This document shows positions 1 through 64,000 of a stretch of DNA of 64,000 nucleotides, one piece after another. The notes under the pieces were generated by a model that worked only from the letters and a program-made list of their open reading frames with translations, did no database searches and was not told where the DNA came from. The translations under genes were made by a program, and so were the position numbers. Origin of the DNA: Verrucomicrobiota bacterium (GTDB lineage: Bacteria; Verrucomicrobiota; Kiritimatiellia; SS1-B-03-39; UBA6053). The DNA is taken from positions 1 to 64,000 of the forward strand of contig JAFIGC010000003.1 of assembly GCA_020831635.1 (NCBI GenBank), written 5' to 3'. Every line of letters starts with the position of its first letter. The first letter of the stretch is position 1.

Positions 1-67
1 TTTGGTATATATCTAATAACAAAGGGGTTATGCGTTTTTCGCTGTGAACTTCAGACTAGGAAGGGTG

Positions 68-151
68 GCATCCCGTTGGGATGCGGGTTTGTGTGGGATG
101 CAAATCCCGGGGTTTCACCCCGGTCTGACGAGTGGCATCCCGTTGGGATGC
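68..151. repeat. Two REP-like palindromes with a GTT loop, plus one CCGGGG hairpin
   Basis: The palindrome GCATCCCGTTGGGATGC (7-bp arms, GTT loop) occurs at 68-84 and again at 135-151. Between them, at 107-123, is a hairpin with arms CCGGGG and CCCCGG. No credible reading frame covers this stretch. Short perfect palindromes with 3-nt loops are typical of REP-type extragenic elements; a RAYT transposase lies at 3295-4467, so a link is possible but not shown. Confidence 0.65.
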
Positions 152-181
152 AAATGCCAAAGTGGAAAACCGTTTGATAAA

Positions 182-521
182 GACCCCAACGGGGTCACAC
201 CCGTCAGCCCGCGGGCAACGCCCTGACGAGTATACACATTTCGTTCACCGAGTGGTGATCTTTGCCGTAGCCAGACCATTTTCAAAAAAACTAGGAAATG
301 AGGACCTGTTTGGCGTGGCTTTATAGGACAAAGTTTAAGACAAAGCTTGGGACAAAGGTTCGGATATGGCAAAAGTCATGAATGACTCTACTTTGTCTTG
401 AGCTTTGTCTCGAACTTTGTCGATTTTCACTCGCCTTCTACAACCCAAAAAAATGTGTATACTCGTCAGGGCAACGCCCTGGGAAACGTAGCCGCCCCCG
501 TTTGCCGACCCCAACGGGGTC
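182..521. repeat. Symmetric intergenic element: 22-nt inverted repeat with outer GACCCC palindromes
   Basis: A perfect 22-nt inverted repeat lies at 220-241 and 451-472; it contains the core GACGAGTATACACATTT and its complement. The palindrome GACCCCAACGGGGTC occurs outside each arm, at 182-196 and 507-521, so the unit is nested and almost symmetric. Further AAC-loop hairpins (GGGCAACGCCC type) touch the inner arms. It is about 340 bp long with no plausible gene, which fits a MITE-like or REP-cluster element. No target-site duplication could be defined. Confidence 0.6.
327..421. repeat. Inverted pair of three-unit GACAAAG tandem repeats (12-nt period)
   Basis: GACAAAG occurs at 327-333, 339-345 and 351-357. 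Its complement CTTTGTC occurs at 391-397, 403-409 and 415-421, all with a 12-nt period. The two arms form a 31-nt imperfect inverted repeat around a 33-nt centre that holds GTCATGAATGAC. The block sits inside the symmetric element at 182-521. It could fold as a long cruciform or hairpin; no gene or known binding site explains it. Confidence 0.6.
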
Positions 522-564
522 GCACTCCTCTTTGTCGAATCATTTTATTGCGAATCCTCCTTTA

Positions 565-644
565 CATCATTCTGTCATCCCATCATTCTGTCCCCCACCC
601 TTCTCTCCTTCTCGTCCCCATCATTTTGTGCCCATCATTCCGCC
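565..644. repeat. Pyrimidine-rich dispersed repeat containing CATCATTCTGTC
   Basis: CATCATTCTG recurs here at least twice in a C/T-rich context, with further variants such as CATCATTTTG. The same phrase appears in the spacers at about 3247-3300 and 16457-16483. It is low-complexity intergenic sequence with no coding signal. Confidence 0.5.
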
Positions 645-761
645 ATGAATAAAATGCGCCTCCTCCCCCTGCTCCTGTCTTTCGCGTGTCTCGCCGAGGA
701 ACCCGCGGAACTCACAAGCCAAGTCACGGAAATCCCCAGTGACCAGGAAGGCGTTGTATGA
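645..761 (+). CDS. Short secreted or lipoprotein-like peptide (38 aa)
   Basis: This 38-residue frame begins MNKMRLLPLLLSFACLAEEPA, with a basic start, a Leu-rich core and a Cys that could be a lipobox residue (SFAC). It ends in a TGA that overlaps the ATG of the next gene as ATGA, suggesting translational coupling. It may be a very small lipoprotein, a truncated one, or a leader peptide for the downstream membrane protein. No family is recognised. Its position right after a repeat patch leaves open that this is a gene remnant. Confidence 0.4.
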   Translation: MNKMRLLPLLLSFACLAEEPAELTSQVTEIPSDQEGVV

Positions 762-994
762 GAACATCAAATGATAAATTATGGCATCTCGCGGCACTGA
801 TTCCAGCTGGTATTTGCTTTGGACCTCTCTTTCTTTCCAATGGATGGGGGCCATGGTTGCTAATGGCAGGGTTGGTTTGCATGTTCGTTTACACGACCAG
901 ACTCCATCGCCGCATCGCCGTGCTTGAACAACAAATCAAAGAACAAAATACATCAAACACCACCCAAGCTAAAATGGCCGAGCCTTCGGACTGA
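758..994 (+). CDS. Small hypothetical membrane protein (78 aa)
   Basis: It has two hydrophobic segments at about residues 9-27 and 30-46, then a basic loop and an amphipathic, probably coiled-coil tail rich in Gln, Glu and Lys (HRRIAVLEQQIKEQ). The start overlaps the stop of the preceding 38-residue frame by ATGA. No family is recognised. The layout of two membrane helices and a short cytoplasmic coil is common in small accessory inner-membrane proteins. Confidence 0.5.
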   Translation: MRTSNDKLWHLAALIPAGICFGPLFLSNGWGPWLLMAGLVCMFVYTTRLHRRIAVLEQQIKEQNTSNTTQAKMAEPSD

Positions 995-1053
995 GTCCGA
1001 ACCTGACATGGCTGGCCCAAATTTGAAACCAGATCATTGATCAAGCGCCAGCC

Positions 1054-1383
1054 CTATTCAGAAGAAGGATTTTGCATCAACCAGCGCACAAAAGATTTGA
1101 CCAAAGATTCTTCGCCGAAAAATTTCCGGGCTTTGTCCTCGCGAACATATTCTTTGAACCGCGGGTGCTGCTTGGGGCCTCCATGGGATTCGATTTCAGC
1201 CTTCTCCTTGAAATGCTCCATGTAAAAAAACACGCGATCACAGACAGGACACCCCCAAACGTCCAAATCCATCCGGTCAAATGGATCTTGGACTTGGTTA
1301 TTCAACGACACTTTCTCGCCCGTCAGAAACCGTCTCGCCCCAAGTCTTACCAAGGGTTCATTGCAACTTTCACACCTTTTCAT
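1054..1383 (-). CDS. Hypothetical zinc-ribbon protein (109 aa)
   Basis: Two CxxC pairs, C4/C7 (CESC) and C45/C48 (CPVC), could form a structural zinc ribbon. The C-terminal half is charged and ends in a short helical stretch. There is no signal peptide or membrane segment, so it is probably cytoplasmic. It follows the 1449-2117 gene on the same strand after about 65 bases. The family is not recognised; the zinc-binding call rests only on the cysteine pattern. Confidence 0.55.
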   Translation of the reverse strand: MKRCESCNEPLVRLGARRFLTGEKVSLNNQVQDPFDRMDLDVWGCPVCDRVFFYMEHFKEKAEIESHGGPKQHPRFKEYVREDKARKFFGEESLVKSFVRWLMQNPSSE

Positions 1384-1448
1384 GCTCGTTTACAAACACG
1401 ACAATCCGGGAATTACAAGAACGAAAACGAATGTAGCAATGGGGATAA

Positions 1449-2117
1449 TCAAAGGATCCGCTCCAAACGAACCGCCGCAAGGAGGCCGGTTTCGTGGATT
1501 TCTTTGAGTACCAACGAAAAAATCTCTTCCATGGTTTGCTTGCTCGACAAGTCCTCGCTAAAATCATCTTCTTTCACCTTCATCTTCCCTCCGTCTACAA
1601 GGACTTTCAATTTCAGCAAGGCCATCAGTTGCAGAACCGTGTCGAAATAATTTTTCCAAAGTTCACGATACTCTTTTCGTTTTCGTATCCTCTTGGGTAA
1701 AGCCTCCATTTCCTCTTTCGCCAAATTGAACCCGATCAGAAATCCTTCTTGCCAACGCCGCAGGGGATGGCTTGGAAACGCCTCCACCGGAATGGCGGAG
1801 GAAATTGAAAGGGTATGAACTTGGAAATAAAGCCCATCCAACAGGGCACGTTCCATATCGTCGTACACCATGAGAATGTCATCCTGATAACCTTCACGAT
1901 TGTAACATGCGTCCGGGATGAGGCGATCAAGTAGGGAAGTCCACCTATCCCAATCGATTTCATATGGAGCGGCAAACAGGGCAAACAGAAATCCCTCAAG
2001 CTCCGGGTAAGAAAACGACATGATGCCGTCTTCATCCTCGGGCAAAATGGGTAGATCTTGCCGCAGACGTGCCCGGGCTTGAAGGAGTTGAAGAGAAGTG
2101 GTGGAATTTGTCATCAT
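1449..2117 (-). CDS. UPF0149/YecA-like protein (222 aa)
   Basis: The first part contains LEGFLFALFAAPYEIDWDRW and the middle contains RRWQEGFLIGF. Together these resemble the two signatures of the UPF0149 (YgfB/YecA) family: GFL-alpha-P near the start and WxxGFxxG near the centre. No C-terminal SEC-C zinc motif is visible. It is acidic and mostly helical, with no signal peptide. Members of the family are poorly characterised, so no reaction is assigned. It lies 22 bases from the galE stop on the same strand. Confidence 0.5.
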   Translation of the reverse strand: MMTNSTTSLQLLQARARLRQDLPILPEDEDGIMSFSYPELEGFLFALFAAPYEIDWDRWTSLLDRLIPDACYNREGYQDDILMVYDDMERALLDGLYFQVHTLSISSAIPVEAFPSHPLRRWQEGFLIGFNLAKEEMEALPKRIRKRKEYRELWKNYFDTVLQLMALLKLKVLVDGGKMKVKEDDFSEDLSSKQTMEEIFSLVLKEIHETGLLAAVRLERIL

Positions 2118-2138
2118 CGGGAGGAGGAAGCGAAGGTT

Positions 2139-3158
2139 TCAAAAATGCCCCTTGCGGGGACCGTTGCTCCAGGCCCAGGCGGTTTTCAGGATCATCTCCA
2201 GATCCTTGTATTCCGCTTCCCAGCCCAACAGTTCTTTGGCTTTGGCGGGCGCGGCCACCAACTCCGGGGGATCTCCGGGACGGCGCTCGCCGTAAACCAC
2301 GGGAATGCTCTTGCCGGTCACCTGCTCGGCGGCGGCGATCAGTTCCTTGACCGAATGCCCGATGCCGGTGCCCAAGTTGCATTGAAAGGAATCCGCGCCC
2401 GCATCCAACTTGTCGATGGCAAGGATATGCGCCCGGGCCAAGTCGTCCACATGAATGTAATCGCGGATGCAGGAACCGTCCGGGGTCGGATAATCGGTTC
2501 CAAACACGGTGATGTGCGGACGCACACCGGCGGCGGCCTCCAACACGAGCGGAATCAAATGGGTTTCGGGATTGTGGTCCTCTCCGATTTTGCCATCCAG
2601 ACTGCAGCCGGAGGCGTTGAAATAGCGCAGCGCCGCGTATTTGAGCCCGTAGGCATGACTGTAGTCCGCCAACACACGCTCCAACATGAGTTTACCGGCA
2701 CCGTAGGGGTTGATGGGGTTTTGCGGATGTTGTTCGTCGATGGGCACATACTCGGGATTGCCGTAGGTGGCGCAGGTGGAGGAAAAAATGAAAATCCGGC
2801 AACCGTGGTCGCGCATGGCGTCCAGCAACACCAAGGGAGCGGCAAGGTTGTTGTGATAGTACTTGGCGGGTTCGGTCACGGACTCCCCCACATACGCAAA
2901 AGCGGCGAAATGCATCACCGCGGCAATGTCGTGGGCGGCAAACACCCGGTCCAACACATCCCGATCGCCCAAATCCCCTTCCACGAAAATCACCCCGTCA
3001 TCCACCAGAGCCTCCCTGTGCCCATACACAAGATTGTCAAGCACCACCACTTTGCGGCCTTTGGCGATGAGTTGACGAACCGTGTGCGAGCCGATGTACC
3101 CGGCTCCACCCACGACGAGAATGGCTTGATCTTGCTTCATAAAATATTCCTGGTTCAA
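2139..3158 (-). CDS. galE: UDP-glucose 4-epimerase
   Basis: GalE interconverts UDP-glucose and UDP-galactose with bound NAD, supplying sugars for LPS and polysaccharides. The Rossmann motif GGAGYIGS gives GxxGxxG at residues 17-23. The short-chain dehydrogenase pair is visible as Y152 and K156 in PYGAGK, with S127/T128 upstream in SSTCATYG. The 339-residue length is normal. The ATG at 3140 (MKQDQ) would remove six residues and is equally likely as the start. The neighbouring RAYT gene is probably a later insertion. Confidence 0.93.
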   Translation of the reverse strand: MNQEYFMKQDQAILVVGGAGYIGSHTVRQLIAKGRKVVVLDNLVYGHREALVDDGVIFVEGDLGDRDVLDRVFAAHDIAAVMHFAAFAYVGESVTEPAKYYHNNLAAPLVLLDAMRDHGCRIFIFSSTCATYGNPEYVPIDEQHPQNPINPYGAGKLMLERVLADYSHAYGLKYAALRYFNASGCSLDGKIGEDHNPETHLIPLVLEAAAGVRPHITVFGTDYPTPDGSCIRDYIHVDDLARAHILAIDKLDAGADSFQCNLGTGIGHSVKELIAAAEQVTGKSIPVVYGERRPGDPPELVAAPAKAKELLGWEAEYKDLEMILKTAWAWSNGPRKGHF

Positions 3159-3206
3159 GGTGACGCCCGCGCTTTAACGATTGCATCGGGGAGAGGCAAG
3201 GAAGAA

Positions 3207-3300
3207 TGACGAATGACGAGTGCGGACCGGCACCTTTCTCTCCATCTTCCAACCCATCATTCTGTCCAACCCGCAACCCATCATCATTCTGTCATCATTT
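3207..3300. repeat. Low-complexity spacer with GACGAATGACGAG and CATCATTCTGTC
   Basis: The spacer between galE and the transposase starts with a short GACGA-type run and continues as pyrimidine-rich sequence with two CATCATTCTGTC copies, overlapping the transposase stop codon. The same phrases occur at 565-644, 16003-16090, 16457-16483 and, inverted, at about 24595-24630. Confidence 0.45.
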
Positions 3301-4467
3301 AGACTGCCGCAAAGCCTCTAATCCCGCCCAACAGCCGCCCTGCATCCGTTTCCCAGCCTTCTTCCGTTTTTCACCAAAACAAGACCGATACTCCGACATC
3401 ACGCCTTCCAGCCACGCCGAACTCCCGATGGCCACCCCACGCGTGAAAAACCGCACACGTTGCTGTAGCATCCTCGCCATCGGCACCTCCCCACGACGTT
3501 CATACTCCGCAATCACCTCAACCGGGTCAAATCCCTTGCGGTTTCGAATTTTCTCAGTCGTCCGGGAGTCATCCTTGCGCGTCATCCCCTTGGCCACCAC
3601 CCACAAACGATAAGCCGCCTGAACTTCTTTCCAGTTTTTCGGGACCGCGCGTTGCTTCCGCTCCTTTTCCATCGCCTCCCCAATCCCCGTCCAGTGCATT
3701 TCACGGTTCAACTGACGCTTACGCGCATTGTCCGCCCCACGAGGTTGATGCCCCCGCGTAAACCGCACCAACGCCTCCAAGCCCTCCCGGGCCAGCACAT
3801 TCCCGCCACAAGCCTCTCCGTAGCCATTCCAGTGATATTCCATCGGATCCCCGCACATTCCCGCCCGCACCGGATTCAGGTCAATGTACGCCGCCACCGA
3901 CATCAACGCCAACGGATTTCCCTCCACCACCACACTCCGATAGCGACCCTCCCACAGCGGACCCTTCCGATCATGCCGCCGGTTGAACCAAAGCGTGAAT
4001 CCATGCTTCAAAACCCGCATAAACTCGGGCAGATCGCACATCCGCGCCGCCATCATGCCATCCATTTCTTTGTGTGTTTTCTCCCCGTTCGCCTGATAAA
4101 ACGCCTCCCATTGCTCCACCTTATCTTTCGCCCAGACCTCTCCCAGCCGCCGGATAATCTCCTCGTGAGTCAACCCTTCCCGCCCAGTCTCCCGATCCGG
4201 CACCCAAAGCATCAGATGAAAATGATTGTCCATCATGCAATGCGTAATCACCGACAAGCCCGAAAACGCCGCCCACCGCCGCATCAACTCCACCAAAGCC
4301 GACTTCTCCTCCGCCCCGAACAAAAACTCCCGATTCACCGTCCGGCTCGTCACATGCACAAAATACCCGCCCTTTTCCGGCAGAATTCGCAACCCACGCT
4401 TACGCCCGCCCCCCGACCAAACCGTGGGCGGCATATTGCTGAAATAAGATGACTTCGGCACCAACAT
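3295..4467 (-). CDS. REP-associated tyrosine transposase (Y1/HUH family, RAYT)
   Basis: The protein carries the HUH nuclease motif of Y1 transposases at H82-F-H84 in MMDNHFHLML. The likely catalytic tyrosine is Y194 in AAYIDLNPVRAG, a phrase typical of the family. At 390 residues it is longer than single-domain Y1 transposases, with a C-terminal extension after about residue 230. RAYTs cut and rejoin single strands at REP hairpins and are usually single-copy domesticated genes. Palindrome clusters at 68-521, 16189-16329 and 22270-22315 are possible targets, but none flanks the gene immediately. Confidence 0.9.
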   Translation of the reverse strand: MLVPKSSYFSNMPPTVWSGGGRKRGLRILPEKGGYFVHVTSRTVNREFLFGAEEKSALVELMRRWAAFSGLSVITHCMMDNHFHLMLWVPDRETGREGLTHEEIIRRLGEVWAKDKVEQWEAFYQANGEKTHKEMDGMMAARMCDLPEFMRVLKHGFTLWFNRRHDRKGPLWEGRYRSVVVEGNPLALMSVAAYIDLNPVRAGMCGDPMEYHWNGYGEACGGNVLAREGLEALVRFTRGHQPRGADNARKRQLNREMHWTGIGEAMEKERKQRAVPKNWKEVQAAYRLWVVAKGMTRKDDSRTTEKIRNRKGFDPVEVIAEYERRGEVPMARMLQQRVRFFTRGVAIGSSAWLEGVMSEYRSCFGEKRKKAGKRMQGGCWAGLEALRQSK

Positions 4468-4515
4468 GCCAAAAACTTACCCCACCGCCCCCAACCCGTC
4501 AAGCGAAAACTTTAC

Positions 4516-4561
4516 ATAATACCTGTTGTTATAAAAAGCACATATAATACCTGTTGCTATA
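4516..4561. repeat. Two direct copies of an 18-nt AT-rich unit
   Basis: ATAATACCTGTTGTTATA at 4516-4533 recurs with one mismatch at 4544-4561, a 28-nt period. The pair lies upstream of the transposase (minus strand) and just downstream of the lplA stop. It could be a regulatory tandem or a scar of insertion. Confidence 0.45.
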
Positions 4562-4590
4562 TAAGATTGCAAGAAGGGTACGGAGGTGCC

Positions 4591-5538
4591 TTATTTGTTT
4601 GTCAGCCAAGTCCAGCCGGACGCTGTGAAGGCTTGTTTCACAGTATTCGGGTCGAGGCCCGTGCGTGCTGCCATTTGGTGGGGTGATTTTTTGTCAAACG
4701 CAAACCCCAGGCCGGTTGAATAGGGCTGGCCTTGCCATTGCAATGCAATTACATGTCCTTGACGGACCGTGAAACCCAAGTCAGCGGACTCGCCCGGCGT
4801 GTTCATTGAAATTTTGCCGGAAAATTGCGGGGTCTGTCCCCAGATCCATTCGGGGGAAGCCATTTCTTCTTCGTGGGCCTGTACATCCGATTTGGAAATT
4901 TCCAGTGACGCGATGTCGCCGAAATGACGGGCGGTCACGGTTTTGAAGGTCTCGATCCATTCGGGAAGTCCCACCTTCGGCAAAAATTGGACCAGATTGG
5001 CAATTCCGGCGGGTACACTGCGCACGGCGTGGGTCTGGAGGCGAATGCGGGGGGCGGACAAGGCCGCGCGCAGGGTTTCCAAATCCGCGTCCCACAGCAG
5101 AGTGCCGTGGTGCAAGACCCGACTCTTTCGATGACAATACGCCGACCCGGACACTTTTTTGCCGGACACCAAACATCCGCCGGTCTTCGCGGTTTCCGAG
5201 GATAGACCCTTGGCGGCCAACACTTCCCTGAGAATTCCATGGAAAAGCGCGGGGCTGTAGGTGGAACGGTCCACGATCCATGAAAAATTCAAATTGCCCG
5301 GATCATGATACACGGCCCCGCCCCCGGAAACACGCCGCCCCAAAAGCAACGCTTTTTCCCGGATCACGTCCAAATTGCATTCCCGCCACGGATTTTGGTT
5401 TTTGCCCATCACCACCGCGCGGGGTCCCCGCCAAAGCATCAGTATCGGCAAGGTCACCACGGCCTCATCCAACAAAAATCGTTCCATCGCCAGTTGGGGG
5501 TACAAGGACGGGTGGGTCACCTCGATGCAGTGGAACAT
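4591..5538 (-). CDS. lplA: Lipoate-protein ligase A family protein
   Basis: LplA activates lipoate (or octanoate) with ATP and attaches it to E2 and GcvH lipoyl domains. The signature RRVSGGGAVYHDPGNLNFS is at about residues 68-86. The lysine that contacts lipoyl-AMP is K128 in GKKVSGSA, followed by the HHGTLL motif. The 315-residue length fits a protein with the catalytic domain and a C-terminal accessory region. It is the last gene of a minus-strand trio (zinc ribbon, Nudix, ligase), 9 bases from the Nudix stop. A close paralogue with octanoyltransferase activity cannot be excluded. Confidence 0.88.
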   Translation of the reverse strand: MFHCIEVTHPSLYPQLAMERFLLDEAVVTLPILMLWRGPRAVVMGKNQNPWRECNLDVIREKALLLGRRVSGGGAVYHDPGNLNFSWIVDRSTYSPALFHGILREVLAAKGLSSETAKTGGCLVSGKKVSGSAYCHRKSRVLHHGTLLWDADLETLRAALSAPRIRLQTHAVRSVPAGIANLVQFLPKVGLPEWIETFKTVTARHFGDIASLEISKSDVQAHEEEMASPEWIWGQTPQFSGKISMNTPGESADLGFTVRQGHVIALQWQGQPYSTGLGFAFDKKSPHQMAARTGLDPNTVKQAFTASGWTWLTNK

Positions 5539-5547
5539 GGGGAGACC

Positions 5548-6057
5548 TCAAGGCACGGGAAACAAAGCCGCCTTCGCCCGGGGCCACTCATATTCGAAAT
5601 TGTCCGTGAAAACGCCATGTCCCAAATTCCGCTCGATTTCCTGCGGGGTCCAAAATCGCCCTTCGTCAATTTCCTCGGCCTGCAAGCGGAAGGGACCCTC
5701 GTGCAAAAACCCGTAGGAACGAATCAGTTCGGATTCGAAGGGACAGCGCCACAGATATTGATACAAAAACGCGGGTTTGCCTTCCGCAACCCCCAATTCC
5801 TCGGACAATTCGCGCCGGGTGGCCGCCATGGGTTCTTCTCCCGCGTCCACATGCCCCCCCACGGAGGTGTCCCATTTTCCCGGTTGCGTATCTTTTCGCA
5901 GGGAGCGCTTTTGCAAAAACAACTGACCCACGGCATTGACCACGAACACGTGTACGGCCTGATGGAGCAATTTCGGATTTCCATGGCATTCCGAACGCCG
6001 GGCGCGCCCCACCCGTTCCCCGGCCTCATTGACCAGATCAAACCACTCTTCGCTCAC
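5548..6057 (-). CDS. Nudix hydrolase (YfcD / isopentenyl-diphosphate isomerase-like)
   Basis: A full Nudix box is present: G68, E74 and R82-E83 followed by EELG in GHVDAGEEPMAATRRELSEE. This motif binds the divalent metal that cleaves nucleoside-diphosphate-type substrates. The 169-residue layout with an N-terminal FDLVNEAGE segment matches the YfcD/IDI branch, whose real substrates are often unknown. The start is GTG, overlapping the stop of the upstream zinc-ribbon gene as GTGA, so the two are probably translationally coupled. Confidence 0.83.
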   Translation of the reverse strand: MSEEWFDLVNEAGERVGRARRSECHGNPKLLHQAVHVFVVNAVGQLFLQKRSLRKDTQPGKWDTSVGGHVDAGEEPMAATRRELSEELGVAEGKPAFLYQYLWRCPFESELIRSYGFLHEGPFRLQAEEIDEGRFWTPQEIERNLGHGVFTDNFEYEWPRAKAALFPVP

Positions 6058-6587
6058 CAGAATTCACCTATTAAAGGCGGCGGAATGACAATATCGTGAC
6101 CGCAACGTCCGCAGGTGTGGCTTTTGTTGGCCCAAGAAACCGGCACCTGGAGTTTTTGTCCGCAGCGATAACAGAAAAATTTAAAGGTTGGTTCGCCGAG
6201 GACCTCCATGGAAGGCCGGGATTTTTGTTTGACCTTGATTTCGGGCGGGGGCTCAATGGGTGCGGCCGCCGGTTCGGATGGAGGGGGCTCGGGCTCCCTT
6301 TGCGCGGGAGCCGGGACCGCAGTCGCCGGCGCTTCGGCCGAAGGCCGTTTCAAACGGGTGGTATGCCGTTTCACCGTGACCGATTGCGCGGTGCTCCGTC
6401 GAACCACCTTGCTTTTGACATCCCCATTGGGTTTGCTGACGATCACTTTGCGTTGGACCGGCGGCTCCTCCAAGCGTGGAGGAGGATCGGCCTGCTCGAT
6501 TTCATTGGTTTTGGTGTAAACCACCTGCACCCCCCGGGGTTGTAAAACAGATGATTTCCTTTTGATTCGCACGGAATTTCCTGACAT
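6054..6587 (-). CDS. Proline/alanine-rich protein with C-terminal zinc ribbon
   Basis: This is a 177-residue basic protein. About 115 residues are disordered and rich in Pro, Ala, Lys and Arg; a C-terminal domain follows with CYRCG and CGRCG, a four-cysteine ribbon resembling small zinc-ribbon modules. There is no signal peptide. The ATG at 6587 is chosen because AAGGAG lies 8 bases upstream; an ATG at 6593 is too close to that site. It is the first gene of the trio with the Nudix hydrolase and lipoate ligase. Function is not known. Confidence 0.65.
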   Translation of the reverse strand: MSGNSVRIKRKSSVLQPRGVQVVYTKTNEIEQADPPPRLEEPPVQRKVIVSKPNGDVKSKVVRRSTAQSVTVKRHTTRLKRPSAEAPATAVPAPAQREPEPPPSEPAAAPIEPPPEIKVKQKSRPSMEVLGEPTFKFFCYRCGQKLQVPVSWANKSHTCGRCGHDIVIPPPLIGEFW

Positions 6588-6640
6588 AATCATTTCTCCT
6601 TCTTTTGAACAATACCATCCCAACCCCCAAGGCACAAGAC

Positions 6641-7483
6641 ATGAGCACCGAGAATTCCGTTTTTTCCAAAGTCGCCATCCATACTTTCACCAACAAACCC
6701 TGGAATTTGGAGGCATGCATCGCGCATTACACCCGGGCGGGGGTACCGGCCATGTCGGTCTGGCGCAACCTGATCGATCCCGCCGAAGGGGGCGTTGGCA
6801 TTGAAGAGGCGACGAAACGGGTGCGGGATTCCGGTTTGGCCATTCCCGCCCTGGTCCGCGGGGGCTTTTTCCCCTGGCCCACCGTCGAGGAGCGCCAGAA
6901 CGCCATCGATTTGAATCGTCAATATGTGGACGAAGCCGCCGCCTTGGGCGCGGAAATGGTGGTCCTTGTCGTGGGCGCGGTCCCCGGCCTGGACCTCGCC
7001 GAAGCCCGCAAACAGGTGCGGGACGGAATCGCGGCCGTGGCCGACCATGCCCGGGATGCGGGCGTGAAACTCGCCATCGAGCCGCTACACCCCATGTACG
7101 CCGCCGACAAAAGTTGCGTCAACCGCATGGCCGAAGCCCGGGAGATCTGCGAAGCCCTCCAACACCCCGCCGTGGGTATCGCCGCCGATGTGTATCACAT
7201 CTGGTGGGACCCGGACGTGGAAGCCGAATTGCGCTTGGCCGCCGAGCAAAACACCCTTTTCGGGTTTCACATTTGCGACTGGCGTGTCAACACCCGCCAT
7301 TTGCTCACCGACCGCGGCCTCATGGGCGACGGATGCATCAACGTGGCCAAATTCCGGCGTCTCGTCCATTCCCTGGGCTTCGAGGGTTACCATGAAATCG
7401 AAGTCTTCAGCGAGGACTACTGGGCCATGGACCAGGAAAAATATCTGGAGTTGATCCTACAACGGGAAGAAGCCTGCCGATAA
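6641..7483 (+). CDS. Sugar phosphate isomerase/epimerase, xylose isomerase-like TIM barrel
   Basis: The 280-residue protein belongs to the AP_endonuc_2 / xylose isomerase-like TIM barrel fold. Likely metal ligands lie at the ends of the late strands in AIEPLHPMY, AADVYHIWWD, FHICDWR and EIEVFSEDYW (Glu, Asp, His, Glu pattern). Family members isomerise or dehydrate keto-sugars and inositol-type substrates; the substrate here cannot be read from sequence. The ATG at 6641 has AAGG 8 bases upstream and is preferred over an upstream TTG at 6605. It is divergent from the zinc-ribbon gene across about 50 bases. Confidence 0.82.
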   Translation: MSTENSVFSKVAIHTFTNKPWNLEACIAHYTRAGVPAMSVWRNLIDPAEGGVGIEEATKRVRDSGLAIPALVRGGFFPWPTVEERQNAIDLNRQYVDEAAALGAEMVVLVVGAVPGLDLAEARKQVRDGIAAVADHARDAGVKLAIEPLHPMYAADKSCVNRMAEAREICEALQHPAVGIAADVYHIWWDPDVEAELRLAAEQNTLFGFHICDWRVNTRHLLTDRGLMGDGCINVAKFRRLVHSLGFEGYHEIEVFSEDYWAMDQEKYLELILQREEACR

Positions 7484-7549
7484 TCCAACGCCCTTCAGGA
7501 AAAATGAATTTGGCTTTTCAATCGGGGTTCCGCCCGTTAAGGAGTCCCC

Positions 7550-8728
7550 ATGGCCAGAAAGTTTGAAGAACGCGCGGAGGCGTACCTCCTGAGTGTGGTG
7601 GAAGGACGCCGACCCGGCACTTGGGCGGCGTTTCTTCGCATGCTCTTGGGTGGACTTTCCCATGTATTCTCCCTGGTGGTGCAAGTCCGCCTCTGGTGCT
7701 ATAAACACGGTCTGCTCAAACACCATACCTTGGGCTGTCAGGTGGTGAGTGTCGGCAACCTCACCGTGGGCGGCACCGGAAAAACCCCGGTGGTGGAAAT
7801 TTTGGCCCGTTCTCTGGAACAAAGCGGACGTCAGGTGGCCATTCTCAGCCGCGGATACAAAAAAAAGAAAATCCACCGTTCCCTGAAACAACGCCTCACG
7901 CAGCGGTACAAGGAGATCACCTCCCACAAGGATATTGACCCGCCCATTGTCGTGTCCGACGGCAAACGCATCCTCGTGGAACCCATTTACAGCGGTGACG
8001 AACCCTACATGCTGGCCAGCAACCTGCCCAACGTGGCCGTGATCGTGGGCAAAAACCGGGTGCGTTCGGGGCTGCACGCCATCAAAAAATTAAAATGCGA
8101 CACCCTGATTCTCGACGACGGCTTCCAACATCTGGCCCTCAAGCACCGGCTCGACATCGTCTTGGTGGACCGCACGAACCCTTTTGACAACGGACGAACC
8201 CTCCCCCGGGGTCTCCTGCGGGAACCCGTGCGCAACATCAAGCGCGCCGGCTTTATTTTCATCACCAAAAGCACCGGGGACGGGGCCGAGGAACTGCGCA
8301 CCCGCCTGCGGGAACTCAACCCGACCGCAGAGATTTCCGAGTGTCGGCATTGTCCGCGTTTCCTCAAAAACCTTTATGAAAACGAAACCGAACCGCTGGG
8401 GTATTTAAAAGGAAAGCGGGTGTTGGCCCTTTCCGGCATCGCGGTCCCCAAGGGCTTTGAAAACATTCTCTTTCAGTACGGCGCGGACGTGGTGGACCAT
8501 AAAATTTTTGCGGACCATCACCGGTATTCCATCCAGGAGATGATCGACCTGCACACCCTGGCGGCCGATTTGAATGTGGACGCCATCATCACCACCGAAA
8601 AAGACGCCGTGCGCGTGCCCCGTCTGGAGCAGCGGCAAGTGCCGATGTTCTATTTGCGTGTGGAAATCGAAATGTTCAGCGGACAGGAGCAATTCCATGA
8701 GTGGATACGACGCATCTGCCTTGAATAA
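7550..8728 (+). CDS. lpxK: Tetraacyldisaccharide 4'-kinase
   Basis: LpxK phosphorylates the 4' position of the lipid A disaccharide at the inner membrane. The P-loop of this family, [12 protein letters not shown], is at residues 69-80 and is followed by [10 protein letters not shown], a strong lpxK signature. A hydrophobic N-terminal stretch (residues 25-50) is the usual membrane anchor. The length of 392 residues is slightly above average. The start has AAGGAG upstream. The end overlaps the heptosyltransferase gene by 32 bases, so the envelope genes form one operon. Confidence 0.93.
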
Positions 8729-9734
8729 TCCGGGGACCCGCCTGTTGGTGGTCGGCCCGAATTGGCTGGGGGACGGCATCATGGCCATGCCCGCCCTCCA
8801 AACATTGCGCGAGCGGTTGCATGAAGAAGCCTCGATCACCGTCGCCGTCAAACCCGGCCAAGCCGATCTCTGGAAAATGCATCCGACCCCCGACAAAGTG
8901 CTGACGCTCGGGGGACGAAATTCGGAATTCCCCGCCAACGTCAAAAAGCTTCGCGCGGAACGTTTTACCCATGCCCTGATCATCCCCCACTCCTTTCGCA
9001 GCGCCCTGTCCCCGACCTTGGCCCGCATTCCCCTGCGCCGCGGCACCGCCGGACAACTCCGCAACCTGCTCATGAACGACGCGGTGGACCTACGCCCTTT
9101 TGCCAAACATCACCAACAGTGGGAAGTGGCGGCCATCCTGCTCCCCGGTCCCCTGCCGGATCAGCTCCCCTCCCCTCGCCTGCATCCACCAGAATCCGAC
9201 CGCGATCAGGCCCGGGCCTGGCTGACGGAATATCCCTCGCCCCACTTGGGCCTCATCCCCGGTGCTGCCCGCGGGCCCTCCAAACGTTGGCCCGGGAAGC
9301 GCTTTTTAGCCGTGGCCCGGGCTTGGATCGAACACACCGGCGGCAGCGTCACCTGGCTGGGCACCCCGGAGGACCTCCCCCTCTGCCAGGAGCTGTCCCA
9401 AAGCCTCCCCGCGGATCACTCGCAGGTCCTCGCCGGCAAAACCCGCCTCACCGGCTTTGCCGCCGTACTCGAAGCCTTGGACGTGGTAGTCGCCAACGAC
9501 AGCGGCGGCATGCACCTCGCCGCCGCCGTCGGCACCCCCGTGGTCGCCATTTTCGGTCTCACCGACCCCGCGAAAACCGGTCCCCTGCACAAGGACGCCG
9601 TGGTCATGCAACACGCCGAACGGGTTTCCCGGGCCATTGCCCGCGACAGCGAAGCCGCTCGCGCCGCCCTCGCCGCCATTTCCGCCGAAGAGGTGATCGA
9701 ACGCGTTCTTGCCATTCCCGGCTCCAGTGCGTAA
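8697..9734 (+). CDS. waaF: ADP-heptose:LPS heptosyltransferase (GT9)
   Basis: The N-terminal phrase VVGPNWLGDGIMAMPAL and the C-terminal nucleotide-sugar phrase VVANDSGGMHLAAAVGTPVV are typical of WaaF/WaaC heptosyltransferases, which add heptose to the LPS inner core on the cytoplasmic side. The length is 345 residues. AGGAG lies 7 bases before the ATG at 8697, which supports that start inside the lpxK gene over an earlier in-frame one. Whether it is heptosyltransferase I or II cannot be settled; similarity in wording favours II. Confidence 0.87.
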   Translation: MSGYDASALNNPGTRLLVVGPNWLGDGIMAMPALQTLRERLHEEASITVAVKPGQADLWKMHPTPDKVLTLGGRNSEFPANVKKLRAERFTHALIIPHSFRSALSPTLARIPLRRGTAGQLRNLLMNDAVDLRPFAKHHQQWEVAAILLPGPLPDQLPSPRLHPPESDRDQARAWLTEYPSPHLGLIPGAARGPSKRWPGKRFLAVARAWIEHTGGSVTWLGTPEDLPLCQELSQSLPADHSQVLAGKTRLTGFAAVLEALDVVVANDSGGMHLAAAVGTPVVAIFGLTDPAKTGPLHKDAVVMQHAERVSRAIARDSEAARAALAAISAEEVIERVLAIPGSSA

Positions 9735-9743
9735 AGGGGGCGC

Positions 9744-10535
9744 ATGAATCGCCCGAAAATATCCGCCTGTGTCATGACCTTCAACGAGGAAAAAAACATC
9801 CGCCGTTGCTTGGAGAGCCTGACGTTTTGCGATGAAATCGTTGTTTTGGACAGTTGCAGCACCGACGCCACCATCCCCATTTGCCGCGAATACACCGAAC
9901 ACGTGTTTCAGGAGGAATGGAAGGGATACATCACCCAGCGCAACCGTCTCCGCGAACTCGCCAACTTTGACTGGGTTTTGTTTCTGGATGCGGACGAAGA
10001 AGTCTCCCCCATGCTCCGGGATCAGATTCTCTATCAATTCCGAACCGCCACCGGAAAATACATGGGCTTCGAATTCCCCCGCCAGGTGTTTTATCTGGGC
10101 AAGTGGATCCGACACGGCGAATGGAACCCGGACATCAAACTCCGCCTGTTCCGCAAAGACAAGGGCCACAGCGGCGGACAGGAGCCCCACGACATGGTCA
10201 TCGTGGACGGTCCCGTCAAAACCCTCACCGGCAAACTCTGGCACTACACCTACCGCGACCTTTCCCACCACATTCAGGTCATCAACCACTTTTCCTCCAT
10301 CAGCGCCAAGGAAATGTACCGCTCCGGGCGTCGATTTGGGCTCGTTCACCTCCTGCTCCGCCCGCCCATGCGCTTTATCAAGGGTTATTTCATCAAGGCG
10401 GGTTTTCTGGACGGCCTCCGCGGCTTTATCATCGCCGTGGTCGTCGCCTACGGCGTGGCCATGAAGTATGCCAAGCTCTGGGAGTGTGAATGGGAGGCCA
10501 TCATGGACCGGGAGAGTCGTTCCGAAGCCCCATGA
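9744..10535 (+). CDS. Glycosyltransferase family 2, WaaE/KdtX-like
   Basis: GT2 fold of 263 residues: the N-terminus SACVMTFNEEKNIRRCLES, the LDSC-ST-D segment and the LFLDADEE metal motif are clear. The C-terminal half (HPHDM-like, LWHYTYRDLSHHI, then a hydrophobic hairpin) matches the WaaE/KdtX subgroup, which adds glucose to LPS inner-core heptose. It starts 9 bases after the heptosyltransferase stop. An enzyme of another surface glycan with the same fold is possible. Confidence 0.82.
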   Translation: MNRPKISACVMTFNEEKNIRRCLESLTFCDEIVVLDSCSTDATIPICREYTEHVFQEEWKGYITQRNRLRELANFDWVLFLDADEEVSPMLRDQILYQFRTATGKYMGFEFPRQVFYLGKWIRHGEWNPDIKLRLFRKDKGHSGGQEPHDMVIVDGPVKTLTGKLWHYTYRDLSHHIQVINHFSSISAKEMYRSGRRFGLVHLLLRPPMRFIKGYFIKAGFLDGLRGFIIAVVVAYGVAMKYAKLWECEWEAIMDRESRSEAP

Positions 10536-10575
10536 AGATTCATTTCATGAAACGCAACCGCATGAAAACCCACCC

Positions 10576-12108
10576 ATGAGCGCCCCCCGCCTGTTCCGCT
10601 CCGCCGGGATGATCAGCCTCGGCACCTTGGTTTCCCGGATACTCGGATTGGCCCGGGAAATCATGATGGCCCGGGTTTTCGGCACCAGCGTGGTGGCCTC
10701 GGGCTTTTTTGTCGCCTTTACCATCCCCAATTTGTTCCGCCGCCTCTTCGGCGAAGGTGCTCTTTCCGCCGCCTTCATTCCCGCCTACGTGCGCAGCCGG
10801 GATCAGGAAGGCCCGGAGGCGGGATGGCATCTGTTCCGCAACTTGCTTTCCCTGGTACTGATTCTCCTCGGTGGCATCAGCCTCGCGGGCATGGCCGTGG
10901 CCACCTTGATTCTGGAATACGCCCGACCGGCGGGGCGGGTGGTGGACATCCTCCTCCCCCTGCGCATCATGCTCCCCTACATGGTCTGGATTTGCATGGC
11001 CGCCCTGGTGATGGGCGTGCTCAACTCCCATCGACGCTACATGGTTTCCGCATTTACCCCCTGCCTGCTCAACGTGGTCTGGATCCTGGCCCTGATCGGG
11101 GTGCAACGCCATCCGGACATGGAACCGGAAGTGAAAGTCCTGTGGATCTCCTGGTCCATCCTCATCGCCGGCGTGCTCCAATTCGCGGTGCAACTTCCAG
11201 TGCTGCGCAAACTCAACTACCGCGCCCCCCCTGAAGTCCATCCCCTCGGACCCGGCGTACGGCGCGTGATGATCAAAATGGGTCCGGCCGCCTTGGGGGC
11301 GGCGATCACCCAATTGAACGTGCTGTTGGACCGCTTTCTCGCCATGTGGGCCGGAGACTACGGACCCGCCGCCCTGTCCTTCGCGGAACGTCTCATCTAC
11401 CTGCCGCTCGGGCTATTCGCCACCGCACTGGGGACGATTCTGCTTCCGGAAATGTCCGCCCTCGCCCACCGCAAAGAGACCGAGTCTCTGGGTGGCACCG
11501 TCGAGCAAAGCCTCCGCGGCCTGCTGTATCTCATGGTCCCCGCCGCCGTGGGACTCGGCGTACTCGCCACGTCGATCGTCACCATGATTTATGCCCGCGG
11601 GGAATTCGACGCCGACTCCGTGACCTACACCTCCCGGGCACTGATGTTCTACGCCCCCGGTCTGGTGGTGTTCAGCCTCGCCAAAGTCTTCGTCCCCGTG
11701 TTCTACGCCCATCAGGACACGCGGACCCCCGTGAAAGTCGGGATGTTCACCGTGTCCGGCAACATTTGTTTAAGCATCCTTTTCGTGATCATCTTTCCCG
11801 AAGGCTGGAAACACGCCGGCCTCGCCCTCGGCACCGTCATCGCCGAACTGGTCCAGGTCATTCTCCTCGCCCGCCTCATGCACCGACGTTATGTCCGACC
11901 CCAATGGCGGCGCGTCTTTTTCGCGGGCGGAAAACACCTGCTGGCCAGTTTGCCCATGATCGCCGCCGCCCACTGGACGCTCACGCAAATGCCGAACGTT
12001 TCCCTGCTCCTTTCCATTCCCGTCGCCATCATGGTCGCGGGACTGGTCTATTTGGCGGCAACCCTGCTCCTCCGTTGCCGCGAACCCAGTGAGTTTCGGC
12101 ATAGGTGA
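10576..12108 (+). CDS. murJ: Lipid II flippase MurJ
   Basis: MurJ moves lipid II across the inner membrane for peptidoglycan synthesis. The start MSAPRLFRSAGMISLGTLVS and the next LGLAREIMMARVFGTS are standard MurJ wording. About 14 hydrophobic helices span 510 residues, the normal length. The ATG at 10576 is used because an upstream in-frame region (from 10468) is only the shadow of the previous gene. It closes the envelope operon that begins with lpxK. Confidence 0.93.
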   Translation: MSAPRLFRSAGMISLGTLVSRILGLAREIMMARVFGTSVVASGFFVAFTIPNLFRRLFGEGALSAAFIPAYVRSRDQEGPEAGWHLFRNLLSLVLILLGGISLAGMAVATLILEYARPAGRVVDILLPLRIMLPYMVWICMAALVMGVLNSHRRYMVSAFTPCLLNVVWILALIGVQRHPDMEPEVKVLWISWSILIAGVLQFAVQLPVLRKLNYRAPPEVHPLGPGVRRVMIKMGPAALGAAITQLNVLLDRFLAMWAGDYGPAALSFAERLIYLPLGLFATALGTILLPEMSALAHRKETESLGGTVEQSLRGLLYLMVPAAVGLGVLATSIVTMIYARGEFDADSVTYTSRALMFYAPGLVVFSLAKVFVPVFYAHQDTRTPVKVGMFTVSGNICLSILFVIIFPEGWKHAGLALGTVIAELVQVILLARLMHRRYVRPQWRRVFFAGGKHLLASLPMIAAAHWTLTQMPNVSLLLSIPVAIMVAGLVYLAATLLLRCREPSEFRHR

Positions 12109-12255
12109 TTTTCTCCCACTTTGCTTCTTTACAACTCTCGCCCAACGCTTATGAGAAACCAACAAGGTTTCCATCAGCATCTCCCCCCACACTCCCTTCA
12201 TCATTTCCCCATGGTTAGAGGTTTTCGCTTTTCTTTGCGCACGGAACATCGACAG

Positions 12256-12666
12256 ATGCACCGACAAAGTTCCCTGCCGAGCACCGCCTTGCGCGGCCTT
12301 TTGCTCCTGGGAGTCCTGATGCCTTTTTTGTTTCGGGTGGAACTCACCCAGACGCTGGCTTGGGTCTCAATGATTTATACCTATCAGCAGGAAGACACCT
12401 TCCATAACGCGATTCGTGACACCTTCAACGGAGAAAGACCCTGTAACCTATGTGAAATCCTCACCCGGGAAAATTTTGAGGACACGGATGGAGACCACGC
12501 GCAACTCAACCGCCGTCCCCAGGAACCGCCAACACTTTTTCCTGCCGTGACCCAGCAAGTGCCCGGACGTTCACCCGCTTCGTCCGCCGCATTTCCCACG
12601 GAACCGCCCCAAACCGGCCAAAAGCCGTCCTCCCGTCTCTTTCGACCTCCCCGCATGTTAGCCTGA
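12256..12666 (+). CDS. Small membrane protein with PCxLC motif, upstream of copper receptor
   Basis: From the ATG at 12256 the 136-residue product has a hydrophobic segment (residues 11-27), then DTFHNAIRDTFNGERPCNLC with C63 and C66, and a Pro/Ser-rich tail. Short proteins with such a cysteine pair occur before copper-type TonB receptors (compare DUF2946-like proteins). That context suggests a periplasmic copper or redox role, but this is inference. Upstream ATGs at 12151 and 12210 are open in frame, so the start is uncertain. Confidence 0.5.
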   Translation: MHRQSSLPSTALRGLLLLGVLMPFLFRVELTQTLAWVSMIYTYQQEDTFHNAIRDTFNGERPCNLCEILTRENFEDTDGDHAQLNRRPQEPPTLFPAVTQQVPGRSPASSAAFPTEPPQTGQKPSSRLFRPPRMLA

Positions 12667-12773
12667 CGATGATCCCCCATGGTTCCCATCCGCATCTGCC
12701 GATTGCTTTTCCCGGCCATGCGGTTGAACGGGACCGTATGTATTTCCACAATCATTTTTCAGGAGAACGAGCG

Positions 12774-14855
12774 ATGAAAGCTTTTCCTTTCGGCAGCGCG
12801 ATGCTGCTTTCCATTGCCTGGGTGCAGGCAGAAAACGCACCAATCACCTTGCCGACCCTTCCGGTTCACGCCGGGGAATACCCTTCCCAAAAAGACCTCC
12901 CCGCACAGATGCCTCTGCACCTTCATCAAGGCGAACTCAGCCGAAGTTTAGCGGGTATTCCCGGAGTCCAGCTCCGCAAGCAAGGCCATCACGCGGGCGA
13001 ACCCATCTTCAGAGGTCTGGGCTGGGAACGGGTGCAAACCCAATTCAACGGGCTTCCACTGCACGGGGCCTGTCCCTCGCGCATGGATCCCCCCGCCTCT
13101 TATTTCCGCACGGAATCCTTGCAATCCGTGGCCGTGGATCTCTCCGCACCCTCGGTCATTCACGGACCCGGCGGACTGGGCGGACGTATCCGCATCCGCA
13201 CCCGGCCGGTCTGGGACCCCGCCCATCCCATTCCCTATCAGGGAGAAACCAGTGGCGGCGCACAAAGTGCGGGCAAAACGCGAAACCTCTCGGTCTTACA
13301 GCGAACGGAATCCGAAAAGACCGCGTTGCAGATTCAAGCCGGCTATCAGCGTGCCACCGATTATTTCAGTGCCGACGGTACCCGAGTCCCCGCCGGGAAA
13401 ACCGTGCGAGACGCCTCCGCCGACTTTGGATTTGTGGCTGCGGAGGATCTGCAGTGGTCTCTCAGCGGCCGCTGGATCGATGAACGGGACATCCGCTTCC
13501 CGGCATTGCCCATGGACAACCGCTCCAACCGAATCCGCTTATTCAGTACGGATCTGCACTGGCAGCCCCATGCGCCCGCCCTGCGGGAACTTGAATTCCG
13601 CCTTGGGTACGGAGAAATAGACCATGTCATGGATAACCGGGACAAGCCGAACCGTCACGTGGTGGCGGCGAGAACCCCGGCCACCTCCCGACAGTATGCC
13701 ACCGGCCTGCTGAGTATTTGGCAGTTTGCTCCGGAGACCGAATGGCGCCTCGGCCTGGATGGCTCCCGCCTGGAGCGCGATGCCGTACGCACCCGGCAAA
13801 TGCCCTCCGGAATGCGCTTTGAGGATCCGATCTGGCCGGACCTTCAGTCCGAGCAAATCGGCGCTTTCGCGGAATGGGAGAGAGAGCTGCAGCCACAGAC
13901 GCGTTTGCGCGCCGGCCTGCGGGTGGACCATATGACCACGGAAGCCAAAAATGCGGATGCCCGCATTGTCCCGGGTCCCGGCGTGGGTCCCCTGACCATT
14001 CGCAATGCGTATCGGCGTTTTGGCGGGGCGGATTCCGGAGAGGTGGAACAGGACGATCTGCTCGTTTCCGGGAATCTCTGGCTCCAGCATCACCTCACCG
14101 AGAACTGGCTGCTACAAACGGGTCTCAGCCGGGTTGCGGCCAGCCCGAATCTGACCCAGCGTTACCGCGCCTTCGGGGCGGCTCCCGGTGGATTCGACCT
14201 CGGAAATCCGGATTTGGATCCGGAAATCAAACATCAAATCGAAGCCCGTCTTGACGGCCAGCTGGGAAAACACCGCGCGGGTGCTGCCCTGCATATGGCC
14301 CGGGTGGATGATTATATTCTGCGCCAGCGCGTTGCGCTTGCGGATGTCAATGGCGACGGAATGCCCAACCAAATCCGGGGATACCAAAACGAGGATGCCC
14401 TGCTCTATGGCGTGGAGGCCTCGGCCCTGCTGCGGCTCCCCGGCCAATTGCGTGTCCCGCTCACGATCAGCTGGCTGCGTGGCGAAACCCGCGCCGATCA
14501 GGAACCGCTTCCGGAAATGCCACCGATGGAGATTGAAGCCGCACTACGCTGGGAGGGCGTCCAAGAAACGGAACCCTTCCTCGAGTTCGGACTCCGTTCC
14601 GCCACCCGGCAGACACGTGTGAATGAGGCCTTCGGTGAAAATGAAACCCCCTCTTTTACCGTATTCCATATCCGCAGCGGTTTTTCGCCCCGACCGGGAT
14701 GGCGGATCGAAACCGGCGTGGAGAACCTCTTCAACCGAAATTATCACGAACATCTCACCCGCGAGGCCGTCTTCGCGGGCGGGGACCTGTCGCCAGGGGA
14801 CGAAATTCCAGAGCCGGAACGCAGCTTTTATGTAAGCCTGCGGTTTCGCTGGTAG
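12774..14855 (+). CDS. oprC: TonB-dependent copper receptor, OprC/NosA type
   Basis: It is a 693-residue outer-membrane receptor with a signal peptide, a plug domain (IPGVQLRKQG to FRGLGWERVQTQFNG) and a 22-strand-type barrel ending in a terminal aromatic (RFRW). The copper site known from Pseudomonas OprC, CxxxM plus HxM, is present as C100-M104 (GACPSRMDPP) and H284-M286 (DHVMDN). This supports copper uptake across the outer membrane. The ATG at 12774 has AGGAG 8 bases upstream. It follows the PCxLC protein by about 107 bases. A terminal TonB box is not obvious. Confidence 0.88.
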   Translation: MKAFPFGSAMLLSIAWVQAENAPITLPTLPVHAGEYPSQKDLPAQMPLHLHQGELSRSLAGIPGVQLRKQGHHAGEPIFRGLGWERVQTQFNGLPLHGACPSRMDPPASYFRTESLQSVAVDLSAPSVIHGPGGLGGRIRIRTRPVWDPAHPIPYQGETSGGAQSAGKTRNLSVLQRTESEKTALQIQAGYQRATDYFSADGTRVPAGKTVRDASADFGFVAAEDLQWSLSGRWIDERDIRFPALPMDNRSNRIRLFSTDLHWQPHAPALRELEFRLGYGEIDHVMDNRDKPNRHVVAARTPATSRQYATGLLSIWQFAPETEWRLGLDGSRLERDAVRTRQMPSGMRFEDPIWPDLQSEQIGAFAEWERELQPQTRLRAGLRVDHMTTEAKNADARIVPGPGVGPLTIRNAYRRFGGADSGEVEQDDLLVSGNLWLQHHLTENWLLQTGLSRVAASPNLTQRYRAFGAAPGGFDLGNPDLDPEIKHQIEARLDGQLGKHRAGAALHMARVDDYILRQRVALADVNGDGMPNQIRGYQNEDALLYGVEASALLRLPGQLRVPLTISWLRGETRADQEPLPEMPPMEIEAALRWEGVQETEPFLEFGLRSATRQTRVNEAFGENETPSFTVFHIRSGFSPRPGWRIETGVENLFNRNYHEHLTREAVFAGGDLSPGDEIPEPERSFYVSLRFRW

Positions 14856-14868
14856 CCCAGCATCTCCC

Positions 14869-15477
14869 TCATTTTGCCAATACCGACTCGGTGAGGTGGC
14901 GGACCGCCCATTGCCCGGTGTCGCGGGCTTCTTTTTCCGTGAGCCCGCAGACATCCCGGAGCACGACAAAAGCCTCGATGGAGGTGAACACGCTGAGGGC
15001 GTGAACCAAGCGCAGGTAGTCGGCCCGACCGAGTTGCTTTTGGACGGGTGCGAGGGCCTCTTGATAGGCCATCACCCGTCGGGCTTGTCGCAGGGATTCC
15101 CGGGGTGCGCCTCCGTCCGCCATCCATTGCTCCAAGGTGGCGCGCAGGTAGTTTCGGAAAAAAACCTCATTGTTGGCCACCAAATCGTGAAAGTAAGCTT
15201 GGACGGTTTCCACTTTTCCACAGAGCGTGGGCGGCGCATCCGCAAGAATGTCGTCCGCCTCCACCGTCAACGCGTCCAGGGGCGCCTCCAACAGGAGCAG
15301 GTTGATGTTGGAAAAATAGCGGTAAATGGTGGCCCGGGAAACCCGCGCCTCTTCGGCCACCTCTTCCAAGGTGGGAACGCCTCCATGGGACAAGAGACGT
15401 TGGGCGGCCCGCAGGATTTCCTTGCGGGTTCGCCATTTCTGATTTTCACGACCTCCATGAATTTTTTTATTTGACAT
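14869..15477 (-). CDS. TetR-family transcriptional regulator
   Basis: A TetR DNA-binding domain lies in the first 60 residues: KEILRAAQRLL, then the helix-turn-helix TLEEVAEEARVSRATIYRYF. A helical ligand-binding domain follows, for 202 residues in total. The ATG at 15477 is preferred; an upstream in-frame start at 15498 would read into the operator. It is divergent from the cupin gene, and a palindrome between them is the probable operator for both. The ligand is unknown. It is convergent with the copper receptor, so control of that gene is not implied. Confidence 0.9.
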   Translation of the reverse strand: MSNKKIHGGRENQKWRTRKEILRAAQRLLSHGGVPTLEEVAEEARVSRATIYRYFSNINLLLLEAPLDALTVEADDILADAPPTLCGKVETVQAYFHDLVANNEVFFRNYLRATLEQWMADGGAPRESLRQARRVMAYQEALAPVQKQLGRADYLRLVHALSVFTSIEAFVVLRDVCGLTEKEARDTGQWAVRHLTESVLAK

Positions 15478-15484
15478 AAATCCA

Positions 15485-15508
15485 TTTATAAGACACAAAT
15501 CTCATAAA
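15485..15508. promoter_or_regulatory. Probable TetR operator
   Basis: An inverted repeat has 9-nt arms, TTTATAAGA at 15485-15493 and TCTCATAAA at 15500-15508, a 6-nt spacer and one mismatch. It lies in the 58-base divergent spacer between the TetR gene start (15477) and the cupin start (15536). This size and position are typical of TetR-type autorepression. Binding is inferred. Confidence 0.6.
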
Positions 15509-15535
15509 GCAACCTCTAACCAAAGGAAAGTTATT

Positions 15536-15970
15536 ATGGCAACGCAAGCAGCAAAATGGGTTCTGGGTCATTTGGCCTCTCTGGTGGAAACCTCGGATCA
15601 TTACGGCATGGTTTACATCCACACGCCCGCGCACACGCCGGGTCCCCCGCCACACTATCACGAAGACGCCACCGAACTGTTCCTCATCCTGCGGGGACGT
15701 CTGGAAGTGGTCTGTGACGGCAAGGTGATGGTTCTGGGTCCCGGGGAAAGTTTTGTGGTGCCCAAAGGTTCGGTCCACACTTTTTCCAATCGAGAAGCGG
15801 AAGAAGTGGAATGGGTCACCTCCTACGCCCCGGACGGCTTCCAGCAATTCTTTGCGGATTTCGGCGTGGATGCCCGGGAAGAAAACGCGCGGGAACGGTC
15901 CGTCGCCGGAGAACTGGTGGGCCGGGTGATCGCCAACTGTGGCCGTTACGGCATGATCTTGGCGCAATAA
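15536..15970 (+). CDS. Cupin-domain protein, quercetinase-like
   Basis: A single cupin of 144 residues: motif 1 is visible in PPPHYHEDATELFLILRGRL (His, His, Glu ligands) and motif 2 in PKGSVHTF (His). There is no signal peptide. The gene has AAAGGAAAG upstream and is divergent from the TetR regulator, so it is likely the regulator's main target. The substrate is not predictable; this fold includes dioxygenases and small-molecule sensors. Confidence 0.82.
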   Translation: MATQAAKWVLGHLASLVETSDHYGMVYIHTPAHTPGPPPHYHEDATELFLILRGRLEVVCDGKVMVLGPGESFVVPKGSVHTFSNREAEEVEWVTSYAPDGFQQFFADFGVDAREENARERSVAGELVGRVIANCGRYGMILAQ

Positions 15971-16463
15971 TTGGTTTCAAGATGAAAACAAAGGAAGGAA
16001 TGACGAGGGACGAGGGATGAGTGACGAGTGCGGAGTGACGAGTGCGGAGTGCGGAGTGAGTGACGAGTGACGAGTGCGGAGTGACGAATCAGAGGTCAGA
16101 ACACAACCTGCCCCGGAGGGGTAAAAGCGGTCAGCCCGGGGTCAGCGACGGAGGAGCGCAGCCCCGGGTTCCCGTGCATCACGAACGAGCGCCCCGGAGG
16201 GGTGCAAGCGAGGGGGCGTCGGGAGTTCGGTGGACAAGGGCTCCGCGCCGCTTGCACCCCTCCGGGGCGCCCCAAATTTTACGCACATATCCCAGGGTTG
16301 CGGAGCGCTGACGCGCTCCTGACCCTGGGCTAAGCGCTTTCGCCCCTCCGGGGCGGCCTATGAAGTGGACCCGAAGGTCCATGCTCCAAGCCCCACGCTC
16401 CATGCTCCACGCTCCACGCCCTCTCTCCTTCTTTCACTCTCTCCTTCTTACTACCTATCCCCA
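15971..16463. repeat. Repeat-rich spacer: GTGCGGAGTGACGA tandem, 22-nt inverted repeat and nested hairpin
   Basis: No gene is supported over 490 bases. From 16003 to 16090 the sequence is a degenerate tandem of GACGAG and TGCGGAG words. A perfect 22-nt inverted repeat (containing CCCCGGAGGGGTGCAAG) lies at 16189-16210 and 16249-16270. A nested hairpin follows at 16291-16329, with arms CCCAGGGT/ACCCTGGG outside and GGAGCGC/GCGCTCC inside. After 16375, TCCATGC-type words repeat, then pyrimidine-rich sequence with CATCATTCTG at about 16460. Confidence 0.65.
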
Positions 16464-18284
16464 TCATTCTGCCACATTCTGAATCTCGCCCGCACTCTGA
16501 TACAGCAGAAACAGGTTGTCCAGCAGGGCGGTTTCGTCTTCGGCGGGAATGTGCTCCGGCATGCTGCCCTGCCGCAATTTGTTGAGGTACTGGAGGCGCC
16601 AGTTGATGGCCTGTCTGGCTTGTGACAGGGTGGCTTCGGGGATCTTGGCCGCACGTTCCTCGTCGGCCAGCACTTGTTCAATGGCGATTCGGGCCTCCAC
16701 CGCGTGAATGCCTTCAATGATGTGCTGGAAATTCACCGTGGCCAGGGTGCCGTCCTCCCCGGCAAAGAGATAATCGGTGCTGTTGCGCATCAGGTTGACC
16801 CATCCGCCCATATTGAGCAGCGTGCGCACGCCCCACCGACCGCGATCATCCTGACGGGGAACGCGCAGGAAATCCGCCTTGTATCGGGTGAAGCCGATGG
16901 ATTGGGCGTTGCGCTGGGCGTGGCTGGAGACCGTGGCTTCCGCAAGCAAATGATGGCCGACGGGATGTGAACGCTGGTTGCCAGCGCCATTGTTGTGATG
17001 GTGGAAACGCGCGATGGTGGCCCGGGCGTGGCGAAGATTCCAGCCGCCCATCAAACCGCGTTCCGAAACATCGGGAAAATGGTGGGGATTCCAAGGATAC
17101 TCGTGGTAGGCGATGCGCAAACCTTCCCTGGGTTCATTGTTGGCGTGCAGACCGTATCCCCGTCCGTGGGAAATCACGTTCCATTCGCGATCCGGAAACA
17201 AGGTTCGAATGACACTCAGATCCCGTTCGTCGGGCTTGCGGTCGTGTCCGATGCCCAGCAACAGGGATTCGTCGGGAAAACCGGCGGCGCGCAGACGCTC
17301 CAGCGCACCGGCAATGGCCGGCTGCCAAATGGCCTCGGCGCCCTCGCTGCCGAAATAGGGGACGGCGACATTCTCGATTTCTCCGCTGTCTGGATCGATC
17401 ACCTGCACCTCGACGGTTTCAATGGGATCGTGTCCCAGATTGTTGCACCAAATGTAGAACACGGTGAAGCGCGGGGTCCCGACGCGTTCCTTCCATTGGG
17501 CGGCAAAGCGGTCCAATGCCGTGAAGTCGGGTTCCAGCGTGTCGCCGCGCCGAACAAAGCGCACCAATGGGGCGGTGGTCCCAAAATGGGTGCCCAGGGT
17601 GAAGGGCACATAAAACACGTCCTGCCCGACGGAGGCATACCAGTCCAAACTCGCCTCCATCAACCGGAAATGCGCGTCCGACCAAGGGTCCACCCCATAA
17701 CGAAGGGCCACGCTGTCGGGGGAATAGATGAGATTGACGTGGGAAACGAAATCCTTGCTCGCCGGAAGCCGCCAAGAGCCGATCTGCAACTGCAGGGGAA
17801 GGCGCGCCGTCCCCCCGGCATAGGAGATTTGCACCTCTCCCCGGTAGGTGCCGGGCGTGGCGTCGGCGGGAATGTTCGCCGTGAGCCACACTGGGGTGCG
17901 CGCGGCGTCGGGGTCGGGTTGCGGCGCCAGGATTTGATAGCCGGAAACGCCCGGATGCGATCCGTCCGGGAGGGCGTGGGGCTCGCGGGTCCAGGCATAA
18001 CGCACCTGAATGATTCCGCCGTCGAGCCGGGCGCCGTCGGGCCCGGACAAAGCGCCCACTTCCGTTTGGATGGGCCCCCGCCCCAACACCACCGCCTGGC
18101 TGGAGGCTTGCCCCCCTCGGGTTCCCACCATACGCAATTCGCGGATCGCCGGGTCCGGGTTCCAGTCATTGGTAATGAGGGTAAAGGCGCTGGCGGGCAC
18201 CACTTCGGCGGTCAGCGGGGCGGGCAGTCCGCCTGCAAACAGAAGGAAAGCAAGCGATAAAATGGAGGCGAGGCGATGATTCAT
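16464..18284 (-). CDS. Secreted glycoside-hydrolase-like protein (606 aa)
   Basis: It begins with a clear signal peptide (hydrophobic core LASILSLAFLLFAGG, then a small-residue region before AEV). An all-beta N-terminal part (to about residue 190) is followed by a TIM-barrel-like segment with phrases such as FYIWCNNLG and LLLGIGHDRKPDE, as in DUF4091/GH123-type proteins. The final 100 residues are helical. It is probably a periplasmic or extracellular enzyme on a polysaccharide, but catalytic residues were not identified. The next gene upstream is the PQQ-propeller gene. Confidence 0.55.
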   Translation of the reverse strand: MNHRLASILSLAFLLFAGGLPAPLTAEVVPASAFTLITNDWNPDPAIRELRMVGTRGGQASSQAVVLGRGPIQTEVGALSGPDGARLDGGIIQVRYAWTREPHALPDGSHPGVSGYQILAPQPDPDAARTPVWLTANIPADATPGTYRGEVQISYAGGTARLPLQLQIGSWRLPASKDFVSHVNLIYSPDSVALRYGVDPWSDAHFRLMEASLDWYASVGQDVFYVPFTLGTHFGTTAPLVRFVRRGDTLEPDFTALDRFAAQWKERVGTPRFTVFYIWCNNLGHDPIETVEVQVIDPDSGEIENVAVPYFGSEGAEAIWQPAIAGALERLRAAGFPDESLLLGIGHDRKPDERDLSVIRTLFPDREWNVISHGRGYGLHANNEPREGLRIAYHEYPWNPHHFPDVSERGLMGGWNLRHARATIARFHHHNNGAGNQRSHPVGHHLLAEATVSSHAQRNAQSIGFTRYKADFLRVPRQDDRGRWGVRTLLNMGGWVNLMRNSTDYLFAGEDGTLATVNFQHIIEGIHAVEARIAIEQVLADEERAAKIPEATLSQARQAINWRLQYLNKLRQGSMPEHIPAEDETALLDNLFLLYQSAGEIQNVAE

Positions 18285-18331
18285 GGTGTTTCCTTGGGTT
18301 TGTTTGTGATCATGTTCAATTAGATGAAAAG

Positions 18332-21300
18332 TTACCGAAAAGCCAGTATCCGTCCGGCAGTGGTGGTGACGAGAATCGTGCCATGGCTGATGGCGATGCC
18401 GTCGGGAATCACCTGCTCATGCACTTGGCCAAAGCGGAACTGACGGTGATGAATGACGCGGTAGCTGTCGGGAATGATGCCCAGTTCTCCGGGAGAAATG
18501 GCGGGCACGTCGATGATGCGGTGGGTGCCGTCGGCAACCTCAATCACGAGCAAACGAATTTGGTTGTCCTTGCGGCCCGCCAGATAAAGGCGCTCCCACG
18601 CGCCGACAACGCTGTGAACGACATCGAAGGGGTGATTGGGAATATTCACCACTCGCTCGGCGCCATCCTTCAAAACGGTCATGTACTTGTCATGATAACC
18701 GTGCACATCGACGCGCAGGCCGTCGGGCCGAATGACCACCCCGGGATTGCCATCGGCATTATAGCCCATCCACTGGTCAAGCGGGCGAATCCAAGTGGAC
18801 CCCCCGCGAATGCCGCCGCCGACGGGAAAAGCGTGGGGCGCCTCGGCTTCGGTATTGCCGCCGCGAATGTGGGGAGCGCCGCTCAAAGCCAGCGTATCGG
18901 GGTCAATGACGGTGTTGAACAGTTGCAGCTTGTCCGCATAGACCTGCAGGATGTCGTTTACCCGTGGCGCGGAGGCGGGACCAAAAACCGATTGCTTGCG
19001 AATGGCCCCGGTGGCGGGATCCAAGGCCCAGAGGCGGATGCCGTCCTCCAAGGCGCTGTGGCGTCCGGCGGTCACGAACAGCAGGCCGTTGAAGAGCGTC
19101 GGAGGAGGCACCGGATGCAGGGCCTCCACTTGTTCGTGGGCAAGGATCATCTCGCCATTGGGGGAAGCGAGGAATTGCCAGATGATGCGGCCGCATTCCA
19201 GATGAATGGCGCTCACGGTGCCGTCGCCTGCGCCCACGAAAGCCGTCGAACCGGCCAGGGTTGGCGGACCGCTGATACGCCCGCCGAAGTGAACCGACCA
19301 TTGCAGCGAGCCATCCTCAAGGTTCAGACAATCCAGACGATGCGCGTCGGGCGCGGCCACCAGAACCCTGCGTCCATCGGCCACCGGCTGGGTCAAGGGC
19401 CCGGACACATTGGGGTTGAAGCGCCAACCCTGTTGGAGGGCGCGGGCCGACCTCGGCCCGGTGCCCACGGCCAAGCGGGTCTCCCACAGCAAGCGTGGTT
19501 CCGCCGCCGCGGTCTCGGTCGTCCAGGCGTTCCGTTCAATATTCCCGCGAAAGGTCGGCCAATCCGCGGCTTGAGGGGCGGCGATGGAGGCCGTGCCCTC
19601 TTGCAACAGACGTTGATCGTCCGGCAACGGCGTTGGCGGCTCGCGCAGGATCAGGGCCCCGCCCACGGTCAGCGAGCTGTGTGCGCCCACCGTGCCCAAC
19701 ATCGGATTCGCATAGAGCATGCCGTTGGCCGGGGTGGACCGGGTGTCGTAGCGTTGACTGCTGAGCGTATTGCCGCGCATGTCCGGTGGCGTCTCGCCAT
19801 CCAAGGCCACCGCCGCATTGCCCTTGAAATAAAAGCGGGGCGAAACGGCGTGATATTGTCCCTCGTATCCCCCTCCGCTGGAAGAACCCGGCGAAGGCAC
19901 CCTGATTGTGCGTACGGTGGAGCCTCCCCGCAAATCGAAGAGGTTCACATGATATTCGCCTACCAGAATGGCCAAGTTCTCTTGAATGGCGATGGCCTGA
20001 CGTCCGTTGTAATCTTCGATGTCGGAAAAATCCGTGCGCACGAAGTGGCTCCGTCCCGTGGCGGCATCGATGGAAACCATGCGGTTGGCGGCGTACTGGT
20101 CATACCCCGCCCCTTGGCGACTCACCGGGCGCATGGCCCGTTCGCGCTTGCCCGCTTCCACCAAATAAGTCGAGGCGACCACCGCGCCGTGACCGATGCC
20201 CAAAAAGTTGGACGGCATGCCGGCGACGTCGGTATTGCGCCACAACTCGCGACCGCTGGCGGCATCCAACGCCACCACCGCCACCGCGGGGTTGAATTTG
20301 ACATTGTCGTAGATCCCATCGATCCGGTAGTCGAGATTTTCAGTGAGCATCACCACCACCCGATTGCCGTCGCTGACCACTTGTTCGGCAGGGTGTTCAA
20401 ACTCCTTTTCCCAGATCAATCCACGGGTCTCGGCATCGGCCACCCGCACCGTGCGCCGACCATTGGTCCAATAAATGCGCTCGCCGCAGGAGCCGATCTG
20501 ATTCCAACGCGAAGCGCTGTATTGATGCCCCCCATTGCGCTGGAAGTCGGCGCCCAAGGCCAAACCGCCCTCCACTTCGGCGCCCGTGAGCAAATCCTGC
20601 GCCGGCACCACGCCATCTTCACCCAGACGGTGCAAACGGTAGATGCGCTTGCCATCGGAAAAATCACCCTCGCGCCAAGAATCCGTGCGTTCTCCATGTC
20701 CACCCGCACGCAGGAGCACTCCGGAGAACGCATCGCGGGCAATGGGTCCCCAAAGGGCCACGCGTTCGCTGACGAAAGGCGTGAAGCGGGCGGTACGCGG
20801 TCCGCCGATAAACTGGTAGCTGTGGCCAAAATATCGTCGCTGCCCATGTGACCCCGGCTGTCCCGATGCCAACCCAGCCAGACATCCATGCCGTCGGGCC
20901 GTTGCTTGCGCAGTTCCGTCCACGAACCCTCCTCCGAAAACAACGCCAGACCATGACCCGGCGCAATCACCCGCTCGGCCTCGGCCCGGCTGACCGCGGC
21001 ATTGGCGGACGGATCGACGATCAGCACATTCACCGAAGAATCCCGTAGCGGCAGGCGATCCGTCTGTCGCCACACCCGTGCATCGGCCACCGGATGCGCG
21101 CCCGCTGCCCGGAAGGCCTCGTTTCGGGCCGCCACCCGCTCCGCATCCCGATGCAGAGCCACCACCACATGACGACCGCGCTCGGCCAAGGCAATGGCCA
21201 AACCGGCATCCGCCGGTTCCACCAACACCACCAAACCAGCCTCCGCACCCGAATGAGCAAGAACCGCATCCACATCCAGGGCGGCGACATTCAGGGACAA

Positions 21301-21333
21301 CAGGAAAAAGGATATCAAGCACGATACGCGCAT
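18332..21333 (-). CDS. PQQ-like beta-propeller protein with N-terminal methyltransferase-like domain, frameshifted
   Basis: The product needs two frames. The N-terminal part, from the ATG at 21333, has a signal peptide (MRVSCLISFFLLSLNV) and a Rossmann-like region (AVLAHSGAEAGLVVLVEP, LRDSSVNVLIVDPSA), and runs to GHMGSDDI. The rest is in another frame and has repeated PQQ-type blades (AADWPTFRGN, LYLAGRKDN). The switch is at the run of four A (plus strand) at 20828-20831. One extra base there would restore a 1,000-residue protein. This may be a real pseudogene or a sequencing or assembly error. Related secreted proteins bind no proven cofactor. Confidence 0.7.
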
Positions 21334-21682
21334 GGGAACTCCAAAAAATGAGACGGGTCATGAAAAAAACACTACTCGGCAAAAAAAGGCCGACACCCAC
21401 GCAAACATGCCAAATGCCGACCTAGTACTCTGTAAACCATAAATCTTCGCATAGGATTGGTCTATTTTGGATGCTGGAAATGGGAGGAGGGACTTGTGCA
21501 ACCTGGAAGGTTGTTTGCATGAAAGAAACCTGTGAAATCGGATTGATAATGTCAAGGATGGAAATTTGACAGATTTCCATGATTCCGTTAGGGTATATTT
21601 ATCCGGAAGGCCTGCTGACTGGATTCCGGGCGGGTTGCTTTTCGGATGAAAACCAACTGCAACAACCGAAAGGAGTATTCTC
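21334..21682. other. Gene-free spacer with two short hairpins
   Basis: About 350 bases separate the PQQ gene from the cupin gene, and no frame looks coding. Two small inverted repeats are visible: CAACCT-GGA-AGGTTG near 21498 and GGAAAT-N7-ATTTCC near 21560. The TTGACA within the second could be a -35 element for the cupin gene, but no well-spaced -10 was found. Confidence 0.35.
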
Positions 21683-22186
21683 ATGCAACGCACAGCCGTA
21701 TATTCTGTTCTTGTCAGTCTCTTGTGGACCGCAGGAACCGCCCTTCACGCGGGGATGGAAATGGAAAAAGGTTCACTCCCCTATCGGGGGGAAGGCGGAC
21801 ATATCATGATCAACGCCGAGGACCTCGAATGGGGCGATGTCGCCTCCATGGCCCCGCCCGCGAAAATCGCGGTCATTGAAGGGGATTTGAGCCAAGAGGA
21901 ACCCTTCACCTTCCGCCTCAAATTGCCCGCGGGCTATATCGTGGCACCCCACGTTCATCCCGCCTACGAACGGGTCACCGTCATTCAGGGCGTCTTCCAT
22001 TTCTCCCACGGAAAAGAATTCGACCGGGAAAAAACCATGGCCCTGCGCGTAGGCGGGGTGGCCATCATGCCTCCCGGCGACCCCATGTTCGGCTACACCG
22101 AGGAAGAAACCATCATTCAACTCCACGGCACCGGCCCCTGGGGCATCGAATACCTCAATTCCGAGGATGATCCTCGCAACCAGTAG
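21683..22186 (+). CDS. Secreted cupin-domain protein (167 aa)
   Basis: It starts with a signal peptide (YSVLVSLLWTAGTALHAG) and carries one cupin: motif 1 in APHVHPAYERVTVIQGVFHF and motif 2 in MPPGDPMFGYTEEE, where the usual motif-2 His is not present. AAAGGAG lies upstream of the ATG at 21683. A periplasmic cupin of this shape may bind a metal, sugar or phenolic, but the substrate is unknown. It stands alone with a terminator-like hairpin after it. Confidence 0.72.
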   Translation: MQRTAVYSVLVSLLWTAGTALHAGMEMEKGSLPYRGEGGHIMINAEDLEWGDVASMAPPAKIAVIEGDLSQEEPFTFRLKLPAGYIVAPHVHPAYERVTVIQGVFHFSHGKEFDREKTMALRVGGVAIMPPGDPMFGYTEEETIIQLHGTGPWGIEYLNSEDDPRNQ

Positions 22187-22216
22187 TCTCCGCAATCCAC
22201 AACACAAATCCCCACT

Positions 22217-22249
22217 GGCCAACCCGCACCGGTTGGCCTGCGGTATTTT
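22217..22249 (+). terminator. Possible rho-independent terminator of the cupin gene
   Basis: The arms GGCCAACC (22217-22224) and GGTTGGCC (22231-22238) form an 8-bp perfect stem with a 6-nt loop. A short T run follows at 22246-22249, separated by seven bases. The T tract is weak, so the call is tentative. Confidence 0.45.
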
Positions 22250-22269
22250 AAACGCGGGAAAACATGCCT

Positions 22270-22315
22270 TTCCGAGCGTCGGAAGACATTTTTCAAAGGC
22301 TTCCGAGCGTCGGAA
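22270..22315. repeat. Two copies of the palindrome TTCCGAGCGTCGGAA
   Basis: The palindrome (arms TTCCGA/TCGGAA, GCG loop) occurs at 22270-22284 and 22301-22315, spaced by one 31-base period. The architecture of a short perfect palindrome with a 3-nt loop matches the elements at 68-151 and 182-521, though the sequence differs. It is intergenic, upstream of the transglycosylase gene. Confidence 0.6.
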
Positions 22316-22450
22316 ATTCAGATTTAAGACGGATGAATTTTTTGAGGAGAACCCGGCGCAAGATGCGCCGCCCCCATGTTTTCACGGCCTTGAAAATACT
22401 TTCCGAAAGATCGTGATGGAAAATCGGGGAATCTGCTACACTGTCACGGT

Positions 22451-23137
22451 ATGAGCTTTCACCCCCCGAGGTTTGATGATGAGCAAACCCGTCCACGCCT
22501 CAATGGCTGGACCTTGGGTATCTGTCTGTTTGTCGCCCTCTGGGTGGTGTGGACGCTGGCGCATCCTTTGTGGCTGGTTCCGACGGACGACCAACGCGCG
22601 AAGTCGGATGCCCGCATGTTGGCGCTGGAGGACGTCCCGCCCCCGGTGGTGGATCTCGGGCGCATCACCGACCTGCTGGTGGAGGCGATCGTGCAAATCG
22701 AATCGGCGGGCAACCCCACCCTCGTCGGCGGGGTCGGCGAACGGGGACTCATGCAAATCCGCGAGGGCACCTGGCGGGAAGTCACCCGGCGCCATTATGG
22801 CCAGGCCATTCCCTTTGACCGGGCTTTCGAGCCGGAACTCAACCGACGGGTGGGACGTCTCTATCTGGGCGACCTGCAGGCTTTTCTTTACCGCCACCGC
22901 GACGAATGGTCCGCGGACATGCGTTCCTTGCTATTTGCCGCCTACAATGCCGGCCCCAGGCGGGTAAAAAACGGAGGGTTCACGCTTTCCACGCTTCCCG
23001 CGCAAACCCAAAGCTACGTCCGCCGCGCCTCGGCCCTGCACGACTGGTATCTGGAAAAGGAAGAGACCCGCATTCTCCACGAGTTGCTCGACCGGGCCGC
23101 GCCCGAGCCGGTCAACGCCCCCGTCAACGCACCGTGA
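22451..23137 (+). CDS. Lytic transglycosylase, SLT/Slt70-type domain
   Basis: The N-terminus has one transmembrane anchor (residues 20-37). The SLT domain starts with the catalytic Glu, E84 in IVQIESAGNP, followed by GERGLMQI and AAYNAGPRRVKNGG. These are the three usual SLT motifs. The enzyme would cleave peptidoglycan on the periplasmic side. Its stop overlaps the umuC stop tail-to-tail, so it is convergent with umuC, and that overlap has no regulatory meaning. The cutoff for the anchor versus a cleavable signal is unclear. Confidence 0.83.
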   Translation: MSFHPPRFDDEQTRPRLNGWTLGICLFVALWVVWTLAHPLWLVPTDDQRAKSDARMLALEDVPPPVVDLGRITDLLVEAIVQIESAGNPTLVGGVGERGLMQIREGTWREVTRRHYGQAIPFDRAFEPELNRRVGRLYLGDLQAFLYRHRDEWSADMRSLLFAAYNAGPRRVKNGGFTLSTLPAQTQSYVRRASALHDWYLEKEETRILHELLDRAAPEPVNAPVNAP

Positions 23138-24386
23138 GCACCTCCTCCAGACAGGTGGTGTAGCGCGGGCTCAGCCGCTCCTGCCGCAGTTTCCACTGTT
23201 CCCGACGAAATCCCGCAGCCCCCGTTTGCAGGCTGCCCTTGCCGTACCGCTGGTTCACCCGATCCATCACCGCCATGACCCGGTCGTGCCGCGGACCCGG
23301 ATCCGCGCAAAACAAATCTTGCTGCACCGCCTGCGGACGCACCAGACCCGAAAGCCAAACCCCCACTTTTTTGTACGCGTACCCGGTCCGAAAAATCCGG
23401 GACAGGGCCGCCTCCGCCTGCCGCGTGAGCGCCAATGTGTCGTCCGTGGGCACGGACAGGCGGCATTCGGTCTGGTTCACGTATTGGGGCGCGCCTTCCC
23501 GAAAAGGATTGGTTTCCAGATAGACGGTCAGATTGCCGGCGAGAAACTTTTGCCGACGCAGTTTCACCCCGCACTCGGCCACATAATAAGCCAGGGCCTC
23601 GCGCACCAGGGTCTCATCCGTCAACTCGCGTCCAAAACTTTTGGCGGTGCCCAGCATTTTTTTGGGCGGCGGCGCCACCTCCATGGACAATTGCGGATGA
23701 CCCAGCAGTTCCCGTTTGAGCCGCAGGCCGTTCACGGTCAGTTCCTTGCGCACCCATTCGTCCGAAAGCGCGGTGAATTGCGCCGCCGTGCCCACGCCCC
23801 GGGACTGCAAACGGGCCGCGATCCGCCGTCCGATCCCCCAAAGATCCTCCACCGGAAAATCGGACAGCGCCCGCGCCCGGGTCTCCTCGTCGGCAATGAC
23901 AAATACATTGCGGGTGCGGTCCCGCTCCCGCTTGGCCATGCGGCTGGCCACTTTGGTCAGGGCCTTGGTCGGCGCGATCCCCACGCCCACGGGCAGCCCC
24001 GTCCATTGGTGAACCCGGGCCCGCACCCGCTGGGCGTAGGCGGTCAAATCGGTTTCGCAGTCCGGCACCCGCAAAAACGCCTCGTCAATGCTGTAGACCT
24101 CCAGATCGGGGGTCATTGTCGCCAGGGTTTCCATCACCCGACGGCTCATGTCGCCGTAGAGCGGATAATTCGAAGAAAACACAGCCACCCCGTGCCGCTC
24201 CAACAACGGCATCGACTGATAGGCCGGTTTCCACATGGGAATGCCCAAGGACTTCGCCTCCCGATTCGCGGCAATCACGCAGCCATCGTTGTTGCTCAAC
24301 ACCACCACCGGGCGCCCCCATAAATCGGGGCGAAACACCTGCTCGCAACTCGCGTAAAAACTGTTCACATCCACCAAGGCAATCAT
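23124..24386 (-). CDS. umuC: Y-family DNA polymerase UmuC (translesion polymerase V catalytic subunit)
   Basis: Nearly every UmuC signature is visible: IALVDVNSFYASCEQVFRP at the start, VVVLSNNDGCVIAANREAKS, YSIDEAFL (catalytic acids) and the helix-hairpin-helix region DLWGIGRRIAARL. The C-terminus LSPRYTT is the UmuC-specific ending. The length is 420 residues from the ATG at 24386, matching E. coli. No umuD is adjacent, and no LexA-like site was recognised, so partner and control must lie elsewhere. It may act as a stand-alone translesion polymerase. Confidence 0.92.
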   Translation of the reverse strand: MIALVDVNSFYASCEQVFRPDLWGRPVVVLSNNDGCVIAANREAKSLGIPMWKPAYQSMPLLERHGVAVFSSNYPLYGDMSRRVMETLATMTPDLEVYSIDEAFLRVPDCETDLTAYAQRVRARVHQWTGLPVGVGIAPTKALTKVASRMAKRERDRTRNVFVIADEETRARALSDFPVEDLWGIGRRIAARLQSRGVGTAAQFTALSDEWVRKELTVNGLRLKRELLGHPQLSMEVAPPPKKMLGTAKSFGRELTDETLVREALAYYVAECGVKLRRQKFLAGNLTVYLETNPFREGAPQYVNQTECRLSVPTDDTLALTRQAEAALSRIFRTGYAYKKVGVWLSGLVRPQAVQQDLFCADPGPRHDRVMAVMDRVNQRYGKGSLQTGAAGFRREQWKLRQERLSPRYTTCLEEVLTVR

Positions 24387-24870
24387 GCATGGACTATACA
24401 TTTGGATTTACGAGAATGCAAGCCGCGAAAAGGGAAGATGACGAAAAGATTGGGATTGGGATTACGAGTAGGATTACGAGTAGGATTAGGATTCCGTTCC
24501 CCTCTCCGCGCTCTCTGCGTCCTCCTGTTCAAAAAACACGTGGATTGGAACGGAGGTTCTGATTAGGATTAGGATTTTTTCAATGATCGACCACTCCGCA
24601 TTCCGCATTCGTCACTCCGCACTCCAAAGCCCCCTTTCGCCCCTGCCGATGCGGCGATCGGCGCGCCCGTCCCCATGGCCCCATGGCCCCAAAAAACTCG
24701 AAACCAGAACCCAAGATCCGTGTGGATTCGCGTCCATTCGCGGTTGAAAATTCCAGAACCCAAACCACAAGCCAAGATCAGTGGAAATCAGTGTGATCAG
24801 TGGTTTTCTTCTCTTCTTCTTCAAGTTCAACGTTCGCTTTCCATACAGTTATCGGCAAGGGACTGCCGAT
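24387..24870. repeat. Repeat-rich spacer with GATTACGAGTAG tandem
   Basis: No gene is supported. From about 24448 to 24491 a degenerate tandem of GATTACGAGTAG / GATTGG words occurs, with further GATTAGGATT words at about 24561. At 24595-24630, CCGCATTCCGCATTCGTC and CACTCCGCACTC are the complement of the GACGAGTGCGGAG words at 16003. The stretch from 24718 to 24810 has ATCCGTGTGGATTC and GTGGAAATCAGTGTG, also of repeat character. Confidence 0.55.
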
Positions 24871-26388
24871 CTACTGTTGCCGACTCATCACCGGACCGTA
24901 CAGCCCCCGCACGGAGCGCTGCCACCAGACCCCGCGCTCCCGGCGGGTCACCGGATCGGTGTAGCGCACCTGATACGTCACAAAGCGGAGGTGGTTGGGC
25001 GGCTGATCGGAAAAGGGATTGATGTCCAACAGGGACACGATGCGGGGATCATTGGTGAGCAAGCCCTCGGCGAGGCGGAACATCCAGGGGTGCTCGCGAA
25101 TGGCGGCGGGATTGCTTGCGCCCGCGGAAATTTCGTCCGCCATCTTCCAGTCCAAACGCGGAAAATGCAGACCCGAAAACCGGGGCAATCGCTGGGGATG
25201 ACCGGGTTTGGCCTTGAACAGGTATTCCCGCCACTGTTGTCCGTCCCGACTGCCCTGTACCTCCACCTCGAAACGGTGCGGGCGCACGCTGGGAAACATG
25301 CCGTAGACCCCGGACGCGCCGGCCTGTTGCAACACCCGCGCGGTTTCGCGCCAGGGCGGCCAAAACGCCTCCGGCTGCCGCAACCAGATGCCCCCCAGGC
25401 AAACGGGCGCCCACAGAAACATCCAGACCCACGCGGCCCCGCCGACCCGTTTGCGTACGCGGGTAGGATCCGCCGGGGCCGGAGCCCATTTTTCCGGCAA
25501 CCATTCCCGCCAGGCCCGGTCGTCCACCAACGCGAAAGACAACAGAATCACCAGCCAAGGATAATGGCCGTAATTGCCGCTCACCACAATCAGCAACATC
25601 AGCACCGAAAAGCCCCCGGCCGCGATTTGGCGGTAGGTGCGCGGAAAAAACACGTAGAAAGGCAGAACGGTTTCGATGAGCAGCACCCCCCAAAGGCTGT
25701 ATTTCAAGGCGGAGCCGGGCAACTGATGCAAAAACCAAGCCAACAGGGTGGGCAGCGGCTGGGTCTCGAAATAGACGTGCAGGGCCGTTTCCCGCATCCA
25801 AAACGGATCGCCGCCCGTGAGTTTGACCCAGGCCGAACTGAACATCACCTTCACCAAAATCAGATTGCACATCCACAAACCCACGCGGCGGAGGGGAATG
25901 TCCCGAGGTACCGGCAGACTCCATTGACGCGGGGCGCTCAGGAAAAAGGCCGCGAAGCCCACTTCCGCCAACAAAAAATCACCCTGGAAACGCATCCAGG
26001 GTCCGCTCACCTGCATCAGCGACACCCAACTCACCCAAGCGATCAAATTGGCCCACCACACCGCTTTGCCCGCGACCATGAACAAAGCGGAAAACGCGCC
26101 GAGCCCGAGCACGGCATAGAGCAGGCCCATGCCCTCGGAGAGCCAAAACAGCGAGGGCGCGCGCAAAAACGGCATGTTGCCGGAAACAGAGCGGATCTCC
26201 TCCAGCGTTTGGGAAATGGGGCTGAGGCCTCCCGGACCGATCAGACCGCCCGCCTGCGCGGCAAAAGACCAAAACGCGAAGAAGTACACCAGCCCCAACC
26301 CGCGCAACAGCCCATGGGTGGCCACCCCGTACGTATTGTCGGGTCGACGCCACCTTGCCTGCCAAACGTTTTGAATCCACCTCTTCAT
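24871..26388 (-). CDS. Lipase maturation factor family membrane protein
   Basis: A 505-residue polytopic protein whose phrases match the LMF1 family: SGDP-like GGDPFWMRETAL, VYFETQPLPTLLAWFLHQLP, NYGHYPWL, then the C-terminal soluble part with LDWKM, NPFSDQPPNHLRFV and GVWWQR. Eukaryotic LMF1 assists lipoprotein lipase folding in the ER. Bacterial members have unknown roles, perhaps in folding or lipid chemistry at the inner membrane. About eight helices precede the C-terminal domain. The neighbours are not lipases. Confidence 0.75.
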   Translation of the reverse strand: MKRWIQNVWQARWRRPDNTYGVATHGLLRGLGLVYFFAFWSFAAQAGGLIGPGGLSPISQTLEEIRSVSGNMPFLRAPSLFWLSEGMGLLYAVLGLGAFSALFMVAGKAVWWANLIAWVSWVSLMQVSGPWMRFQGDFLLAEVGFAAFFLSAPRQWSLPVPRDIPLRRVGLWMCNLILVKVMFSSAWVKLTGGDPFWMRETALHVYFETQPLPTLLAWFLHQLPGSALKYSLWGVLLIETVLPFYVFFPRTYRQIAAGGFSVLMLLIVVSGNYGHYPWLVILLSFALVDDRAWREWLPEKWAPAPADPTRVRKRVGGAAWVWMFLWAPVCLGGIWLRQPEAFWPPWRETARVLQQAGASGVYGMFPSVRPHRFEVEVQGSRDGQQWREYLFKAKPGHPQRLPRFSGLHFPRLDWKMADEISAGASNPAAIREHPWMFRLAEGLLTNDPRIVSLLDINPFSDQPPNHLRFVTYQVRYTDPVTRRERGVWWQRSVRGLYGPVMSRQQ

Positions 26389-26558
26389 CCTTTCCCCATA
26401 CGATTCCCCGGCGAACAGTGCAAGCGCGGGCGGAAGGAAACGTCCTCGGGGTTATACGCTTTGAAGGCATTCGGGGGGGGACAGGAGAGCCAATCTCCGC
26501 ATTGGCGGGGCGAATTCGGGGGCGAACTCCTTCAAAGTTCATGCCCTTGGAAAGAACT

Positions 26559-27275
26559 TTACGGCTCTTCGGGAGGGGGGGGAAGGCGGTCATGCACCTT
26601 ACGAAGAATCAATGGGGATGAGATATGAACGCCATCAAAAATCATTACAAAATACCGTAAATCAGGGTTGTGCCCCCAAACACTTGAAAAGACAAGCCGC
26701 ATTTGGCCGTCAATCGTTGCCCCGAGTTGAATGTCCAAATCCTTCCGATTCCGTTGCCATGTTCGATTCGAGAAGGTTTTGCCCTGCCCGCTGGGAAGCA
26801 ATTCCGTCTCATCATCTAGCAAAATCCGAACATCATGACTGGAAAAATTGAAAAACCGGTAATCCCCGGTTTGAATTTCGTTGAATGAAGCGGGAAACGC
26901 CAGCAGCCGCAAGGGACCGTCTGCCTGTTTCCGAGTGAGCAGCAGGACACGACCAGCTCCCTCGGGCAACTGTACGCTCGCAACGGGAGTTGCCGTGGAA
27001 ACGGCTCCACCCGGAGCTAACGAAGCAGGCATAGTGGCCTCCGGACTGTCGAAAAGTTGCAAGTCACGCGGTCCTCGATAGGACATTGGCGGTCCGAGTC
27101 CCCCGCCAACACTTCGGAACTCAACGGGCTTTTCACCATTCCAAAAATATAACCCTCCAACGGCATCATCCACGGACAAGGTAATGATTTCCGTGCGAAG
27201 GCCAACCGAGTCCTCTGCCTGCACATAAAAAAAGGGGCACAGGACCAGCGTCAAAAAAAACAGGATAATTTTCAA
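26559..27275 (-). CDS. Secreted hypothetical protein paired with Verru_Chthon protein A
   Basis: A 238-residue protein with a clear N-terminal signal peptide (MKIILFFLTLVLCPFFYVQA). The remainder is beta-rich with repeated Gly/Pro turns and a proline-ended C-terminus (RLPPPPEEP). Its start lies inside the end of the upstream Verru_Chthon gene, with a 4-base overlap, so translation is coupled. Family unrecognised. It is probably a periplasmic or surface partner in the same cassette. Confidence 0.6.
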   Translation of the reverse strand: MKIILFFLTLVLCPFFYVQAEDSVGLRTEIITLSVDDAVGGLYFWNGEKPVEFRSVGGGLGPPMSYRGPRDLQLFDSPEATMPASLAPGGAVSTATPVASVQLPEGAGRVLLLTRKQADGPLRLLAFPASFNEIQTGDYRFFNFSSHDVRILLDDETELLPSGQGKTFSNRTWQRNRKDLDIQLGATIDGQMRLVFSSVWGHNPDLRYFVMIFDGVHISSPLILRKVHDRLPPPPEEP

Positions 27276-30200
27276 TTTGCATCCTCCAACTCCGAGGAAT
27301 CGAGCCAGCGAAACGCCACCATTTCAAATCGACGCCCGAAGCGTTCATTCAAAGGGTGCAACGTATCATCCACCGGATTTCTCCAAGGCTCGTCACTGGG
27401 CTCCACGTATTCGGCCGTGCGTTGAACCACGGCTTCGCACCAAACCCTTGCGGTGGGTGACTCACCATTTCCCCCCAATTCACTGTATGCCCGGATGACA
27501 AAGGTGTCCGAACGGGCGGATAGGATTGGAGCCAAGGCCTGTAACAAATCGCCTTGCAACAAATAGGACGCGTATCCGACGGCTTCGCTTTCACCATCCA
27601 TCGCGGCATGAAAATGATTGCCCCTTGGCCGCATGGCCGTCCCGCCGATGGAATCGGGCAGGTCCCCGCCCTGAACGTTCACGGTCCGGTCCAGCGCCGC
27701 CTGCAGGGCTCCTTTGCGTTGATGATCCGGATTGCTGCTGTCAGGATGCCGGTTCACAAATTCCGCCATGGAACGGAAAGGTCCCCGGGCTTCAACTTCC
27801 TCCACAATGGCTTCCGCCAACGCATCCAATTCGCTCGAGGTCAGTTTGCGCCATCCTCTCCAAAAGCCTTCGTGACCCTGCTCCCCGGACTCAAAAGATT
27901 GCGCCGAAATCACATGCCCGAATCGATTGAAGCGAATGGCTTCGGGGCTTTCCCAAGACATGGTGGCGCCGGAGGTCACATTCACCACAGGCAATTCGGC
28001 GGTGACCATGGAGGACAAGACCGCTTTCCATGCCGTTTTCGAAGTCGAGTTCACATTAAAGGCGCCCATCACGCGAATGCGTGAAGAAAGCGCTTCCGCG
28101 CCCCGCTGGCCGTTTGTCCCGGCGGAAGCCAGCACTTGATCCAAAGACGGCTCTCCACGGATCGGAACATAAACCATACGCGGGTTGGGCAGTCGGTCCA
28201 GCCGGCCCTGGAATGCGGCGTCAAAGCTGTTTCCACCACCCACGTAGTCGGGTGCCATGGTAGAAAAAAACATTTCGTCCCAAATTCTTTCATTCACATC
28301 AAAACTGATATCGTAAAGATCCAAGCCTTGAATACCGTTATAATTCTGTGCGACGGTTTGATTCAGGGGAATGCGCACGTTGGCATATGAATTCCCGGCC
28401 ACAAAACCCGGTTCAAAAGAGTAACGACCCAATTGGGCATGCTGGAACTGCCCCACGGACACCAATGGGGCTTTGGGCACATCGAAAAGCGGTACATGCG
28501 TTTGCCCTGTGGTGGTCGTTGATGCCCCCATAAACCCCTGGTATCGGCCAGAACCGTTCCAGCTTTGCGGTGCTTCATTGCCTTGCAGAGCCTGGGCAAC
28601 CAGTCCGCGATTTCCTGGCCCCTCCCCCATCAGAGGTCCAACGTAATTCCACCCATCGGGGGCCGTTGGCCCAAAAGCTTGCTGACCGTCCCATGCCGAG
28701 TTCCACACCAAAGCCCGGGGATCTGTATCTACCCACCCTCGCACCCGCTGCTCGGGATCCTCTGTTTGCGTGGTCGTCCGCAAATGAAAAGACCATGTGG
28801 ACAAGTGTTCGGCATTCGTAGCCAAATCATCCACCTGAAAAGGGGGAAATAAAGTTTGGCCATTTCGAATGGGTTGCGGAATGACAAAATCCGACGCACC
28901 AGCCGCTTGATTGGCGACGCCTCCGTTCCAAAGCCCGGTGTACCGACTCATAAAAACGTCGCTTTGGTTACTCCCGGCAGGCCTGGATTTGAAAGTGATC
29001 CATGACATCGCGGTCTTCTCACTCAACCCGAAACCCGCGTTCTGTGTGTCAGGATGATGGGTGTCTTGCATATACACGTCCAAGATCTCAACCGTGGAAC
29101 CCGGAAGAACCTTTAACGCACTCGTTTGACTGGTTCCACTCACAAAATTCACCAAAATATATCCATCGCTTGACCAGTTGGATGTCAAATCAACTGCACG
29201 AATTCGGCCATGCGATGGCGTATCAGTTTGGTCATTGGGTTGGTCCACGGAGAACAAACGTACCTCACCAGGCTGAAAGGTCACATTTCGGGCCCAAAGC
29301 TGCATCCAACGCTCACTCCCGACGGCACCGGACCAAAAACGACGCAAAAAGCAGATATGTTCATCCACCGATCCATTCGGTTGCGTCACCCGGATCTTCA
29401 CCATGGGCGTGGCCAACCATTCAAAACGGTAACTGTTTGAGGCAATGCTCACGTTGTAGGGATTCCAAATCCCGATCAATGGTTTGAGTTGCATTTGCAT
29501 CTCGTACCCGGGTCCAATTACTTCTTCAATTCCCTCCGCCGGGTTGGCGGGCGTATGAACCATGGTTGTGGGTTCGGCCGTCAGCCGAATACCAAATCTC
29601 AAATGGGACAGTACGGGCTGCACACTTGAATTGGTATGTTGAATATCGTTTTCATGAGCCCCATCGTCTTCGTTTTCATAGGGAAGCCAATCATGGTCCC
29701 GTAAATGCGATGCCACTCTGGGATAGACCCCCACCATCGAAATCGTGTTGGATGCATTCACAGCACGCCAGAGACGACCATAATGCCAGAGAATCCCCAA
29801 GTTGGGTCCTGGACGCAAATTGACGTAACCCGCATTCCCTCCAATGCGGTCGGTGAGAAAGAACCGATCCTCATTAAACACTTGGTTTTCTGGAAATGCG
29901 AAAATATCCGCGTTATAATGGTTTGGAACTTGGTTTCGGTTTGGGCGCGCCCCCATGTAGTAGTCCACCAATTCCGTTTCTTCCATGGACCGGTCCAATA
30001 CCACCGACCAGTCCGTTTTCAGCCCCCCGTCTTTCACATTGACGGGTAACCCATAGCCAAAAACCGTCAAATCATGAAACAGCGTACGAGACTGCACCCC
30101 TTGAATGGCCATACCAAGGGTGTCTCTGGAACTGAACCGATCCAGCATGGCATTATTTCCGCGTTCAAACAACATGCTGTTGCTGTAGCCAGTCAAAGGA

Positions 30201-30871
30201 TTGGGTGTTTCGTCATCAAAAGGTGCACCCAAAGAGAGGAAATCGGGTTCGGATGGACTTTGGGCCCGTACACTGCGTTCACCTTGGGCAGATGGATTGT
30301 CATTGGGTTTCACTACATCCACACGGGCTTTGACCCCCTCGTCTCCCACCCACCAAGCGATGCGATTGTTAGTTCCCGGCAGTCCAACCAATTCGGCTTG
30401 AACGGCCCTTGAATTGGCATCCGTAGGGTCGGCAGGAACCAATGTCACTGCAGCCTCCGACAAATTCGCACTGGGATTCACATCCATTCCGCCACTCACC
30501 AACCAACTGGGTGCGGCATCATCGGGGGACCAAACCCCGGTCCAATGCGGGTGGGTGGTGTTGCCGGAAGCGGCGGCGGTGGAGGTCACCCGCTGGTCCG
30601 CACCCGCGCGCAACTGGAGTTCGCCAATGGCCAGTTCCATCGCCAGGCGCGCATGGCTGCGGGCCTGTAATTCCTGCTGATGGTTGGTCACCCCTCGCAA
30701 TTCCATGCGCACCACGGTCACGAAGGTCAGGGTCATGACCAACAACAAACTGATGACCAACAGGGTGACCAGCAGGGCCGAACCCTCGGACCGTGGGCGG
30801 GGTTCACGTGCCTTTTGCCGAGGAATATAGAAGGAAGTTTTGTCGAAAAAGCTCTTTTTTGGGTAAATCAT
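27272..30871 (-). CDS. Verru_Chthon cassette protein A-like large surface protein (1,199 aa)
   Basis: The N-terminus carries a membrane segment (ALLVTLLVISLLLVMTLTFVTVV) after an arginine-rich tail, with a following helix resembling pilin-type prepilin segments (RSHARLAMELAIGELQLRAGADQRV). The rest is a very long extracellular part rich in Asn, Gly and Thr. The N-terminal pattern matches Verru_Chthon cassette protein A, found in Verrucomicrobiota, usually in multi-gene cassettes. Cassette partners B-D are not seen here. The role is unknown, though a type II/IV-like secretion link is suspected. Confidence 0.72.
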   Translation of the reverse strand: MIYPKKSFFDKTSFYIPRQKAREPRPRSEGSALLVTLLVISLLLVMTLTFVTVVRMELRGVTNHQQELQARSHARLAMELAIGELQLRAGADQRVTSTAAASGNTTHPHWTGVWSPDDAAPSWLVSGGMDVNPSANLSEAAVTLVPADPTDANSRAVQAELVGLPGTNNRIAWWVGDEGVKARVDVVKPNDNPSAQGERSVRAQSPSEPDFLSLGAPFDDETPNPLTGYSNSMLFERGNNAMLDRFSSRDTLGMAIQGVQSRTLFHDLTVFGYGLPVNVKDGGLKTDWSVVLDRSMEETELVDYYMGARPNRNQVPNHYNADIFAFPENQVFNEDRFFLTDRIGGNAGYVNLRPGPNLGILWHYGRLWRAVNASNTISMVGVYPRVASHLRDHDWLPYENEDDGAHENDIQHTNSSVQPVLSHLRFGIRLTAEPTTMVHTPANPAEGIEEVIGPGYEMQMQLKPLIGIWNPYNVSIASNSYRFEWLATPMVKIRVTQPNGSVDEHICFLRRFWSGAVGSERWMQLWARNVTFQPGEVRLFSVDQPNDQTDTPSHGRIRAVDLTSNWSSDGYILVNFVSGTSQTSALKVLPGSTVEILDVYMQDTHHPDTQNAGFGLSEKTAMSWITFKSRPAGSNQSDVFMSRYTGLWNGGVANQAAGASDFVIPQPIRNGQTLFPPFQVDDLATNAEHLSTWSFHLRTTTQTEDPEQRVRGWVDTDPRALVWNSAWDGQQAFGPTAPDGWNYVGPLMGEGPGNRGLVAQALQGNEAPQSWNGSGRYQGFMGASTTTTGQTHVPLFDVPKAPLVSVGQFQHAQLGRYSFEPGFVAGNSYANVRIPLNQTVAQNYNGIQGLDLYDISFDVNERIWDEMFFSTMAPDYVGGGNSFDAAFQGRLDRLPNPRMVYVPIRGEPSLDQVLASAGTNGQRGAEALSSRIRVMGAFNVNSTSKTAWKAVLSSMVTAELPVVNVTSGATMSWESPEAIRFNRFGHVISAQSFESGEQGHEGFWRGWRKLTSSELDALAEAIVEEVEARGPFRSMAEFVNRHPDSSNPDHQRKGALQAALDRTVNVQGGDLPDSIGGTAMRPRGNHFHAAMDGESEAVGYASYLLQGDLLQALAPILSARSDTFVIRAYSELGGNGESPTARVWCEAVVQRTAEYVEPSDEPWRNPVDDTLHPLNERFGRRFEMVAFRWLDSSELEDAN

Positions 30872-30889
30872 TTATCTATCCTACCCTAT

Positions 30890-30919
30890 TTGACTGAAAT
30901 ATGTGCGTCATTCCATATA
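30890..30919 (+). promoter_or_regulatory. Possible promoter of the XylR-like gene
   Basis: TTGACT at 30890-30895 and CATATA at 30914-30919 are spaced by 18 bases, upstream of the ATG at 30960. It lies in the 88-base divergent spacer with the Verru_Chthon gene. It is a weak match at -10, so this is a guess. Confidence 0.3.
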
Positions 30920-30959
30920 TAAGATTGCGTCAAAAACGAATCCGTGTCATACTCCATCC

Positions 30960-32075
30960 ATGAAGAAAGTACGCGTCATGTCGCCCTATGAGGGTAGTCT
31001 GGGCCTCAAGATGATTGAGGGCATCGCCGAATACATGCGCCTGCACGAAGCCTGGCAATTGGATATTCCTGGAGTGACGGACAGTCGGCAATGGCCGGAT
31101 GTAAACGAATGGGAGGGCGACGGCATCATTCTTCCCGTGGTTCTCAAATCCACTTTGGAGTCCTTGACCCGCATCAAGATCCCATTTGTGAACATCACCG
31201 TCCGTCCCGGCGTCCCCACTGTGCAAAACGACAATCATGCCATGGGCAGAATGGCGGCGGAACATCTTCTGGCCCAAGGCTATCGGAATTTTGCCATGAT
31301 TACGAATCGGCACATGCCTTTTGCCGTACAACGATGCGAGGGCTTCGCGGAACATCTCCGCGAAAAGGGCTGGCCCGTGGAAATGATCGACACCCATCAA
31401 TCTCCCGGGGAAATCCGCGACCATTTTTCCCGGCGCCGATCCCGGAAAGACGCCTTTCCCATGGGCGTATTGATCTATTCGGATTTAATTTCCCCCACGG
31501 TATATCAGGAAATCCAGGCCCTGGATTACAGCATCCCCGAACAGGTGGCCGTCATCGGCATGGACGACCGGCTCATCGGCCTCACCCTTTCCCCCACGCT
31601 GACCTCGGTGGTGCCCGATGGTTTCCGTCTGGGTTTTCGGGCCGCGGAAATGCTCCACATGCAGTTCCAGGGGCAAAGGCCGCCCGATGCGCCCATCCTG
31701 ATTCCGCCCATGGGCATCAACGAACGGGGCTCCACCCATGCCTTTGGTTTCGAAGACGAGCATGTGGCCGCGGCCCTGAAACTCATTCGCGAACACGCCA
31801 AAACCGGCATGTTGGTGGACGAAGTGGTGCGAAAGGTTCATCTCAGCAGGCGTAATCTGGAGCGGCGGTTTGAAAAGAACATCGGCCACACCATGTGGCG
31901 TGAAATGCGGCGGGTTCAAATCGAACACGTGAAAAACCTGCTGGTATCCACGCAATGGCCCATCAAGAGAGTCGCCAAAGCCAGCGCTTTTCCCCAGCCC
32001 TCCCGCCTCACGAAAATTTTCAGGGAAGAAACCGGCGAAACGCCCCTCGCCTATCGAAAACGGCATCAGCATTGA
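30960..32075 (+). CDS. XylR-like transcriptional regulator (LacI-type sensor domain plus AraC HTH)
   Basis: A 371-residue protein. Residues 1-260 look like a periplasmic-binding-type sensor, with VNITVRPGVPTVQNDNHAMG and VIGMDDRLIGLTLSPTLTSVV, the last being typical of the LacI/GalR sensor. The last 100 residues are an AraC DNA-binding domain with LVDEVVRKVHLSRRNLERRF and IKRVAKASAFPQPSRLTKIFR. This arrangement matches XylR-type sugar-responsive activators. The ATG at 30960 is chosen over an upstream in-frame GTG. It is divergent from the Verru_Chthon gene, which it could regulate. Confidence 0.85.
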   Translation: MKKVRVMSPYEGSLGLKMIEGIAEYMRLHEAWQLDIPGVTDSRQWPDVNEWEGDGIILPVVLKSTLESLTRIKIPFVNITVRPGVPTVQNDNHAMGRMAAEHLLAQGYRNFAMITNRHMPFAVQRCEGFAEHLREKGWPVEMIDTHQSPGEIRDHFSRRRSRKDAFPMGVLIYSDLISPTVYQEIQALDYSIPEQVAVIGMDDRLIGLTLSPTLTSVVPDGFRLGFRAAEMLHMQFQGQRPPDAPILIPPMGINERGSTHAFGFEDEHVAAALKLIREHAKTGMLVDEVVRKVHLSRRNLERRFEKNIGHTMWREMRRVQIEHVKNLLVSTQWPIKRVAKASAFPQPSRLTKIFREETGETPLAYRKRHQH

Positions 32076-32204
32076 GTTTGGCGCTGTGTTTCCCGCCCCA
32101 TCCATCCTTGACCATTCCGATGGATGGCGTAAGCATACATGCATGAATCCCGACGCACAACATACGGGACAACCGCCCTTATTTTCCAACCTTCCTCTAA
32201 AACC

Positions 32205-33416
32205 ATGCCTACGCTCCCCCCCCTTTCCGGAAACATGCTCATCGCCCAAAGTGGCGGCCCCACCGCCGTGATCAACCAAACCCTGGTGGGGGCGGTGCTC
32301 GAAGCCCGAAATCATCCCGAAATCAAAAAGGTTTTTGGCGCCATGCACGGCATTCAAGGCATTCTCGACGAGAATTTCGTGGACTTGGGCAAGGAAACCC
32401 CGGCAAACCTCGAACGCGTGGCCCAAACCCCGTCTTCCGCCCTCGGTTCGGTCCGCAAAAAACCCACCGCCGAAGATTGCGCCGCCATTTTCGAAGTGCT
32501 CCGCAAAAACGACATCCGCTATTTTTTCTATATCGGCGGCAATGATTCGGCGGAAACCACCCACATCATTCACGAACACGCCCGCAAGGCCAAGTTCGAG
32601 TTCCGCTGCTTCCACCTCTGCAAAACCATCGACAACGATTTGCGCCAGAACGACCACACCCCCGGCTTTGGCAGCGCCGCGAAATTCGTCGCCTGCGCGT
32701 TCATGGGCGACAACCAGGACAACCGGGCCCTGGGCGGTGTGAAGATCAACATCATCATGGGTCGCCATGCGGGCTTCCTCACCGCCGCCTCCGCCCTCGC
32801 CCGGGTGTACCCCGATGACGGCCCCCATTTGATCTACCTGCCCGAACGCCCCTTCTCCATGGACCAATTTTGCGAGGACGTCAAAAAGGTGATGGACAAA
32901 ACCGGACGCTGCGTGGTCGCGGTCAGCGAAGGCGTATGCGACGGAAAAGGTACCCCCATCATCGCCGCCTTCACAAAGGAAGTGGACAGCCACGGCAACA
33001 TCCAGCTTTCCGGAAACGGCGCCCTCGGCGATTTGCTCGCCGATGAATTGAAAAAACGCACCGGCATCCGGCGCGTGCGGGCCGACACCTTCGGCTATCT
33101 GCAACGCTCTTTCCCTGGCCTGGTTTCGGAAACCGACGCCGCCGAAGCGCGCGAAGTGGGCGCCAGCGGGGTGCGGTTTTCGGTCAAGGAACACGAAAAC
33201 GGCAGCGTCGCCATTCAACGGAAAAAAACGAAAAAATACGGTGTTGATTTTGTGCGCGTTCCCCTGAAATCCGTGGCCAAGGATACCCGTCACATGCCCG
33301 CCGCCCATATCAACAAAGCCGGAAATGACGTCACCAAGGCCTTTGTCGATTACGTCACCCCCATCGTGGGCAAGCTCCCGGAAATGGGACGGCTCAAGAA
33401 CCACCCCGTCAAATAA
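32205..33416 (+). CDS. pfp: Diphosphate-dependent 6-phosphofructokinase
   Basis: PFK family member of 403 residues with MLIAQSGGPTAVINQTL at the start, GGNDS at residues 111-115, KTIDND at 140-145 and MGRHAGFL at 185-192. The Lys before TIDND (K140) and the D114 pair point to the PPi-dependent type, which reversibly interconverts fructose 6-phosphate and fructose 1,6-bisphosphate. The residue that is usually Asp in GGD is Asn here (N113). The start is ATG 32205; an upstream in-frame ATG at 32139 seems too distant. Confidence 0.82.
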   Translation: MPTLPPLSGNMLIAQSGGPTAVINQTLVGAVLEARNHPEIKKVFGAMHGIQGILDENFVDLGKETPANLERVAQTPSSALGSVRKKPTAEDCAAIFEVLRKNDIRYFFYIGGNDSAETTHIIHEHARKAKFEFRCFHLCKTIDNDLRQNDHTPGFGSAAKFVACAFMGDNQDNRALGGVKINIIMGRHAGFLTAASALARVYPDDGPHLIYLPERPFSMDQFCEDVKKVMDKTGRCVVAVSEGVCDGKGTPIIAAFTKEVDSHGNIQLSGNGALGDLLADELKKRTGIRRVRADTFGYLQRSFPGLVSETDAAEAREVGASGVRFSVKEHENGSVAIQRKKTKKYGVDFVRVPLKSVAKDTRHMPAAHINKAGNDVTKAFVDYVTPIVGKLPEMGRLKNHPVK

Positions 33417-33428
33417 GACCCAACAATC

Positions 33429-34151
33429 ATGCAAATGCTCCGCTTCCCCATATTCCTCGGACTCCTCGGCCTCGCATTCGGGGTTGTCCGGGCCGATGCC
33501 GAACCCGAAACCGGGCAGGAACTGATGTGGGAAGTTCGGGCCCGCCTGCCACCCATGCCGCTTCGGCTCACCGGGTTCATTCGCACCCGGGAGGGCCGGC
33601 GCAACATTGACCGGGCTCTGGTGAGTGAGTTGCGGTTTGGTGAAGTCGTCCCGCACATGCGCTTCGAGTTGGCCGACGGCTTTGGCGAAACCCTGACCAC
33701 CGCCCGCATCAGCTGGCCGGAGGGCACCCCGCATTTCCAACAATGGGATGCGGAGGGCGAACCCATCCCCGAAACGGACCCCGCCGACGAAATCGCCGAA
33801 ACCGGGCTGACCTGGTCGGACCTGAGTCTGGATTTCCTGTGGTGGGAAGGCGCGGAAATCACCGGGCGCGAACGCATCAAAACCCGCCCCGCCCATGTGG
33901 TCGAGATCCCCGCACCCGAATCCCACCCCCACCTCACGGCGGTACGGCTCTGGATCGACACCAGCGCGCTGTTCATCGTCCGGGCCCAATTGATCGGGCC
34001 GGAGGGGGCGAATGTGAAACGCATCGACGTGGACAGCATCGTCGAAGTGCGCGAAGGCATGTGGATGGTCAAGGACCTGATTATCCGCGACCAGAAAAAC
34101 AACCGCAGAATGGGCATTCGCTTCGAAGACGTGGAAGAACTTGAAGAATAG
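33429..34151 (+). CDS. LolA-like outer-membrane lipoprotein-sorting protein
   Basis: A 240-residue periplasmic protein with a signal peptide (LRFPIFLGLLGLAFGVVRA) and an all-beta body. The end, VDSIVEVREGMWMVKDLIIRDQKNNRR, is like the outer-membrane lipoprotein-sorting (LolA/MucB fold) proteins that carry lipids or lipoproteins. It starts 13 bases after the pfp stop and 16 bases before the next gene, so probably belongs to a three-gene run with the acetyltransferase and lipoprotein. The cargo is unknown. Confidence 0.55.
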   Translation: MQMLRFPIFLGLLGLAFGVVRADAEPETGQELMWEVRARLPPMPLRLTGFIRTREGRRNIDRALVSELRFGEVVPHMRFELADGFGETLTTARISWPEGTPHFQQWDAEGEPIPETDPADEIAETGLTWSDLSLDFLWWEGAEITGRERIKTRPAHVVEIPAPESHPHLTAVRLWIDTSALFIVRAQLIGPEGANVKRIDVDSIVEVREGMWMVKDLIIRDQKNNRRMGIRFEDVEELEE

Positions 34152-34167
34152 CCCGAAAAGGAACCCC

Positions 34168-35295
34168 ATGCTGATATCAAGGACCTTAAGACTCTTTTTG
34201 GACAGCATTGGCCGCCGCGAGGAATATGAATTCTATCTGAAAAAATTCCAGGCGGAACAGTCTGTGTGCTTTGCCCTGGTGGCGCCGGACACCGCCGCCG
34301 TGGAGCAATCGGGTGACCTGATGACCTTCGACCTGCAGTTTCTGCTGCGGCTGGAACTCACGCCGCTCATGGTCTTGGCGGGCTTGGACGCCACCCGAAA
34401 CGCCCATGAATTGAGCGCCTACGGCGATTACGAGGTTCTGGCCGATCTCGCCCCCGACGCACCGGAATCCACTTGGCGCGAACGGTTGAAACACGCCTAC
34501 GCGCGGGAACGCATCCCCATCCTGCTTTTGCCGGAAACCGAACTGGGGGACGCGGTGGAAGCCCTAACGCCCCGAATTGCAAAACGCATCCACCTCCTCC
34601 GCGTTCAAGGCATGTTGCGGGCCACGGACGAAGAAAAAATCTTTTATCACTACACCCATCGCGTCAATCCCCACGTGCTGGCCGAGCGGGATCGGCCCGC
34701 CGTGCAGCTCGGGGAGCGATGGTTGCGGCACGATCCCAGTCTGCACATCAGCGTCGCCTCCCCCCTGCACCTCCTGCAGGAAATGTTTACCGTGCGCGGC
34801 ATGGGCAGCATCATTCGCCCCGGAAGCACGCTGGAGCACCATACGAGTTTGGAGGCCATCGACGTGAACCGTTTGGCCCTGTTGATGCGGGAAGCCTTCG
34901 GCAAAGCCCTCCGCGACCCCGAATCGCTTCGCGCCGCCAGCGACATTTACCTGGAAACACGCTATCGGGGGGCGGTGGTGTTGGAATCCCACCCCGCCGG
35001 AAAATACCTCTCGAAATTCGCGGTGGGCACCGAAGCCCGGGGCGAAGGTCTTGCCCAGGAACTCTGGCAAGAAGCCTGTGCGCCCCAACCCGCCCTCTTT
35101 TGGCGCTCGCGCAGCAACAACCCCATCAACCAGTGGTACGAACGCCATGCCGGCGGACACCATCGCGAAGGCGACTGGACCCTATTCTGGAAGGGGGTTC
35201 GACCCGAACAACTGCCCGAAATCATCCGCTATGCCCTGGAGAGGCCCGGCGATTTCGTGGAAGCGCCACAAACCTCAAACCCTATGTCCACATGA
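34168..35295 (+). CDS. N-acetylglutamate synthase-like protein (degenerate AAK plus NAT domain)
   Basis: A 375-residue protein. The C-terminal half is the NAT (DUF619-like) acetyltransferase domain of NAGS and NAGK-NAGS proteins: MGSIIRPGSTLEHHT, LSKFAVGTEARGEGLAQELW, LFWRSRSNNPINQWYERH. The N-terminal half is in the place of an amino-acid kinase domain but shows no glycine-rich nucleotide loop, so it is likely inactive or regulatory. It would make N-acetylglutamate for arginine synthesis. AAGGA precedes the ATG at 34168. The last codons overlap the lipoprotein start as ATGA. Confidence 0.65.
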   Translation: MLISRTLRLFLDSIGRREEYEFYLKKFQAEQSVCFALVAPDTAAVEQSGDLMTFDLQFLLRLELTPLMVLAGLDATRNAHELSAYGDYEVLADLAPDAPESTWRERLKHAYARERIPILLLPETELGDAVEALTPRIAKRIHLLRVQGMLRATDEEKIFYHYTHRVNPHVLAERDRPAVQLGERWLRHDPSLHISVASPLHLLQEMFTVRGMGSIIRPGSTLEHHTSLEAIDVNRLALLMREAFGKALRDPESLRAASDIYLETRYRGAVVLESHPAGKYLSKFAVGTEARGEGLAQELWQEACAPQPALFWRSRSNNPINQWYERHAGGHHREGDWTLFWKGVRPEQLPEIIRYALERPGDFVEAPQTSNPMST

Positions 35296-36182
35296 GATCA
35301 CAATGCCGACTTTTTCTCCCGCTCCTGCTTTTGCTTTTGGGCGGCTGCTTCACCCGTGAAACCCGCATCCTCTTGGAGGAGGACGGCAGTGGCGTCTTGG
35401 AAATCGTCACCACCGCCCGCAAAGCCTTGTTGGACTATGCCCGGGCCCATGTGGACATGCCGCCCGAGGAGTGGTGGTTCAGCGAACCCGTCCTCACCCA
35501 AGCCGCCAAACAGTATGGCCAAGGCGTGCAATATCTGGACCACGAAATCACCCCCTTGGACGATGGAAAAAAATTCAAGGTACGGTACCGCTTCGAGGAT
35601 GTGTCCCAACTCGATATCCGCGTCGATACCGACGCCCCCTTTTATCTCACCCCTCCCGGCAAACAACAGGATCATCGGCCCCGCTTCAGATTGGTGATGC
35701 GCGACAATGTTTTCACCGTGCAAGTTCCGCCCGCCTCTTTGCGTACCCGTTCCTCCACGCAAGCCCGGGTCCGGGTGGACGCCCCCAAAGCCCAAGCCCA
35801 ACGAAAAGAGAGGCTCGAGCAGGACCTTCGCAACCTCATGCGCCACGGCAACCCCTTCAAACTCACGGGCAAGGAAAGCGCCGAAGAAATGGTCAAAGCC
35901 TTGGCGGAGGGCATGCGCTTTCAAATCCAAGTGCAACTGCCCGGACCGGTGTTGGCTTCGAATGCCCGCACTCTCAAGGCTAGCGTGGAAGGCGAGGAAG
36001 CGGAAAGCGCCCCCGTCGTCACGCTTTTCTCCTTGGACGCCATGAAAGTTCTGGAAGACAAATCCGCCATGGAAAAAGCCACGGAAGGCGAGATTCATCG
36101 CATCGGATGGAGCGAATTGATCCGCCTCCCCGGGGTCTCCGGCGAACACACCGGCCCGGTACACATTCATTTGCGCCCTTGA
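35292..36182 (+). CDS. Hypothetical lipoprotein (296 aa)
   Basis: The signal peptide ends in the lipobox LLGGC, with C19 as the lipidated residue. The mature part is charged, with an early EEDGSGVLEIVTTA segment and a helical middle rich in Lys, Arg and Glu. It overlaps the previous gene by ATGA. It is likely anchored to a membrane on the periplasmic side. No family is recognised. Confidence 0.65.
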   Translation: MRSQCRLFLPLLLLLLGGCFTRETRILLEEDGSGVLEIVTTARKALLDYARAHVDMPPEEWWFSEPVLTQAAKQYGQGVQYLDHEITPLDDGKKFKVRYRFEDVSQLDIRVDTDAPFYLTPPGKQQDHRPRFRLVMRDNVFTVQVPPASLRTRSSTQARVRVDAPKAQAQRKERLEQDLRNLMRHGNPFKLTGKESAEEMVKALAEGMRFQIQVQLPGPVLASNARTLKASVEGEEAESAPVVTLFSLDAMKVLEDKSAMEKATEGEIHRIGWSELIRLPGVSGEHTGPVHIHLRP

Positions 36183-36220
36183 GAAAGCAGAGTTTCATTT
36201 GAGGTCTGCTCTTATGAAAC

Positions 36221-36320
36221 CTTTCGTGGTTCCTTTTTCAACCACGAAAAGCACGAAATTTCACGAAATGAATAAAGCCCCCCCATCTTGAGAACCTTTT
36301 TCGTGCCTTTCGTGGTTCTT
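36221..36320. repeat. Spacer of TTTCGTGGTT / AACCACGAAA repeats
   Basis: TTTCGTGGTTC occurs twice in direct orientation, and AACCACGAAAAGCACGAAA with related CACGAAAT words occurs in the opposite sense, within about 100 bases. The spacer separates the lipoprotein gene from the convergent ExbD operon. No terminator with a T run could be defined. Confidence 0.5.
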
Positions 36321-36345
36321 CCAATATTTGAGGTCTGGGAATCAA

Positions 36346-36789
36346 TCAGTCGGAACTGAGCAAGGCCACGTTTTTCAAGCCCACATCATGTAGCAAATTC
36401 AGCACGAAAACCAAGTCACGGTGATAGCTGTTGGCCGTGGCCAGCACCATGATGTTTTGCTCGGGATTGATGTTGGCGATCATGCCCATGCGGGTGGTCA
36501 ACGCCTGGGCGCTGACGCGTTGATCATTGTAGGTGTAAAAGCCCCGATCCGTGGCCTCATCCCAATACACGCCGATGGTATGGCGCCGAATTTCATCGGG
36601 CGGCGTTCTTTGCGTTTGATCCGGGGCCGGACGGAACACTTCCATGCGGGACAAGATATCGGGAATTTCAAAGGTAAAGACAAAGTAGATCAGCAATTGA
36701 AAGACCACGTCAATCATCGGCGTCATGGGAATGTCTTCCATGGACCGATCCCGTTTGGGTTTTCTGAGATGTCTGCGTTTACGTGACAT
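36346..36789 (-). CDS. exbD: ExbD/TolR family biopolymer transport protein (second copy)
   Basis: A 147-residue ExbD/TolR-type protein: a basic N-terminus, then MTPMIDVVFQLLIYFVFTF, which carries the conserved membrane Asp of the proton channel, then a periplasmic domain. It is the last gene of a five-gene operon running from TPR protein 1 to this copy. With ExbB and the other ExbD it would form an energising motor driven by proton flow. No TonB or TolA gene is adjacent. Confidence 0.85.
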   Translation of the reverse strand: MSRKRRHLRKPKRDRSMEDIPMTPMIDVVFQLLIYFVFTFEIPDILSRMEVFRPAPDQTQRTPPDEIRRHTIGVYWDEATDRGFYTYNDQRVSAQALTTRMGMIANINPEQNIMVLATANSYHRDLVFVLNLLHDVGLKNVALLSSD

Positions 36790-36806
36790 AATTCACCATC
36801 CTTTGA

Positions 36807-37226
36807 TTACTGGGCGGGTTCGGATCTTTGCACCATGCCAATGACATTGATTCGCCAAAGTTGCTCTTCGGAACAAATATCCATGACCCGGGTGATGTCA
36901 CGATGCCGGGCACGCCCGTCACCATAAATCAACACGGGCACGTTTCGCCCTTCACGGGCTACGGTGGAACGAATGATGTTCCGGAACGTGGCGTGATTCA
37001 TCGGGGTGGACCCGATCTTGATGTTGCCGTTCGCCATCACCTGCACATATACGGTGGCCGGCTCGAATTCTTCGATGACCTCGGCGCGTTCCGCATCCGG
37101 CACTTCAATGTTTCTGTCAAATTTCTCACGATCCAAGTCAATGGTGAACACGAAGAAGATGATCATCTGAAAGACGATATCGATCATCGGGGTCAAGTTC
37201 ACCGCGTCTGGTGTTCTTTTCTTCAT
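36807..37226 (-). CDS. exbD: ExbD/TolR family biopolymer transport protein (first copy)
   Basis: A 139-residue ExbD/TolR protein with LTPMIDIVFQMIIFFVFTI carrying the channel Asp. The periplasmic part has EPATVYVQVMANGNIKIGS. It lies 17 bases upstream of the second ExbD gene and follows the ExbB gene, so the three subunits are probably made together. Having two different ExbD genes is common in Bacteroidetes- and Verrucomicrobiota-type Exb operons. Confidence 0.86.
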   Translation of the reverse strand: MKKRTPDAVNLTPMIDIVFQMIIFFVFTIDLDREKFDRNIEVPDAERAEVIEEFEPATVYVQVMANGNIKIGSTPMNHATFRNIIRSTVAREGRNVPVLIYGDGRARHRDITRVMDICSEEQLWRINVIGMVQRSEPAQ

Positions 37227-37279
37227 GCGAACCTCTTGTTCATGCGAAACTTTGGGGGTTGAAGGGGTCGTAAACCGAG

Positions 37280-38068
37280 TTATTCTTCCACGACTTCGAC
37301 ATTGCGCAGGATCTTGATCTCATCCATCGTCAAACGTTCCATGGTCAGAATGATGGTAGAGGCGCGGTTGCGGAAGTAATAGAAAAAAGCCAGCGAAGGG
37401 ATGGCAATGAACAGACCGAAGGCGGTGGTGTACAGGGCCTGGGAAATGCTCAAGGCGAGGAGACTTCCCGCCGAAGCGCCTTGCTGGGCGAGGGTCGCGA
37501 AGGCCGCGATCATCCCTTGAACCGTACCGAGCAGTCCGAGCATGGGGGCGAGGTTGCCGACCACGTTCAGATAATTCACGCGCTGCATCAAGCGCTCTTC
37601 TTCCATGGCCGCGGCCACGCCGACGGCGTCTTGGATGGTGTCGAATCCCTCTTCGACGTTGGAGAAGCCCGCCGACAGCACGTTGGCCACGGCACTGGGT
37701 TCCTCTTCACAGTATTGCAAGGCTTTCATCACATCGCCCTGTTCCATGGACGACTGCACGTTGGCCACCAGGGTGGGCGGCATGATTTTGGTGGCGCGCA
37801 CGGTGATGAACGCGTCAATGATGAGGGCAATGCCCGCGATGGAGGTGGCAAAAATCGCAAACCAGAGGATCACGCCCAAGGGTCCGCCTCCCCGCACCAC
37901 ATCGATGAAGGTTGATGTTTGGGCCGGTGCTTCGGGCGCGGCCACGCCCGGGGCGGCCTCCACGACGGGAGGGGCGTCATCCTGTGCGAATACACTGAAG
38001 CTCGCAAACAGGGTGAAAGTAGCCAAAAAAACAATAACCCGGTTTTTTTTTAGCTTGTTTCTCGCCAA
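37280..38068 (-). CDS. exbB: ExbB/TolQ/MotA family proton channel protein
   Basis: The 262-residue protein has an N-terminal signal-like segment (RVIVFLATFTLFASFSVFA), a Pro/Ala-rich linker, then three membrane segments typical of ExbB. NLAPMLGLLGTVQGMIAAF and LALSISQALYTTAFGLFIAI are the channel-lining regions. The extra N-terminal segment is a feature of the ExbB subgroup with a cleavable leader. It sits between the TPR genes and two ExbD genes. Confidence 0.88.
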   Translation of the reverse strand: MARNKLKKNRVIVFLATFTLFASFSVFAQDDAPPVVEAAPGVAAPEAPAQTSTFIDVVRGGGPLGVILWFAIFATSIAGIALIIDAFITVRATKIMPPTLVANVQSSMEQGDVMKALQYCEEEPSAVANVLSAGFSNVEEGFDTIQDAVGVAAAMEEERLMQRVNYLNVVGNLAPMLGLLGTVQGMIAAFATLAQQGASAGSLLALSISQALYTTAFGLFIAIPSLAFFYYFRNRASTIILTMERLTMDEIKILRNVEVVEE

Positions 38069-38087
38069 TTTCGGTACGGTGGAATTT

Positions 38088-38912
38088 TTAATATTCGGTT
38101 AAGTCTCTCCCCGCGCGCGCGGCGAACTCACTGTTGGGATAACGTTGTTTCAGTTGGTCAATGTATTTGCGGCCATTCGCGGTTTCACCCAGCTCTTTGA
38201 AGGTATTGCCGGCTTTGTACAGCGCTTGGGCATGCACGTTTTCATTGTCGCGGTGAAAATACACGGCCCGCAAATAATCCAAAATCGCGGGGCGCAATTC
38301 GGCGCGTTGATGCTTCAGATCGCCCCGGGTGAGCAAGGCGACGGCGACTTTGCCGCGGTCCTCGTTGGCGCGCACGATTTCGGTGAGTTCTTCTTCGAGA
38401 CCGCTGACGTTGCGAGTGGCGATGCGAGTGCGCCATTCCACCTGCTGCAACTGTTGGAAAAGTTCCATGGCATTCTCACCATATCGCTGCTTCAATTGAT
38501 CCACCGTGCGTTGGGCGGAGGCGGGATTGCCCGCATCGATCTGCAAATTGGCCAAGGAGATCCCCGCCATCACGTCCCATGATTGAAAAGCGGATTGGCG
38601 AACGATTTCTTCTAGCAGGGGAATGGCTTCTTGGGCATCGCCCCGGCCAATGAGGGCGTTGGCACGGTCCAAAGTCTCCGGACGCACCCCCACGGCGCGA
38701 ATGTATTGGTCCCGGGCCAGCTCCGTGGGCTGTCCTTCACGGAACACCACCAAGTCGCCTCCGGGGCGGGTCAGGATACGCTCCACGGGCACGCGCTGAC
38801 CATTGGCCAGCTCCACGAAGGGTTGGCCTTGGGCCCACAACGGGCTCCACGCGGACAAGCAGACGACTGAGAAAACGATTTTCGCAAATATTTTGGGGGA
38901 TCTGTTTTTCAT
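38088..38912 (-). CDS. Secreted TPR-containing protein (274 aa)
   Basis: It has a signal peptide (IFAKIVFSVVCLSAWSPLWA), then a short beta part (ELANGQRVPVERILTRPGGDLVVFREG), then degenerate TPR helices to the end (AQALYKAGNTFKELGETANGRKYIDQLKQRYP). The ATG at 38912 is used rather than an upstream in-frame start. It lies between the larger TPR gene and exbB and is presumably a periplasmic partner of the Exb motor. Confidence 0.7.
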   Translation of the reverse strand: MKNRSPKIFAKIVFSVVCLSAWSPLWAQGQPFVELANGQRVPVERILTRPGGDLVVFREGQPTELARDQYIRAVGVRPETLDRANALIGRGDAQEAIPLLEEIVRQSAFQSWDVMAGISLANLQIDAGNPASAQRTVDQLKQRYGENAMELFQQLQQVEWRTRIATRNVSGLEEELTEIVRANEDRGKVAVALLTRGDLKHQRAELRPAILDYLRAVYFHRDNENVHAQALYKAGNTFKELGETANGRKYIDQLKQRYPNSEFAARAGRDLTEY

Positions 38913-38937
38913 CACGGGTTCCTTTGTCTTCGGGGGA

Positions 38938-41862
38938 TCATTGAATGTTCGCACTGGCGCGGCGTTGCAGGTCCTGCATCTCCCCGTGGCGGCGGTCGGC
39001 GGGGAAATGTTGCATATGTTGCACGGCAAGCTCCCGTACCATTGGCCATTTGGCGCGGTCGCCGGCTTCGGCCTCGGCCACGGCAATTTCCAAGGCGCGA
39101 TGGATGGCGTTCTGGACCAACACCCGGTGCTCGGACGAGGCGGGCTCCAGCAAAGCCACACTGTAGTAATCAATCAAGGCCACCCCGGAATTCCCGGCGG
39201 CTTTGGACACATTGCCGGCGGCAATGCCCAATTTCGCGCGTCCCACCGGATCCTGCCGGCCACGCAACAGGCGGGAGACAGGTTGCAGGGCACGTTCAGC
39301 GGCTTCAAATTGCTCGAGTTGAATGTGAGCCTGACTCAATTGGATGCCGGCTTCGACCACCAGCGAGGAATTCGGGTTTTCCTCCACCAGTTTGCCCAGA
39401 ACCTCCACGGCGCGTTCATAATTCTCCGCACCAAACGCGGCCCGTCCCATGTTCAGGGCAACCCGGAGACCAAAGGTCGAATCCGTCTGCGCGCGGGAAC
39501 TGCGGGCCACCAATTCAAAGCTGGACAACGCCTCGGCGTAGCGCTCGTTTTCGAGCATCAAAGTGCCTACCTGGAAGATTTGTTCGGGCTCGTAACTGTC
39601 GGGCTGTTCGATCATCCGACGCACCGCGTCCCGGGCCACATCGATTTGTTCCTCTTCCAAGGCGGCGCTGACCAGAGAGAACAACGCGTCCCGGCCCACA
39701 TCGGAATCGGGATAGTCCCTGGCCAAAGCGTTGAAAGTTTGGGTGGCCCGATCAAATTGGCCTTGTTGCAGGTAAACCCGCCCCAATCCGTGCATCACCA
39801 AGGGAATGCGCTCTTGATCATCGGGGTAAGCGGCAAGAAAGGAATTCAGTTCGCTCACGGCCCGTTCACGAAGGGTGTCGCTGTCTTCCAGGCGCGCTTG
39901 GCGGATCAAGGCCTGGCCGATATTAAAATGGACCCGGCGAAGAAGACGACGACTGCGTTCGGCGTCCTCGCCACGATAAAGGGGATTGTCATCCGAAGGT
40001 TGCAGGAGTTCCCGCAAGGCTTCCAAATCCGCAAGGCCCTCTTGGCGCATTTCGATGTCGTCGCTGCGGAGCTTGGCATCGGCGATACCCAGCGAGGCTT
40101 GGGCCCGTTGGAATCCAGGTGGGGCCTGATCCCGGACGATGGTGAAAACCCGCACGGCTTCTTCAAAATTTTCGGACCGCAAGGCATCGGCGGCCTGCAG
40201 GGTCAGCACCCGGGTGGCCACGGCGCTGCCGGGATGGTATTCGATGACCTCGTCATAAAAACGCCGGGCGGTTTCGGGGTCGCCCTGGTCTTGGGCCCGG
40301 CGGGCGATTTCAAACAACATCGCCGGCGCCCGGGGATGGCCGGGGAAGTTTCTGCCAAACGCGCCCAGAATATTTTCGATGCCAAAGTCGTTTTCCTGTT
40401 GCACCATTCTTTGCCCCCAACGCAACATCATGTTCGCGGCGGTGGAATCATCGGGGTACAGGTCGGCAACGTATTGGGCGAGGGTGATGAGTTCCCAATC
40501 CCGCTCCTCCTCCACCCAAATGCGGCCCAAGCTGTTTAACGCGCCCAAGGTGTACCGGGTCATGGGGTATTGGGAAAGGGCGTTGAGCAAAAGGCGTTCG
40601 GCCTCCTGGCGTTGATTGGAGCGCATCAATTCGTCCGCCAAGTCCAATTGGCGTTTGAAAATCGTTTCCCGGGCCGCGGGATCGCGCACATTTTCACCGG
40701 GGTTGATGACAATATTATACGTGTCCCGGATCCAAACCCGCACTTCTTCATACTTCAGCCCGGCGCGTCGGGCGTATTCATTGCCCTCGTAGAGGAGAAA
40801 AGCATTGTACAACTGGCTGGCGGCCTCGCCGGCGCGGGCCCGGGCGCGCTGGGTATCCCCTTGGTTGTGGGCGTTCCGAGCCGCGTCAAAAAGAATGAGC
40901 CCCCGCACATACCGCATGATGGCGCGTGGAAATTCGGATTTGGGGACTTGGGCCTCTTCCATTTGCCGTTCCAAGCGCTGGGCGTCCGGACGGATGTCGT
41001 TCAACGTGGCCATCGCCTCGGAGGTTTTGCCCTCCAGAAAGTTTAACCAAGCGTCTTGGGCCATGGCCATGAACCAGTAATTGTCATTCGCGCCCCAAAG
41101 GATTTCATTGATTTGATCACGCGCTTTTTTAAAGGCCGCATTGCGGGCATTTCCCTGCAAAGTCAGCCCGTGATCCAAGTGGGTTTGAATCAAGAGAATG
41201 CGGAATTTACGCTTGATAACATCCTCTTCCGAGGATTCGATCACTTGCGATACCGCTTGGGCGGCCTGCTCAAATTGGCCGGCTTCCATGAGAATCGCGG
41301 CCAAACGCATGGCCGCGCCCGCAAAAAAGCGAAGGACGTCGGGGTCATCGATATCCTGCCCGCGAATCACCTCCAGAAATTGGTTGTATTTCTCCCGGGC
41401 GGCGTCCCCTTGCCCCATGGCATCATAGGTCATGGCCAACTGCAACAAAATCGCGCGGGCCTTGTCATCGGTCCGCAAGTTCATGCCCCCCAGCAACTCC
41501 TCGACTTGTTGGGTGCGCCCCTGCCGCAACATCACCGTGGCTTCCGCCACCCGAATGCGATCCTGTTCTCCGGGAAAGGCTCTCCGCAGTTCTTCCATGG
41601 CCAAATTGGCATAGCTGAACAACGCTTCATCCAAAAGGAATTCGATAAAATCGACTTCACGATCAAACAGATCTTTTTGGGCCCCGCCCCGACTTCCCCC
41701 CCCGCCTCCGGGCACACCTTGCGCCATCACACCCTGACTCAGGAAAAGGCACAAAAACAGGACAAAACCTTTTAAGGGGAATCTTGTCACTATGAAAGAG
41801 AACCGGTCAATAAACCGGGAGGAAACGGAACTCGAAGTGATCGATTGAAAAATGGAATGCAT
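38938..41862 (-). CDS. Large secreted TPR protein of the Exb operon (974 aa)
   Basis: The signal peptide (PLKGFVLFLCLFLSQGVMA) is followed by a Gly-rich stretch and then TPR-type repeats across almost the whole length, such as GQFEQAAQAVSQVIESS, GQFDRATQTFNALARDYPDS and ENYERAVEVLGKLVEENPNS. It is the first gene of the operon, with AAGGGGA upstream of the ATG at 41862. Large TPR proteins beside Exb genes may assemble outer-membrane or periplasmic machinery, but the actual substrate is not known. Confidence 0.77.
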   Translation of the reverse strand: MHSIFQSITSSSVSSRFIDRFSFIVTRFPLKGFVLFLCLFLSQGVMAQGVPGGGGGSRGGAQKDLFDREVDFIEFLLDEALFSYANLAMEELRRAFPGEQDRIRVAEATVMLRQGRTQQVEELLGGMNLRTDDKARAILLQLAMTYDAMGQGDAAREKYNQFLEVIRGQDIDDPDVLRFFAGAAMRLAAILMEAGQFEQAAQAVSQVIESSEEDVIKRKFRILLIQTHLDHGLTLQGNARNAAFKKARDQINEILWGANDNYWFMAMAQDAWLNFLEGKTSEAMATLNDIRPDAQRLERQMEEAQVPKSEFPRAIMRYVRGLILFDAARNAHNQGDTQRARARAGEAASQLYNAFLLYEGNEYARRAGLKYEEVRVWIRDTYNIVINPGENVRDPAARETIFKRQLDLADELMRSNQRQEAERLLLNALSQYPMTRYTLGALNSLGRIWVEEERDWELITLAQYVADLYPDDSTAANMMLRWGQRMVQQENDFGIENILGAFGRNFPGHPRAPAMLFEIARRAQDQGDPETARRFYDEVIEYHPGSAVATRVLTLQAADALRSENFEEAVRVFTIVRDQAPPGFQRAQASLGIADAKLRSDDIEMRQEGLADLEALRELLQPSDDNPLYRGEDAERSRRLLRRVHFNIGQALIRQARLEDSDTLRERAVSELNSFLAAYPDDQERIPLVMHGLGRVYLQQGQFDRATQTFNALARDYPDSDVGRDALFSLVSAALEEEQIDVARDAVRRMIEQPDSYEPEQIFQVGTLMLENERYAEALSSFELVARSSRAQTDSTFGLRVALNMGRAAFGAENYERAVEVLGKLVEENPNSSLVVEAGIQLSQAHIQLEQFEAAERALQPVSRLLRGRQDPVGRAKLGIAAGNVSKAAGNSGVALIDYYSVALLEPASSEHRVLVQNAIHRALEIAVAEAEAGDRAKWPMVRELAVQHMQHFPADRRHGEMQDLQRRASANIQ

Positions 41863-41987
41863 GGTTAAGTTCCCCTTGTAATGGATAAAGCCCTCAAAGG
41901 TCAATCGTGATTATTGGAAAATGATAAAATTTTCCGTGTTTTGCAGGTTCATCCAAAGGAGATGGCGTTAAGATTGTCATACATGCT

Positions 41988-42716
41988 TTAAATCACACCG
42001 TATCGACGACTGACCTCGGGCCAGTTGACCAACTTCCACCAATTTGAGATGTAGTCCCCCCGTCGGTTTTGGTAGTGGAGATAGTAGGCATGTTCCCAAA
42101 CATCCAGTCCCAGGATCGGGGTCCCGATCAGGTCATCCGGCACCAGCCCCTTCATGAGCGGGTTGTCTTGGTTGGGGGTGGACCCGACCACCAAACTGCC
42201 GTCGGGGCGGGCGACCAGCCAGGCCCAGCCACTTCCGAATCGCGTGGCCCCGGCCTCGGAAAACGCTTCCGAAAATGCGGCGAATGATCCGAAATCGGCA
42301 TTGATGCGCGCGGCGAGGTTTCCGGCGGGCGTCCCGCCGCCACCTTGCCCCGGCGGGGCCATGATTTTCCAAAACAGGTCGTGATTCCAATGCCCGCCCC
42401 CGTTGTTGCGCACCGTGGTTTGCAGGTCCTCGGGAAGCGAGGGAATGTCCGCGAGCACTTCCTCCACGGATGTCGCCCCGGGAAGGCGGTCCAAGGCGGA
42501 TTGGAAGTTGTTGGCGTACCCGGCATGATGGCGGCCATGGTGGATTTCCATGGTTTTGCGGTCGATCGCTGGCTCCAGCGCGTCTTTTGCATAAGGAAGA
42601 TCGGGGAGGGCCACCTTCATGGTCGCGCCGGCACGGGCGAAAATACGCGGGGCGGCGGTAGCGGCCACGCCCATCATGGCGGTGGTTTTCAATGCGGTTC
42701 TGCGGGTTATGTTCAT
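41988..42716 (-). CDS. sodA: Superoxide dismutase, Mn-type, with Tat-like signal
   Basis: A 242-residue Fe/Mn superoxide dismutase. The mature enzyme starts near [19 protein letters not shown], with metal ligands in [20 protein letters not shown] and [11 protein letters not shown]. The Gln near residue 180 (STPNQDNPL) is typical of the Mn form. The N-terminus [16 protein letters not shown] carries a twin-arginine motif, so it is likely exported folded to the periplasm. The ATG at 42716 has GGAGA upstream. It lies beside the metal ABC transporter. Confidence 0.88.
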
Positions 42717-42815
42717 GCAGGGGTCTCCTTGGGTTTCTTTCTGGGCTTCATTCGTAAATCTCGGATAACATACGACCCGGAAACGGAATGTCAAAGACCG
42801 GATTCGGATGAACGC

Positions 42816-44156
42816 CTAATTTTCAGAGCCTTCCAGGGAAACCGTCTCTCCCCCTTCAAGCTCTTCGCCGGGAATCCGCCGACCGGAGGGGTCCACATGA
42901 CTTTGGCGCAATTCTCCGGCCAGCCGTTCCCGCAGTGCCGGATCGGTGACATGCTCCAGCGCTTCGGCGGGGTCGTGCAGGTGGTCCGCCGCCGTGGCCG
43001 TATGTTCATGCAGCCACTCTTCCCACAGGCGATGACGCCGCAAAAATTCCGCCCCGGCCATGAAGCCCTTGTGGGTCAGCTCGATTTCCGAGGGTTTTCC
43101 GGTCACCAACCCCTTGCGGCGCAGACCGCGCAGGATGTTCCGGCGCATGACGGGCGAGACTCCGGGTTGACGCAATTCGGGTCCGCCGGGCGCATCCAAC
43201 TCGGCATGGCGGTACAGCGTGCCGAGCAGATCCTCCTCCAAAGTTCGCATCGCCAAGCGACGGCGGTGCACTCTTTGCCGCAACAAGCCGTGACGCGGCG
43301 CGAAAACCACCGACAGCAGAAATCCCAATCCGGCGGCCACGGCCATGCCCCCGCTGCTGGAGGTGTCGGCATAGCCCCAAAATCCGGGGATCACCATCGC
43401 TCCCGCATGACCTGCCACCGCAAACACCACCGACAGGCCCATCGCCAAAAGCAAGGTGGGCAGCAAGCGGTCGCTCAGCATGCGCGCGCAGGCCGCGGGC
43501 ACGATCAACATGGCGATCACGAGGATGCTGCCCACGATTTCGAAGCAATACACGGCGGTCACCGCCGTCATCACCATCAGCAAATAGTGCATGCGGTTTG
43601 CGGAGATGCCCACGGCGTCGGACAGGGCCGGATCAAAGGAGGAGATTTTCCATTCTTTGTAAAAGAGGGTCAAAAACAGCCCATTCATGACCAAGACGGC
43701 CATCAGCCGGGCCACGGGGGCGGGCACGCCGGGCATCCAGGGCAAATCCCCCGCCAAGGGCACGAGTTCCACCACCCCGAACAGTACGCAATCCAAATCC
43801 AAATCGACATTGCGTCCCACCCAATCCGAGTCCAACAACAAAAGTCCGGCCGCGAACATGAGCGTGAACACCACGCCCATGGAGGCGCCCTCTTCCACTT
43901 CGCCCTCCCGGTGCAGCAGTTGGGTCAGCAACGCGGAAAGCACCCCCGCCAAAATGGCGCCCAACAACATCCAAAACCCTTCCCGGGCGTGCGCGAAAAT
44001 AAACGCGAGAGCAATGCCGGGCAAGACCGCGTGGCTGATGGCATCCCCCATCATGCTCATGCGGCGCAAAACCAGAAACGTCCCGGTAATCGCGCAAGCC
44101 ATGCCCGCGAGGGCACCTGCGGCCACAATCCAAAAGTCGGTTGGGGTCCACATCAT
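42816..44156 (-). CDS. Metal ABC transporter permease fused to DtxR-like C-terminal domain (copy A)
   Basis: A 446-residue protein. Residues 1-280 are a ZnuB/MntB/SitC-type permease with about nine helices (GTFLVLRRMSMMGDAISHAVLPG, IVGSILVIAMLIVPAACARM). The C-terminal part has a winged-helix-like region and then HRLWEEWLHEHT and DPAEALEHVTDP, the metal-binding/dimerisation phrases of DtxR/MntR regulators. Both permeases of the cluster carry this tail. The ATG at 44156 overlaps the upstream stop as ATGA. The tail may sense metal and gate transport. Confidence 0.8.
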   Translation of the reverse strand: MMWTPTDFWIVAAGALAGMACAITGTFLVLRRMSMMGDAISHAVLPGIALAFIFAHAREGFWMLLGAILAGVLSALLTQLLHREGEVEEGASMGVVFTLMFAAGLLLLDSDWVGRNVDLDLDCVLFGVVELVPLAGDLPWMPGVPAPVARLMAVLVMNGLFLTLFYKEWKISSFDPALSDAVGISANRMHYLLMVMTAVTAVYCFEIVGSILVIAMLIVPAACARMLSDRLLPTLLLAMGLSVVFAVAGHAGAMVIPGFWGYADTSSSGGMAVAAGLGFLLSVVFAPRHGLLRQRVHRRRLAMRTLEEDLLGTLYRHAELDAPGGPELRQPGVSPVMRRNILRGLRRKGLVTGKPSEIELTHKGFMAGAEFLRRHRLWEEWLHEHTATAADHLHDPAEALEHVTDPALRERLAGELRQSHVDPSGRRIPGEELEGGETVSLEGSEN

Positions 44157-45484
44157 ATGCCTTCTCCCCATGGAATGGGATGCGGACTCATGGGCACGCC
44201 ACGGTCGGTTTCTTTCAGAAGGCGCTCCAGTTCATCCACCACCGCCGGATCCAAGACGTGCTCGATGCGGTCCGCCCCCCGGTCCACTTGGGCGGGGGCG
44301 ATTTCGGCGTAATGAATGAGGAACAGCTCCCACAAACGGTGGTTGCGCACCAACCGGGCCGCGCGCGGCCAGCCGTCACGGGTCAAGCCCCAAGTGCCGT
44401 CGGGATGACGGTACACCCACCCCGACCATTTCATGTGCCACAGCATGATCCCCAATCGGAAGCGGGTCCAGCTCCGGGCCTTCAACAGGGTTTCGAAAGA
44501 AAGCCGGGCCCGCTCCAGGTTCGGGGTGACTCCCTTGTCCTCAAAGGCTTCGTAAAAAGTTCGCAACACGTGCTGTTTCCGAACCGTCCACCCCAATGCC
44601 TGATGGCGGACCACTTTGCCCAGCAAACCGCGGCGACGGCCGAAGAACATGCTGATCACAAAGAAAACGCCCTGACTCAACACAATCACGGCCCCGGCGG
44701 GCAAATCCGCTTCGGAGGCGGAAATCATCGCCCCCACGAAGGCGCCCCCTCCCCCGAACAACCCGGAAAGCAGCAGGAGCCTCGACATCCGGTCCGTCCA
44801 GAAACGGGCCGCGGCAGGGGGAACCACCAAGAGGGCGATCATCAAAATCAAGCCCACCGCTTGGAGCCCGATCACCGTCACCACCACCACCGCGCCCATG
44901 AGCAAGCCGTCCAAAAACGTCACCGGCCAGCCCTGACTTCCGGCAAAATCATCGTCGAAACAGAGTAAAATCCACTCCTTGTAAAAGACAAAGACCATGA
45001 GGATCACCAAAAGGGCGGACACGCTGATGAGTTGGGCGTCGGAGGCCAACATGGAGGCGGTTTTGCCAAAGATGAATCCTTTTAATCCCGAGGCGCCCCC
45101 CTGTTCCAGGGTTTGAATGATGCCCAGCAAGCAAATGCCAAAGCCGTAAAAGACACTCAGCACGATGCCCATGGCGGCATCCTCGCGAATGCGCCCCACT
45201 TTTTGAATGGCCTGAATTGTCCACATCCCCAGGAGCCCGGCAATGAGCGCCCCCAGCAAAAGACCGGGCAGAAAACGCGGGGCAAACCCGAACGCGGGCT
45301 GCACGAGAAACGCCAGCGCGATCCCCGGCAAGGTCGCGTGGCTGGTGGCATCCGCCATGAGGGAACGACGGCGAAGCAGGAGAAAGACTCCGATCACCCC
45401 GGAACACACCCCCAGCAGGGTCACCCCCGTGAGCACCACCCGGGTGTTGTGGGAATCAAAGAGGTCTATGAATTCCGCGAGCAT
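44153..45484 (-). CDS. Metal ABC transporter permease fused to DtxR-like C-terminal domain (copy B)
   Basis: A 443-residue partner of copy A with the same plan: a metal-type ABC-3 permease (GVFLLLRRRSLMADATSHATLPG, LQAVGLILMIALLVVPPAAARF) followed by a soluble tail with NHRLWELFLIHYAE and GADRIEHVLDP. The two permeases probably form a heterodimer with the ATPase encoded next. The tail residues match the DtxR metal-site wording less exactly than copy A. Its stop overlaps the start of copy A by ATGA. Confidence 0.8.
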   Translation of the reverse strand: MLAEFIDLFDSHNTRVVLTGVTLLGVCSGVIGVFLLLRRRSLMADATSHATLPGIALAFLVQPAFGFAPRFLPGLLLGALIAGLLGMWTIQAIQKVGRIREDAAMGIVLSVFYGFGICLLGIIQTLEQGGASGLKGFIFGKTASMLASDAQLISVSALLVILMVFVFYKEWILLCFDDDFAGSQGWPVTFLDGLLMGAVVVVTVIGLQAVGLILMIALLVVPPAAARFWTDRMSRLLLLSGLFGGGGAFVGAMISASEADLPAGAVIVLSQGVFFVISMFFGRRRGLLGKVVRHQALGWTVRKQHVLRTFYEAFEDKGVTPNLERARLSFETLLKARSWTRFRLGIMLWHMKWSGWVYRHPDGTWGLTRDGWPRAARLVRNHRLWELFLIHYAEIAPAQVDRGADRIEHVLDPAVVDELERLLKETDRGVPMSPHPIPWGEGI

Positions 45485-45486
45485 GA

Positions 45487-46275
45487 TCAGATGTGCTCCA
45501 ACGGTTCTCCCGGTTGATCCCTTCGGGCCAGGGCGTGGGTGGCCTGATCGAGCAGGGTCAAGCGCCCGCCATAGGTTTTTCGGAGATTCTCGTTGTTGAA
45601 AACCTCCGCCGTGGGTCCGGCGGCAACGACCCGGGTATTGATCAGCATGACTTGGTCAAAATACGCGGGCACGGTCTGCAAATCGTGATGCACCACCAGG
45701 ATATTGCGCCCCTGGCTTCGGAGGCTGCGCAGCATTTCGATGATCGCGTGCTCCGTGGCCGCGTCCACGCCGGCAAAGGGTTCGTCCATAAAATACAAAT
45801 CCGCATCCTGCACCAATGCCCGGGCAAGAAACACCCGTTGTTGCTGACCGCCGGAGAGCTGACGAATCTGACGGTGCGCGAAATCGGCCATCCCCACCTG
45901 CTCCAAGGCCTCCATGGCCTTCAGTTTATGGTCGCGCCGCACCCGGCGCAGCCAGCCGATGCGCCCGTACAGCCCCATGCAGACCACATCCAGCGCGTCC
46001 ACCGGAAAATCCCAATCCACGGTTTCCCGCTGTGGCACATACCCCACGCGTTCCCGCACGGTTTCATAGGGCTGACCAAAAAAGAGCACCCGCCCCGACG
46101 CCTTGGGAATCAACCCCAAACAGGCCTTGATCAAAGTGCTTTTGCCAGCTCCATTGGGGCCGAGAATGCCAGTGAGACTGCCCGGATTCGCGGAAAAATC
46201 AATATCCCACAACACCGGTTTCCGGTGATAGGCCACCGTCAGGTCATCAATGCGCAACGGAGACACCGCGCTCAA
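45487..46275 (-). CDS. Metal ABC transporter ATP-binding protein (MntA/ZnuC/SitB-like)
   Basis: A 262-residue ABC ATPase. Walker A is GPNGAGKS, the signature is LSGGQQQRVFLARALVQ and Walker B is LYFMDEPFAG, followed by the His switch in LVVHHDL. It lies two bases from the permease B start and overlaps the binding-protein gene by 4 bases. Similarity in wording to zinc and manganese ATPases does not fix the metal; the neighbouring Mn-type SOD favours manganese. Confidence 0.88.
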   Translation of the reverse strand: MSAVSPLRIDDLTVAYHRKPVLWDIDFSANPGSLTGILGPNGAGKSTLIKACLGLIPKASGRVLFFGQPYETVRERVGYVPQRETVDWDFPVDALDVVCMGLYGRIGWLRRVRRDHKLKAMEALEQVGMADFAHRQIRQLSGGQQQRVFLARALVQDADLYFMDEPFAGVDAATEHAIIEMLRSLRSQGRNILVVHHDLQTVPAYFDQVMLINTRVVAAGPTAEVFNNENLRKTYGGRLTLLDQATHALARRDQPGEPLEHI

Positions 46276-47210
46276 AGCTCCTCCCCGCCCAAAGCATTCG
46301 CAATGGTCCGGGCATTGTGGCGGATCATGCCCGGATAGGTGCCTTCCGGGGTGCCGGGCGCCCCCATGGCATCCGAAAACAATTCGCCACCGATCACCAC
46401 CGCATGACCCCGACTCGCGGCCCCCTCCACCAAAGCCCGCACATTCCGATCCGCCACCGAAGATTCCACGAACACGGCCGGAATGTTTTGGGCCACGATC
46501 AGATCCACCAAGCGGTTCAAATGCCGCAATCCCGCTTCGGATTCGGTGCTAAGCCCCTGAATCCCCATCACCTCCACTTCGTAGCGACGCCCGAAATATC
46601 CAAAGGCATCGTGCGCGGTAATCAAAATCCGGCTTTCCACGGGAATCGTGGCGATGATGTCCTGAATTTCCCGGTCCAGCGCCTCCAGTTGTGCCACCCA
46701 TGCATCGTGATTCGTCGCGAAGGTTTCAGCCGACTCCGGCAACCACGCGGTCAACTGATCGCGCACATGACCGGAGATTTCGATCCACAGGGAAACATCC
46801 ATCCAAAGGTGCGGGTCGATATTGCCATCCTCATCCAAGAGAAGGTGTTCCGAATCCAACTTTTCCCCCATGGCCGCAACCTTGCGGTCCCGTTTCGCCA
46901 AACTCACAAAGGTGCCCTGCAAACGACCCTCCAAATGATGTCCCACGTAAAAAATCATATCCGCCCCCTGTATGCGGCGAACATCGGAGGCGGCGGGATG
47001 AAAGGAATGCGGATCCACCCCTTCCCCCATCAAACCCTCCACCCGCGCGGCGTCCCCGGCGATTTCGCGGACCACGTCCGTCAACATCCCCACCGTCACC
47101 AAAATGCGCGGACGATCATCGGGATCCACGGCATCCCCCCCACCACCGCAGGCGGAAAGCAGCAACAACACACAGAGCGAAAAAATAGATTGGATGGTTT
47201 GTTTTTTCAT
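46272..47210 (-). CDS. Metal ABC transporter substrate-binding lipoprotein (ZnuA/PsaA cluster A-I)
   Basis: A lipoprotein (SAC at C21) of 312 residues in the metal-binding fold: VDPHSFHPAASDV and DPHLWMDV carry two of the usual His ligands, and VFVESSVADRNVRALVEGA contains the typical acid ligand. The Glu/Asp fourth ligand (as in manganese proteins) is compatible with Mn, but Zn cannot be excluded. It is the first gene of the transporter operon, with an operator-like palindrome 13 bases upstream. Confidence 0.86.
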   Translation of the reverse strand: MKKQTIQSIFSLCVLLLLSACGGGGDAVDPDDRPRILVTVGMLTDVVREIAGDAARVEGLMGEGVDPHSFHPAASDVRRIQGADMIFYVGHHLEGRLQGTFVSLAKRDRKVAAMGEKLDSEHLLLDEDGNIDPHLWMDVSLWIEISGHVRDQLTAWLPESAETFATNHDAWVAQLEALDREIQDIIATIPVESRILITAHDAFGYFGRRYEVEVMGIQGLSTESEAGLRHLNRLVDLIVAQNIPAVFVESSVADRNVRALVEGAASRGHAVVIGGELFSDAMGAPGTPEGTYPGMIRHNARTIANALGGEEL

Positions 47211-47222
47211 AGGCAAATCTTT

Positions 47223-47269
47223 TACTTTGATTGTTCAAAGTACAATATCGATGAAAATAAATCCGTCAA
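47223..47269 (-). promoter_or_regulatory. Metal-transporter promoter with overlapping palindromic operator
   Basis: On the minus strand TTGACG (47269-47264) and TATTGT (47247-47242) are spaced by 16 bases. A perfect palindrome, TACTTTGA-TTGT-TCAAAGTA at 47223-47242 (8-bp arms, 4-nt spacer), begins at the last base of the -10 box and ends 13 bases from the ATG of the binding-protein gene. Repression by a metal-sensing regulator is the simple reading. The sequence does not match a textbook Fur or DtxR box. Confidence 0.6.
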
Positions 47270-47476
47270 TCTATTTATAATGAATCCTTGAGATATTTGC
47301 CTGAATCCGTGAGCTTTTTGCAAAGAAGGCGTGCAAGATCATGGAGCGAAAGGGTTTGTCGGGAACCGAGGCATACCCATGCGGTCTGGGGAGTGTTCCC
47401 GACAACTCCTTGCAGCCCAATATATGGACGGGAGATTGTGCGAATTCAAAGCAAAGATCTCACGATTTCAGGATAT
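47270..47476. other. Spacer between metal operon and rplQ: no gene seen
   Basis: Open frames exist here but lack coding character and read across the rplQ terminator. Apart from the promoter and terminator listed separately, nothing could be supported. Confidence 0.4.
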
Positions 47477-47506
47477 ACAAAAAAAGCCCCGCATTTCAGC
47501 GGGGCT
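47477..47506 (-). terminator. Rho-independent terminator of the ribosomal operon
   Basis: The arms AGCCCCGC and GCGGGGCT (47485-47492 and 47499-47506) form an 8-bp stem with a 6-nt loop. On the minus strand it is followed by a run of seven T (47484 down to 47478). It lies 27 bases beyond the rplQ stop, closing the operon that starts at rplV. Confidence 0.85.
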
Positions 47507-47532
47507 TCTTCACGTCTTGCATGGGAAGATAA

Positions 47533-47922
47533 TTATTCGGCTTCGGTGGTGGCCGGGGGCGCCACGGTCACGTCCACCCATTCCAAAATCGCCATTTCCG
47601 AGGCATCGCTGGAGCGTTTGCCTTTTTTGACGATGCGGGTGTAGCCGCCTTGGCGTTCCTCGAAGGCGGGAGCCACGGCGGTGAACAATTCGTGTACGCT
47701 GTCCTTGCTGCGCAGCTTGGAGATGGCCCGACGGCGGGCATGCAGGTCGCCACGCTTGCCCAAGGTGACCATTTTTTCCGCGAGAACGCGGGCGGCACGG
47801 GCTTTGGGAAGGGTGGTGGTGATTCGTTTTTCGTTGATCAACGAACACACCATATTGGCCAACATCGCCTCGCGGTGGGCGGAGTCACGGCCTAGTTTGA
47901 CGGTCTTCTTACGATGACGCAT
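47533..47922 (-). CDS. rplQ: 50S ribosomal protein L17
   Basis: L17 of 129 residues: MRHRKKTVKLGRDSAHREAM is the usual start. Followed by INEKRITTTLPKARAARVLAEKMVTLGKRGDLHARR, it is a close match. It is the last gene of the ribosomal operon, just after rpoA, and is followed by a strong terminator. The last 15 residues (PPATTEAE) are an extra tail. Confidence 0.96.
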   Translation of the reverse strand: MRHRKKTVKLGRDSAHREAMLANMVCSLINEKRITTTLPKARAARVLAEKMVTLGKRGDLHARRRAISKLRSKDSVHELFTAVAPAFEERQGGYTRIVKKGKRSSDASEMAILEWVDVTVAPPATTEAE

Positions 47923-47957
47923 GATGAAGTTCCTCTAAAAAGGGTTGCAGGTTAAAA

Positions 47958-48956
47958 TCAGTCCCGGCCTGCGGTGAGCAGTTCGGGGTCAAAGGTCATG
48001 CCCAACGACAAACCGTACTCCACGAGCTTGGCTTTGATTTCGTTCAGCGATTTCTTGCCGAAGTTGCGGTATTTGAGCATTTCCGCTTCGGTCTTCATGC
48101 ACAACTCGCCGACGGTGGTGATGTTGGCATTGTTGAGGCAGTTGGCCGCGCGGACGCTCAGTTCGATTTCGTTGACGGAAACGTTGAGCTTCTTGCGCAG
48201 GTCCTCGCGTTCCTGGTCGATTTGCTTTTCGCTCTGTTCGAACTCGACGAGATCCTTGTCGTAATTGACAAACACGTCCAAGTGGTGGCGGAGGATGGCG
48301 GCGGCCATGGTGAGGGCGTCGTCGGGGGTGACGCGTCCGTCGGTCCACACGTCCAAGCCAAGCTTGTCGTAGTCGGTGCGGCGGCCCACGCGGGTGGCTT
48401 CCACCCAGTAGTTCACCCGGGAGACCGGGGAGAACAGACAGTCGATGGGAATGATGCCAATGGGTTGATCGGGTTTTTTGTTCCAATCGGCGGGGCAATA
48501 GCCACGTCCCACTTTGATTTCGAGCTGGGCCACGAATTTTCCGCCCGTATCCAAGGTGGCAATGTGGTGATCGGGGTTGAGCACCTCGATGCTGCCGTCG
48601 GTGATGATGTCTCCGGCGGTCACTTCGCCCGGACCTTCCACCTTGATGGACACCATGCGGGGTTCGCGGGTGTAGGACTTAAGCAGAACCTTTTTCAGGT
48701 TGAGGACCACGTCGGTGACGTCTTCCACCATGCCTTCAATGGAGCAGAATTCGTGGGGAGCGCCCTCGAGTTTCATCGCCGAAATCGCGGCGCCTTCCAA
48801 AGAGGACAGCAGCACGCGGCGCAAAGAGTTCCCGATGGTGCGGCCGTAACCGGCTTCAAAGGGTTCGGCAAAATAACGGCCAAAGTTGGCCGTGCTTTCG
48901 GCGTCGTCCTTGACAACGCGCTTGGGCATTTCAAATCTTCCTAATCGAATCGCCAT
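47958..48956 (-). CDS. rpoA: DNA-directed RNA polymerase subunit alpha
   Basis: The N-terminal domain assembles the enzyme (NSLRRVLLSSLEGAAISAMKLEG), and the C-terminal domain has SVRAANCLNNANITTVGEL and KYRNFGKKSLNEIKAKL for DNA and regulator contacts. It has 332 residues from the ATG at 48956, with GGAG upstream. It sits between rpsK and rplQ, but rpsD, often present there, is absent. Confidence 0.97.
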   Translation of the reverse strand: MAIRLGRFEMPKRVVKDDAESTANFGRYFAEPFEAGYGRTIGNSLRRVLLSSLEGAAISAMKLEGAPHEFCSIEGMVEDVTDVVLNLKKVLLKSYTREPRMVSIKVEGPGEVTAGDIITDGSIEVLNPDHHIATLDTGGKFVAQLEIKVGRGYCPADWNKKPDQPIGIIPIDCLFSPVSRVNYWVEATRVGRRTDYDKLGLDVWTDGRVTPDDALTMAAAILRHHLDVFVNYDKDLVEFEQSEKQIDQEREDLRKKLNVSVNEIELSVRAANCLNNANITTVGELCMKTEAEMLKYRNFGKKSLNEIKAKLVEYGLSLGMTFDPELLTAGRD

Positions 48957-49013
48957 AAATGTATCTCCAAATTGAGTGGGGGGCAAAAATCAGTGGGCAA
49001 GCATCGCCGCGAA

Positions 49014-49706
49014 TTAGACGCGGCGACGTTTGCGGGGACGGCACCCGTTGTGGGGAACCGGGGTAACGTCTTTGATCGAAGTCACGGTGACGCCACAGCT
49101 TTGCACGGCGCGCACGGCGGATTCGCGTCCGGCGCCGGGGCCCTGAATGCGGACTTCGGCTTCCTTGAGACCGTGGGACATGGCGTTGCGGGTGGCTTCC
49201 TGGGCGACGACGGTTCCGGCATAGGCCGTACTTTTCCGCGAGCCTTTGAATCCGGCCCCACCGGCGGCACCCCAAGCAATCACATTGCCGGAGAGATCGG
49301 TCACGCTGACAATGGTGTTGTTGAAGGTGGCCTTCACGTGCACGATGCCCGTGGTGACGTTTTTGGACTGCTTGGCCTTGCGGGCCTTGACAGGCGCCAA
49401 ATCTTCGCCAAGCAATTCGGCTGCGGAGGGACGACGGACCTGTTCTTTTTCGGTCTCGGCGCCTTCCTTCGCGCCTTCCTTGGCCTCTTCCTTGGCTCCG
49501 GCTTCAGCCGCGGCTTTCTTGCCTTCGGCTTTGGGCGCATCTTTTTTGGCTTCGGCTTTGGGCTCGGCTTTTTTGGACGCCGCTTTGGGTTCGGCTTTCG
49601 GTGCTTCCACAGCCTCGGGAGCTGGCGTGGTCGCCGCTTCCGCAGTGGTTTTCACGTCATCCGCGGTTTCCGCGGGGGTGTCTTGATCTTTTTGGTCTTC
49701 CGACAT
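49014..49706 (-). CDS. rpsK: 30S ribosomal protein S11 with long N-terminal extension
   Basis: S11 core at residues 110-230 ([46 protein letters not shown]). The first 105 residues are a low-complexity Ala, Lys and Glu extension (repeated [16 protein letters not shown]). Normal S11 is about 129 residues, so this one is 100 longer. The extension is in frame with no internal start of good context until near the core. It is likely disordered and surface-exposed on the ribosome. Confidence 0.93.
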
Positions 49707-49736
49707 GGGTGTGTTACCTTAACAAATGATAAAGGG

Positions 49737-50144
49737 TTATTTCTTCAACGCGGCCTTGGCGGCGGCGCGGGCTTCTTTGCCGCGAACCGAACCAATGGTG
49801 CGCTTGCCGCCCTTGCGGGTGCGGGCGTTGGTCTTGGTGCGTTGGCCGCGAACCGGCAGGCCACGACGGTGGCGCATGCCACGGTAGCTGCCAATGCTGA
49901 TCAGACGGCGAATGTTGGACTGTGTTTCCCGGCGCAAATCGCCTTCCACGGTGTACTGCTCCTGCAGCAATCCCGCGATCGCGGTGATTTGCTCGGAACT
50001 GAGATCGTCGGCACGCAAAGCGGGATCAATCCCCAGTTTGGTGATGATCTCTTCGGCGCGGGCGGGCCCGATGCCGTATATATAACGAAGTGAATACCCG
50101 ATGCGTTTGCGACCGGGAATATCGATACCCATAATTCGTGGCAT
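49737..50144 (-). CDS. rpsM: 30S ribosomal protein S13
   Basis: S13, 135 residues: MPRIMGIDIPGRKRIGYSLR at the start and RGMRHRRGLPVRGQRTKTNARTRKG near the end. The ATG at 50144 is used; the longer in-frame extension upstream is a shadow. It lies between rpmJ and rpsK. An extra Ala/Lys tail (KEARAAAKAALKK) is present at the C-terminus. Confidence 0.96.
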   Translation of the reverse strand: MPRIMGIDIPGRKRIGYSLRYIYGIGPARAEEIITKLGIDPALRADDLSSEQITAIAGLLQEQYTVEGDLRRETQSNIRRLISIGSYRGMRHRRGLPVRGQRTKTNARTRKGGKRTIGSVRGKEARAAAKAALKK

Positions 50145-50161
50145 ATTCCTAAAACTCCTGA

Positions 50162-50275
50162 TTAACCTTGACGTTGTTTGTGACGGGGGTTGGTACAGAT
50201 CACACGTACCACGCCTTTCCTGCGAATGACGCGACAGTTGATACACATTCTTTTGACAGAACTTCGTACTTTCAT
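50162..50275 (-). CDS. rpmJ: 50S ribosomal protein L36
   Basis: This 37-residue gene is shorter than the ORF limit. It begins [19 protein letters not shown] and ends in [11 protein letters not shown]; the Cys at residues 11, 14 and 27 and the His at 32 form the zinc site. It lies between infA and rpsM in the usual order. Confidence 0.95.
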
Positions 50276-50285
50276 GATATAAATC

Positions 50286-50501
50286 CTATTGATTTTCCTT
50301 GAGAATGATGCCTTTCAGCATGTCGTATGGCGAAAATTTCACTTTTACGGTCTGCCCGGGGCGCAGGTCCAGATCGGCTGCATCACGTTTGGACGCGGGA
50401 AACGCCACAATTTCGTGACCATTTTCCAATCTGGCCTGAAAGGTCAGGTAGTCTAGCGCATTTAACAGCACTACGTCGAGAATAATTTCTTCTTTTTTTA
50501 T
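50286..50501 (-). CDS. infA: Translation initiation factor IF-1, probable AUA start
   Basis: The IF-1 OB fold is clear ([33 protein letters not shown]). The first usable start is GTG at 50471, which gives only 61 residues and drops the first beta strand. In-frame upstream codons continue to an ATA at 50501 ([20 protein letters not shown]), giving 71 residues, the normal IF-1 length. That ATA overlaps the map stop codon as ATAA. A stop codon (TGA) lies in frame four codons further up. AUA initiation would be rare but is known for initiation-factor genes such as infC (AUU). Confidence 0.8.
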
Positions 50502-51283
50502 CGGGATTCTTCATCGGCTAGGGTTAAAATCTCCGCACCGCCCTCATGGACGGCCACGGAATGCTCAACATGCACGGATGGCAACCTGTCTCGGGTTACC
50601 ACCGTCCATCCATCTGACAAGGTTCGCACTTCGTGCGAACCCAGATTGACCATCGGTTCGATGGCCAATGTCATCCCTTCCCGAAGAACGGGACCTTTTC
50701 CGGGCGGACCAAAATTGAAAATCTGCGGGGGCTCGTGCATTTTGCGCCCCACCCCATGTCCCACGAAGTCGCGCACCACCGTGAACCCACGCGCTTTGCA
50801 GGTGCTCTCCACGGCGTGGGAGATGTCCCCGAGCCGATTCCCGGCCACGGCTTTGGAAATGGCGTTCTCCAGGGCTTGCTCGGCCGTGCGCACCAAGGCG
50901 ATGATTTTGGGATCGGTAACCCCCACCATCACGGTCATGGCGTTGTCGCCGATAAATCCGCGGTACATGACGCCAATGTCAACGCTGACAATGTCCCCCA
51001 ACTGGATCTGGCGATCCCCGGCCACCCCGTGTACCACCTCCTCGTTCACGGAAATGCAGGTATAGGACGGAAAGGGCGGGACGCCACGCGGTCCGGGATA
51101 ATTGATGAATGCGCTGCGGGCACCCGCTTTTTCGATCAAGTCCCGGGCATACAAATCCAAAGCCCGGGTGGTGACCCCGGGCGCGATTTCGCGGGCCACG
51201 GCCACGCGAATGTTCGCGGCCACACGGCCGGCTTCGCGCATGCCGTTGAGTTCGCTTTCGTTTTTGAGGATGATCTTAGACAA
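50498..51283 (-). CDS. map: Methionine aminopeptidase, type I
   Basis: MAP removes the initiator Met. At 261 residues, it has the five metal ligands in the usual places: IVSVDIGVMYRGFIGDNAMTV (two Asp), FVGHGVGRKMHEPP (His), MTLAIEPMV (Glu) and HVEHSVAV (Glu). The gene lies between adk and infA, with its stop overlapping the proposed IF-1 start. Confidence 0.95.
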   Translation of the reverse strand: MSKIILKNESELNGMREAGRVAANIRVAVAREIAPGVTTRALDLYARDLIEKAGARSAFINYPGPRGVPPFPSYTCISVNEEVVHGVAGDRQIQLGDIVSVDIGVMYRGFIGDNAMTVMVGVTDPKIIALVRTAEQALENAISKAVAGNRLGDISHAVESTCKARGFTVVRDFVGHGVGRKMHEPPQIFNFGPPGKGPVLREGMTLAIEPMVNLGSHEVRTLSDGWTVVTRDRLPSVHVEHSVAVHEGGAEILTLADEESR

Positions 51284-51292
51284 TGGTGGGTC

Positions 51293-51946
51293 TCATGTGA
51301 GTTGAAAATGTTCCGCAACCCGATCCGCGTTTTCTTCCGGTTCCAAGGCGCCATTCAACCGGAATTGCTTGTCGCGGTCGGCAAACCATTGCAACAGCGG
51401 ATTGGTCTGCTCCTGAAAGCGGCGGAGACGACGGGACACGCGTTCGGGGTCGTCATCCTCTCTTGGAATGACTTGACCGCCGCACAGGTCGCAAATCTCC
51501 GCTTTTTTGGGCGGGCGATGCAGAAGATGGTACGGCGCCCGGCAGTCGCGGCACACGCGACGATGGCGCATGCGCTTGACGGCCGTATCCACATCCACGT
51601 CAAGAAAGACACAGCCGTGAAAGGCATGCCCCTCCCGTTGAATCCAATCCAGGAAGACTTCCGCCTGGGGAATGGTGCGGGGAAATCCGTCCAGCGCCAC
51701 CTTGGCGTTGACGGACATGGGTTTTAGAATGGAGAAGAACAAAGAAAGGGCGAGATCGTCGGGAACATAGTCCCCGCGATCCATGTGCGGACGGGCCAGC
51801 TTCCCGAATGGGGAATCCGGGTCCGCCATTTCCCTGCGGATCACCTCCCCGGTTGAAATGGGGAAGTAGTCAAATCGTTCGGAGAGGAGCCGGTTGACCG
51901 TCCCCTTCCCCGCGCCCGGCGGCCCCAGCATCACCAGGAAGTCCAC
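51293..51946 (-). CDS. adk: Adenylate kinase
   Basis: Adenylate kinase, 217 residues: P-loop GPPGAGKG (residues 8-15), ALDGFPRT, and a zinc-type LID with CRDC and CDLC. It interconverts ATP, ADP and AMP. The order secY-adk-map-infA is typical. The start MDFLVMLGPPG is close to the loop, as in normal Adk. Confidence 0.94.
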   Translation of the reverse strand: MDFLVMLGPPGAGKGTVNRLLSERFDYFPISTGEVIRREMADPDSPFGKLARPHMDRGDYVPDDLALSLFFSILKPMSVNAKVALDGFPRTIPQAEVFLDWIQREGHAFHGCVFLDVDVDTAVKRMRHRRVCRDCRAPYHLLHRPPKKAEICDLCGGQVIPREDDDPERVSRRLRRFQEQTNPLLQWFADRDKQFRLNGALEPEENADRVAEHFQLT

Positions 51947-51959
51947 CGGGTCATCCCCC

Positions 51960-53348
51960 TTACATGCCGCCGCGGTTGCTACGCAGTTTCCCCTTGCGGA
52001 GGAAGCCGTCGTAATGGCGGTTGAGCAGGTAGGACTCGATTTGCCGCATGGTGTCGAGCATCACCCCGACGATAATCAGCAGACTGGTGCCACCAAAGAA
52101 ACTGGTGATGATCATGGGAATGTTAAAATGTTCGCCCAAGAGCATGGGGAAAACCGCGATGAAGGTCAGGGCCAAGGCACCGGCGAGGGTGATGCGGGTC
52201 ATGACGTTGTCGAGGAAATCCGCGGTGGGCTTTCCGGGACGAATGCCGGGAATGTAACCGCCGTTGCGCTTCAAATCGTCCGCGATCTGCACCGGATTGA
52301 ACTGGGTGGACACCCAAAAGTAGGAGAAGAACAGAATCATGAGCGAATACATGGTCAAATAGGCGGTGGCGCCGTATTGAAACCAGCCGGAAGCGCGGAT
52401 CAAACCCTCCATGCCAAAGCGTCCGCCCAAAAAGGTTAGCACGGGGCCGGGAAACATGAGAATCGCCTGGGCGAAGATGATGGGCATGACCCCGGAGTAG
52501 TTGACCCGCAACGGCATGTAGGTGCTTTGACCGCCATACACTTTGCGGCCCACCACGCGGCGGGCGTATTGCACGGGAATGCGGCGCATCCCCTGGGTCA
52601 GGGCCACGGTTGCGGCGGTGACAATGAAGAAGACAATGACCAGAGTGATCAAATGGAACAGACTGTGGCTGGGGTCCAACGGTACCCCGGCGGCATCCCG
52701 TCCGGGGAAGAACATTTGTCTGGAAGCGGTAATCGCACCTGGCAAACTTCCGATGATGTTAATCGTAATGATCAAACTCACGCCGTTGCCGATGCCCCGG
52801 TCGGTAATCTGCTCGCCCAACCACATCATCAACATGGTCGCGGCGGTCAGCGAGATCACGGAAATCACGCGGAAGGCAAAGGGGTTGATCATCACCACGG
52901 AGGTGGAGAGATTGAAAGTCATGGGCGCCTGCAAGATAAATCCGGCAATGGCATAACCCTGGACCACGCACAACAACAGGGTGAGATAACGGGTGTACTG
53001 GTTGATTTTCTGCCGCCCGGCGTCCCCTTCTCGGGACAAACGTTCCAAGGTCGGCACCACGGCGGTCATCAACTGAATGATAATCGAGGCGGAAATGTAA
53101 GGCATAATGCCAAGGGCCCCAATGGCGAAACGCTCCAGGGCGCCGCCACTGAAGAGGTTGGCCATGCCGACCGCGCCGCCCGCGCCAGTTCGGGCAATGC
53201 TGTCCATCAATTCTTTCAAGGCTTCGCCGCTCACACCCGGCGCGGGAATGGCCGCGAGGACGCGACAAAGGAAAATCAGCGCCAGGGTGAAAAAGATTCG
53301 CTGACGAAGTTCCGGGATTTTCAGGCTGTTGGCGAATGCGGACAACAT
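51960..53348 (-). CDS. secY: Protein translocase subunit SecY
   Basis: SecY of 462 residues with ten membrane helices: RIFFTLALIFLCRVLAAIP-type N-terminus, TLERLSREGDAGRQKINQYTRYL, and the conserved C-terminal half with IRPGKPTADFL and GTSLLIIVGVMLDTMRQIE. It forms the SecYEG channel. It sits between rplO and adk in the usual spc order. Confidence 0.96.
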   Translation of the reverse strand: MLSAFANSLKIPELRQRIFFTLALIFLCRVLAAIPAPGVSGEALKELMDSIARTGAGGAVGMANLFSGGALERFAIGALGIMPYISASIIIQLMTAVVPTLERLSREGDAGRQKINQYTRYLTLLLCVVQGYAIAGFILQAPMTFNLSTSVVMINPFAFRVISVISLTAATMLMMWLGEQITDRGIGNGVSLIITINIIGSLPGAITASRQMFFPGRDAAGVPLDPSHSLFHLITLVIVFFIVTAATVALTQGMRRIPVQYARRVVGRKVYGGQSTYMPLRVNYSGVMPIIFAQAILMFPGPVLTFLGGRFGMEGLIRASGWFQYGATAYLTMYSLMILFFSYFWVSTQFNPVQIADDLKRNGGYIPGIRPGKPTADFLDNVMTRITLAGALALTFIAVFPMLLGEHFNIPMIITSFFGGTSLLIIVGVMLDTMRQIESYLLNRHYDGFLRKGKLRSNRGGM

Positions 53349-53409
53349 AGGGGTCTGCCTCTCACTGGGGGTTGTTCAGGCGCGGGGGGATGGGACGGGG
53401 CCAGACGAC

Positions 53410-53904
53410 TTATGCGTCGTCTTGGGCCGCATCCGCGTCTTTGGTGGCATTACCGGCACCCACTTCGGTGCAGGTTCCACCCGCGGCTTCAATTTTGCTC
53501 TTGGCGGTGGCGGAGAATTTGTGCGCGGTGACGTTCAGCTTTTTGGTGATTTCACCGGTCGCGAGAATCTTCACGCCTTCAAAATGCGGTCCGTTGGCCA
53601 AGCCGGCGGCGCAGATGGCCTCGGGGGTCACGTCACTGCCGTCCGCAAAAGTCAATTCAAGCATGGCCAGATTGACGGGCGCGTACACGGTCCGATTGGG
53701 GTTTTTGAACCCGCGCTTGGGAGAGCGGCGGATCAAGGTCATTTGGCCCCCTTCGAAGCCTTCCTTGTGCTTGTGACCCGCGCGGGCCATTTGGCCCTTG
53801 TGGCCTTTGCCTGAGGTTTTGCCGTGGCCAGAGCCATGGCCGCGACCGAGACGCTTGCGGCGATGACGGGCACCGGCGACGTTTTTCAATGAATGCAAAT
53901 TCAT
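53410..53904 (-). CDS. rplO: 50S ribosomal protein L15
   Basis: L15, 164 residues: [20 protein letters not shown] and [19 protein letters not shown] are the typical Gly-rich start. The ATG at 53904 is used. A C-terminal acidic tail ([13 protein letters not shown]) is extra. L30 (rpmD), usually between rpsE and rplO, is missing: the two genes are neighbours across about 28 bases. Confidence 0.95.
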
Positions 53905-53932
53905 GGGTTCAATCCTTTGGGATGTTTGAAAT

Positions 53933-54421
53933 TCAGTCCATGCGACGCAAAGCCATGATGGTTTCGCGACTGCGGAGTTGTTGGAGGGCGTCAAACGTGG
54001 CTTTGGTCACGTTGACGTTGTTGTTGCTGCCGAGGGATTTGGCGAGCACGTCGCGAATGCCGGACAATTCCAGCACCGCGCGCACGGCGCCACCGGCGAT
54101 CACACCGGTACCGGGCGAAGCCGGACGCAGGAGGACGCGTCCGCCGCAGAATTCGCCGATCACCTCGTGGGGGATCGTGTTTTCTTTCATCTGCACCAAG
54201 TGCATGTCCTTGCGGGCGCCTTCGCTGGCCTTGCGGATGGCGTCGGCCACTTCGTTGGCTTTGCCAATGGCGTAGCCCACGCGGCCTTTGCCGTCACCGG
54301 CCACCACCAGGGCGGAGAAGCTGAAGCGGCGTCCGCCTTTGACCACCTTGGAGGAGCGATTGATATCCACCACACGTTCTTCGACGTCCGAAAACGTGGG
54401 TTCTTTGCTTTGAGTTGCCAT
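53933..54421 (-). CDS. rpsE: 30S ribosomal protein S5
   Basis: S5, 162 residues, with [51 protein letters not shown] and [18 protein letters not shown]. The N-terminal region has a short extension relative to E. coli. It lies between rplR and rplO. Confidence 0.96.
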
Positions 54422-54444
54422 AAGTCGTTTCTCTTTCCGGGAGG

Positions 54445-54801
54445 TTAAAATTTGAGGCCGCCTTCACGCGCCGCAGTCGCCAACGCGGCGACGCGACCGG
54501 AGTAACGGAAGCCCCCGCGGTCGAAGACCACGGTTTCGATGCCCGCCGCTTTCGCGACTTCGGCGGCTTTCGCGCCAATTTCGGTAGCGGTTTCCACCGT
54601 GTTCTTCTTGCCTTTGAAATCGGCCTGCTGGGTGGACACCGCCGCAAGGGTCACGGCGGCTTCGTCGTCGATAAACTGGACGGAGATGTGGTGGTTGCTG
54701 CGGAACACGCTCATGCGGGGCAATTCCGCGGTTCCGTGGATTTTGTTGCGGACCCGCTTGTGACGGCGGACGCGTTGTTGGGATTTGGTTTTCCATTTCA
54801 T
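54445..54801 (-). CDS. rplR: 50S ribosomal protein L18
   Basis: L18, 118 residues: basic N-terminus [14 protein letters not shown], then [18 protein letters not shown] and [18 protein letters not shown] at the end. Its start overlaps the rplF stop by one base (TAATG), typical of tight coupling. Confidence 0.95.
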
Positions 54802-55340
54802 TAGGCAACCGCCTTTCCGGATTTACGGCGAACAGCTTCGCCTTTGTAACGCACACCCTTGCCCTTGTAGGGCTCGGCTTTGTAATAACTCCGCATCTGC
54901 GCGGCCGCTTGTCCCACCATCTGCTTGTCGCAGCCGGAGACTTTGACCACGGTGCCGTTCCCTTCCACCACCACATCCAATCCCTCGGGGATTTGATAGT
55001 TGATTTCGTGGGAATAGCCCAGGCTCAACACCACTTCCTTGCCCTTGAGCACGGCTTTGAAGCCGACGCCCTGGATTTCAAGTTCCTTGGTGTAGCCATT
55101 GGTCACGCCCTCAATCATGTTGGCGGCCAGGGCACGGACGGTGCCGTGCAAGGCACGGAGTTTTTTCGAATTGTTCACGCGATCCACGATCAGCGTGTTG
55201 TCCTCGACCTTCAAATTGATGCCGGTCGGGGCAGTATAAGTCAGTTCCCCTTTGGGGCCTTTGACCGTGATGGTCTGGCCCTGCAGCGACAAATTCGCGG
55301 CTGCGGGAATGGGGACGGGATTTTTTCCGATACGAGACAT
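54801..55340 (-). CDS. rplF: 50S ribosomal protein L6
   Basis: L6 of 179 residues: MSRIGKNPVPIPAAA at the start and KAEPYKGKGVRYKGEAVRRKSGK at the end. The ATG at 55340 is used because upstream in-frame codons are not conserved. It lies between rpsH and rplR. Confidence 0.96.
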   Translation of the reverse strand: MSRIGKNPVPIPAAANLSLQGQTITVKGPKGELTYTAPTGINLKVEDNTLIVDRVNNSKKLRALHGTVRALAANMIEGVTNGYTKELEIQGVGFKAVLKGKEVVLSLGYSHEINYQIPEGLDVVVEGNGTVVKVSGCDKQMVGQAAAQMRSYYKAEPYKGKGVRYKGEAVRRKSGKAVA

Positions 55341-55363
55341 GGTTTGGGCTCCTGAGAGTTGGG

Positions 55364-55762
55364 TTACCAGATTTGGCAAAGCACTTCGCCGCCGGTGCGG
55401 GATTTGCGTGCCTCACGGTCAGTCATAATGCCGCGTGACGTCGTCAGCAGCGCGATCCCCAAGCCGCCCAACACGCGCGGAACATTGTCCGAGTTCACGT
55501 ATTGGCGCAGTCCGGGACTGCTCACGCGCTTGAGTCCGGTAATCACGGATTCGCGATCGGGACCGTATTTCAAAGTGATCTTGATGATCTGCTTGGGCGG
55601 ATCGCCCATCAGAGTGACATCGCGGATAAACCCTTCGCGCTGCAAGATGCGGCTGATTTCCCGCTTGAGCTTGGACGAGGGGATTTCCACCGTGTCGTGC
55701 CCGGCGGCTACCGCGTTGCGGATCCGGGTCAAATAGTCGGCAATTGGGTCAGAAATATTCAT
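55364..55762 (-). CDS. rpsH: 30S ribosomal protein S8
   Basis: S8, 132 residues: [36 protein letters not shown], and the end [26 protein letters not shown]-type ([19 protein letters not shown]). It directly follows rplE, so rpsN (S14) is missing from this place. Confidence 0.96.
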
Positions 55763-55802
55763 GCGTAAACCTTCTTTCTGTCAATGACAGGTGAATTCGT
55801 TG

Positions 55803-56339
55803 TCATTTGGCGAACGGCATTCCAAAGAGCTTGATGAGCTCATGCCCCTCTTCCTTGGATTGGGCGGTGGTGACAAAGGAAATGTCCATCCCCTGCACGC
55901 GCTTGACGTTGTCGGGATTGATTTCCGGGAAAATGGTCTGTTCGGACAGACCCAGGGTATAATTCCCCTGTTTGTCAAATCCCTTGGGGGACACCCCGCG
56001 GAAGTCGCGAATGCGCGGCAGGGCCACATGCACCAAACGATGCATGAATTCATACATGCGGGCGCCCCGAAGGGTCACCTTGCACCCGATGGCCATGCCT
56101 TCGCGCAAACGAAAGTTGGACACGGAGGTCTTGGCGATGGTCGGCACCGGCTGTTGGCCGGTGATCCGGGCCAGGTCCGCGGTGACCGCCTTGAGTTCGT
56201 CGCGGTCGCCGGGAACGCCGACGCCCATGTTGATGACGATCTTCTGGAGGCGGGGAACCTGCATCTTGTTCGTGTACCCGCGGGACTTGATCAGTTCCGG
56301 GACGATTTGTTCTTCATAAAGCTTTTTAAAGGCAACCAT
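55803..56339 (-). CDS. rplE: 50S ribosomal protein L5
   Basis: L5, 178 residues: [47 protein letters not shown] and [14 protein letters not shown]. These are all standard. It overlaps the rplX stop by one base (TAATG). Confidence 0.96.
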
Positions 56340-56590
56340 TATTCAGCCTCCTTGCGCGCTTCGATCACTTTGACGTTGGACGCGTGCAACGCGGCTTCCC
56401 GTTCGGAAATGCCGCCCTCGGGATTGTCTTCGGTCGGACGCATGGCTTTTTTCACCAAGTTCACGCCTTCCACGAGCACGCGTTGTTTGTTTGGATACAC
56501 CTGCAGAACCTTGCCCTTCTTTCCGCGGTCTTTCCCCGCGAGAACGAGAACTTGGTCCCCGGTACGTACATGCATTTTTGGACGGGACAT
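56339..56590 (-). CDS. rplX: 50S ribosomal protein L24
   Basis: L24 of 83 residues with the KOW motif: [20 protein letters not shown], then [13 protein letters not shown]. It overlaps rplN by one base and rplE by one base. Confidence 0.94.
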
Positions 56591-56955
56591 TAGAGCACCT
56601 CCGGGGCGAGAGAAACCACTTTCATGTGGTTGTTTTCACGAAGTTCACGCGCAACCGGCCCGAAAATACGGGTGCCGCGCGGGTTGTCGTTGGCGTCGAG
56701 CATGACCACCGCGTTGGTGTCAAACCGCAAGACCGTGCCGTCGGACCGACGAATCGGATGACGGGTGCGCACGATCAAGGCGCGATGGACTTCGCTCTTT
56801 TTCACCGCGCCGTTGGGAATCGCTTCCTTCACGGCCACTTTGATGATATCCCCGACGTGGGCGTAGCGCTTGCGCTGCCCGAGCACCCGGATGCATTTCA
56901 CCAGCCGGGCGCCGGAATTGTCGGCGACTTGTAAATTACTTTCCTGACAGATCAT
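56590..56955 (-). CDS. rplN: 50S ribosomal protein L14
   Basis: L14 of 121 residues: [44 protein letters not shown] and the terminus [16 protein letters not shown]. This is a close match to the family. Confidence 0.96.
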
Positions 56956-56970
56956 GGTTGATGAATTCCG

Positions 56971-57312
56971 TTAGACAGAGGTGGAGGGTTGGGCTACGGC
57001 TTCAGACTCGGCGACCGCTTCGGCTTCGGCTTCCGCTTCAGCTTCTTCGGAGCGCTGGATGATGTCCAGCAACCGCCAGCTTTTCAGCTTGCTGATCGGG
57101 CGGGTTTCCTGAATGCGAACGGTGTCGCCTTCCCGGGCGTTGTTGGTTTCGTCATGCACATAATACTTTTTGGAAAGGCGAATGACCTTCCCGTACATTT
57201 CATGGGCCATGCGGCGTTCCACGGCCACCACGATGGTTTTATTCATCTTGGTGCTGACGACTTTGCCGGTGCGGGTTTTCCGCACGTGTTTGCTGGTGTC
57301 GGTTTCGGACAT
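56971..57312 (-). CDS. rpsQ: 30S ribosomal protein S17 with acidic C-terminal tail
   Basis: S17 core at residues 8-85 ([39 protein letters not shown]). The last 28 residues are an extra Ala/Glu tail ([18 protein letters not shown]). Standard S17 is about 85 residues; this is 113. The tail looks disordered, like the S11 extension. Confidence 0.94.
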
Positions 57313-57518
57313 TATGCGTCTCCTGCATTCCGCGAGCGTTCGCTGAGAATCGTCTTCATGCGGGCGATGTCGCGACGCACTTGGGTGATTTGGGCCTTGT
57401 TTTCCAACTGCCCCAGCTTCTGCTGCAATTTAAGTTTGAAATAGTTTTCCCCGGCATCGGCCAGCGCCGCGTTCAGTTCTTCGGGGGTCATCTCACGATA
57501 TTCGGCTGCGTTACTCAT
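57312..57518 (-). CDS. rpmC: 50S ribosomal protein L29
   Basis: L29 of 68 residues: [47 protein letters not shown] is the standard helical hairpin. The ATG at 57518 (MSNAAEYR) is used, because the upstream in-frame extension has no conservation. It overlaps rpsQ by one base. Confidence 0.94.
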
Positions 57519-57528
57519 GTGGGCGTCC

Positions 57529-57948
57529 TTAGGCGTGAGGGTTACGGGTGATAAAACGACTGCGCACGGGCAGTTTGGCGGCGGCCAGACGGAAGGCCTC
57601 GCGGGCCTGGGTCTCGGGCACACCCGCCAATTCGAAAAGCATGCGGCCGGGTTTGACCTTGGCCACCCAACGGTCCACGTTCCCCTTCCCTTTCCCCATC
57701 CGCACTTCCAGCGGCTTTTTGGTGTAGGGATAATCCGGGAAAATGCGGATCCAGAGTTTGCCGCGGCGTTTCAAACTGCGGTTCACCGCAATACGACAGG
57801 CTTCGATCTGGGTGTTGGTGATGTAGGTGCGTCCCAGGGACTGCAACCCGAATTCGCCAAACGACAGCGTGTTGCCGCTGGTCGCGAGACCTTTGCTGAC
57901 ACCGCGCTGCTGTTTGCGGTACTTGACACGTTTAGGCATAAGTGGCAT
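57529..57948 (-). CDS. rplP: 50S ribosomal protein L16
   Basis: L16, 139 residues: [57 protein letters not shown] and [16 protein letters not shown]-like wording. A GGAGG is 9 bases upstream of the ATG at 57948, which overlaps the rpsC end by 17 bases; an internal ATG at 57939 (MPKRVKY) is an alternative start. Confidence 0.95.
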
Positions 57949-58588
57949 GACGTTTGTCCTCCGCTTTTTCTTCTTTGGTGCAGACCCAAACCTTGATGCC
58001 GAGCAAGCCGGCGGTGGTCCGGGCTTCCGTGAACCCGTAGTCCACCTTGGCGCGCAAGGTGTGCAGGGGCACGCTGCCTTTCAGGTATTTTTCACGACGG
58101 GAAAGTTCCGCTCCGCCCAGACGACCGCTGCACTCGATGCGGATGCCTTCCGCGCCGAGTTCCATGGCCATCTGAATCGCGCGCTTCATGGCGCGGCGGA
58201 ACGAGATGCGACGCTCCAACTGCTGCGCGATGTTCTCGGCAATCAACTGGGCGTTCAAATCGGGGTTCTTGACTTCCTTGATCTCGATGTAGATGTCTTT
58301 GCCGGTGAGGGCATTGAGATCTTCACGCAGCTTTTCGATGTCCTGGCCCTTGCGACCAATCACCACGCCCGGACGGGCCGTGAAAATGGTCACCCGCGCT
58401 CGGTTGGCGTAGCGCTCGATGAGGACCTGGGGAACGGCGGCGTCACGCAGACGGGTTTTCACCATCTCGCGGATCTTGAGGTCTTCGCCGACGAGATCGC
58501 CGAAGTCCTTTTTGCTGGCATACCAACGGGAGCGCCAATCTTTATTGACGCTGATCCGAAGGGAAATTGGATTTACTTTTTGTCCCAA
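57932..58588 (-). CDS. rpsC: 30S ribosomal protein S3
   Basis: S3, 218 residues: [50 protein letters not shown] (KH domain) and [30 protein letters not shown]. The gene lies between rplV and rplP. Confidence 0.96.
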
Positions 58589-58618
58589 AACCGTACTCCT
58601 TGAAAGTTTCTTTGGTGA

Positions 58619-58957
58619 TTAAGCGCGTTCGTCGCTGAGGACGACGCGGATATGACTGGTGCGTTTGGCGATGGGCTTGAACATGCCCCGCGCCCCGTAG
58701 AATCCGCGGCGCAAGGTCGGCCCCTGCTCTGCCACGGCACGTTTGACGTATAGTTCCTCGACATCGGCGCCGTTGTTGTGCTCGGCGTTCGCGATCGCGG
58801 ATTTCAACGCCTTGCCAAACAACGCGGCCGCCTTGCGGTCACTGAACGTGGTGATGTTCAATGCCTCGTTGACGGGCATGCCTTGGATGGCATTGGCAAT
58901 GTCCCCGGCTTTGCGGGAAGAAATGCGCTCGAATTTTAAAACGGATGTGGTTTCCAT
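58619..58957 (-). CDS. rplV: 50S ribosomal protein L22
   Basis: L22, 112 residues: ISSRKAGDIANAIQGMPVNEAL, AIANAEHNNGADVEELYVKRAV and GFYGARGMFKPIAKRTSHIRVVL. The ATG at 58957 is used. It is the first gene of the cluster here: rpsS, rplB, rplW, rplD, rplC and rpsJ, which normally come before it, are absent upstream. Confidence 0.95.
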   Translation of the reverse strand: METTSVLKFERISSRKAGDIANAIQGMPVNEALNITTFSDRKAAALFGKALKSAIANAEHNNGADVEELYVKRAVAEQGPTLRRGFYGARGMFKPIAKRTSHIRVVLSDERA

Positions 58958-59252
58958 ATGAAGCCTTTCGGTCACAGAATCCCGGCACAAAATCGCCCGG
59001 GTGGCGGTTTCAAACCGGTCTACAAAGGGTTGACGCGTCGTCCGCTGTTACGAATGCCCGGTCCCGTTTCCGGCGCAAGACATTCTGCGATCAACGACGC
59101 AAGACGTTGCATGCAAAGACTCTCCAGCGGTGCGTCCGCTCCTGCCAAATGAAAAACCCGGCAGGTGAGAGAGGCGGACTATAGCCAAGTTTTTTCCCAT
59201 GGCGAGAATGAAATGAAAAAAAATTCCAAAAGACATCTCGCACCGCTCCCAA
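58958..59252. other. Leader region upstream of rplV: no gene seen
   Basis: A search of both strands by eye shows no rpsS (S19) or other ribosomal reading frame. Only short open frames with no family wording are present. The region presumably contains the leader of the rplV operon and its promoter. Confidence 0.45.
59178..59206 (-). promoter_or_regulatory. Possible promoter of the rplV operon
   Basis: TATAGT on the minus strand (59183-59178) is a good -10 candidate within the context GGCTATAGTCC. No good -35 is seen: the hexamer 17 bases upstream is CTCGCC. The start is about 220 bases from rplV. Confidence 0.3.
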
Positions 59253-59290
59253 CATGAAAAATCCCCGTATTCACTGTTGCGAAAACGGGG
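59253..59290 (-). terminator. Terminator downstream of the truncated tRNA
   Basis: On the minus strand CCCCGT (59290-59285) pairs with ACGGGG (59268-59263) across a 16-nt loop, followed by ATTTTT. It begins 5 bases after the CCA end of the tRNA fragment, so it is the likely tRNA terminator. Confidence 0.6.
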
Positions 59291-59295
59291 AAAAA

Positions 59296-59326
59296 TGGTG
59301 GCGATGGAGGGATTTGAACCCTCCGC
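59296..59326 (-). other. 3'-terminal tRNA fragment: attachment site of the integrated element
   Basis: On the minus strand this is a TpsiC arm GAGGG-TTCAAAT-CCCTC followed by acceptor 3' strand CATCGCC, A73 and CCA. No 5' half (GGCGATG) or D and anticodon arms are found in the next 100 bases. The 3' portion of a tRNA next to an integrase gene is the usual mark of a site-specific integration junction. By this geometry the intact tRNA should lie at the far end of the element, beyond the window. The amino acid cannot be named. Confidence 0.75.
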
Positions 59327-59406
59327 AAATCATTATTTTCCTAAGTAAAAAAGATATTTGAAAATAAGTATTGACGAAAGTTGACGTTTTGCGGCATACT
59401 GTGGCC

Positions 59407-60633
59407 ATGAAACGACAAGACAAGACAAAGGGGAACGTAATCGAATACAAGGGCGGAAAAATCCGCATTCGCCCCAATGGAAGCTTTGCCGCCGATCTTC
59501 ATGTGGGGGGAGGAAAGCGGCGGCGCAAACAGTGTGACAACCTGGACGCGGCCAAGGCGTTCATCGACAAGGAACAGGCCGCGCGTGATAACCATGGGCT
59601 ACTGGCCGTGGCATTGACCCCCAGGCAACTGCAAGAATGTGCGGACGCGATTCACCTATTGCAAGACGGCGGGCTTGACGTTTCGCTTGTGACGGTTGCA
59701 AGTGAGTACCTCAGACGGAATCGACCGAATCAGATAAACTTGACCGTGGGGGAAGCATTCGAGCGGTACATGGACCATGTGAAACGCCGGGGCGGGAAGA
59801 AGAACCGCCCGGCCCGTCAACACACGCTTGACTCGAAACGGAAACGCCTTGGATCTTTTATCGAACTCTACGGGGAAACCAATTTGCGAGACATCACCGA
59901 ATCCGACGTACAGAACTGGATGGAATCGCTTGGGGAGGTACAGGAGCGGACAAGGTTCAATCGGAAATCCGAACTGCAATCCTTTCTGAATGGCTGTCAG
60001 AAGTTTTTGGACATCGATTATGTGAATGATGTTTGCCGCGTGGAACAGCCCGGAGAGAACGAACAGCCCGCCGCAATCATCACGCCGCAACATGCCGCCG
60101 GTATGATGAAGTGGCTGGAGGAAAATAAGGAGCCCAAATTCATTGCGGCCATGGCGTTAATGTTCTTCGGGGGAATCCGCCCCATGGAGATCCTCAGACA
60201 CGACAACCCTTTGACGTGGGAGACCATCGACTTTGAGAAGGGGGAAATCTATGTTCCCGCCCCGACATCCAAAACCCGCACACACCGCACCATTGAGATA
60301 CAGAACAATCTCAAAGCGTGGTTGAAACGCTACCGAGGGGAAGGCCGCATAGGTCCGGTGGAAAGCTCTTTCCGCGCCGCCCGAACAAGTGCCTATCGCT
60401 CAGCCGGGCTGGATTCATGGCCCATGGACGCGGCCCGACATTCCTTTGCGACCTATGCGGGAATCATCTACGGATCACACAAGGCCGCTTCATGGATGGG
60501 GCACGGCGGAACCCTTTATGTGTTTGACCAGCATTACAAGGGGCTGGGTACTCGCAAGGACGCTGAGGCATTTTTCAAGATCACGCCCGCCCGCGCCGCC
60601 GGAAATCTTATCCGCATGGAGGCCACCGCGTGA
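59407..60633 (+). CDS. int: Tyrosine recombinase/phage integrase
   Basis: A 408-residue tyrosine recombinase. Catalytic residues visible are R258 (GGIRPMEIL), R344-H345 (DAARHSFATY), H366 (MGHGG) and probable Y377 (DQHYKG). The residue normally His before the second Arg (HxxR) is Asp here (D341), a known variant in some phage integrases. An N-terminal core-binding domain and an arm-type domain (KIRIRPNGSFAADLHVGG) precede it. The start is ATG 59407. It begins about 80 bases from the tRNA fragment and integrates the element. Confidence 0.9.
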   Translation: MKRQDKTKGNVIEYKGGKIRIRPNGSFAADLHVGGGKRRRKQCDNLDAAKAFIDKEQAARDNHGLLAVALTPRQLQECADAIHLLQDGGLDVSLVTVASEYLRRNRPNQINLTVGEAFERYMDHVKRRGGKKNRPARQHTLDSKRKRLGSFIELYGETNLRDITESDVQNWMESLGEVQERTRFNRKSELQSFLNGCQKFLDIDYVNDVCRVEQPGENEQPAAIITPQHAAGMMKWLEENKEPKFIAAMALMFFGGIRPMEILRHDNPLTWETIDFEKGEIYVPAPTSKTRTHRTIEIQNNLKAWLKRYRGEGRIGPVESSFRAARTSAYRSAGLDSWPMDAARHSFATYAGIIYGSHKAASWMGHGGTLYVFDQHYKGLGTRKDAEAFFKITPARAAGNLIRMEATA

Positions 60634-61190
60634 CCAACAAACAAAAAAGAGCGCTTGCCGAAAAAACCTTGCAGGATAACGATGATTTATCGGATCGGTT
60701 TCTTGCCAATTTAACCGGCCTCAGTGCAGGCTTGTTTAAAAGTGTGAGGGCGGCGAAAGCTTCATCGGATGGATACCACTCTACGTATCGAAAAGGGATG
60801 GACGGAAAAACCTACTCCGTCCCAGTTCCCCCGGCGGATCCGAATGTTCAAACAGATGCTTGCGGAATACCTATCCCGGAGCACGCCATGACGATTTTCA
60901 AGCGGCGGGGTGAGATTGCTGACATGCTGGCGAAGATTGAGGCAATCAGAAACAAGATCGAAATCGCGGACTCGCTGAACGATCCGCTATTCAAACAATG
61001 CAGGACGGAGGGCCTACTTTTGGACATTTCCAAAGTTTACAGGCATATCAGAATCGCCTTACCCGAGCATGTTTGCCCTTGGTGCGGTGGAAAAGGGTGT
61101 TCCGACTGCCGGACCACGGGCATGGTAAGCCCGTATGTGTGGGGGATGGCCCCTGAGCAACTGAAAAAGGATCTTCTGAAAAGGGCGTGA
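60630..61190 (+). CDS. Element-encoded protein with CxxC-zinc motif (186 aa)
   Basis: It starts with GTG, overlapping the integrase stop (GTGA). The N-terminal half is charged and the C-terminal part has CPWCGGKGCSDC, a DnaJ-like CxxCxGxGCxxC zinc motif. Earlier text (KIEAIRNKIEIADSLND) is helical. Not identified; similar mixed proteins occur on phages and integrated plasmids. Confidence 0.55.
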   Translation: MTNKQKRALAEKTLQDNDDLSDRFLANLTGLSAGLFKSVRAAKASSDGYHSTYRKGMDGKTYSVPVPPADPNVQTDACGIPIPEHAMTIFKRRGEIADMLAKIEAIRNKIEIADSLNDPLFKQCRTEGLLLDISKVYRHIRIALPEHVCPWCGGKGCSDCRTTGMVSPYVWGMAPEQLKKDLLKRA

Positions 61191-61435
61191 CGTAGGGATA
61201 ATAGCGGGATCATGGGTATGGGGCGAGTATGATGGGTCATGTTGGGAAGCGCGTAGAAACGGCGCGAAATTTGTGCACCTGAATGACATGCTGACAAAAA
61301 TTGTATCTTTTTTCAGCCAATAAACACGGGGGTTTAGGTGACCGGATGCATAAATATACGCCATAACATTTGATCTTGTGGCCATCTCCGAAGGGCGCGG
61401 ACAGTCCAAGCCCAAAAAAGAATGGAGAAACCGAA

Positions 61436-61657
61436 ATGATTCAAGCAAAAAATTCTTCAGCCCCAGTTGGCTGGCTTCGTGGTCTGGGTGAAATATCCGC
61501 TTATGGCGGAATCAGCAAGCGCACAGTTCAAAGATGGATCGTGTCCGGGAAACTGAAGGTCAAGTACCTCTCGCAAAAGAAAATCGTTTGCCGCCCCCAG
61601 GAAGTGGACAAGTGCATCGAGGCCGTTTCCCAGGACTTCGAAGTCCGCAACGCATGA
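61436..61657 (+). CDS. Excisionase/MerR-type helix-turn-helix protein (73 aa)
   Basis: A short protein with a winged HTH, GLGEISAYGGISKRTVQRWIVSGKL, as in Xis or MerR-type excisionases. The ATG at 61436 has GGAG 8 bases upstream. It could direct the integrase or switch element genes. There are about 240 gene-free bases before it. Confidence 0.65.
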   Translation: MIQAKNSSAPVGWLRGLGEISAYGGISKRTVQRWIVSGKLKVKYLSQKKIVCRPQEVDKCIEAVSQDFEVRNA

Positions 61658-61666
61658 GCACAAAAA

Positions 61667-61703
61667 CGCCCCCGGTTCGATGAAGCAAACGAAACCGGGG
61701 GCG
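61667..61703. terminator. Strong GC-rich hairpin between the HTH gene and the 59-residue gene
   Basis: The arms CGCCCCCGGTT and AACCGGGGGCG form a perfect 11-bp stem with a 15-nt loop. No T run follows on either side, so it is not a standard terminator. The 3' arm ends right at the GGAAGG ribosome site of the next gene, so it may control its translation or RNA stability. Confidence 0.4.
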
Positions 61704-61716
61704 GAAGGAAAACAAG

Positions 61717-61896
61717 ATGATTGATACCCCCAACGTATACAAAGTCAAGCGGAACCGATTCCGTTTAGAGAATTCCCCCCGCGTGATGGACGGTGCCGAA
61801 GCTTCCGCCCGGTTGCAATTCGATCACAGCATGACGGCCAAACGGGCCCGCCAAATCCTACGCAACGCCCCGGATTGGGTGGAGGCGAAGCCATGA
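61717..61896 (+). CDS. Small basic protein of the element (59 aa)
   Basis: A 59-residue frame just below the usual length limit: MIDTPNVYKVKRNRFRLENS, then ARLQFDHSMTAKRARQILRN. GGAAGG precedes it, and its stop overlaps the next start as ATGA. That coupling plus the ribosome site supports it. No family is recognised; basic and probably helical at the C-terminus. Confidence 0.5.
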   Translation: MIDTPNVYKVKRNRFRLENSPRVMDGAEASARLQFDHSMTAKRARQILRNAPDWVEAKP

Positions 61897-63176
61897 CGGA
61901 AGCTGTCCAATTGACCGGAGCTCAAGTCATATTGAACGACGCAGAGGCACGCTACGCGGTGAGGGCGGCTCGGAAATCCCACGGATTACCCCCCGACCCG
62001 TCTACCGTCGAGAGCGTGAAGGATGAATTCACCGAGGATGAAATCAGGAAGATGCAACACGCAATGGACGGTTGCACGCGGGAAAACGCTATCGAACGTC
62101 TGCGAGAGAAACAGGCGAAAAAACCAAAGCTTCACTTTTGCCACGCGCTGGACCTCATAGCGGACCGCACCCCGGTTGATTGGCTTGTGAAGAATTACCT
62201 CCCCCGCCGGGGGCTGGCATATATCTATGGCCCGTCTGGAGGCGGCAAGACCTTCGCCGCCGTGGATATGTCCGCCGCAATCGCCAAGGGTTGCAACTGG
62301 AGGGATTGCCGCGTCAAACAAAGCCCTGTTGCGATCCTTGCGGGTGAGGGCAACGCGGGATTGAAGCAACGCCTTGCGGCATGGGTGCAAACCTTCGGAC
62401 CCGTCGAACAATTCCCGATCTTCGTTTCCAATACCGGGGGCATGATTGACACCTTCGAGGGGCTGGGAGAAGTTGAAGCCGCCCTTGACCAAATCACCCG
62501 GCCCGGACTTGTCATAGTGGACACTCAATCCCGATGGCAGAGCGGGGATGAATCTTCCACGAGGGACGCGGCGGCATTTGTCCGCAATCTGGACGCAATC
62601 CGGGACAAGTACAACTGTCTTGTCGTTGTCGTTCACCACACCACCAAGGCGGACTTTTCCACGCTTCGGGGGAGCGGTGCATATTTGGGAGCGGCTGACG
62701 CGGTTTTCCTTGCCACCCCCAGCGAAATCGGAGGCGTGAAGCGGATCACTCTATCTTGTCAGAAGATGAAAGAGGCCGTCGAACCGCCGCCCCTGCAATG
62801 GGAATTCGATAGCGTCATTCTGGAGGGCTGGCAGACTGAGGACGGGGAAGAGGTAACGTCCGCAATCCTTCGACCCTGCGACCTCACAAAGGACACCCAA
62901 GGCCGCCCGGCAAAAGACATCCCCCCGGAAATCGCCGTCGAGGTTGTCAGGGAGTACCCAGGAGCATCACAGAATGAGCTTGCGGACCTTTTGGCGGAGC
63001 GGGCAACCGACTTTCTAAAGCGCAAGGTTGGCAAAGACACCGCCCGCCGTTTGCTTGTGAAGCTGGCCACCATCGAACCCGCCCGGCTGATTCGCATTGA
63101 GGACGGGAAACGCATCACTTACCGCCTCACTGCGCTGGAAGCATCGCAAAAAGCCAAGCCGGGGGAGTTGATATGA
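61893..63176 (+). CDS. RepA-like AAA ATPase/helicase (AAA_25)
   Basis: A 427-residue AAA_25/RepA-type ATPase: Walker A GPSGGGKT (residues 113-120), Walker B LVIVDTQSR and the helicase phrase VVVHHTTKADFSTLRGSGAYLG. The fold resembles hexameric RepA helicases of RSF1010-type plasmids and phage helicases. The C-terminal third looks like a winged helix. It lies between the 59-residue gene (ATGA overlap) and the repeat ORF (ATGA overlap), so translation is coupled. Confidence 0.82.
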   Translation: MTEAVQLTGAQVILNDAEARYAVRAARKSHGLPPDPSTVESVKDEFTEDEIRKMQHAMDGCTRENAIERLREKQAKKPKLHFCHALDLIADRTPVDWLVKNYLPRRGLAYIYGPSGGGKTFAAVDMSAAIAKGCNWRDCRVKQSPVAILAGEGNAGLKQRLAAWVQTFGPVEQFPIFVSNTGGMIDTFEGLGEVEAALDQITRPGLVIVDTQSRWQSGDESSTRDAAAFVRNLDAIRDKYNCLVVVVHHTTKADFSTLRGSGAYLGAADAVFLATPSEIGGVKRITLSCQKMKEAVEPPPLQWEFDSVILEGWQTEDGEEVTSAILRPCDLTKDTQGRPAKDIPPEIAVEVVREYPGASQNELADLLAERATDFLKRKVGKDTARRLLVKLATIEPARLIRIEDGKRITYRLTALEASQKAKPGELI

Positions 63177-63463
63177 ATTTAACCTTTTCAAGTGAATTAG
63201 CTTTGCAAAACCCTTTTGCAAAATACCCCCATCTGCAAAGGACTTTTGCAAAGGTCAAAAGCTTTGCAAAACCCTTTTGCAAAGGTGAGTGTGAAAACAG
63301 CGACAAAAGACAATATTTGCAAGGGTTTGCGCTTTGGCAAAACCCTTTTGCAAAACCTTTTGCTAAACTCTCGAAACCCTTATTTTTTGCACTTTGGCAA
63401 AACTCCCCCCCTGTCTATAAGACAGGGGTTTTGCAAAGGTGCAAAAGGGCGGGGGCTGTATGA
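63173..63463 (+). CDS. Repeat-encoded ORF spanning the TTTGCAAA array (96 aa)
   Basis: The frame is open for 96 codons and encodes repeats such as NPFAK, TFAK and LWQN, because the DNA underneath is a TTTGCAAA-type repeat. Its ATG overlaps the helicase stop (ATGA), and its TGA overlaps the next ATG (ATGA). Those couplings suggest translation, but the frame could be open simply because the repeat lacks stops. Function unknown. Confidence 0.45.
   Translation: MNLTFSSELALQNPFAKYPHLQRTFAKVKSFAKPFCKGECENSDKRQYLQGFALWQNPFAKPFAKLSKPLFFALWQNSPPVYKTGVLQRCKRAGAV
63201..63440. repeat. Iteron-like TTTGCAAA array with hairpin
   Basis: Exact TTTGCAAA occurs at 63202, 63215, 63245, 63263, 63276, 63347 and 63430, with at least five one-mismatch copies between. 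Several are paired as CTTTGCAAAACCCTTTTGC. A 9-bp hairpin CCCCTGTCT-ATA-AGACAGGGG lies at 63408-63428. Repeats of this density right after a RepA-like helicase gene resemble replication iterons, but no DnaA box or AT-rich melting region was confirmed. Confidence 0.65.
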
Positions 63464-64000
63464 GTGCGGAATCTCAATACCATGACGCGCTGAGCAGATG
63501 GCCCGGAGCCGGGAGCGGCGTACACAGCCACCTCATGCGGATTGCCAACCTTGCCGCGCTCGCGAACGTCCCCCCCAACGAGGCGGAAGCGGCAATCATC
63601 GCCACCATGCCCCGCGCCCCATCGCCTTCGTCTGAGATCACCGACGCGCTACGCAAGGCCTACGCGGAAGCGGGATGCGGGGATCCAACCATGGCCACCC
63701 TCACCCCCGAACAAAAGCGGCGGCTGAGGGAGCGGAGGGAGGCTGAGCGCGAAGCCCAGGAGAAGCAAGGGCGGAAGATGGCCGTCGAGGCGGTGCGCAA
63801 GCTGGCCGGCGGCAAGATGTCGTTGTCAGAGCTGGCCGCCCTTTCACCCGTGGACGTGGGGGAGGCCACCGACGCGGCACGGCAACGGCGCAATGCCGGG
63901 TTGATGCTTGAGACTCTCCACGGCCCGGACGCGCTTGTCTATGCAGGGAACGCCGGAGGAGGCCGGGAAAGCATGGCCGCCGTAGAGGATTGGCAACGCC
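63460..64000 (+). CDS. Unfinished gene of the element (cut by window end)
   Basis: The ATG at 63460 overlaps the repeat ORF stop (ATGA), and the frame remains open to the window end (180 codons). It begins MSAESQYHDALSRWPGAG and includes NVPPNEAEAAIIATM and a Lys/Arg/Glu-rich helical stretch at about residues 85-110. It could be a primase-like or other replication-linked protein by position, but no motif shows this. Confidence 0.55.
   Translation, partial: MSAESQYHDALSRWPGAGSGVHSHLMRIANLAALANVPPNEAEAAIIATMPRAPSPSSEITDALRKAYAEAGCGDPTMATLTPEQKRRLRERREAEREAQEKQGRKMAVEAVRKLAGGKMSLSELAALSPVDVGEATDAARQRRNAGLMLETLHGPDALVYAGNAGGGRESMAAVEDWQR

Follow-up and report, generated by a model that had tools for sequence, protein, structure and literature searches.

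In Sinorhizobium meliloti, the IS4-family element ISRm22 occurs as nine copies in REP palindromes, mostly within REP clusters, and the available portion of PMC1525189 describes its insertion site as palindromic, the duplication having G/C at either end. The locus described here likewise holds a mobile unit seated in a REP palindrome, but ISRm22 is an autonomous IS, whereas ours is a MITE for which we found no transposase, in hosts that are probably Kiritimatiellota.

IS231 (IS231A) has the target GGG-N5-CCC with duplications of 10-12 bp, and IS231 and MIC231 place the same ends around different contents; MICs carry genes. Our MITE shares with them a GG...CC-type target with an 11/12-bp duplication and the same ends around differing contents, but what it carries is palindromes. 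Its duplication of 11 or 12 bp, about one helical turn, agrees with the IS4 family (IS231 subgroup); in the part of PMC2266710 at hand, IS4-family duplications are given as about 10 bp and the ends of the IS231 and ISH8 subgroups as 5'-CAT, whereas the MITE ends begin 5'-TGA. Our searches turned up no transposase between the ends, where IS4 elements carry a DDE enzyme with the YREK signature, and together with the unlike termini this keeps us from claiming membership in IS231.

The BrickBuilt MITE of Porphyromonas gingivalis is another parallel (PMC4596501, in extract): it has internal short direct repeats, one copy has another MITE nested in it, and its ends resemble the ends of other elements whose interiors are unrelated. 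It differs in its 23-bp minisatellite and IS5-like ends, and the same extract reports no palindrome-centred target. The REP/REPIN/RAYT system (PMC3733652, in excerpt; see also PMC3116915) resembles our case in the surrounding REP/BIME repeats and in an IS200-type gene flanked by such repeats elsewhere in the genome, but our MITE has target duplications and empty sites.

Three repeat families at one symmetric locus

The window is the whole stretch of DNA analysed, positions 1-64000 of contig C138 in a 6.0-Mb genome of 308 contigs (G000, the home genome). At 182-521 the first-pass annotation had recognised a symmetric non-coding element and suggested that it could be MITE-like or regulatory. This interval consists of three repeat families, one nested inside another (Table 1). 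The MITE-like description suits the inner segment 224-468, which has further copies, terminal inverted repeats (TIRs), target duplications and empty sites; it does not suit 182-521 as a whole, which we reject as a mobile unit since the flanking GACCCC boxes are pre-existing REP, part of the insertion target, and the GACAAAG arrays constitute an independent third family. The mobile unit is 224-468 alone.

The symmetric features themselves are as first described: the 22-nt inverted repeat (220-241 and 451-472) is exact and forms the core of a 29-nt pair (213-241 and 451-479) that is 90% complementary, both GACAAAG trimers are exact three-unit arrays, and the GACCCCAACGGGGTC boxes on either side match exactly, with 0 expected by chance. 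A relaxed two-unit GACAAAG search of the 64-kb window gave 8 matches against 0.46 expected, and all four perfect ones sit in 182-521. Two features had been overlooked, an additional REP pair at 59-84 and 126-151 and a direct repeat at 213-225 and 469-481, 11 bp of which are the target-site duplication.

Table 1. Features of the MITE insertion and its REP surroundings (window coordinates)
Feature	Position	Strand	Remarks
REP/BIME-type composite left of the insertion	62-223	+	Continuous with 470-533 in sister genome G002 (C414), 85% and 86% identity; parts at many home-genome places
Hairpins GCATCCCGTTGGGATGC in left REP part	68-84, 135-151		
Hairpin GACCCCAACGGGGTC in left REP part	182-196		
Left target-site duplication copy	213-223	+	GGGCAACGCCC, 11 bp, centre of REP hairpin
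MITE	224-468	.	245 bp; longest stop-free frame 50 codons; second complete copy at C206:18147-18391, 93% identical over its length
Left TIR	224-241	+	TGACGAGTATACACATTT, 18 bp, perfect
GACAAAG triad	327-357	+	Three units, 12-bp period
Spacer separating the triads	358-390	.	33 nt; small hairpin GTCAT-GA-ATGAC (375-386)
GACAAAG triad, opposite orientation	391-421	-	Three units, 12-bp period; long stem with 327-357
Right TIR	451-468	-	Reverse complement of left TIR
Right target-site duplication copy	469-479	+	GGGCAACGCCC, 11 bp
REP/BIME-type composite right of the insertion	469-533	+	Includes GACCCCAACGGGGTC (507-521)
Single GACAAAG unit	530-536	-	Immediately after REP

The outer repeat (182-223 plus 469-521) is made of short palindromes in many, clustered copies, as REP/BIME repeats are. 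It is uninterrupted at at least 20 other places in the home genome (from 79 listed matches; scoring covered 40 of 138 candidates); there, query segments 1-42 and 288-340 adjoin, with the palindrome GGGCAACGCCC common to both, and example uninterrupted copies extend further on both sides. Several of the other REP composite copies, not all, have at least one GACAAAG unit at the site matching 530-536.

Copies, target duplications and empty sites

The first-pass annotation had held that the lack of any other copy would point to a single local structure. Copies do exist in the home genome, and the ends occur in four relatives as well. Four home-genome copies have both ends (C138, C206, C82 and C242) and three have one (C55, C57 and C169); the C206 interior is the same as that of C138, and those of C82 and C242 differ. 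At ≤2 mismatches the TIR was matched in eight of 58 genomes, the home genome included: 11 times in G000, 5 in G001, 13 in G002, 26 in G003 and 7 in G009, with one 2-mismatch match each in G010, G013 and G025 that we read as chance. The reversed pattern gave one match across all 58. The ends are thereby placed in three other genomes of the genus (G001-G003) and in one of the family (G009). Our counts leave aside the three single matches and two home-genome 3-mismatch matches (C286 and C307), which we took as chance because the reversed pattern also gave two matches. The five genomes hold 62 ends at ≤2 mismatches, and 61 were analysed, the missing one being G003 C69:33-50. Degenerate relatives (C231, C283 and C242:5339) are likewise uncounted, as is a candidate of 84 bp in G003 C4 with 5 mismatches at the right end.

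The two-ended copies number ten, in G000, G002, G003 and G009. They are short (245-384 bp), multi-copy and bounded by inverted repeats (18 bp, perfect in the C138 copy), as MITEs are, and with longest stop-free frames of 50 to 109 codons none has a transposase of its own. Their interiors are of at least four kinds, palindromic and non-coding, and interior halves have been exchanged: the first 83 bp of G003 C69 correspond to C82 (96%), roughly 146 bp from its opposite end match G003 C50 (87%), and the other half of G003 C50, 179 bp, matches G003 C35 (91%; all lengths including the TIR). With the ends removed, all ten fold better than their shuffles, of which each interior had 60 or 100 (z between -3.1 and -11.6).

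Some one-ended TIRs (in the home genome from C57:10108 on and in G001 from C381:9841 on) lie directly upstream of AAA-ATPase genes, of the types AAA_14/DUF4143 and AAA-ATPase_like with PDDEXK_9. No second end at ≤5 mismatches was found within the 5.5 and 5.0 kb examined on C57 and G001 C381, respectively, and we do not claim these genes as MITE cargo.

Flanks of the two-ended copies were compared as direct sequences of 11 bp (GGG...CCC) or 12 bp (GG...CC). Five of the ten have an exact duplication, of 11 bp in C138, C206 and C82 and of 12 bp in G002 C133 and G009 C220; three have an imperfect one (one mismatch in two copies, two mismatches in one), so that a duplication within 2 mismatches, as is typical of a MITE, accompanies eight of ten. 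For C138 alone, a duplication of 13 bp is a possible reading, since TG comes next on both sides. In the remaining two (G003 C35 and C50) the flanks are inverted rather than direct copies of each other, and a later inversion or recombination is therefore needed. Flanks paired with their own partners gave 85 of 110 matches, against a mean of 63.1 for shuffled pairs (p = 0.00055; 20,000 permutations).

Deleting the element plus one 11-bp copy restores an uninterrupted repeat at C138, C206 and C82. For this we omitted the element plus k bases of the second flank and aligned the remainder to an uninterrupted site. C138 aligned best to G002 C414 at 11 bp, by a narrow margin (329.0, with 328.0 at 10 bp and 326.0 at 12 bp); C206 aligned best to the C121 empty site at 11 bp (257 versus 253 and 251), and for C82 11 bp was best against each of three uninterrupted copies.

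The choice of target is strict. An 11/12-bp GG...CC sequence adjoins 53 of the 61 ends (the other eight have no such target) but only 41 of 2013 control positions (2%; five related genomes). A flush stem of ≥4 bp is present at 43 of the 61 ends versus 6% of controls, and one of ≥3 bp at 49 versus 17%; of these 49, 34 have their best stem at length 11 and 11 at length 12. What is duplicated is thus the hairpin centre of a REP; this holds across several hairpin sequences, and the length of the duplication varies with the palindrome, which is why the whole resembles one symmetric element. This strict preference for hairpin centres is the standout trait of the element, although elements of this general type are already known.

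Given the observed further copies, target duplication, empty sites, target preference and lack of coding capacity, we consider it highly probable that 224-468 is a non-autonomous DNA transposon, a MITE with 18-bp TIRs, which entered a REP/BIME composite by cut-and-paste insertion at a REP hairpin centre. Staggered cuts would have been made at the centre of the REP hairpin GGGCAACGCCC before the element was pasted in, and one large symmetric element would appear because such cuts are symmetric around the dyad of the palindrome. The interior would be an exchangeable palindromic filling, with the inverted pair of GACAAAG triads as its passenger in this copy. That a MITE nested in a REP carries a third repeat is well supported, and a host function is unnecessary to explain any part.

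The GACAAAG triads

We searched for triads as (GACAAAG N5)2 GACAAAG. The home genome has 63 exact triads, 81 with ≤1 mismatch and 127 with ≤3; the reversed-pattern control at ≤3 mismatches gave 0. In 28 home-genome loci we found 43 arrays, 37 with three units, 4 with more and 2 with fewer; since most loci had been picked by the three-unit pattern, these numbers tell us only that longer arrays are rare. Some triads stand alone as single arms, others form inverted pairs, and others lie beside the REP composite. G002 C13 holds a triad pair, its spacer related to ours, that matches at 87% identity across 98 bp, and we found no TIR there. Triads thus occur beyond the MITE, and we take them to be an independent family that it carries.

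Across the phylum the exact triad is found in 23 of 387 genomes, namely 18 of the 131 in the class (the home genome included) and 5 of the 256 outside it, where the 131 class genomes and 18 triad-bearing rows were counted by eye from the 387; the control gave three matches in two genomes. Several outside-class matches, and those of G004 inside the class, are local tandem or low-complexity repeats, judging from sequence and spacing. One class member, G370, has 146 exact triads, and a REP-like hairpin follows 2 of the 6 triads inspected there (L182, L200-L202). With ≤1 mismatch, 15 of 58 relatives have triads, against one match in the control. Within the genus the corresponding counts are 81, 0, 15 and 0 in G000, G001, G002 and G003; the repeat therefore comes and goes between sister species.

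At one home-genome locus (C242:4000-7000) neighbouring genes are similar to each other, with a C-terminal end that by eye resembles a sorting signal, and a degenerate triad pair lies between two of them. A search of one literature library found no description of this TIR family or of the GACAAAG repeat; the 7-mer GACAAAG does appear inside one terminal repeat in a table in the extract of PMC4596501.

Candidate enzymes and alternative mechanisms

A DDE transposase would presumably act on the MITE in trans. An IS4-like enzyme is our best guess, because the duplication is about one helical turn, the targets are GG...CC palindromes and ISRm22 is a REP-targeting relative. The home genome has no match to the PF01609 transposase; seven are present in G001, G002, G003 and G009, none with a TIR at ≤4 mismatches in the flanks examined. 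At two loci, the ends of G001 C359 (L080) and G002 C380 (L094), the contigs stop about 100 bases inside a TIR, at a shared sequence in which a possible ATG gene start can be read by eye; they may represent the left terminus of the missing autonomous partner. A DNA search with them in five genomes gave 12 matches, of which only these two exceed the TIR and a few adjacent bases, and a pattern search of 58 genomes gave no match beyond the same two contig ends. Viral contigs contained no exact TIR.

An alternative that we consider unlikely is that 224-468 is a REPIN-like element moved by a RAYT or IS200-type Y1 (HUH) transposase, in which case the apparent ends would be CGTC-tagged REPs and the palindrome GGGCAACGCCC would belong to the element. 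CGTC-tagged REPs have been described, but the excerpt of PMC3733652 that describes them reports no transposase gene associated with CGTC repeats. The TIR does start with TGACGAGT, an 8-mer that also serves, at 126-133, as the linker next to a REP hairpin, and the home genome has 21 Y1_Tnp matches, 17 of them over the cut-off. A 156-aa IS200-type gene on C121 is flanked on both sides by a related REP cluster; it scores above the cut-off for the IS200/IS605 model and below it for the REP_Tyr_transpos (REP-associated transposase) model, and among the 20 Y1_Tnp loci analysed no other has REPs of this kind nearby (flanks up to 1.5 kb per side). Against these points, the palindromes vary among copies but within a copy those at its two ends are mostly the same, in direct orientation, and the uninterrupted sites consist of one palindrome with no such end. 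REPINs, which are mobilised through their REP ends, are not known to show target duplication, and HUH transposases are not expected to produce it. RAYT/REPIN mobilisation thus fits less well with the duplications and empty sites, and we do not identify the inner element as a REPIN. The 8-mer TGACGAGT is common to the linker and the MITE ends (224-231 and 461-468), which may either be derived from REPs or mimic them.

The window also contains, at 3295-4467 (-), a RAYT-like Y1 transposase ORF (PF01797, E = 8e-8) that falls below the cut-off in the genome-wide profile search and below that of the REP_Tyr_transpos model. Relatives of its protein, 57-58% identical, come from Kiritimatiellae/Kiritimatiellaeota bins, and four partial matches of 91-93% from a 'PVC group' bin, which makes a Kiritimatiellota host probable.

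It is very unlikely that the stretch is a regulatory or terminator hairpin, in RNA or DNA, conserved for its function and with only incidental repeats. Folding, which the first-pass annotation had proposed as a check, is indeed very strong (-152.7 vs -94.2 kcal/mol, z = -11.7; 100 dinucleotide shuffles), and triads often lie between convergent genes: of 35 sites, 28 had a gene call on either side, and 13 of these 28 are convergent (9 of 17 in the home genome and 4 of 11 elsewhere), as judged from crude ORF calls. The same ends, however, enclose differing interiors, and triad counts so patchy within one genus are unlike those of a needed regulator. In an Rfam search of 1-3000, none of the six matches at E ≤ 1 reached its gathering score, and we reject a known Rfam RNA family for that segment.

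The IS110/IS1111 family is not known for extreme termini that are perfect over 18 bp or for 11/12-bp duplications, and a site-specific recombinase element of that type with a guide RNA, like IS621 in REPs, is highly improbable here. This holds even though IS110 is the most represented family among REP-associated IS elements in the available portion of PMC1525189. A single local structure or chance palindrome is refuted by the home-genome copies and by the ends in four relatives.

Returning to cut-and-paste insertion of the MITE, we tentatively raise a further possibility, about which we are doubtful: the target may be recognised through its dyad symmetry or cruciform shape and not its sequence, with symmetric cuts in GGGCAACGCCC, GGGTTGCACCC, GGATTTCAATCC and GGATTGAAATCC. 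The 11/12 duplication would then follow the palindrome, and the family would spread as a shell, formed by the 18-bp ends, whose palindromic cores are interchangeable and swap halves between copies. If this is true, nested Russian-doll palindromes would grow in REP-rich genomes. The 61 ends, with several target palindromes and two duplication lengths, form a natural data set for asking whether a transposase reads the sequence of a palindrome or the shape of a hairpin, and they also bear on why insertion elements are drawn to REP repeats. The analysis further brings to light a GACAAAG repeat of three units, dispersed in genomes and concentrated in a single bacterial class; these triads, and palindrome-centred insertion with variable duplication length, are the parts worth specialist follow-up.

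Follow-up and report, generated by a model that had tools for sequence, protein, structure and literature searches.

A candidate iteron-type replication origin directly 3' of a RepA-like helicase gene in a small PICI-like satellite

An array of short palindromic repeats that includes a perfect hairpin lies between a RepA-like helicase gene and a primase gene in the window (the whole 64-kb stretch of DNA that was analysed). This array is probably the replication origin of a small integrated PICI-like satellite, with a probability of about 0.78. The best reading of the layout is an origin of the PICI/P4-crr type, which would be driven by the RepA-type helicase and in which the hairpin may act as a priming site. 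The first-pass annotation had proposed an origin that is also coding sequence. The origin and iteron part of that proposal gains from the arrays of relatives, the hairpin and the co-variation of the helicase C-terminus in one clade, whereas the coding part is weak.

The element and its repeat array

The element is 7.7 kb in length and is bounded by exact 30-bp direct repeats (AAAATGGTGGCGATGGAGGGATTTGAACCC), the contig extending to 97 kb, past the window end. It is a small, integrated, virus-satellite-like element of PICI-like type, with the gene order integrase, 186-aa gene, AlpA/Xis-like HTH, 59-aa ORF, AAA_25 helicase, array, primase and small ORFs. Its features are as follows.

59292–59321, no strand: attL, 30-bp direct repeat AAAATGGTGGCGATGGAGGGATTTGAACCC, left element end (exact 30-bp match)
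59371–60633, + strand: tyrosine integrase (phrog_1 integrase, 1.1e-24; Phage_integrase); true start perhaps the ATG at 59407
60630–61190, + strand: putative 186-aa gene that shares 4 nt with the integrase gene and occupies the place that 'iolg' has in PICMIs (PMC10803314)
61436–61657, + strand: HTH_17 protein, AlpA/excisionase-like (HTH_17, 2.7e-6; phrog_66 excisionase and transcriptional regulator, 8e-4; moderate scores)
61717–61896, + strand: 59-aa ORF sharing 4 nt with the start of the helicase gene
61893–63176, + strand: RepA-like SF4 helicase (AAA_25, E = 8.3e-38), proposed initiator
62889–63173: helicase C-terminal domain, proposed iteron reader, as the matching region co-varies with the repeat unit in one clade of relatives
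63173–63463, + strand: open frame of 96 codons that spans the array and probably encodes no protein (no family match; no codon-position bias)
63199–63446, no strand: iteron array and proposed origin, with seven exact copies of TTTGCAAA and five that have one mismatch
63408–63428, no strand: perfect hairpin CCCCTGTCTATAAGACAGGGG (9-bp stem, 3-nt loop, CT..AG-centred), proposed priming (ssi-like) site
63460–64000, on to C138:64770, + strand: primase gene (phrog_2597 DNA primase, 7.7e-16)
C138:67007–67036: right copy of AAAATGGTGGCGATGGAGGGATTTGAACCC, overlapping the tRNA-Met gene at C138:67011–67087

A 16-bp repeat, TTGACGAAAGTTGACG, is found near both element ends (59371–59386 and C138:66865–66880) and provides candidate integrase arm sites; because its left copy sits there, the TTG start of the integrase is doubtful. 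The 'iolg' gene of PICMIs is essential for excision. The AAA_25 match agrees with the RepA-like helicase that had been placed before the array, and the sole sequence match of this protein among solved structures is RSF1010 RepA (1g8y, E = 9.4e-4, residues 91–262). Direct search of the genome contigs and IMG/VR found no close relatives of it. The primase resembles RepB_primase (PF16793) only weakly, below the cut-off (E = 0.024), and has no PDB match. One of the small ORFs has a weak terminase-small match (phrog_2538, E = 0.0086), which is the sole hint of a terS or helper-interference gene in the element.

The array starts approximately 23–26 bp past the helicase stop codon and is not inside the helicase gene. 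It is built from units of about 8 bp, TTTGCAAA being a short palindrome, with seven exact copies at 63202, 63215, 63245, 63263, 63276, 63347 and 63430, the last of which ends at 63437. Five one-mismatch sites (63232, 63316, 63334, 63359 and 63394), two of them contained in TTTGGCAAA, occupy the gaps between the exact copies. The array is real and not a product of chance: the other ~63.7 kb of the window hold two exact copies, and 20,000 shuffles of the array region gave at most two per shuffle against the seven observed. The copy numbers (seven exact, about five near) and the 9-bp perfect hairpin reported in the first-pass annotation were both recovered. The span given there, 63173–63485, does contain the array, but its right limit is too far out, the array proper covering approximately 63199–63446. 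Two sets of repeats, 63202–63283 and 63316–63366, are separated by a 32-bp gap, and the best 30-bp AT content is only 70%. PICI origins are defined by an AT-rich stretch flanked by iterons on both sides, and this is not clear in the window array. An exact search of IMG/VR with the 21-mer repeat unit gave no match, and patterns of TTTGCAAA pairs matched scattered AT-rich sites across 388 genomes of the phylum, with no helicase-linked array recognized beyond that of the window. Matches in an Rfam search were far under the gathering scores.

As stated in the first-pass annotation, the 96-codon frame shares an ATGA with the helicase stop (63173–63176) and another with the following gene's start (63460–63463). 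It is nevertheless probably not a gene, since the repeats lie in all frames, there is no codon bias and no such ORF is found at comparable junctions. The seven exact copies of TTTGCAAA are spread over frames 0, 1 and 2, and GC at codon positions 1, 2 and 3 is 0.43, 0.42 and 0.39, compared with a GC3 of 0.58–0.77 in the neighbouring genes. Profile searches gave no family match for the product, and the helicase–primase junctions at L066, in the same genome, and at L069 are gaps without such an ORF. These findings leave the earlier view of the array as coding sequence weak. They also make it very unlikely that the frame is a translated, ATGA-coupled gene for a repetitive FAKPF protein, the DNA repeats then being a protein repeat, even with the overlap at each end and a Shine–Dalgarno-like GGGGGAG 5 nt upstream of the ATG. 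When the spacers were shuffled with the repeats kept, frame 0 was open in only 6% of cases, which would favour a gene, but some plus-strand frame was open in 19%. The frame would thus be mostly a by-product of a repeat that has no stop codon in any frame. Long frames also lie on other arrays, for example at L107, L112, L076 and 16 of 75 held-out loci (see below), as would be expected of stop-poor repeats. Hypothetical proteins are annotated on such arrays at L102:5028–5156 and L109:5125–5289 and are probably gene-caller artefacts; caution is warranted, as other such annotations may likewise be artefacts of repeats.

Arrays and hairpins in related elements

Relatives were compared in two sets. 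The survey set comprised 40 helicase-relative loci (5–20 kb) from genomes of the same phylum, phages, cf-PICIs and plasmids, and the held-out set 75 IMG/VR viral loci that were fetched afterwards and belong to one clade, so are mutually non-independent. A further 15 IMG/VR loci from the L065 query had no AAA_25 match under the filter used and were left out of the analysis. In 18 of the 40 survey loci the 7-mer cluster at the helicase 3' end is stronger than any other in the locus, where a few percent would be expected by position, and this zone is within the top 5% of the locus for 7-mer clustering in 22. Of the 75 held-out loci, 46 have the array as their strongest cluster. Comparison with other AAA_25 elements, suggested as a check in the first-pass annotation, therefore reveals arrays that are often in the same place, with units of their own and a recurrent hairpin. 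Absence of the repeats at that place, which had been named as evidence against the proposal, was not found in the literal sense, different units being present there, but a clear array is lacking there in about half of the survey loci.

The repeat units differ by element (CGGTACA, TGAACCA, TGGGACA, ACTGGAA, GCGGAGA, TGCGGAA, CGTGACA and others), and within families the unit changes in concert across copies. In L107 and L121–L124, with 60–71% protein identity, it shifts from TGCGGAAG to TACGGAAG or CACGGAAG, and does so in almost every copy within an element; two E. coli cf-PICIs have AAAAGTGAG as their unit, and a third has AAAAGTGGG in its copies. The arrays 3' of the helicase in L107, L121, L123 and L124 have in common not only the iterons but also a spacer conserved around AAACCCGCAGAAATCC, where a second protein may bind. 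The arrays of the enterobacterial AAA_25 cf-PICIs L115, L206, L207 and L106 share CCTGTATA(C)A between iterons, which replaces the CT..AG hairpin. One cf-PICI backbone in E. coli carries in the same rep slot either an AAA_25 helicase (L115, L206 and L207) or a P4-alpha-like primase (L205), the latter with nine copies of the P4-type unit GGTGAACAG on its 3' side; this appears to be a modular swap of the initiator together with its own iterons.

Many of the relatives' arrays are accompanied by a hairpin centred on CTTTAG, CTATAG or CTATAAG. In the first set 13 such hairpins were counted in 17 kb near the helicase 3' end and five in 419 kb elsewhere, with a pattern chosen after a partial view of the data. 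Because of this, the pattern was re-run unchanged on the 75 held-out loci, 65 of which have a hairpin no more than 430 bp past the helicase 3' end (65 in 32 kb near the helicase against four in 524 kb elsewhere, a 266-fold enrichment). Altogether 78 CT..AG-centred hairpins have 30 different outer stems and nine centres. The same genome holds a second helicase–primase pair on contig C63 (L066, G000:C63, 4022–6599), whose non-coding junction contains the hairpin CTCCCCCCTTTAGGGGGGAG and GGGCGTGA-type repeats. No papers on such a hairpin with the AAA_25 helicase family were found in a literature search that took in few of the subscription journals.

Repeated 6-mers shared between the 75 held-out loci were compared with helicase identity, corrected for the rest of the protein. 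Identity in the C-terminal ~90 residues correlates with a shared repeat unit (partial r 0.64–0.69), compared with a partial r of at most 0.16 for helicase windows that do not reach this region and a permutation maximum of 0.09. The control region further downstream gave r of at most 0.21 and the array spacers 0.41; neighbour linkage therefore contributes, although the repeated units exceed the spacers. As C-terminal identity tracks the repeat unit, the C-terminal domain is likely to be the iteron-recognition domain in this clade and probably reads the repeats there. The clade consists of TOPRIM-fused helicases, unlike the helicase of the window, for which iteron reading by the C-terminus would be an extension from the tested clade. 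The C-terminal 95 residues of the window helicase are predicted, at low confidence, to form three helices and a β hairpin (HHH-ββ). A Foldseek search with this weak model gave no significant match, and an AF2 model of the full-length protein was poor, with a pLDDT of 39.

Proposed origin function

In the proposed mechanism, excision of the element would precede binding of the helicase C-terminal domain to the TTTGCAAA iterons. A helicase ring would then assemble and the neighbouring DNA would be opened. The hairpin thus exposed could serve as a primase entry or priming site, similar to the ssi hairpins for RSF1010 RepB', and the primase from the next gene would start synthesis for extension by host enzymes. 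The ssi-like role of the window hairpin is tentative, at a little under even odds. Element-specific repeats with a CT..AG hairpin directly 3' of RepA-like helicase genes recur in the sequences of unrelated elements, and for other initiators in this kind of element there is experimental support for an origin on the 3' side of the rep gene, on account of the PICI ori, P4 crr and the L205 swap. GC skew in four phages gives no clear signal: three related phages have minima at 1–2.5 kb from the array, close to divergent genes, and a fourth has no such minimum.

Two other explanations leave the array or its hairpin without a part in initiation. The hairpin might be an intrinsic (bidirectional) transcription terminator that ends transcription of the helicase gene, rather than a structure used in replication; TTTTGC directly follows it, and T-runs accompany the hairpins at L065 and L079. 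This is nonetheless unlikely, as none of the 78 CT..AG-centred hairpins is followed by five T in 8 nt, a terminator scan did not flag that of the window, and a constant centre with varying stems is not expected of terminators. Less probable still is an operator or regulatory site at which the helicase or an HTH protein would regulate the replication operon, or a plasmid-like partition, with no role in initiation. The palindromic TTTGCAAA does resemble many operators, rep genes are often also regulated through iteron binding and the array is flanked by two replication genes of the same operon, but it is behind rather than before the operon and has no promoter excess. Moreover, in the clade that was tested the unit varies together with the C-terminus of the helicase itself, and the corresponding site works as an origin region in PICIs (PMC6092414) and is needed in cis for P4 replication.

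A wider proposal can also be made, which is speculative and on balance doubtful. The RepA-type (AAA_25) modules of phages, satellites and phage-plasmids might share one origin design, with an exchangeable iteron 'word', an exchangeable C-terminal reader and a CTTTAG/CTATAG-centred hairpin of free stem sequence. This hairpin would be a shared primase entry site and a new ssi class for TOPRIM and archaeo-eukaryotic-type primases. The practical outcome is a simple rule for finding origins in uncharacterized phages, satellites and phage-plasmids, namely to look directly 3' of the RepA-like helicase; in addition, a candidate origin-reading protein domain is suggested and the recurrent hairpin has a testable role.

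Comparison with known systems

The window array begins after the helicase stop codon, in contrast to lambda-type origins with iterons inside the initiator gene. In pRN1, too, a required structure is found directly past the 3' end of the replication gene (PMC4234260), but it is a ~100-nt stem-loop with no iterons and the helicase is of SF3. PICMI minimalist satellites are alike in their small size, an integrase with a 4-nt-overlapping gene, alpA and a primase; they differ in that the window att site is in a tRNA-Met gene and not near fis, a RepA-like helicase is present, and no array is described for PICMIs in the passages of PMC10803314 that were covered.

In the IncQ plasmid RSF1010 (RepA, RepB', RepC, iterons, ssiA/ssiB), RepA opens the DNA, and RepB' recognizes the ssi hairpins and primes (PMC4434180, PMC4234260). 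The window similarly has a RepA-related helicase, a separate primase gene, iterons and a hairpin whose recognition by primase is proposed only. However, its iterons are the ~8-bp palindromic units rather than the RSF1010 type, there is one hairpin instead of ssiA and ssiB, and the primase is only weakly like RepB'. No match to a RepC-like initiator was found among the element ORFs scanned.

The crr of P4 is cis-required according to the record annotation, carries type 1 iterons (GGTGAACA, five copies) and begins just 3' of the alpha gene. It shares with the window short iterons in both orientations directly 3' of the replication gene, which in P4 encodes a primase-helicase. P4 differs in having a second origin locus, ori, at a distance from that gene, its own unit (GGTGAACAG) and a different replication protein, alpha, which binds the origin through a winged-helix domain (PMC4234260).

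A close parallel in layout is the Pri-Rep-ori of PICIs and SaPIs (e.g. EcCICFT073), with int, xis/alpA, replication genes and, directly 3', iterons of an element-specific unit; deletion of this ori lowered replication (PMC6092414). The window has the 30-bp att repeats and integrase, an xis/alpA-like gene before the replication module and iterons directly 3' of rep, from which the origin role is inferred. It departs from PICIs in its AAA_25 RepA-type SF4 initiator, in a primase encoded separately after the array, in the CT..AG hairpin, in having no clear AT-rich stretch between two sets of iterons and in a size of only 7.7 kb. The new replication module seen in the first-pass annotation is therefore not wholly new, since PICIs and P4 crr also have iterons directly 3' of a replication gene. 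The layout is known, the initiator type and the recurrent hairpin differ, and what would be new, if confirmed, is a general rule for RepA-type helicase modules.
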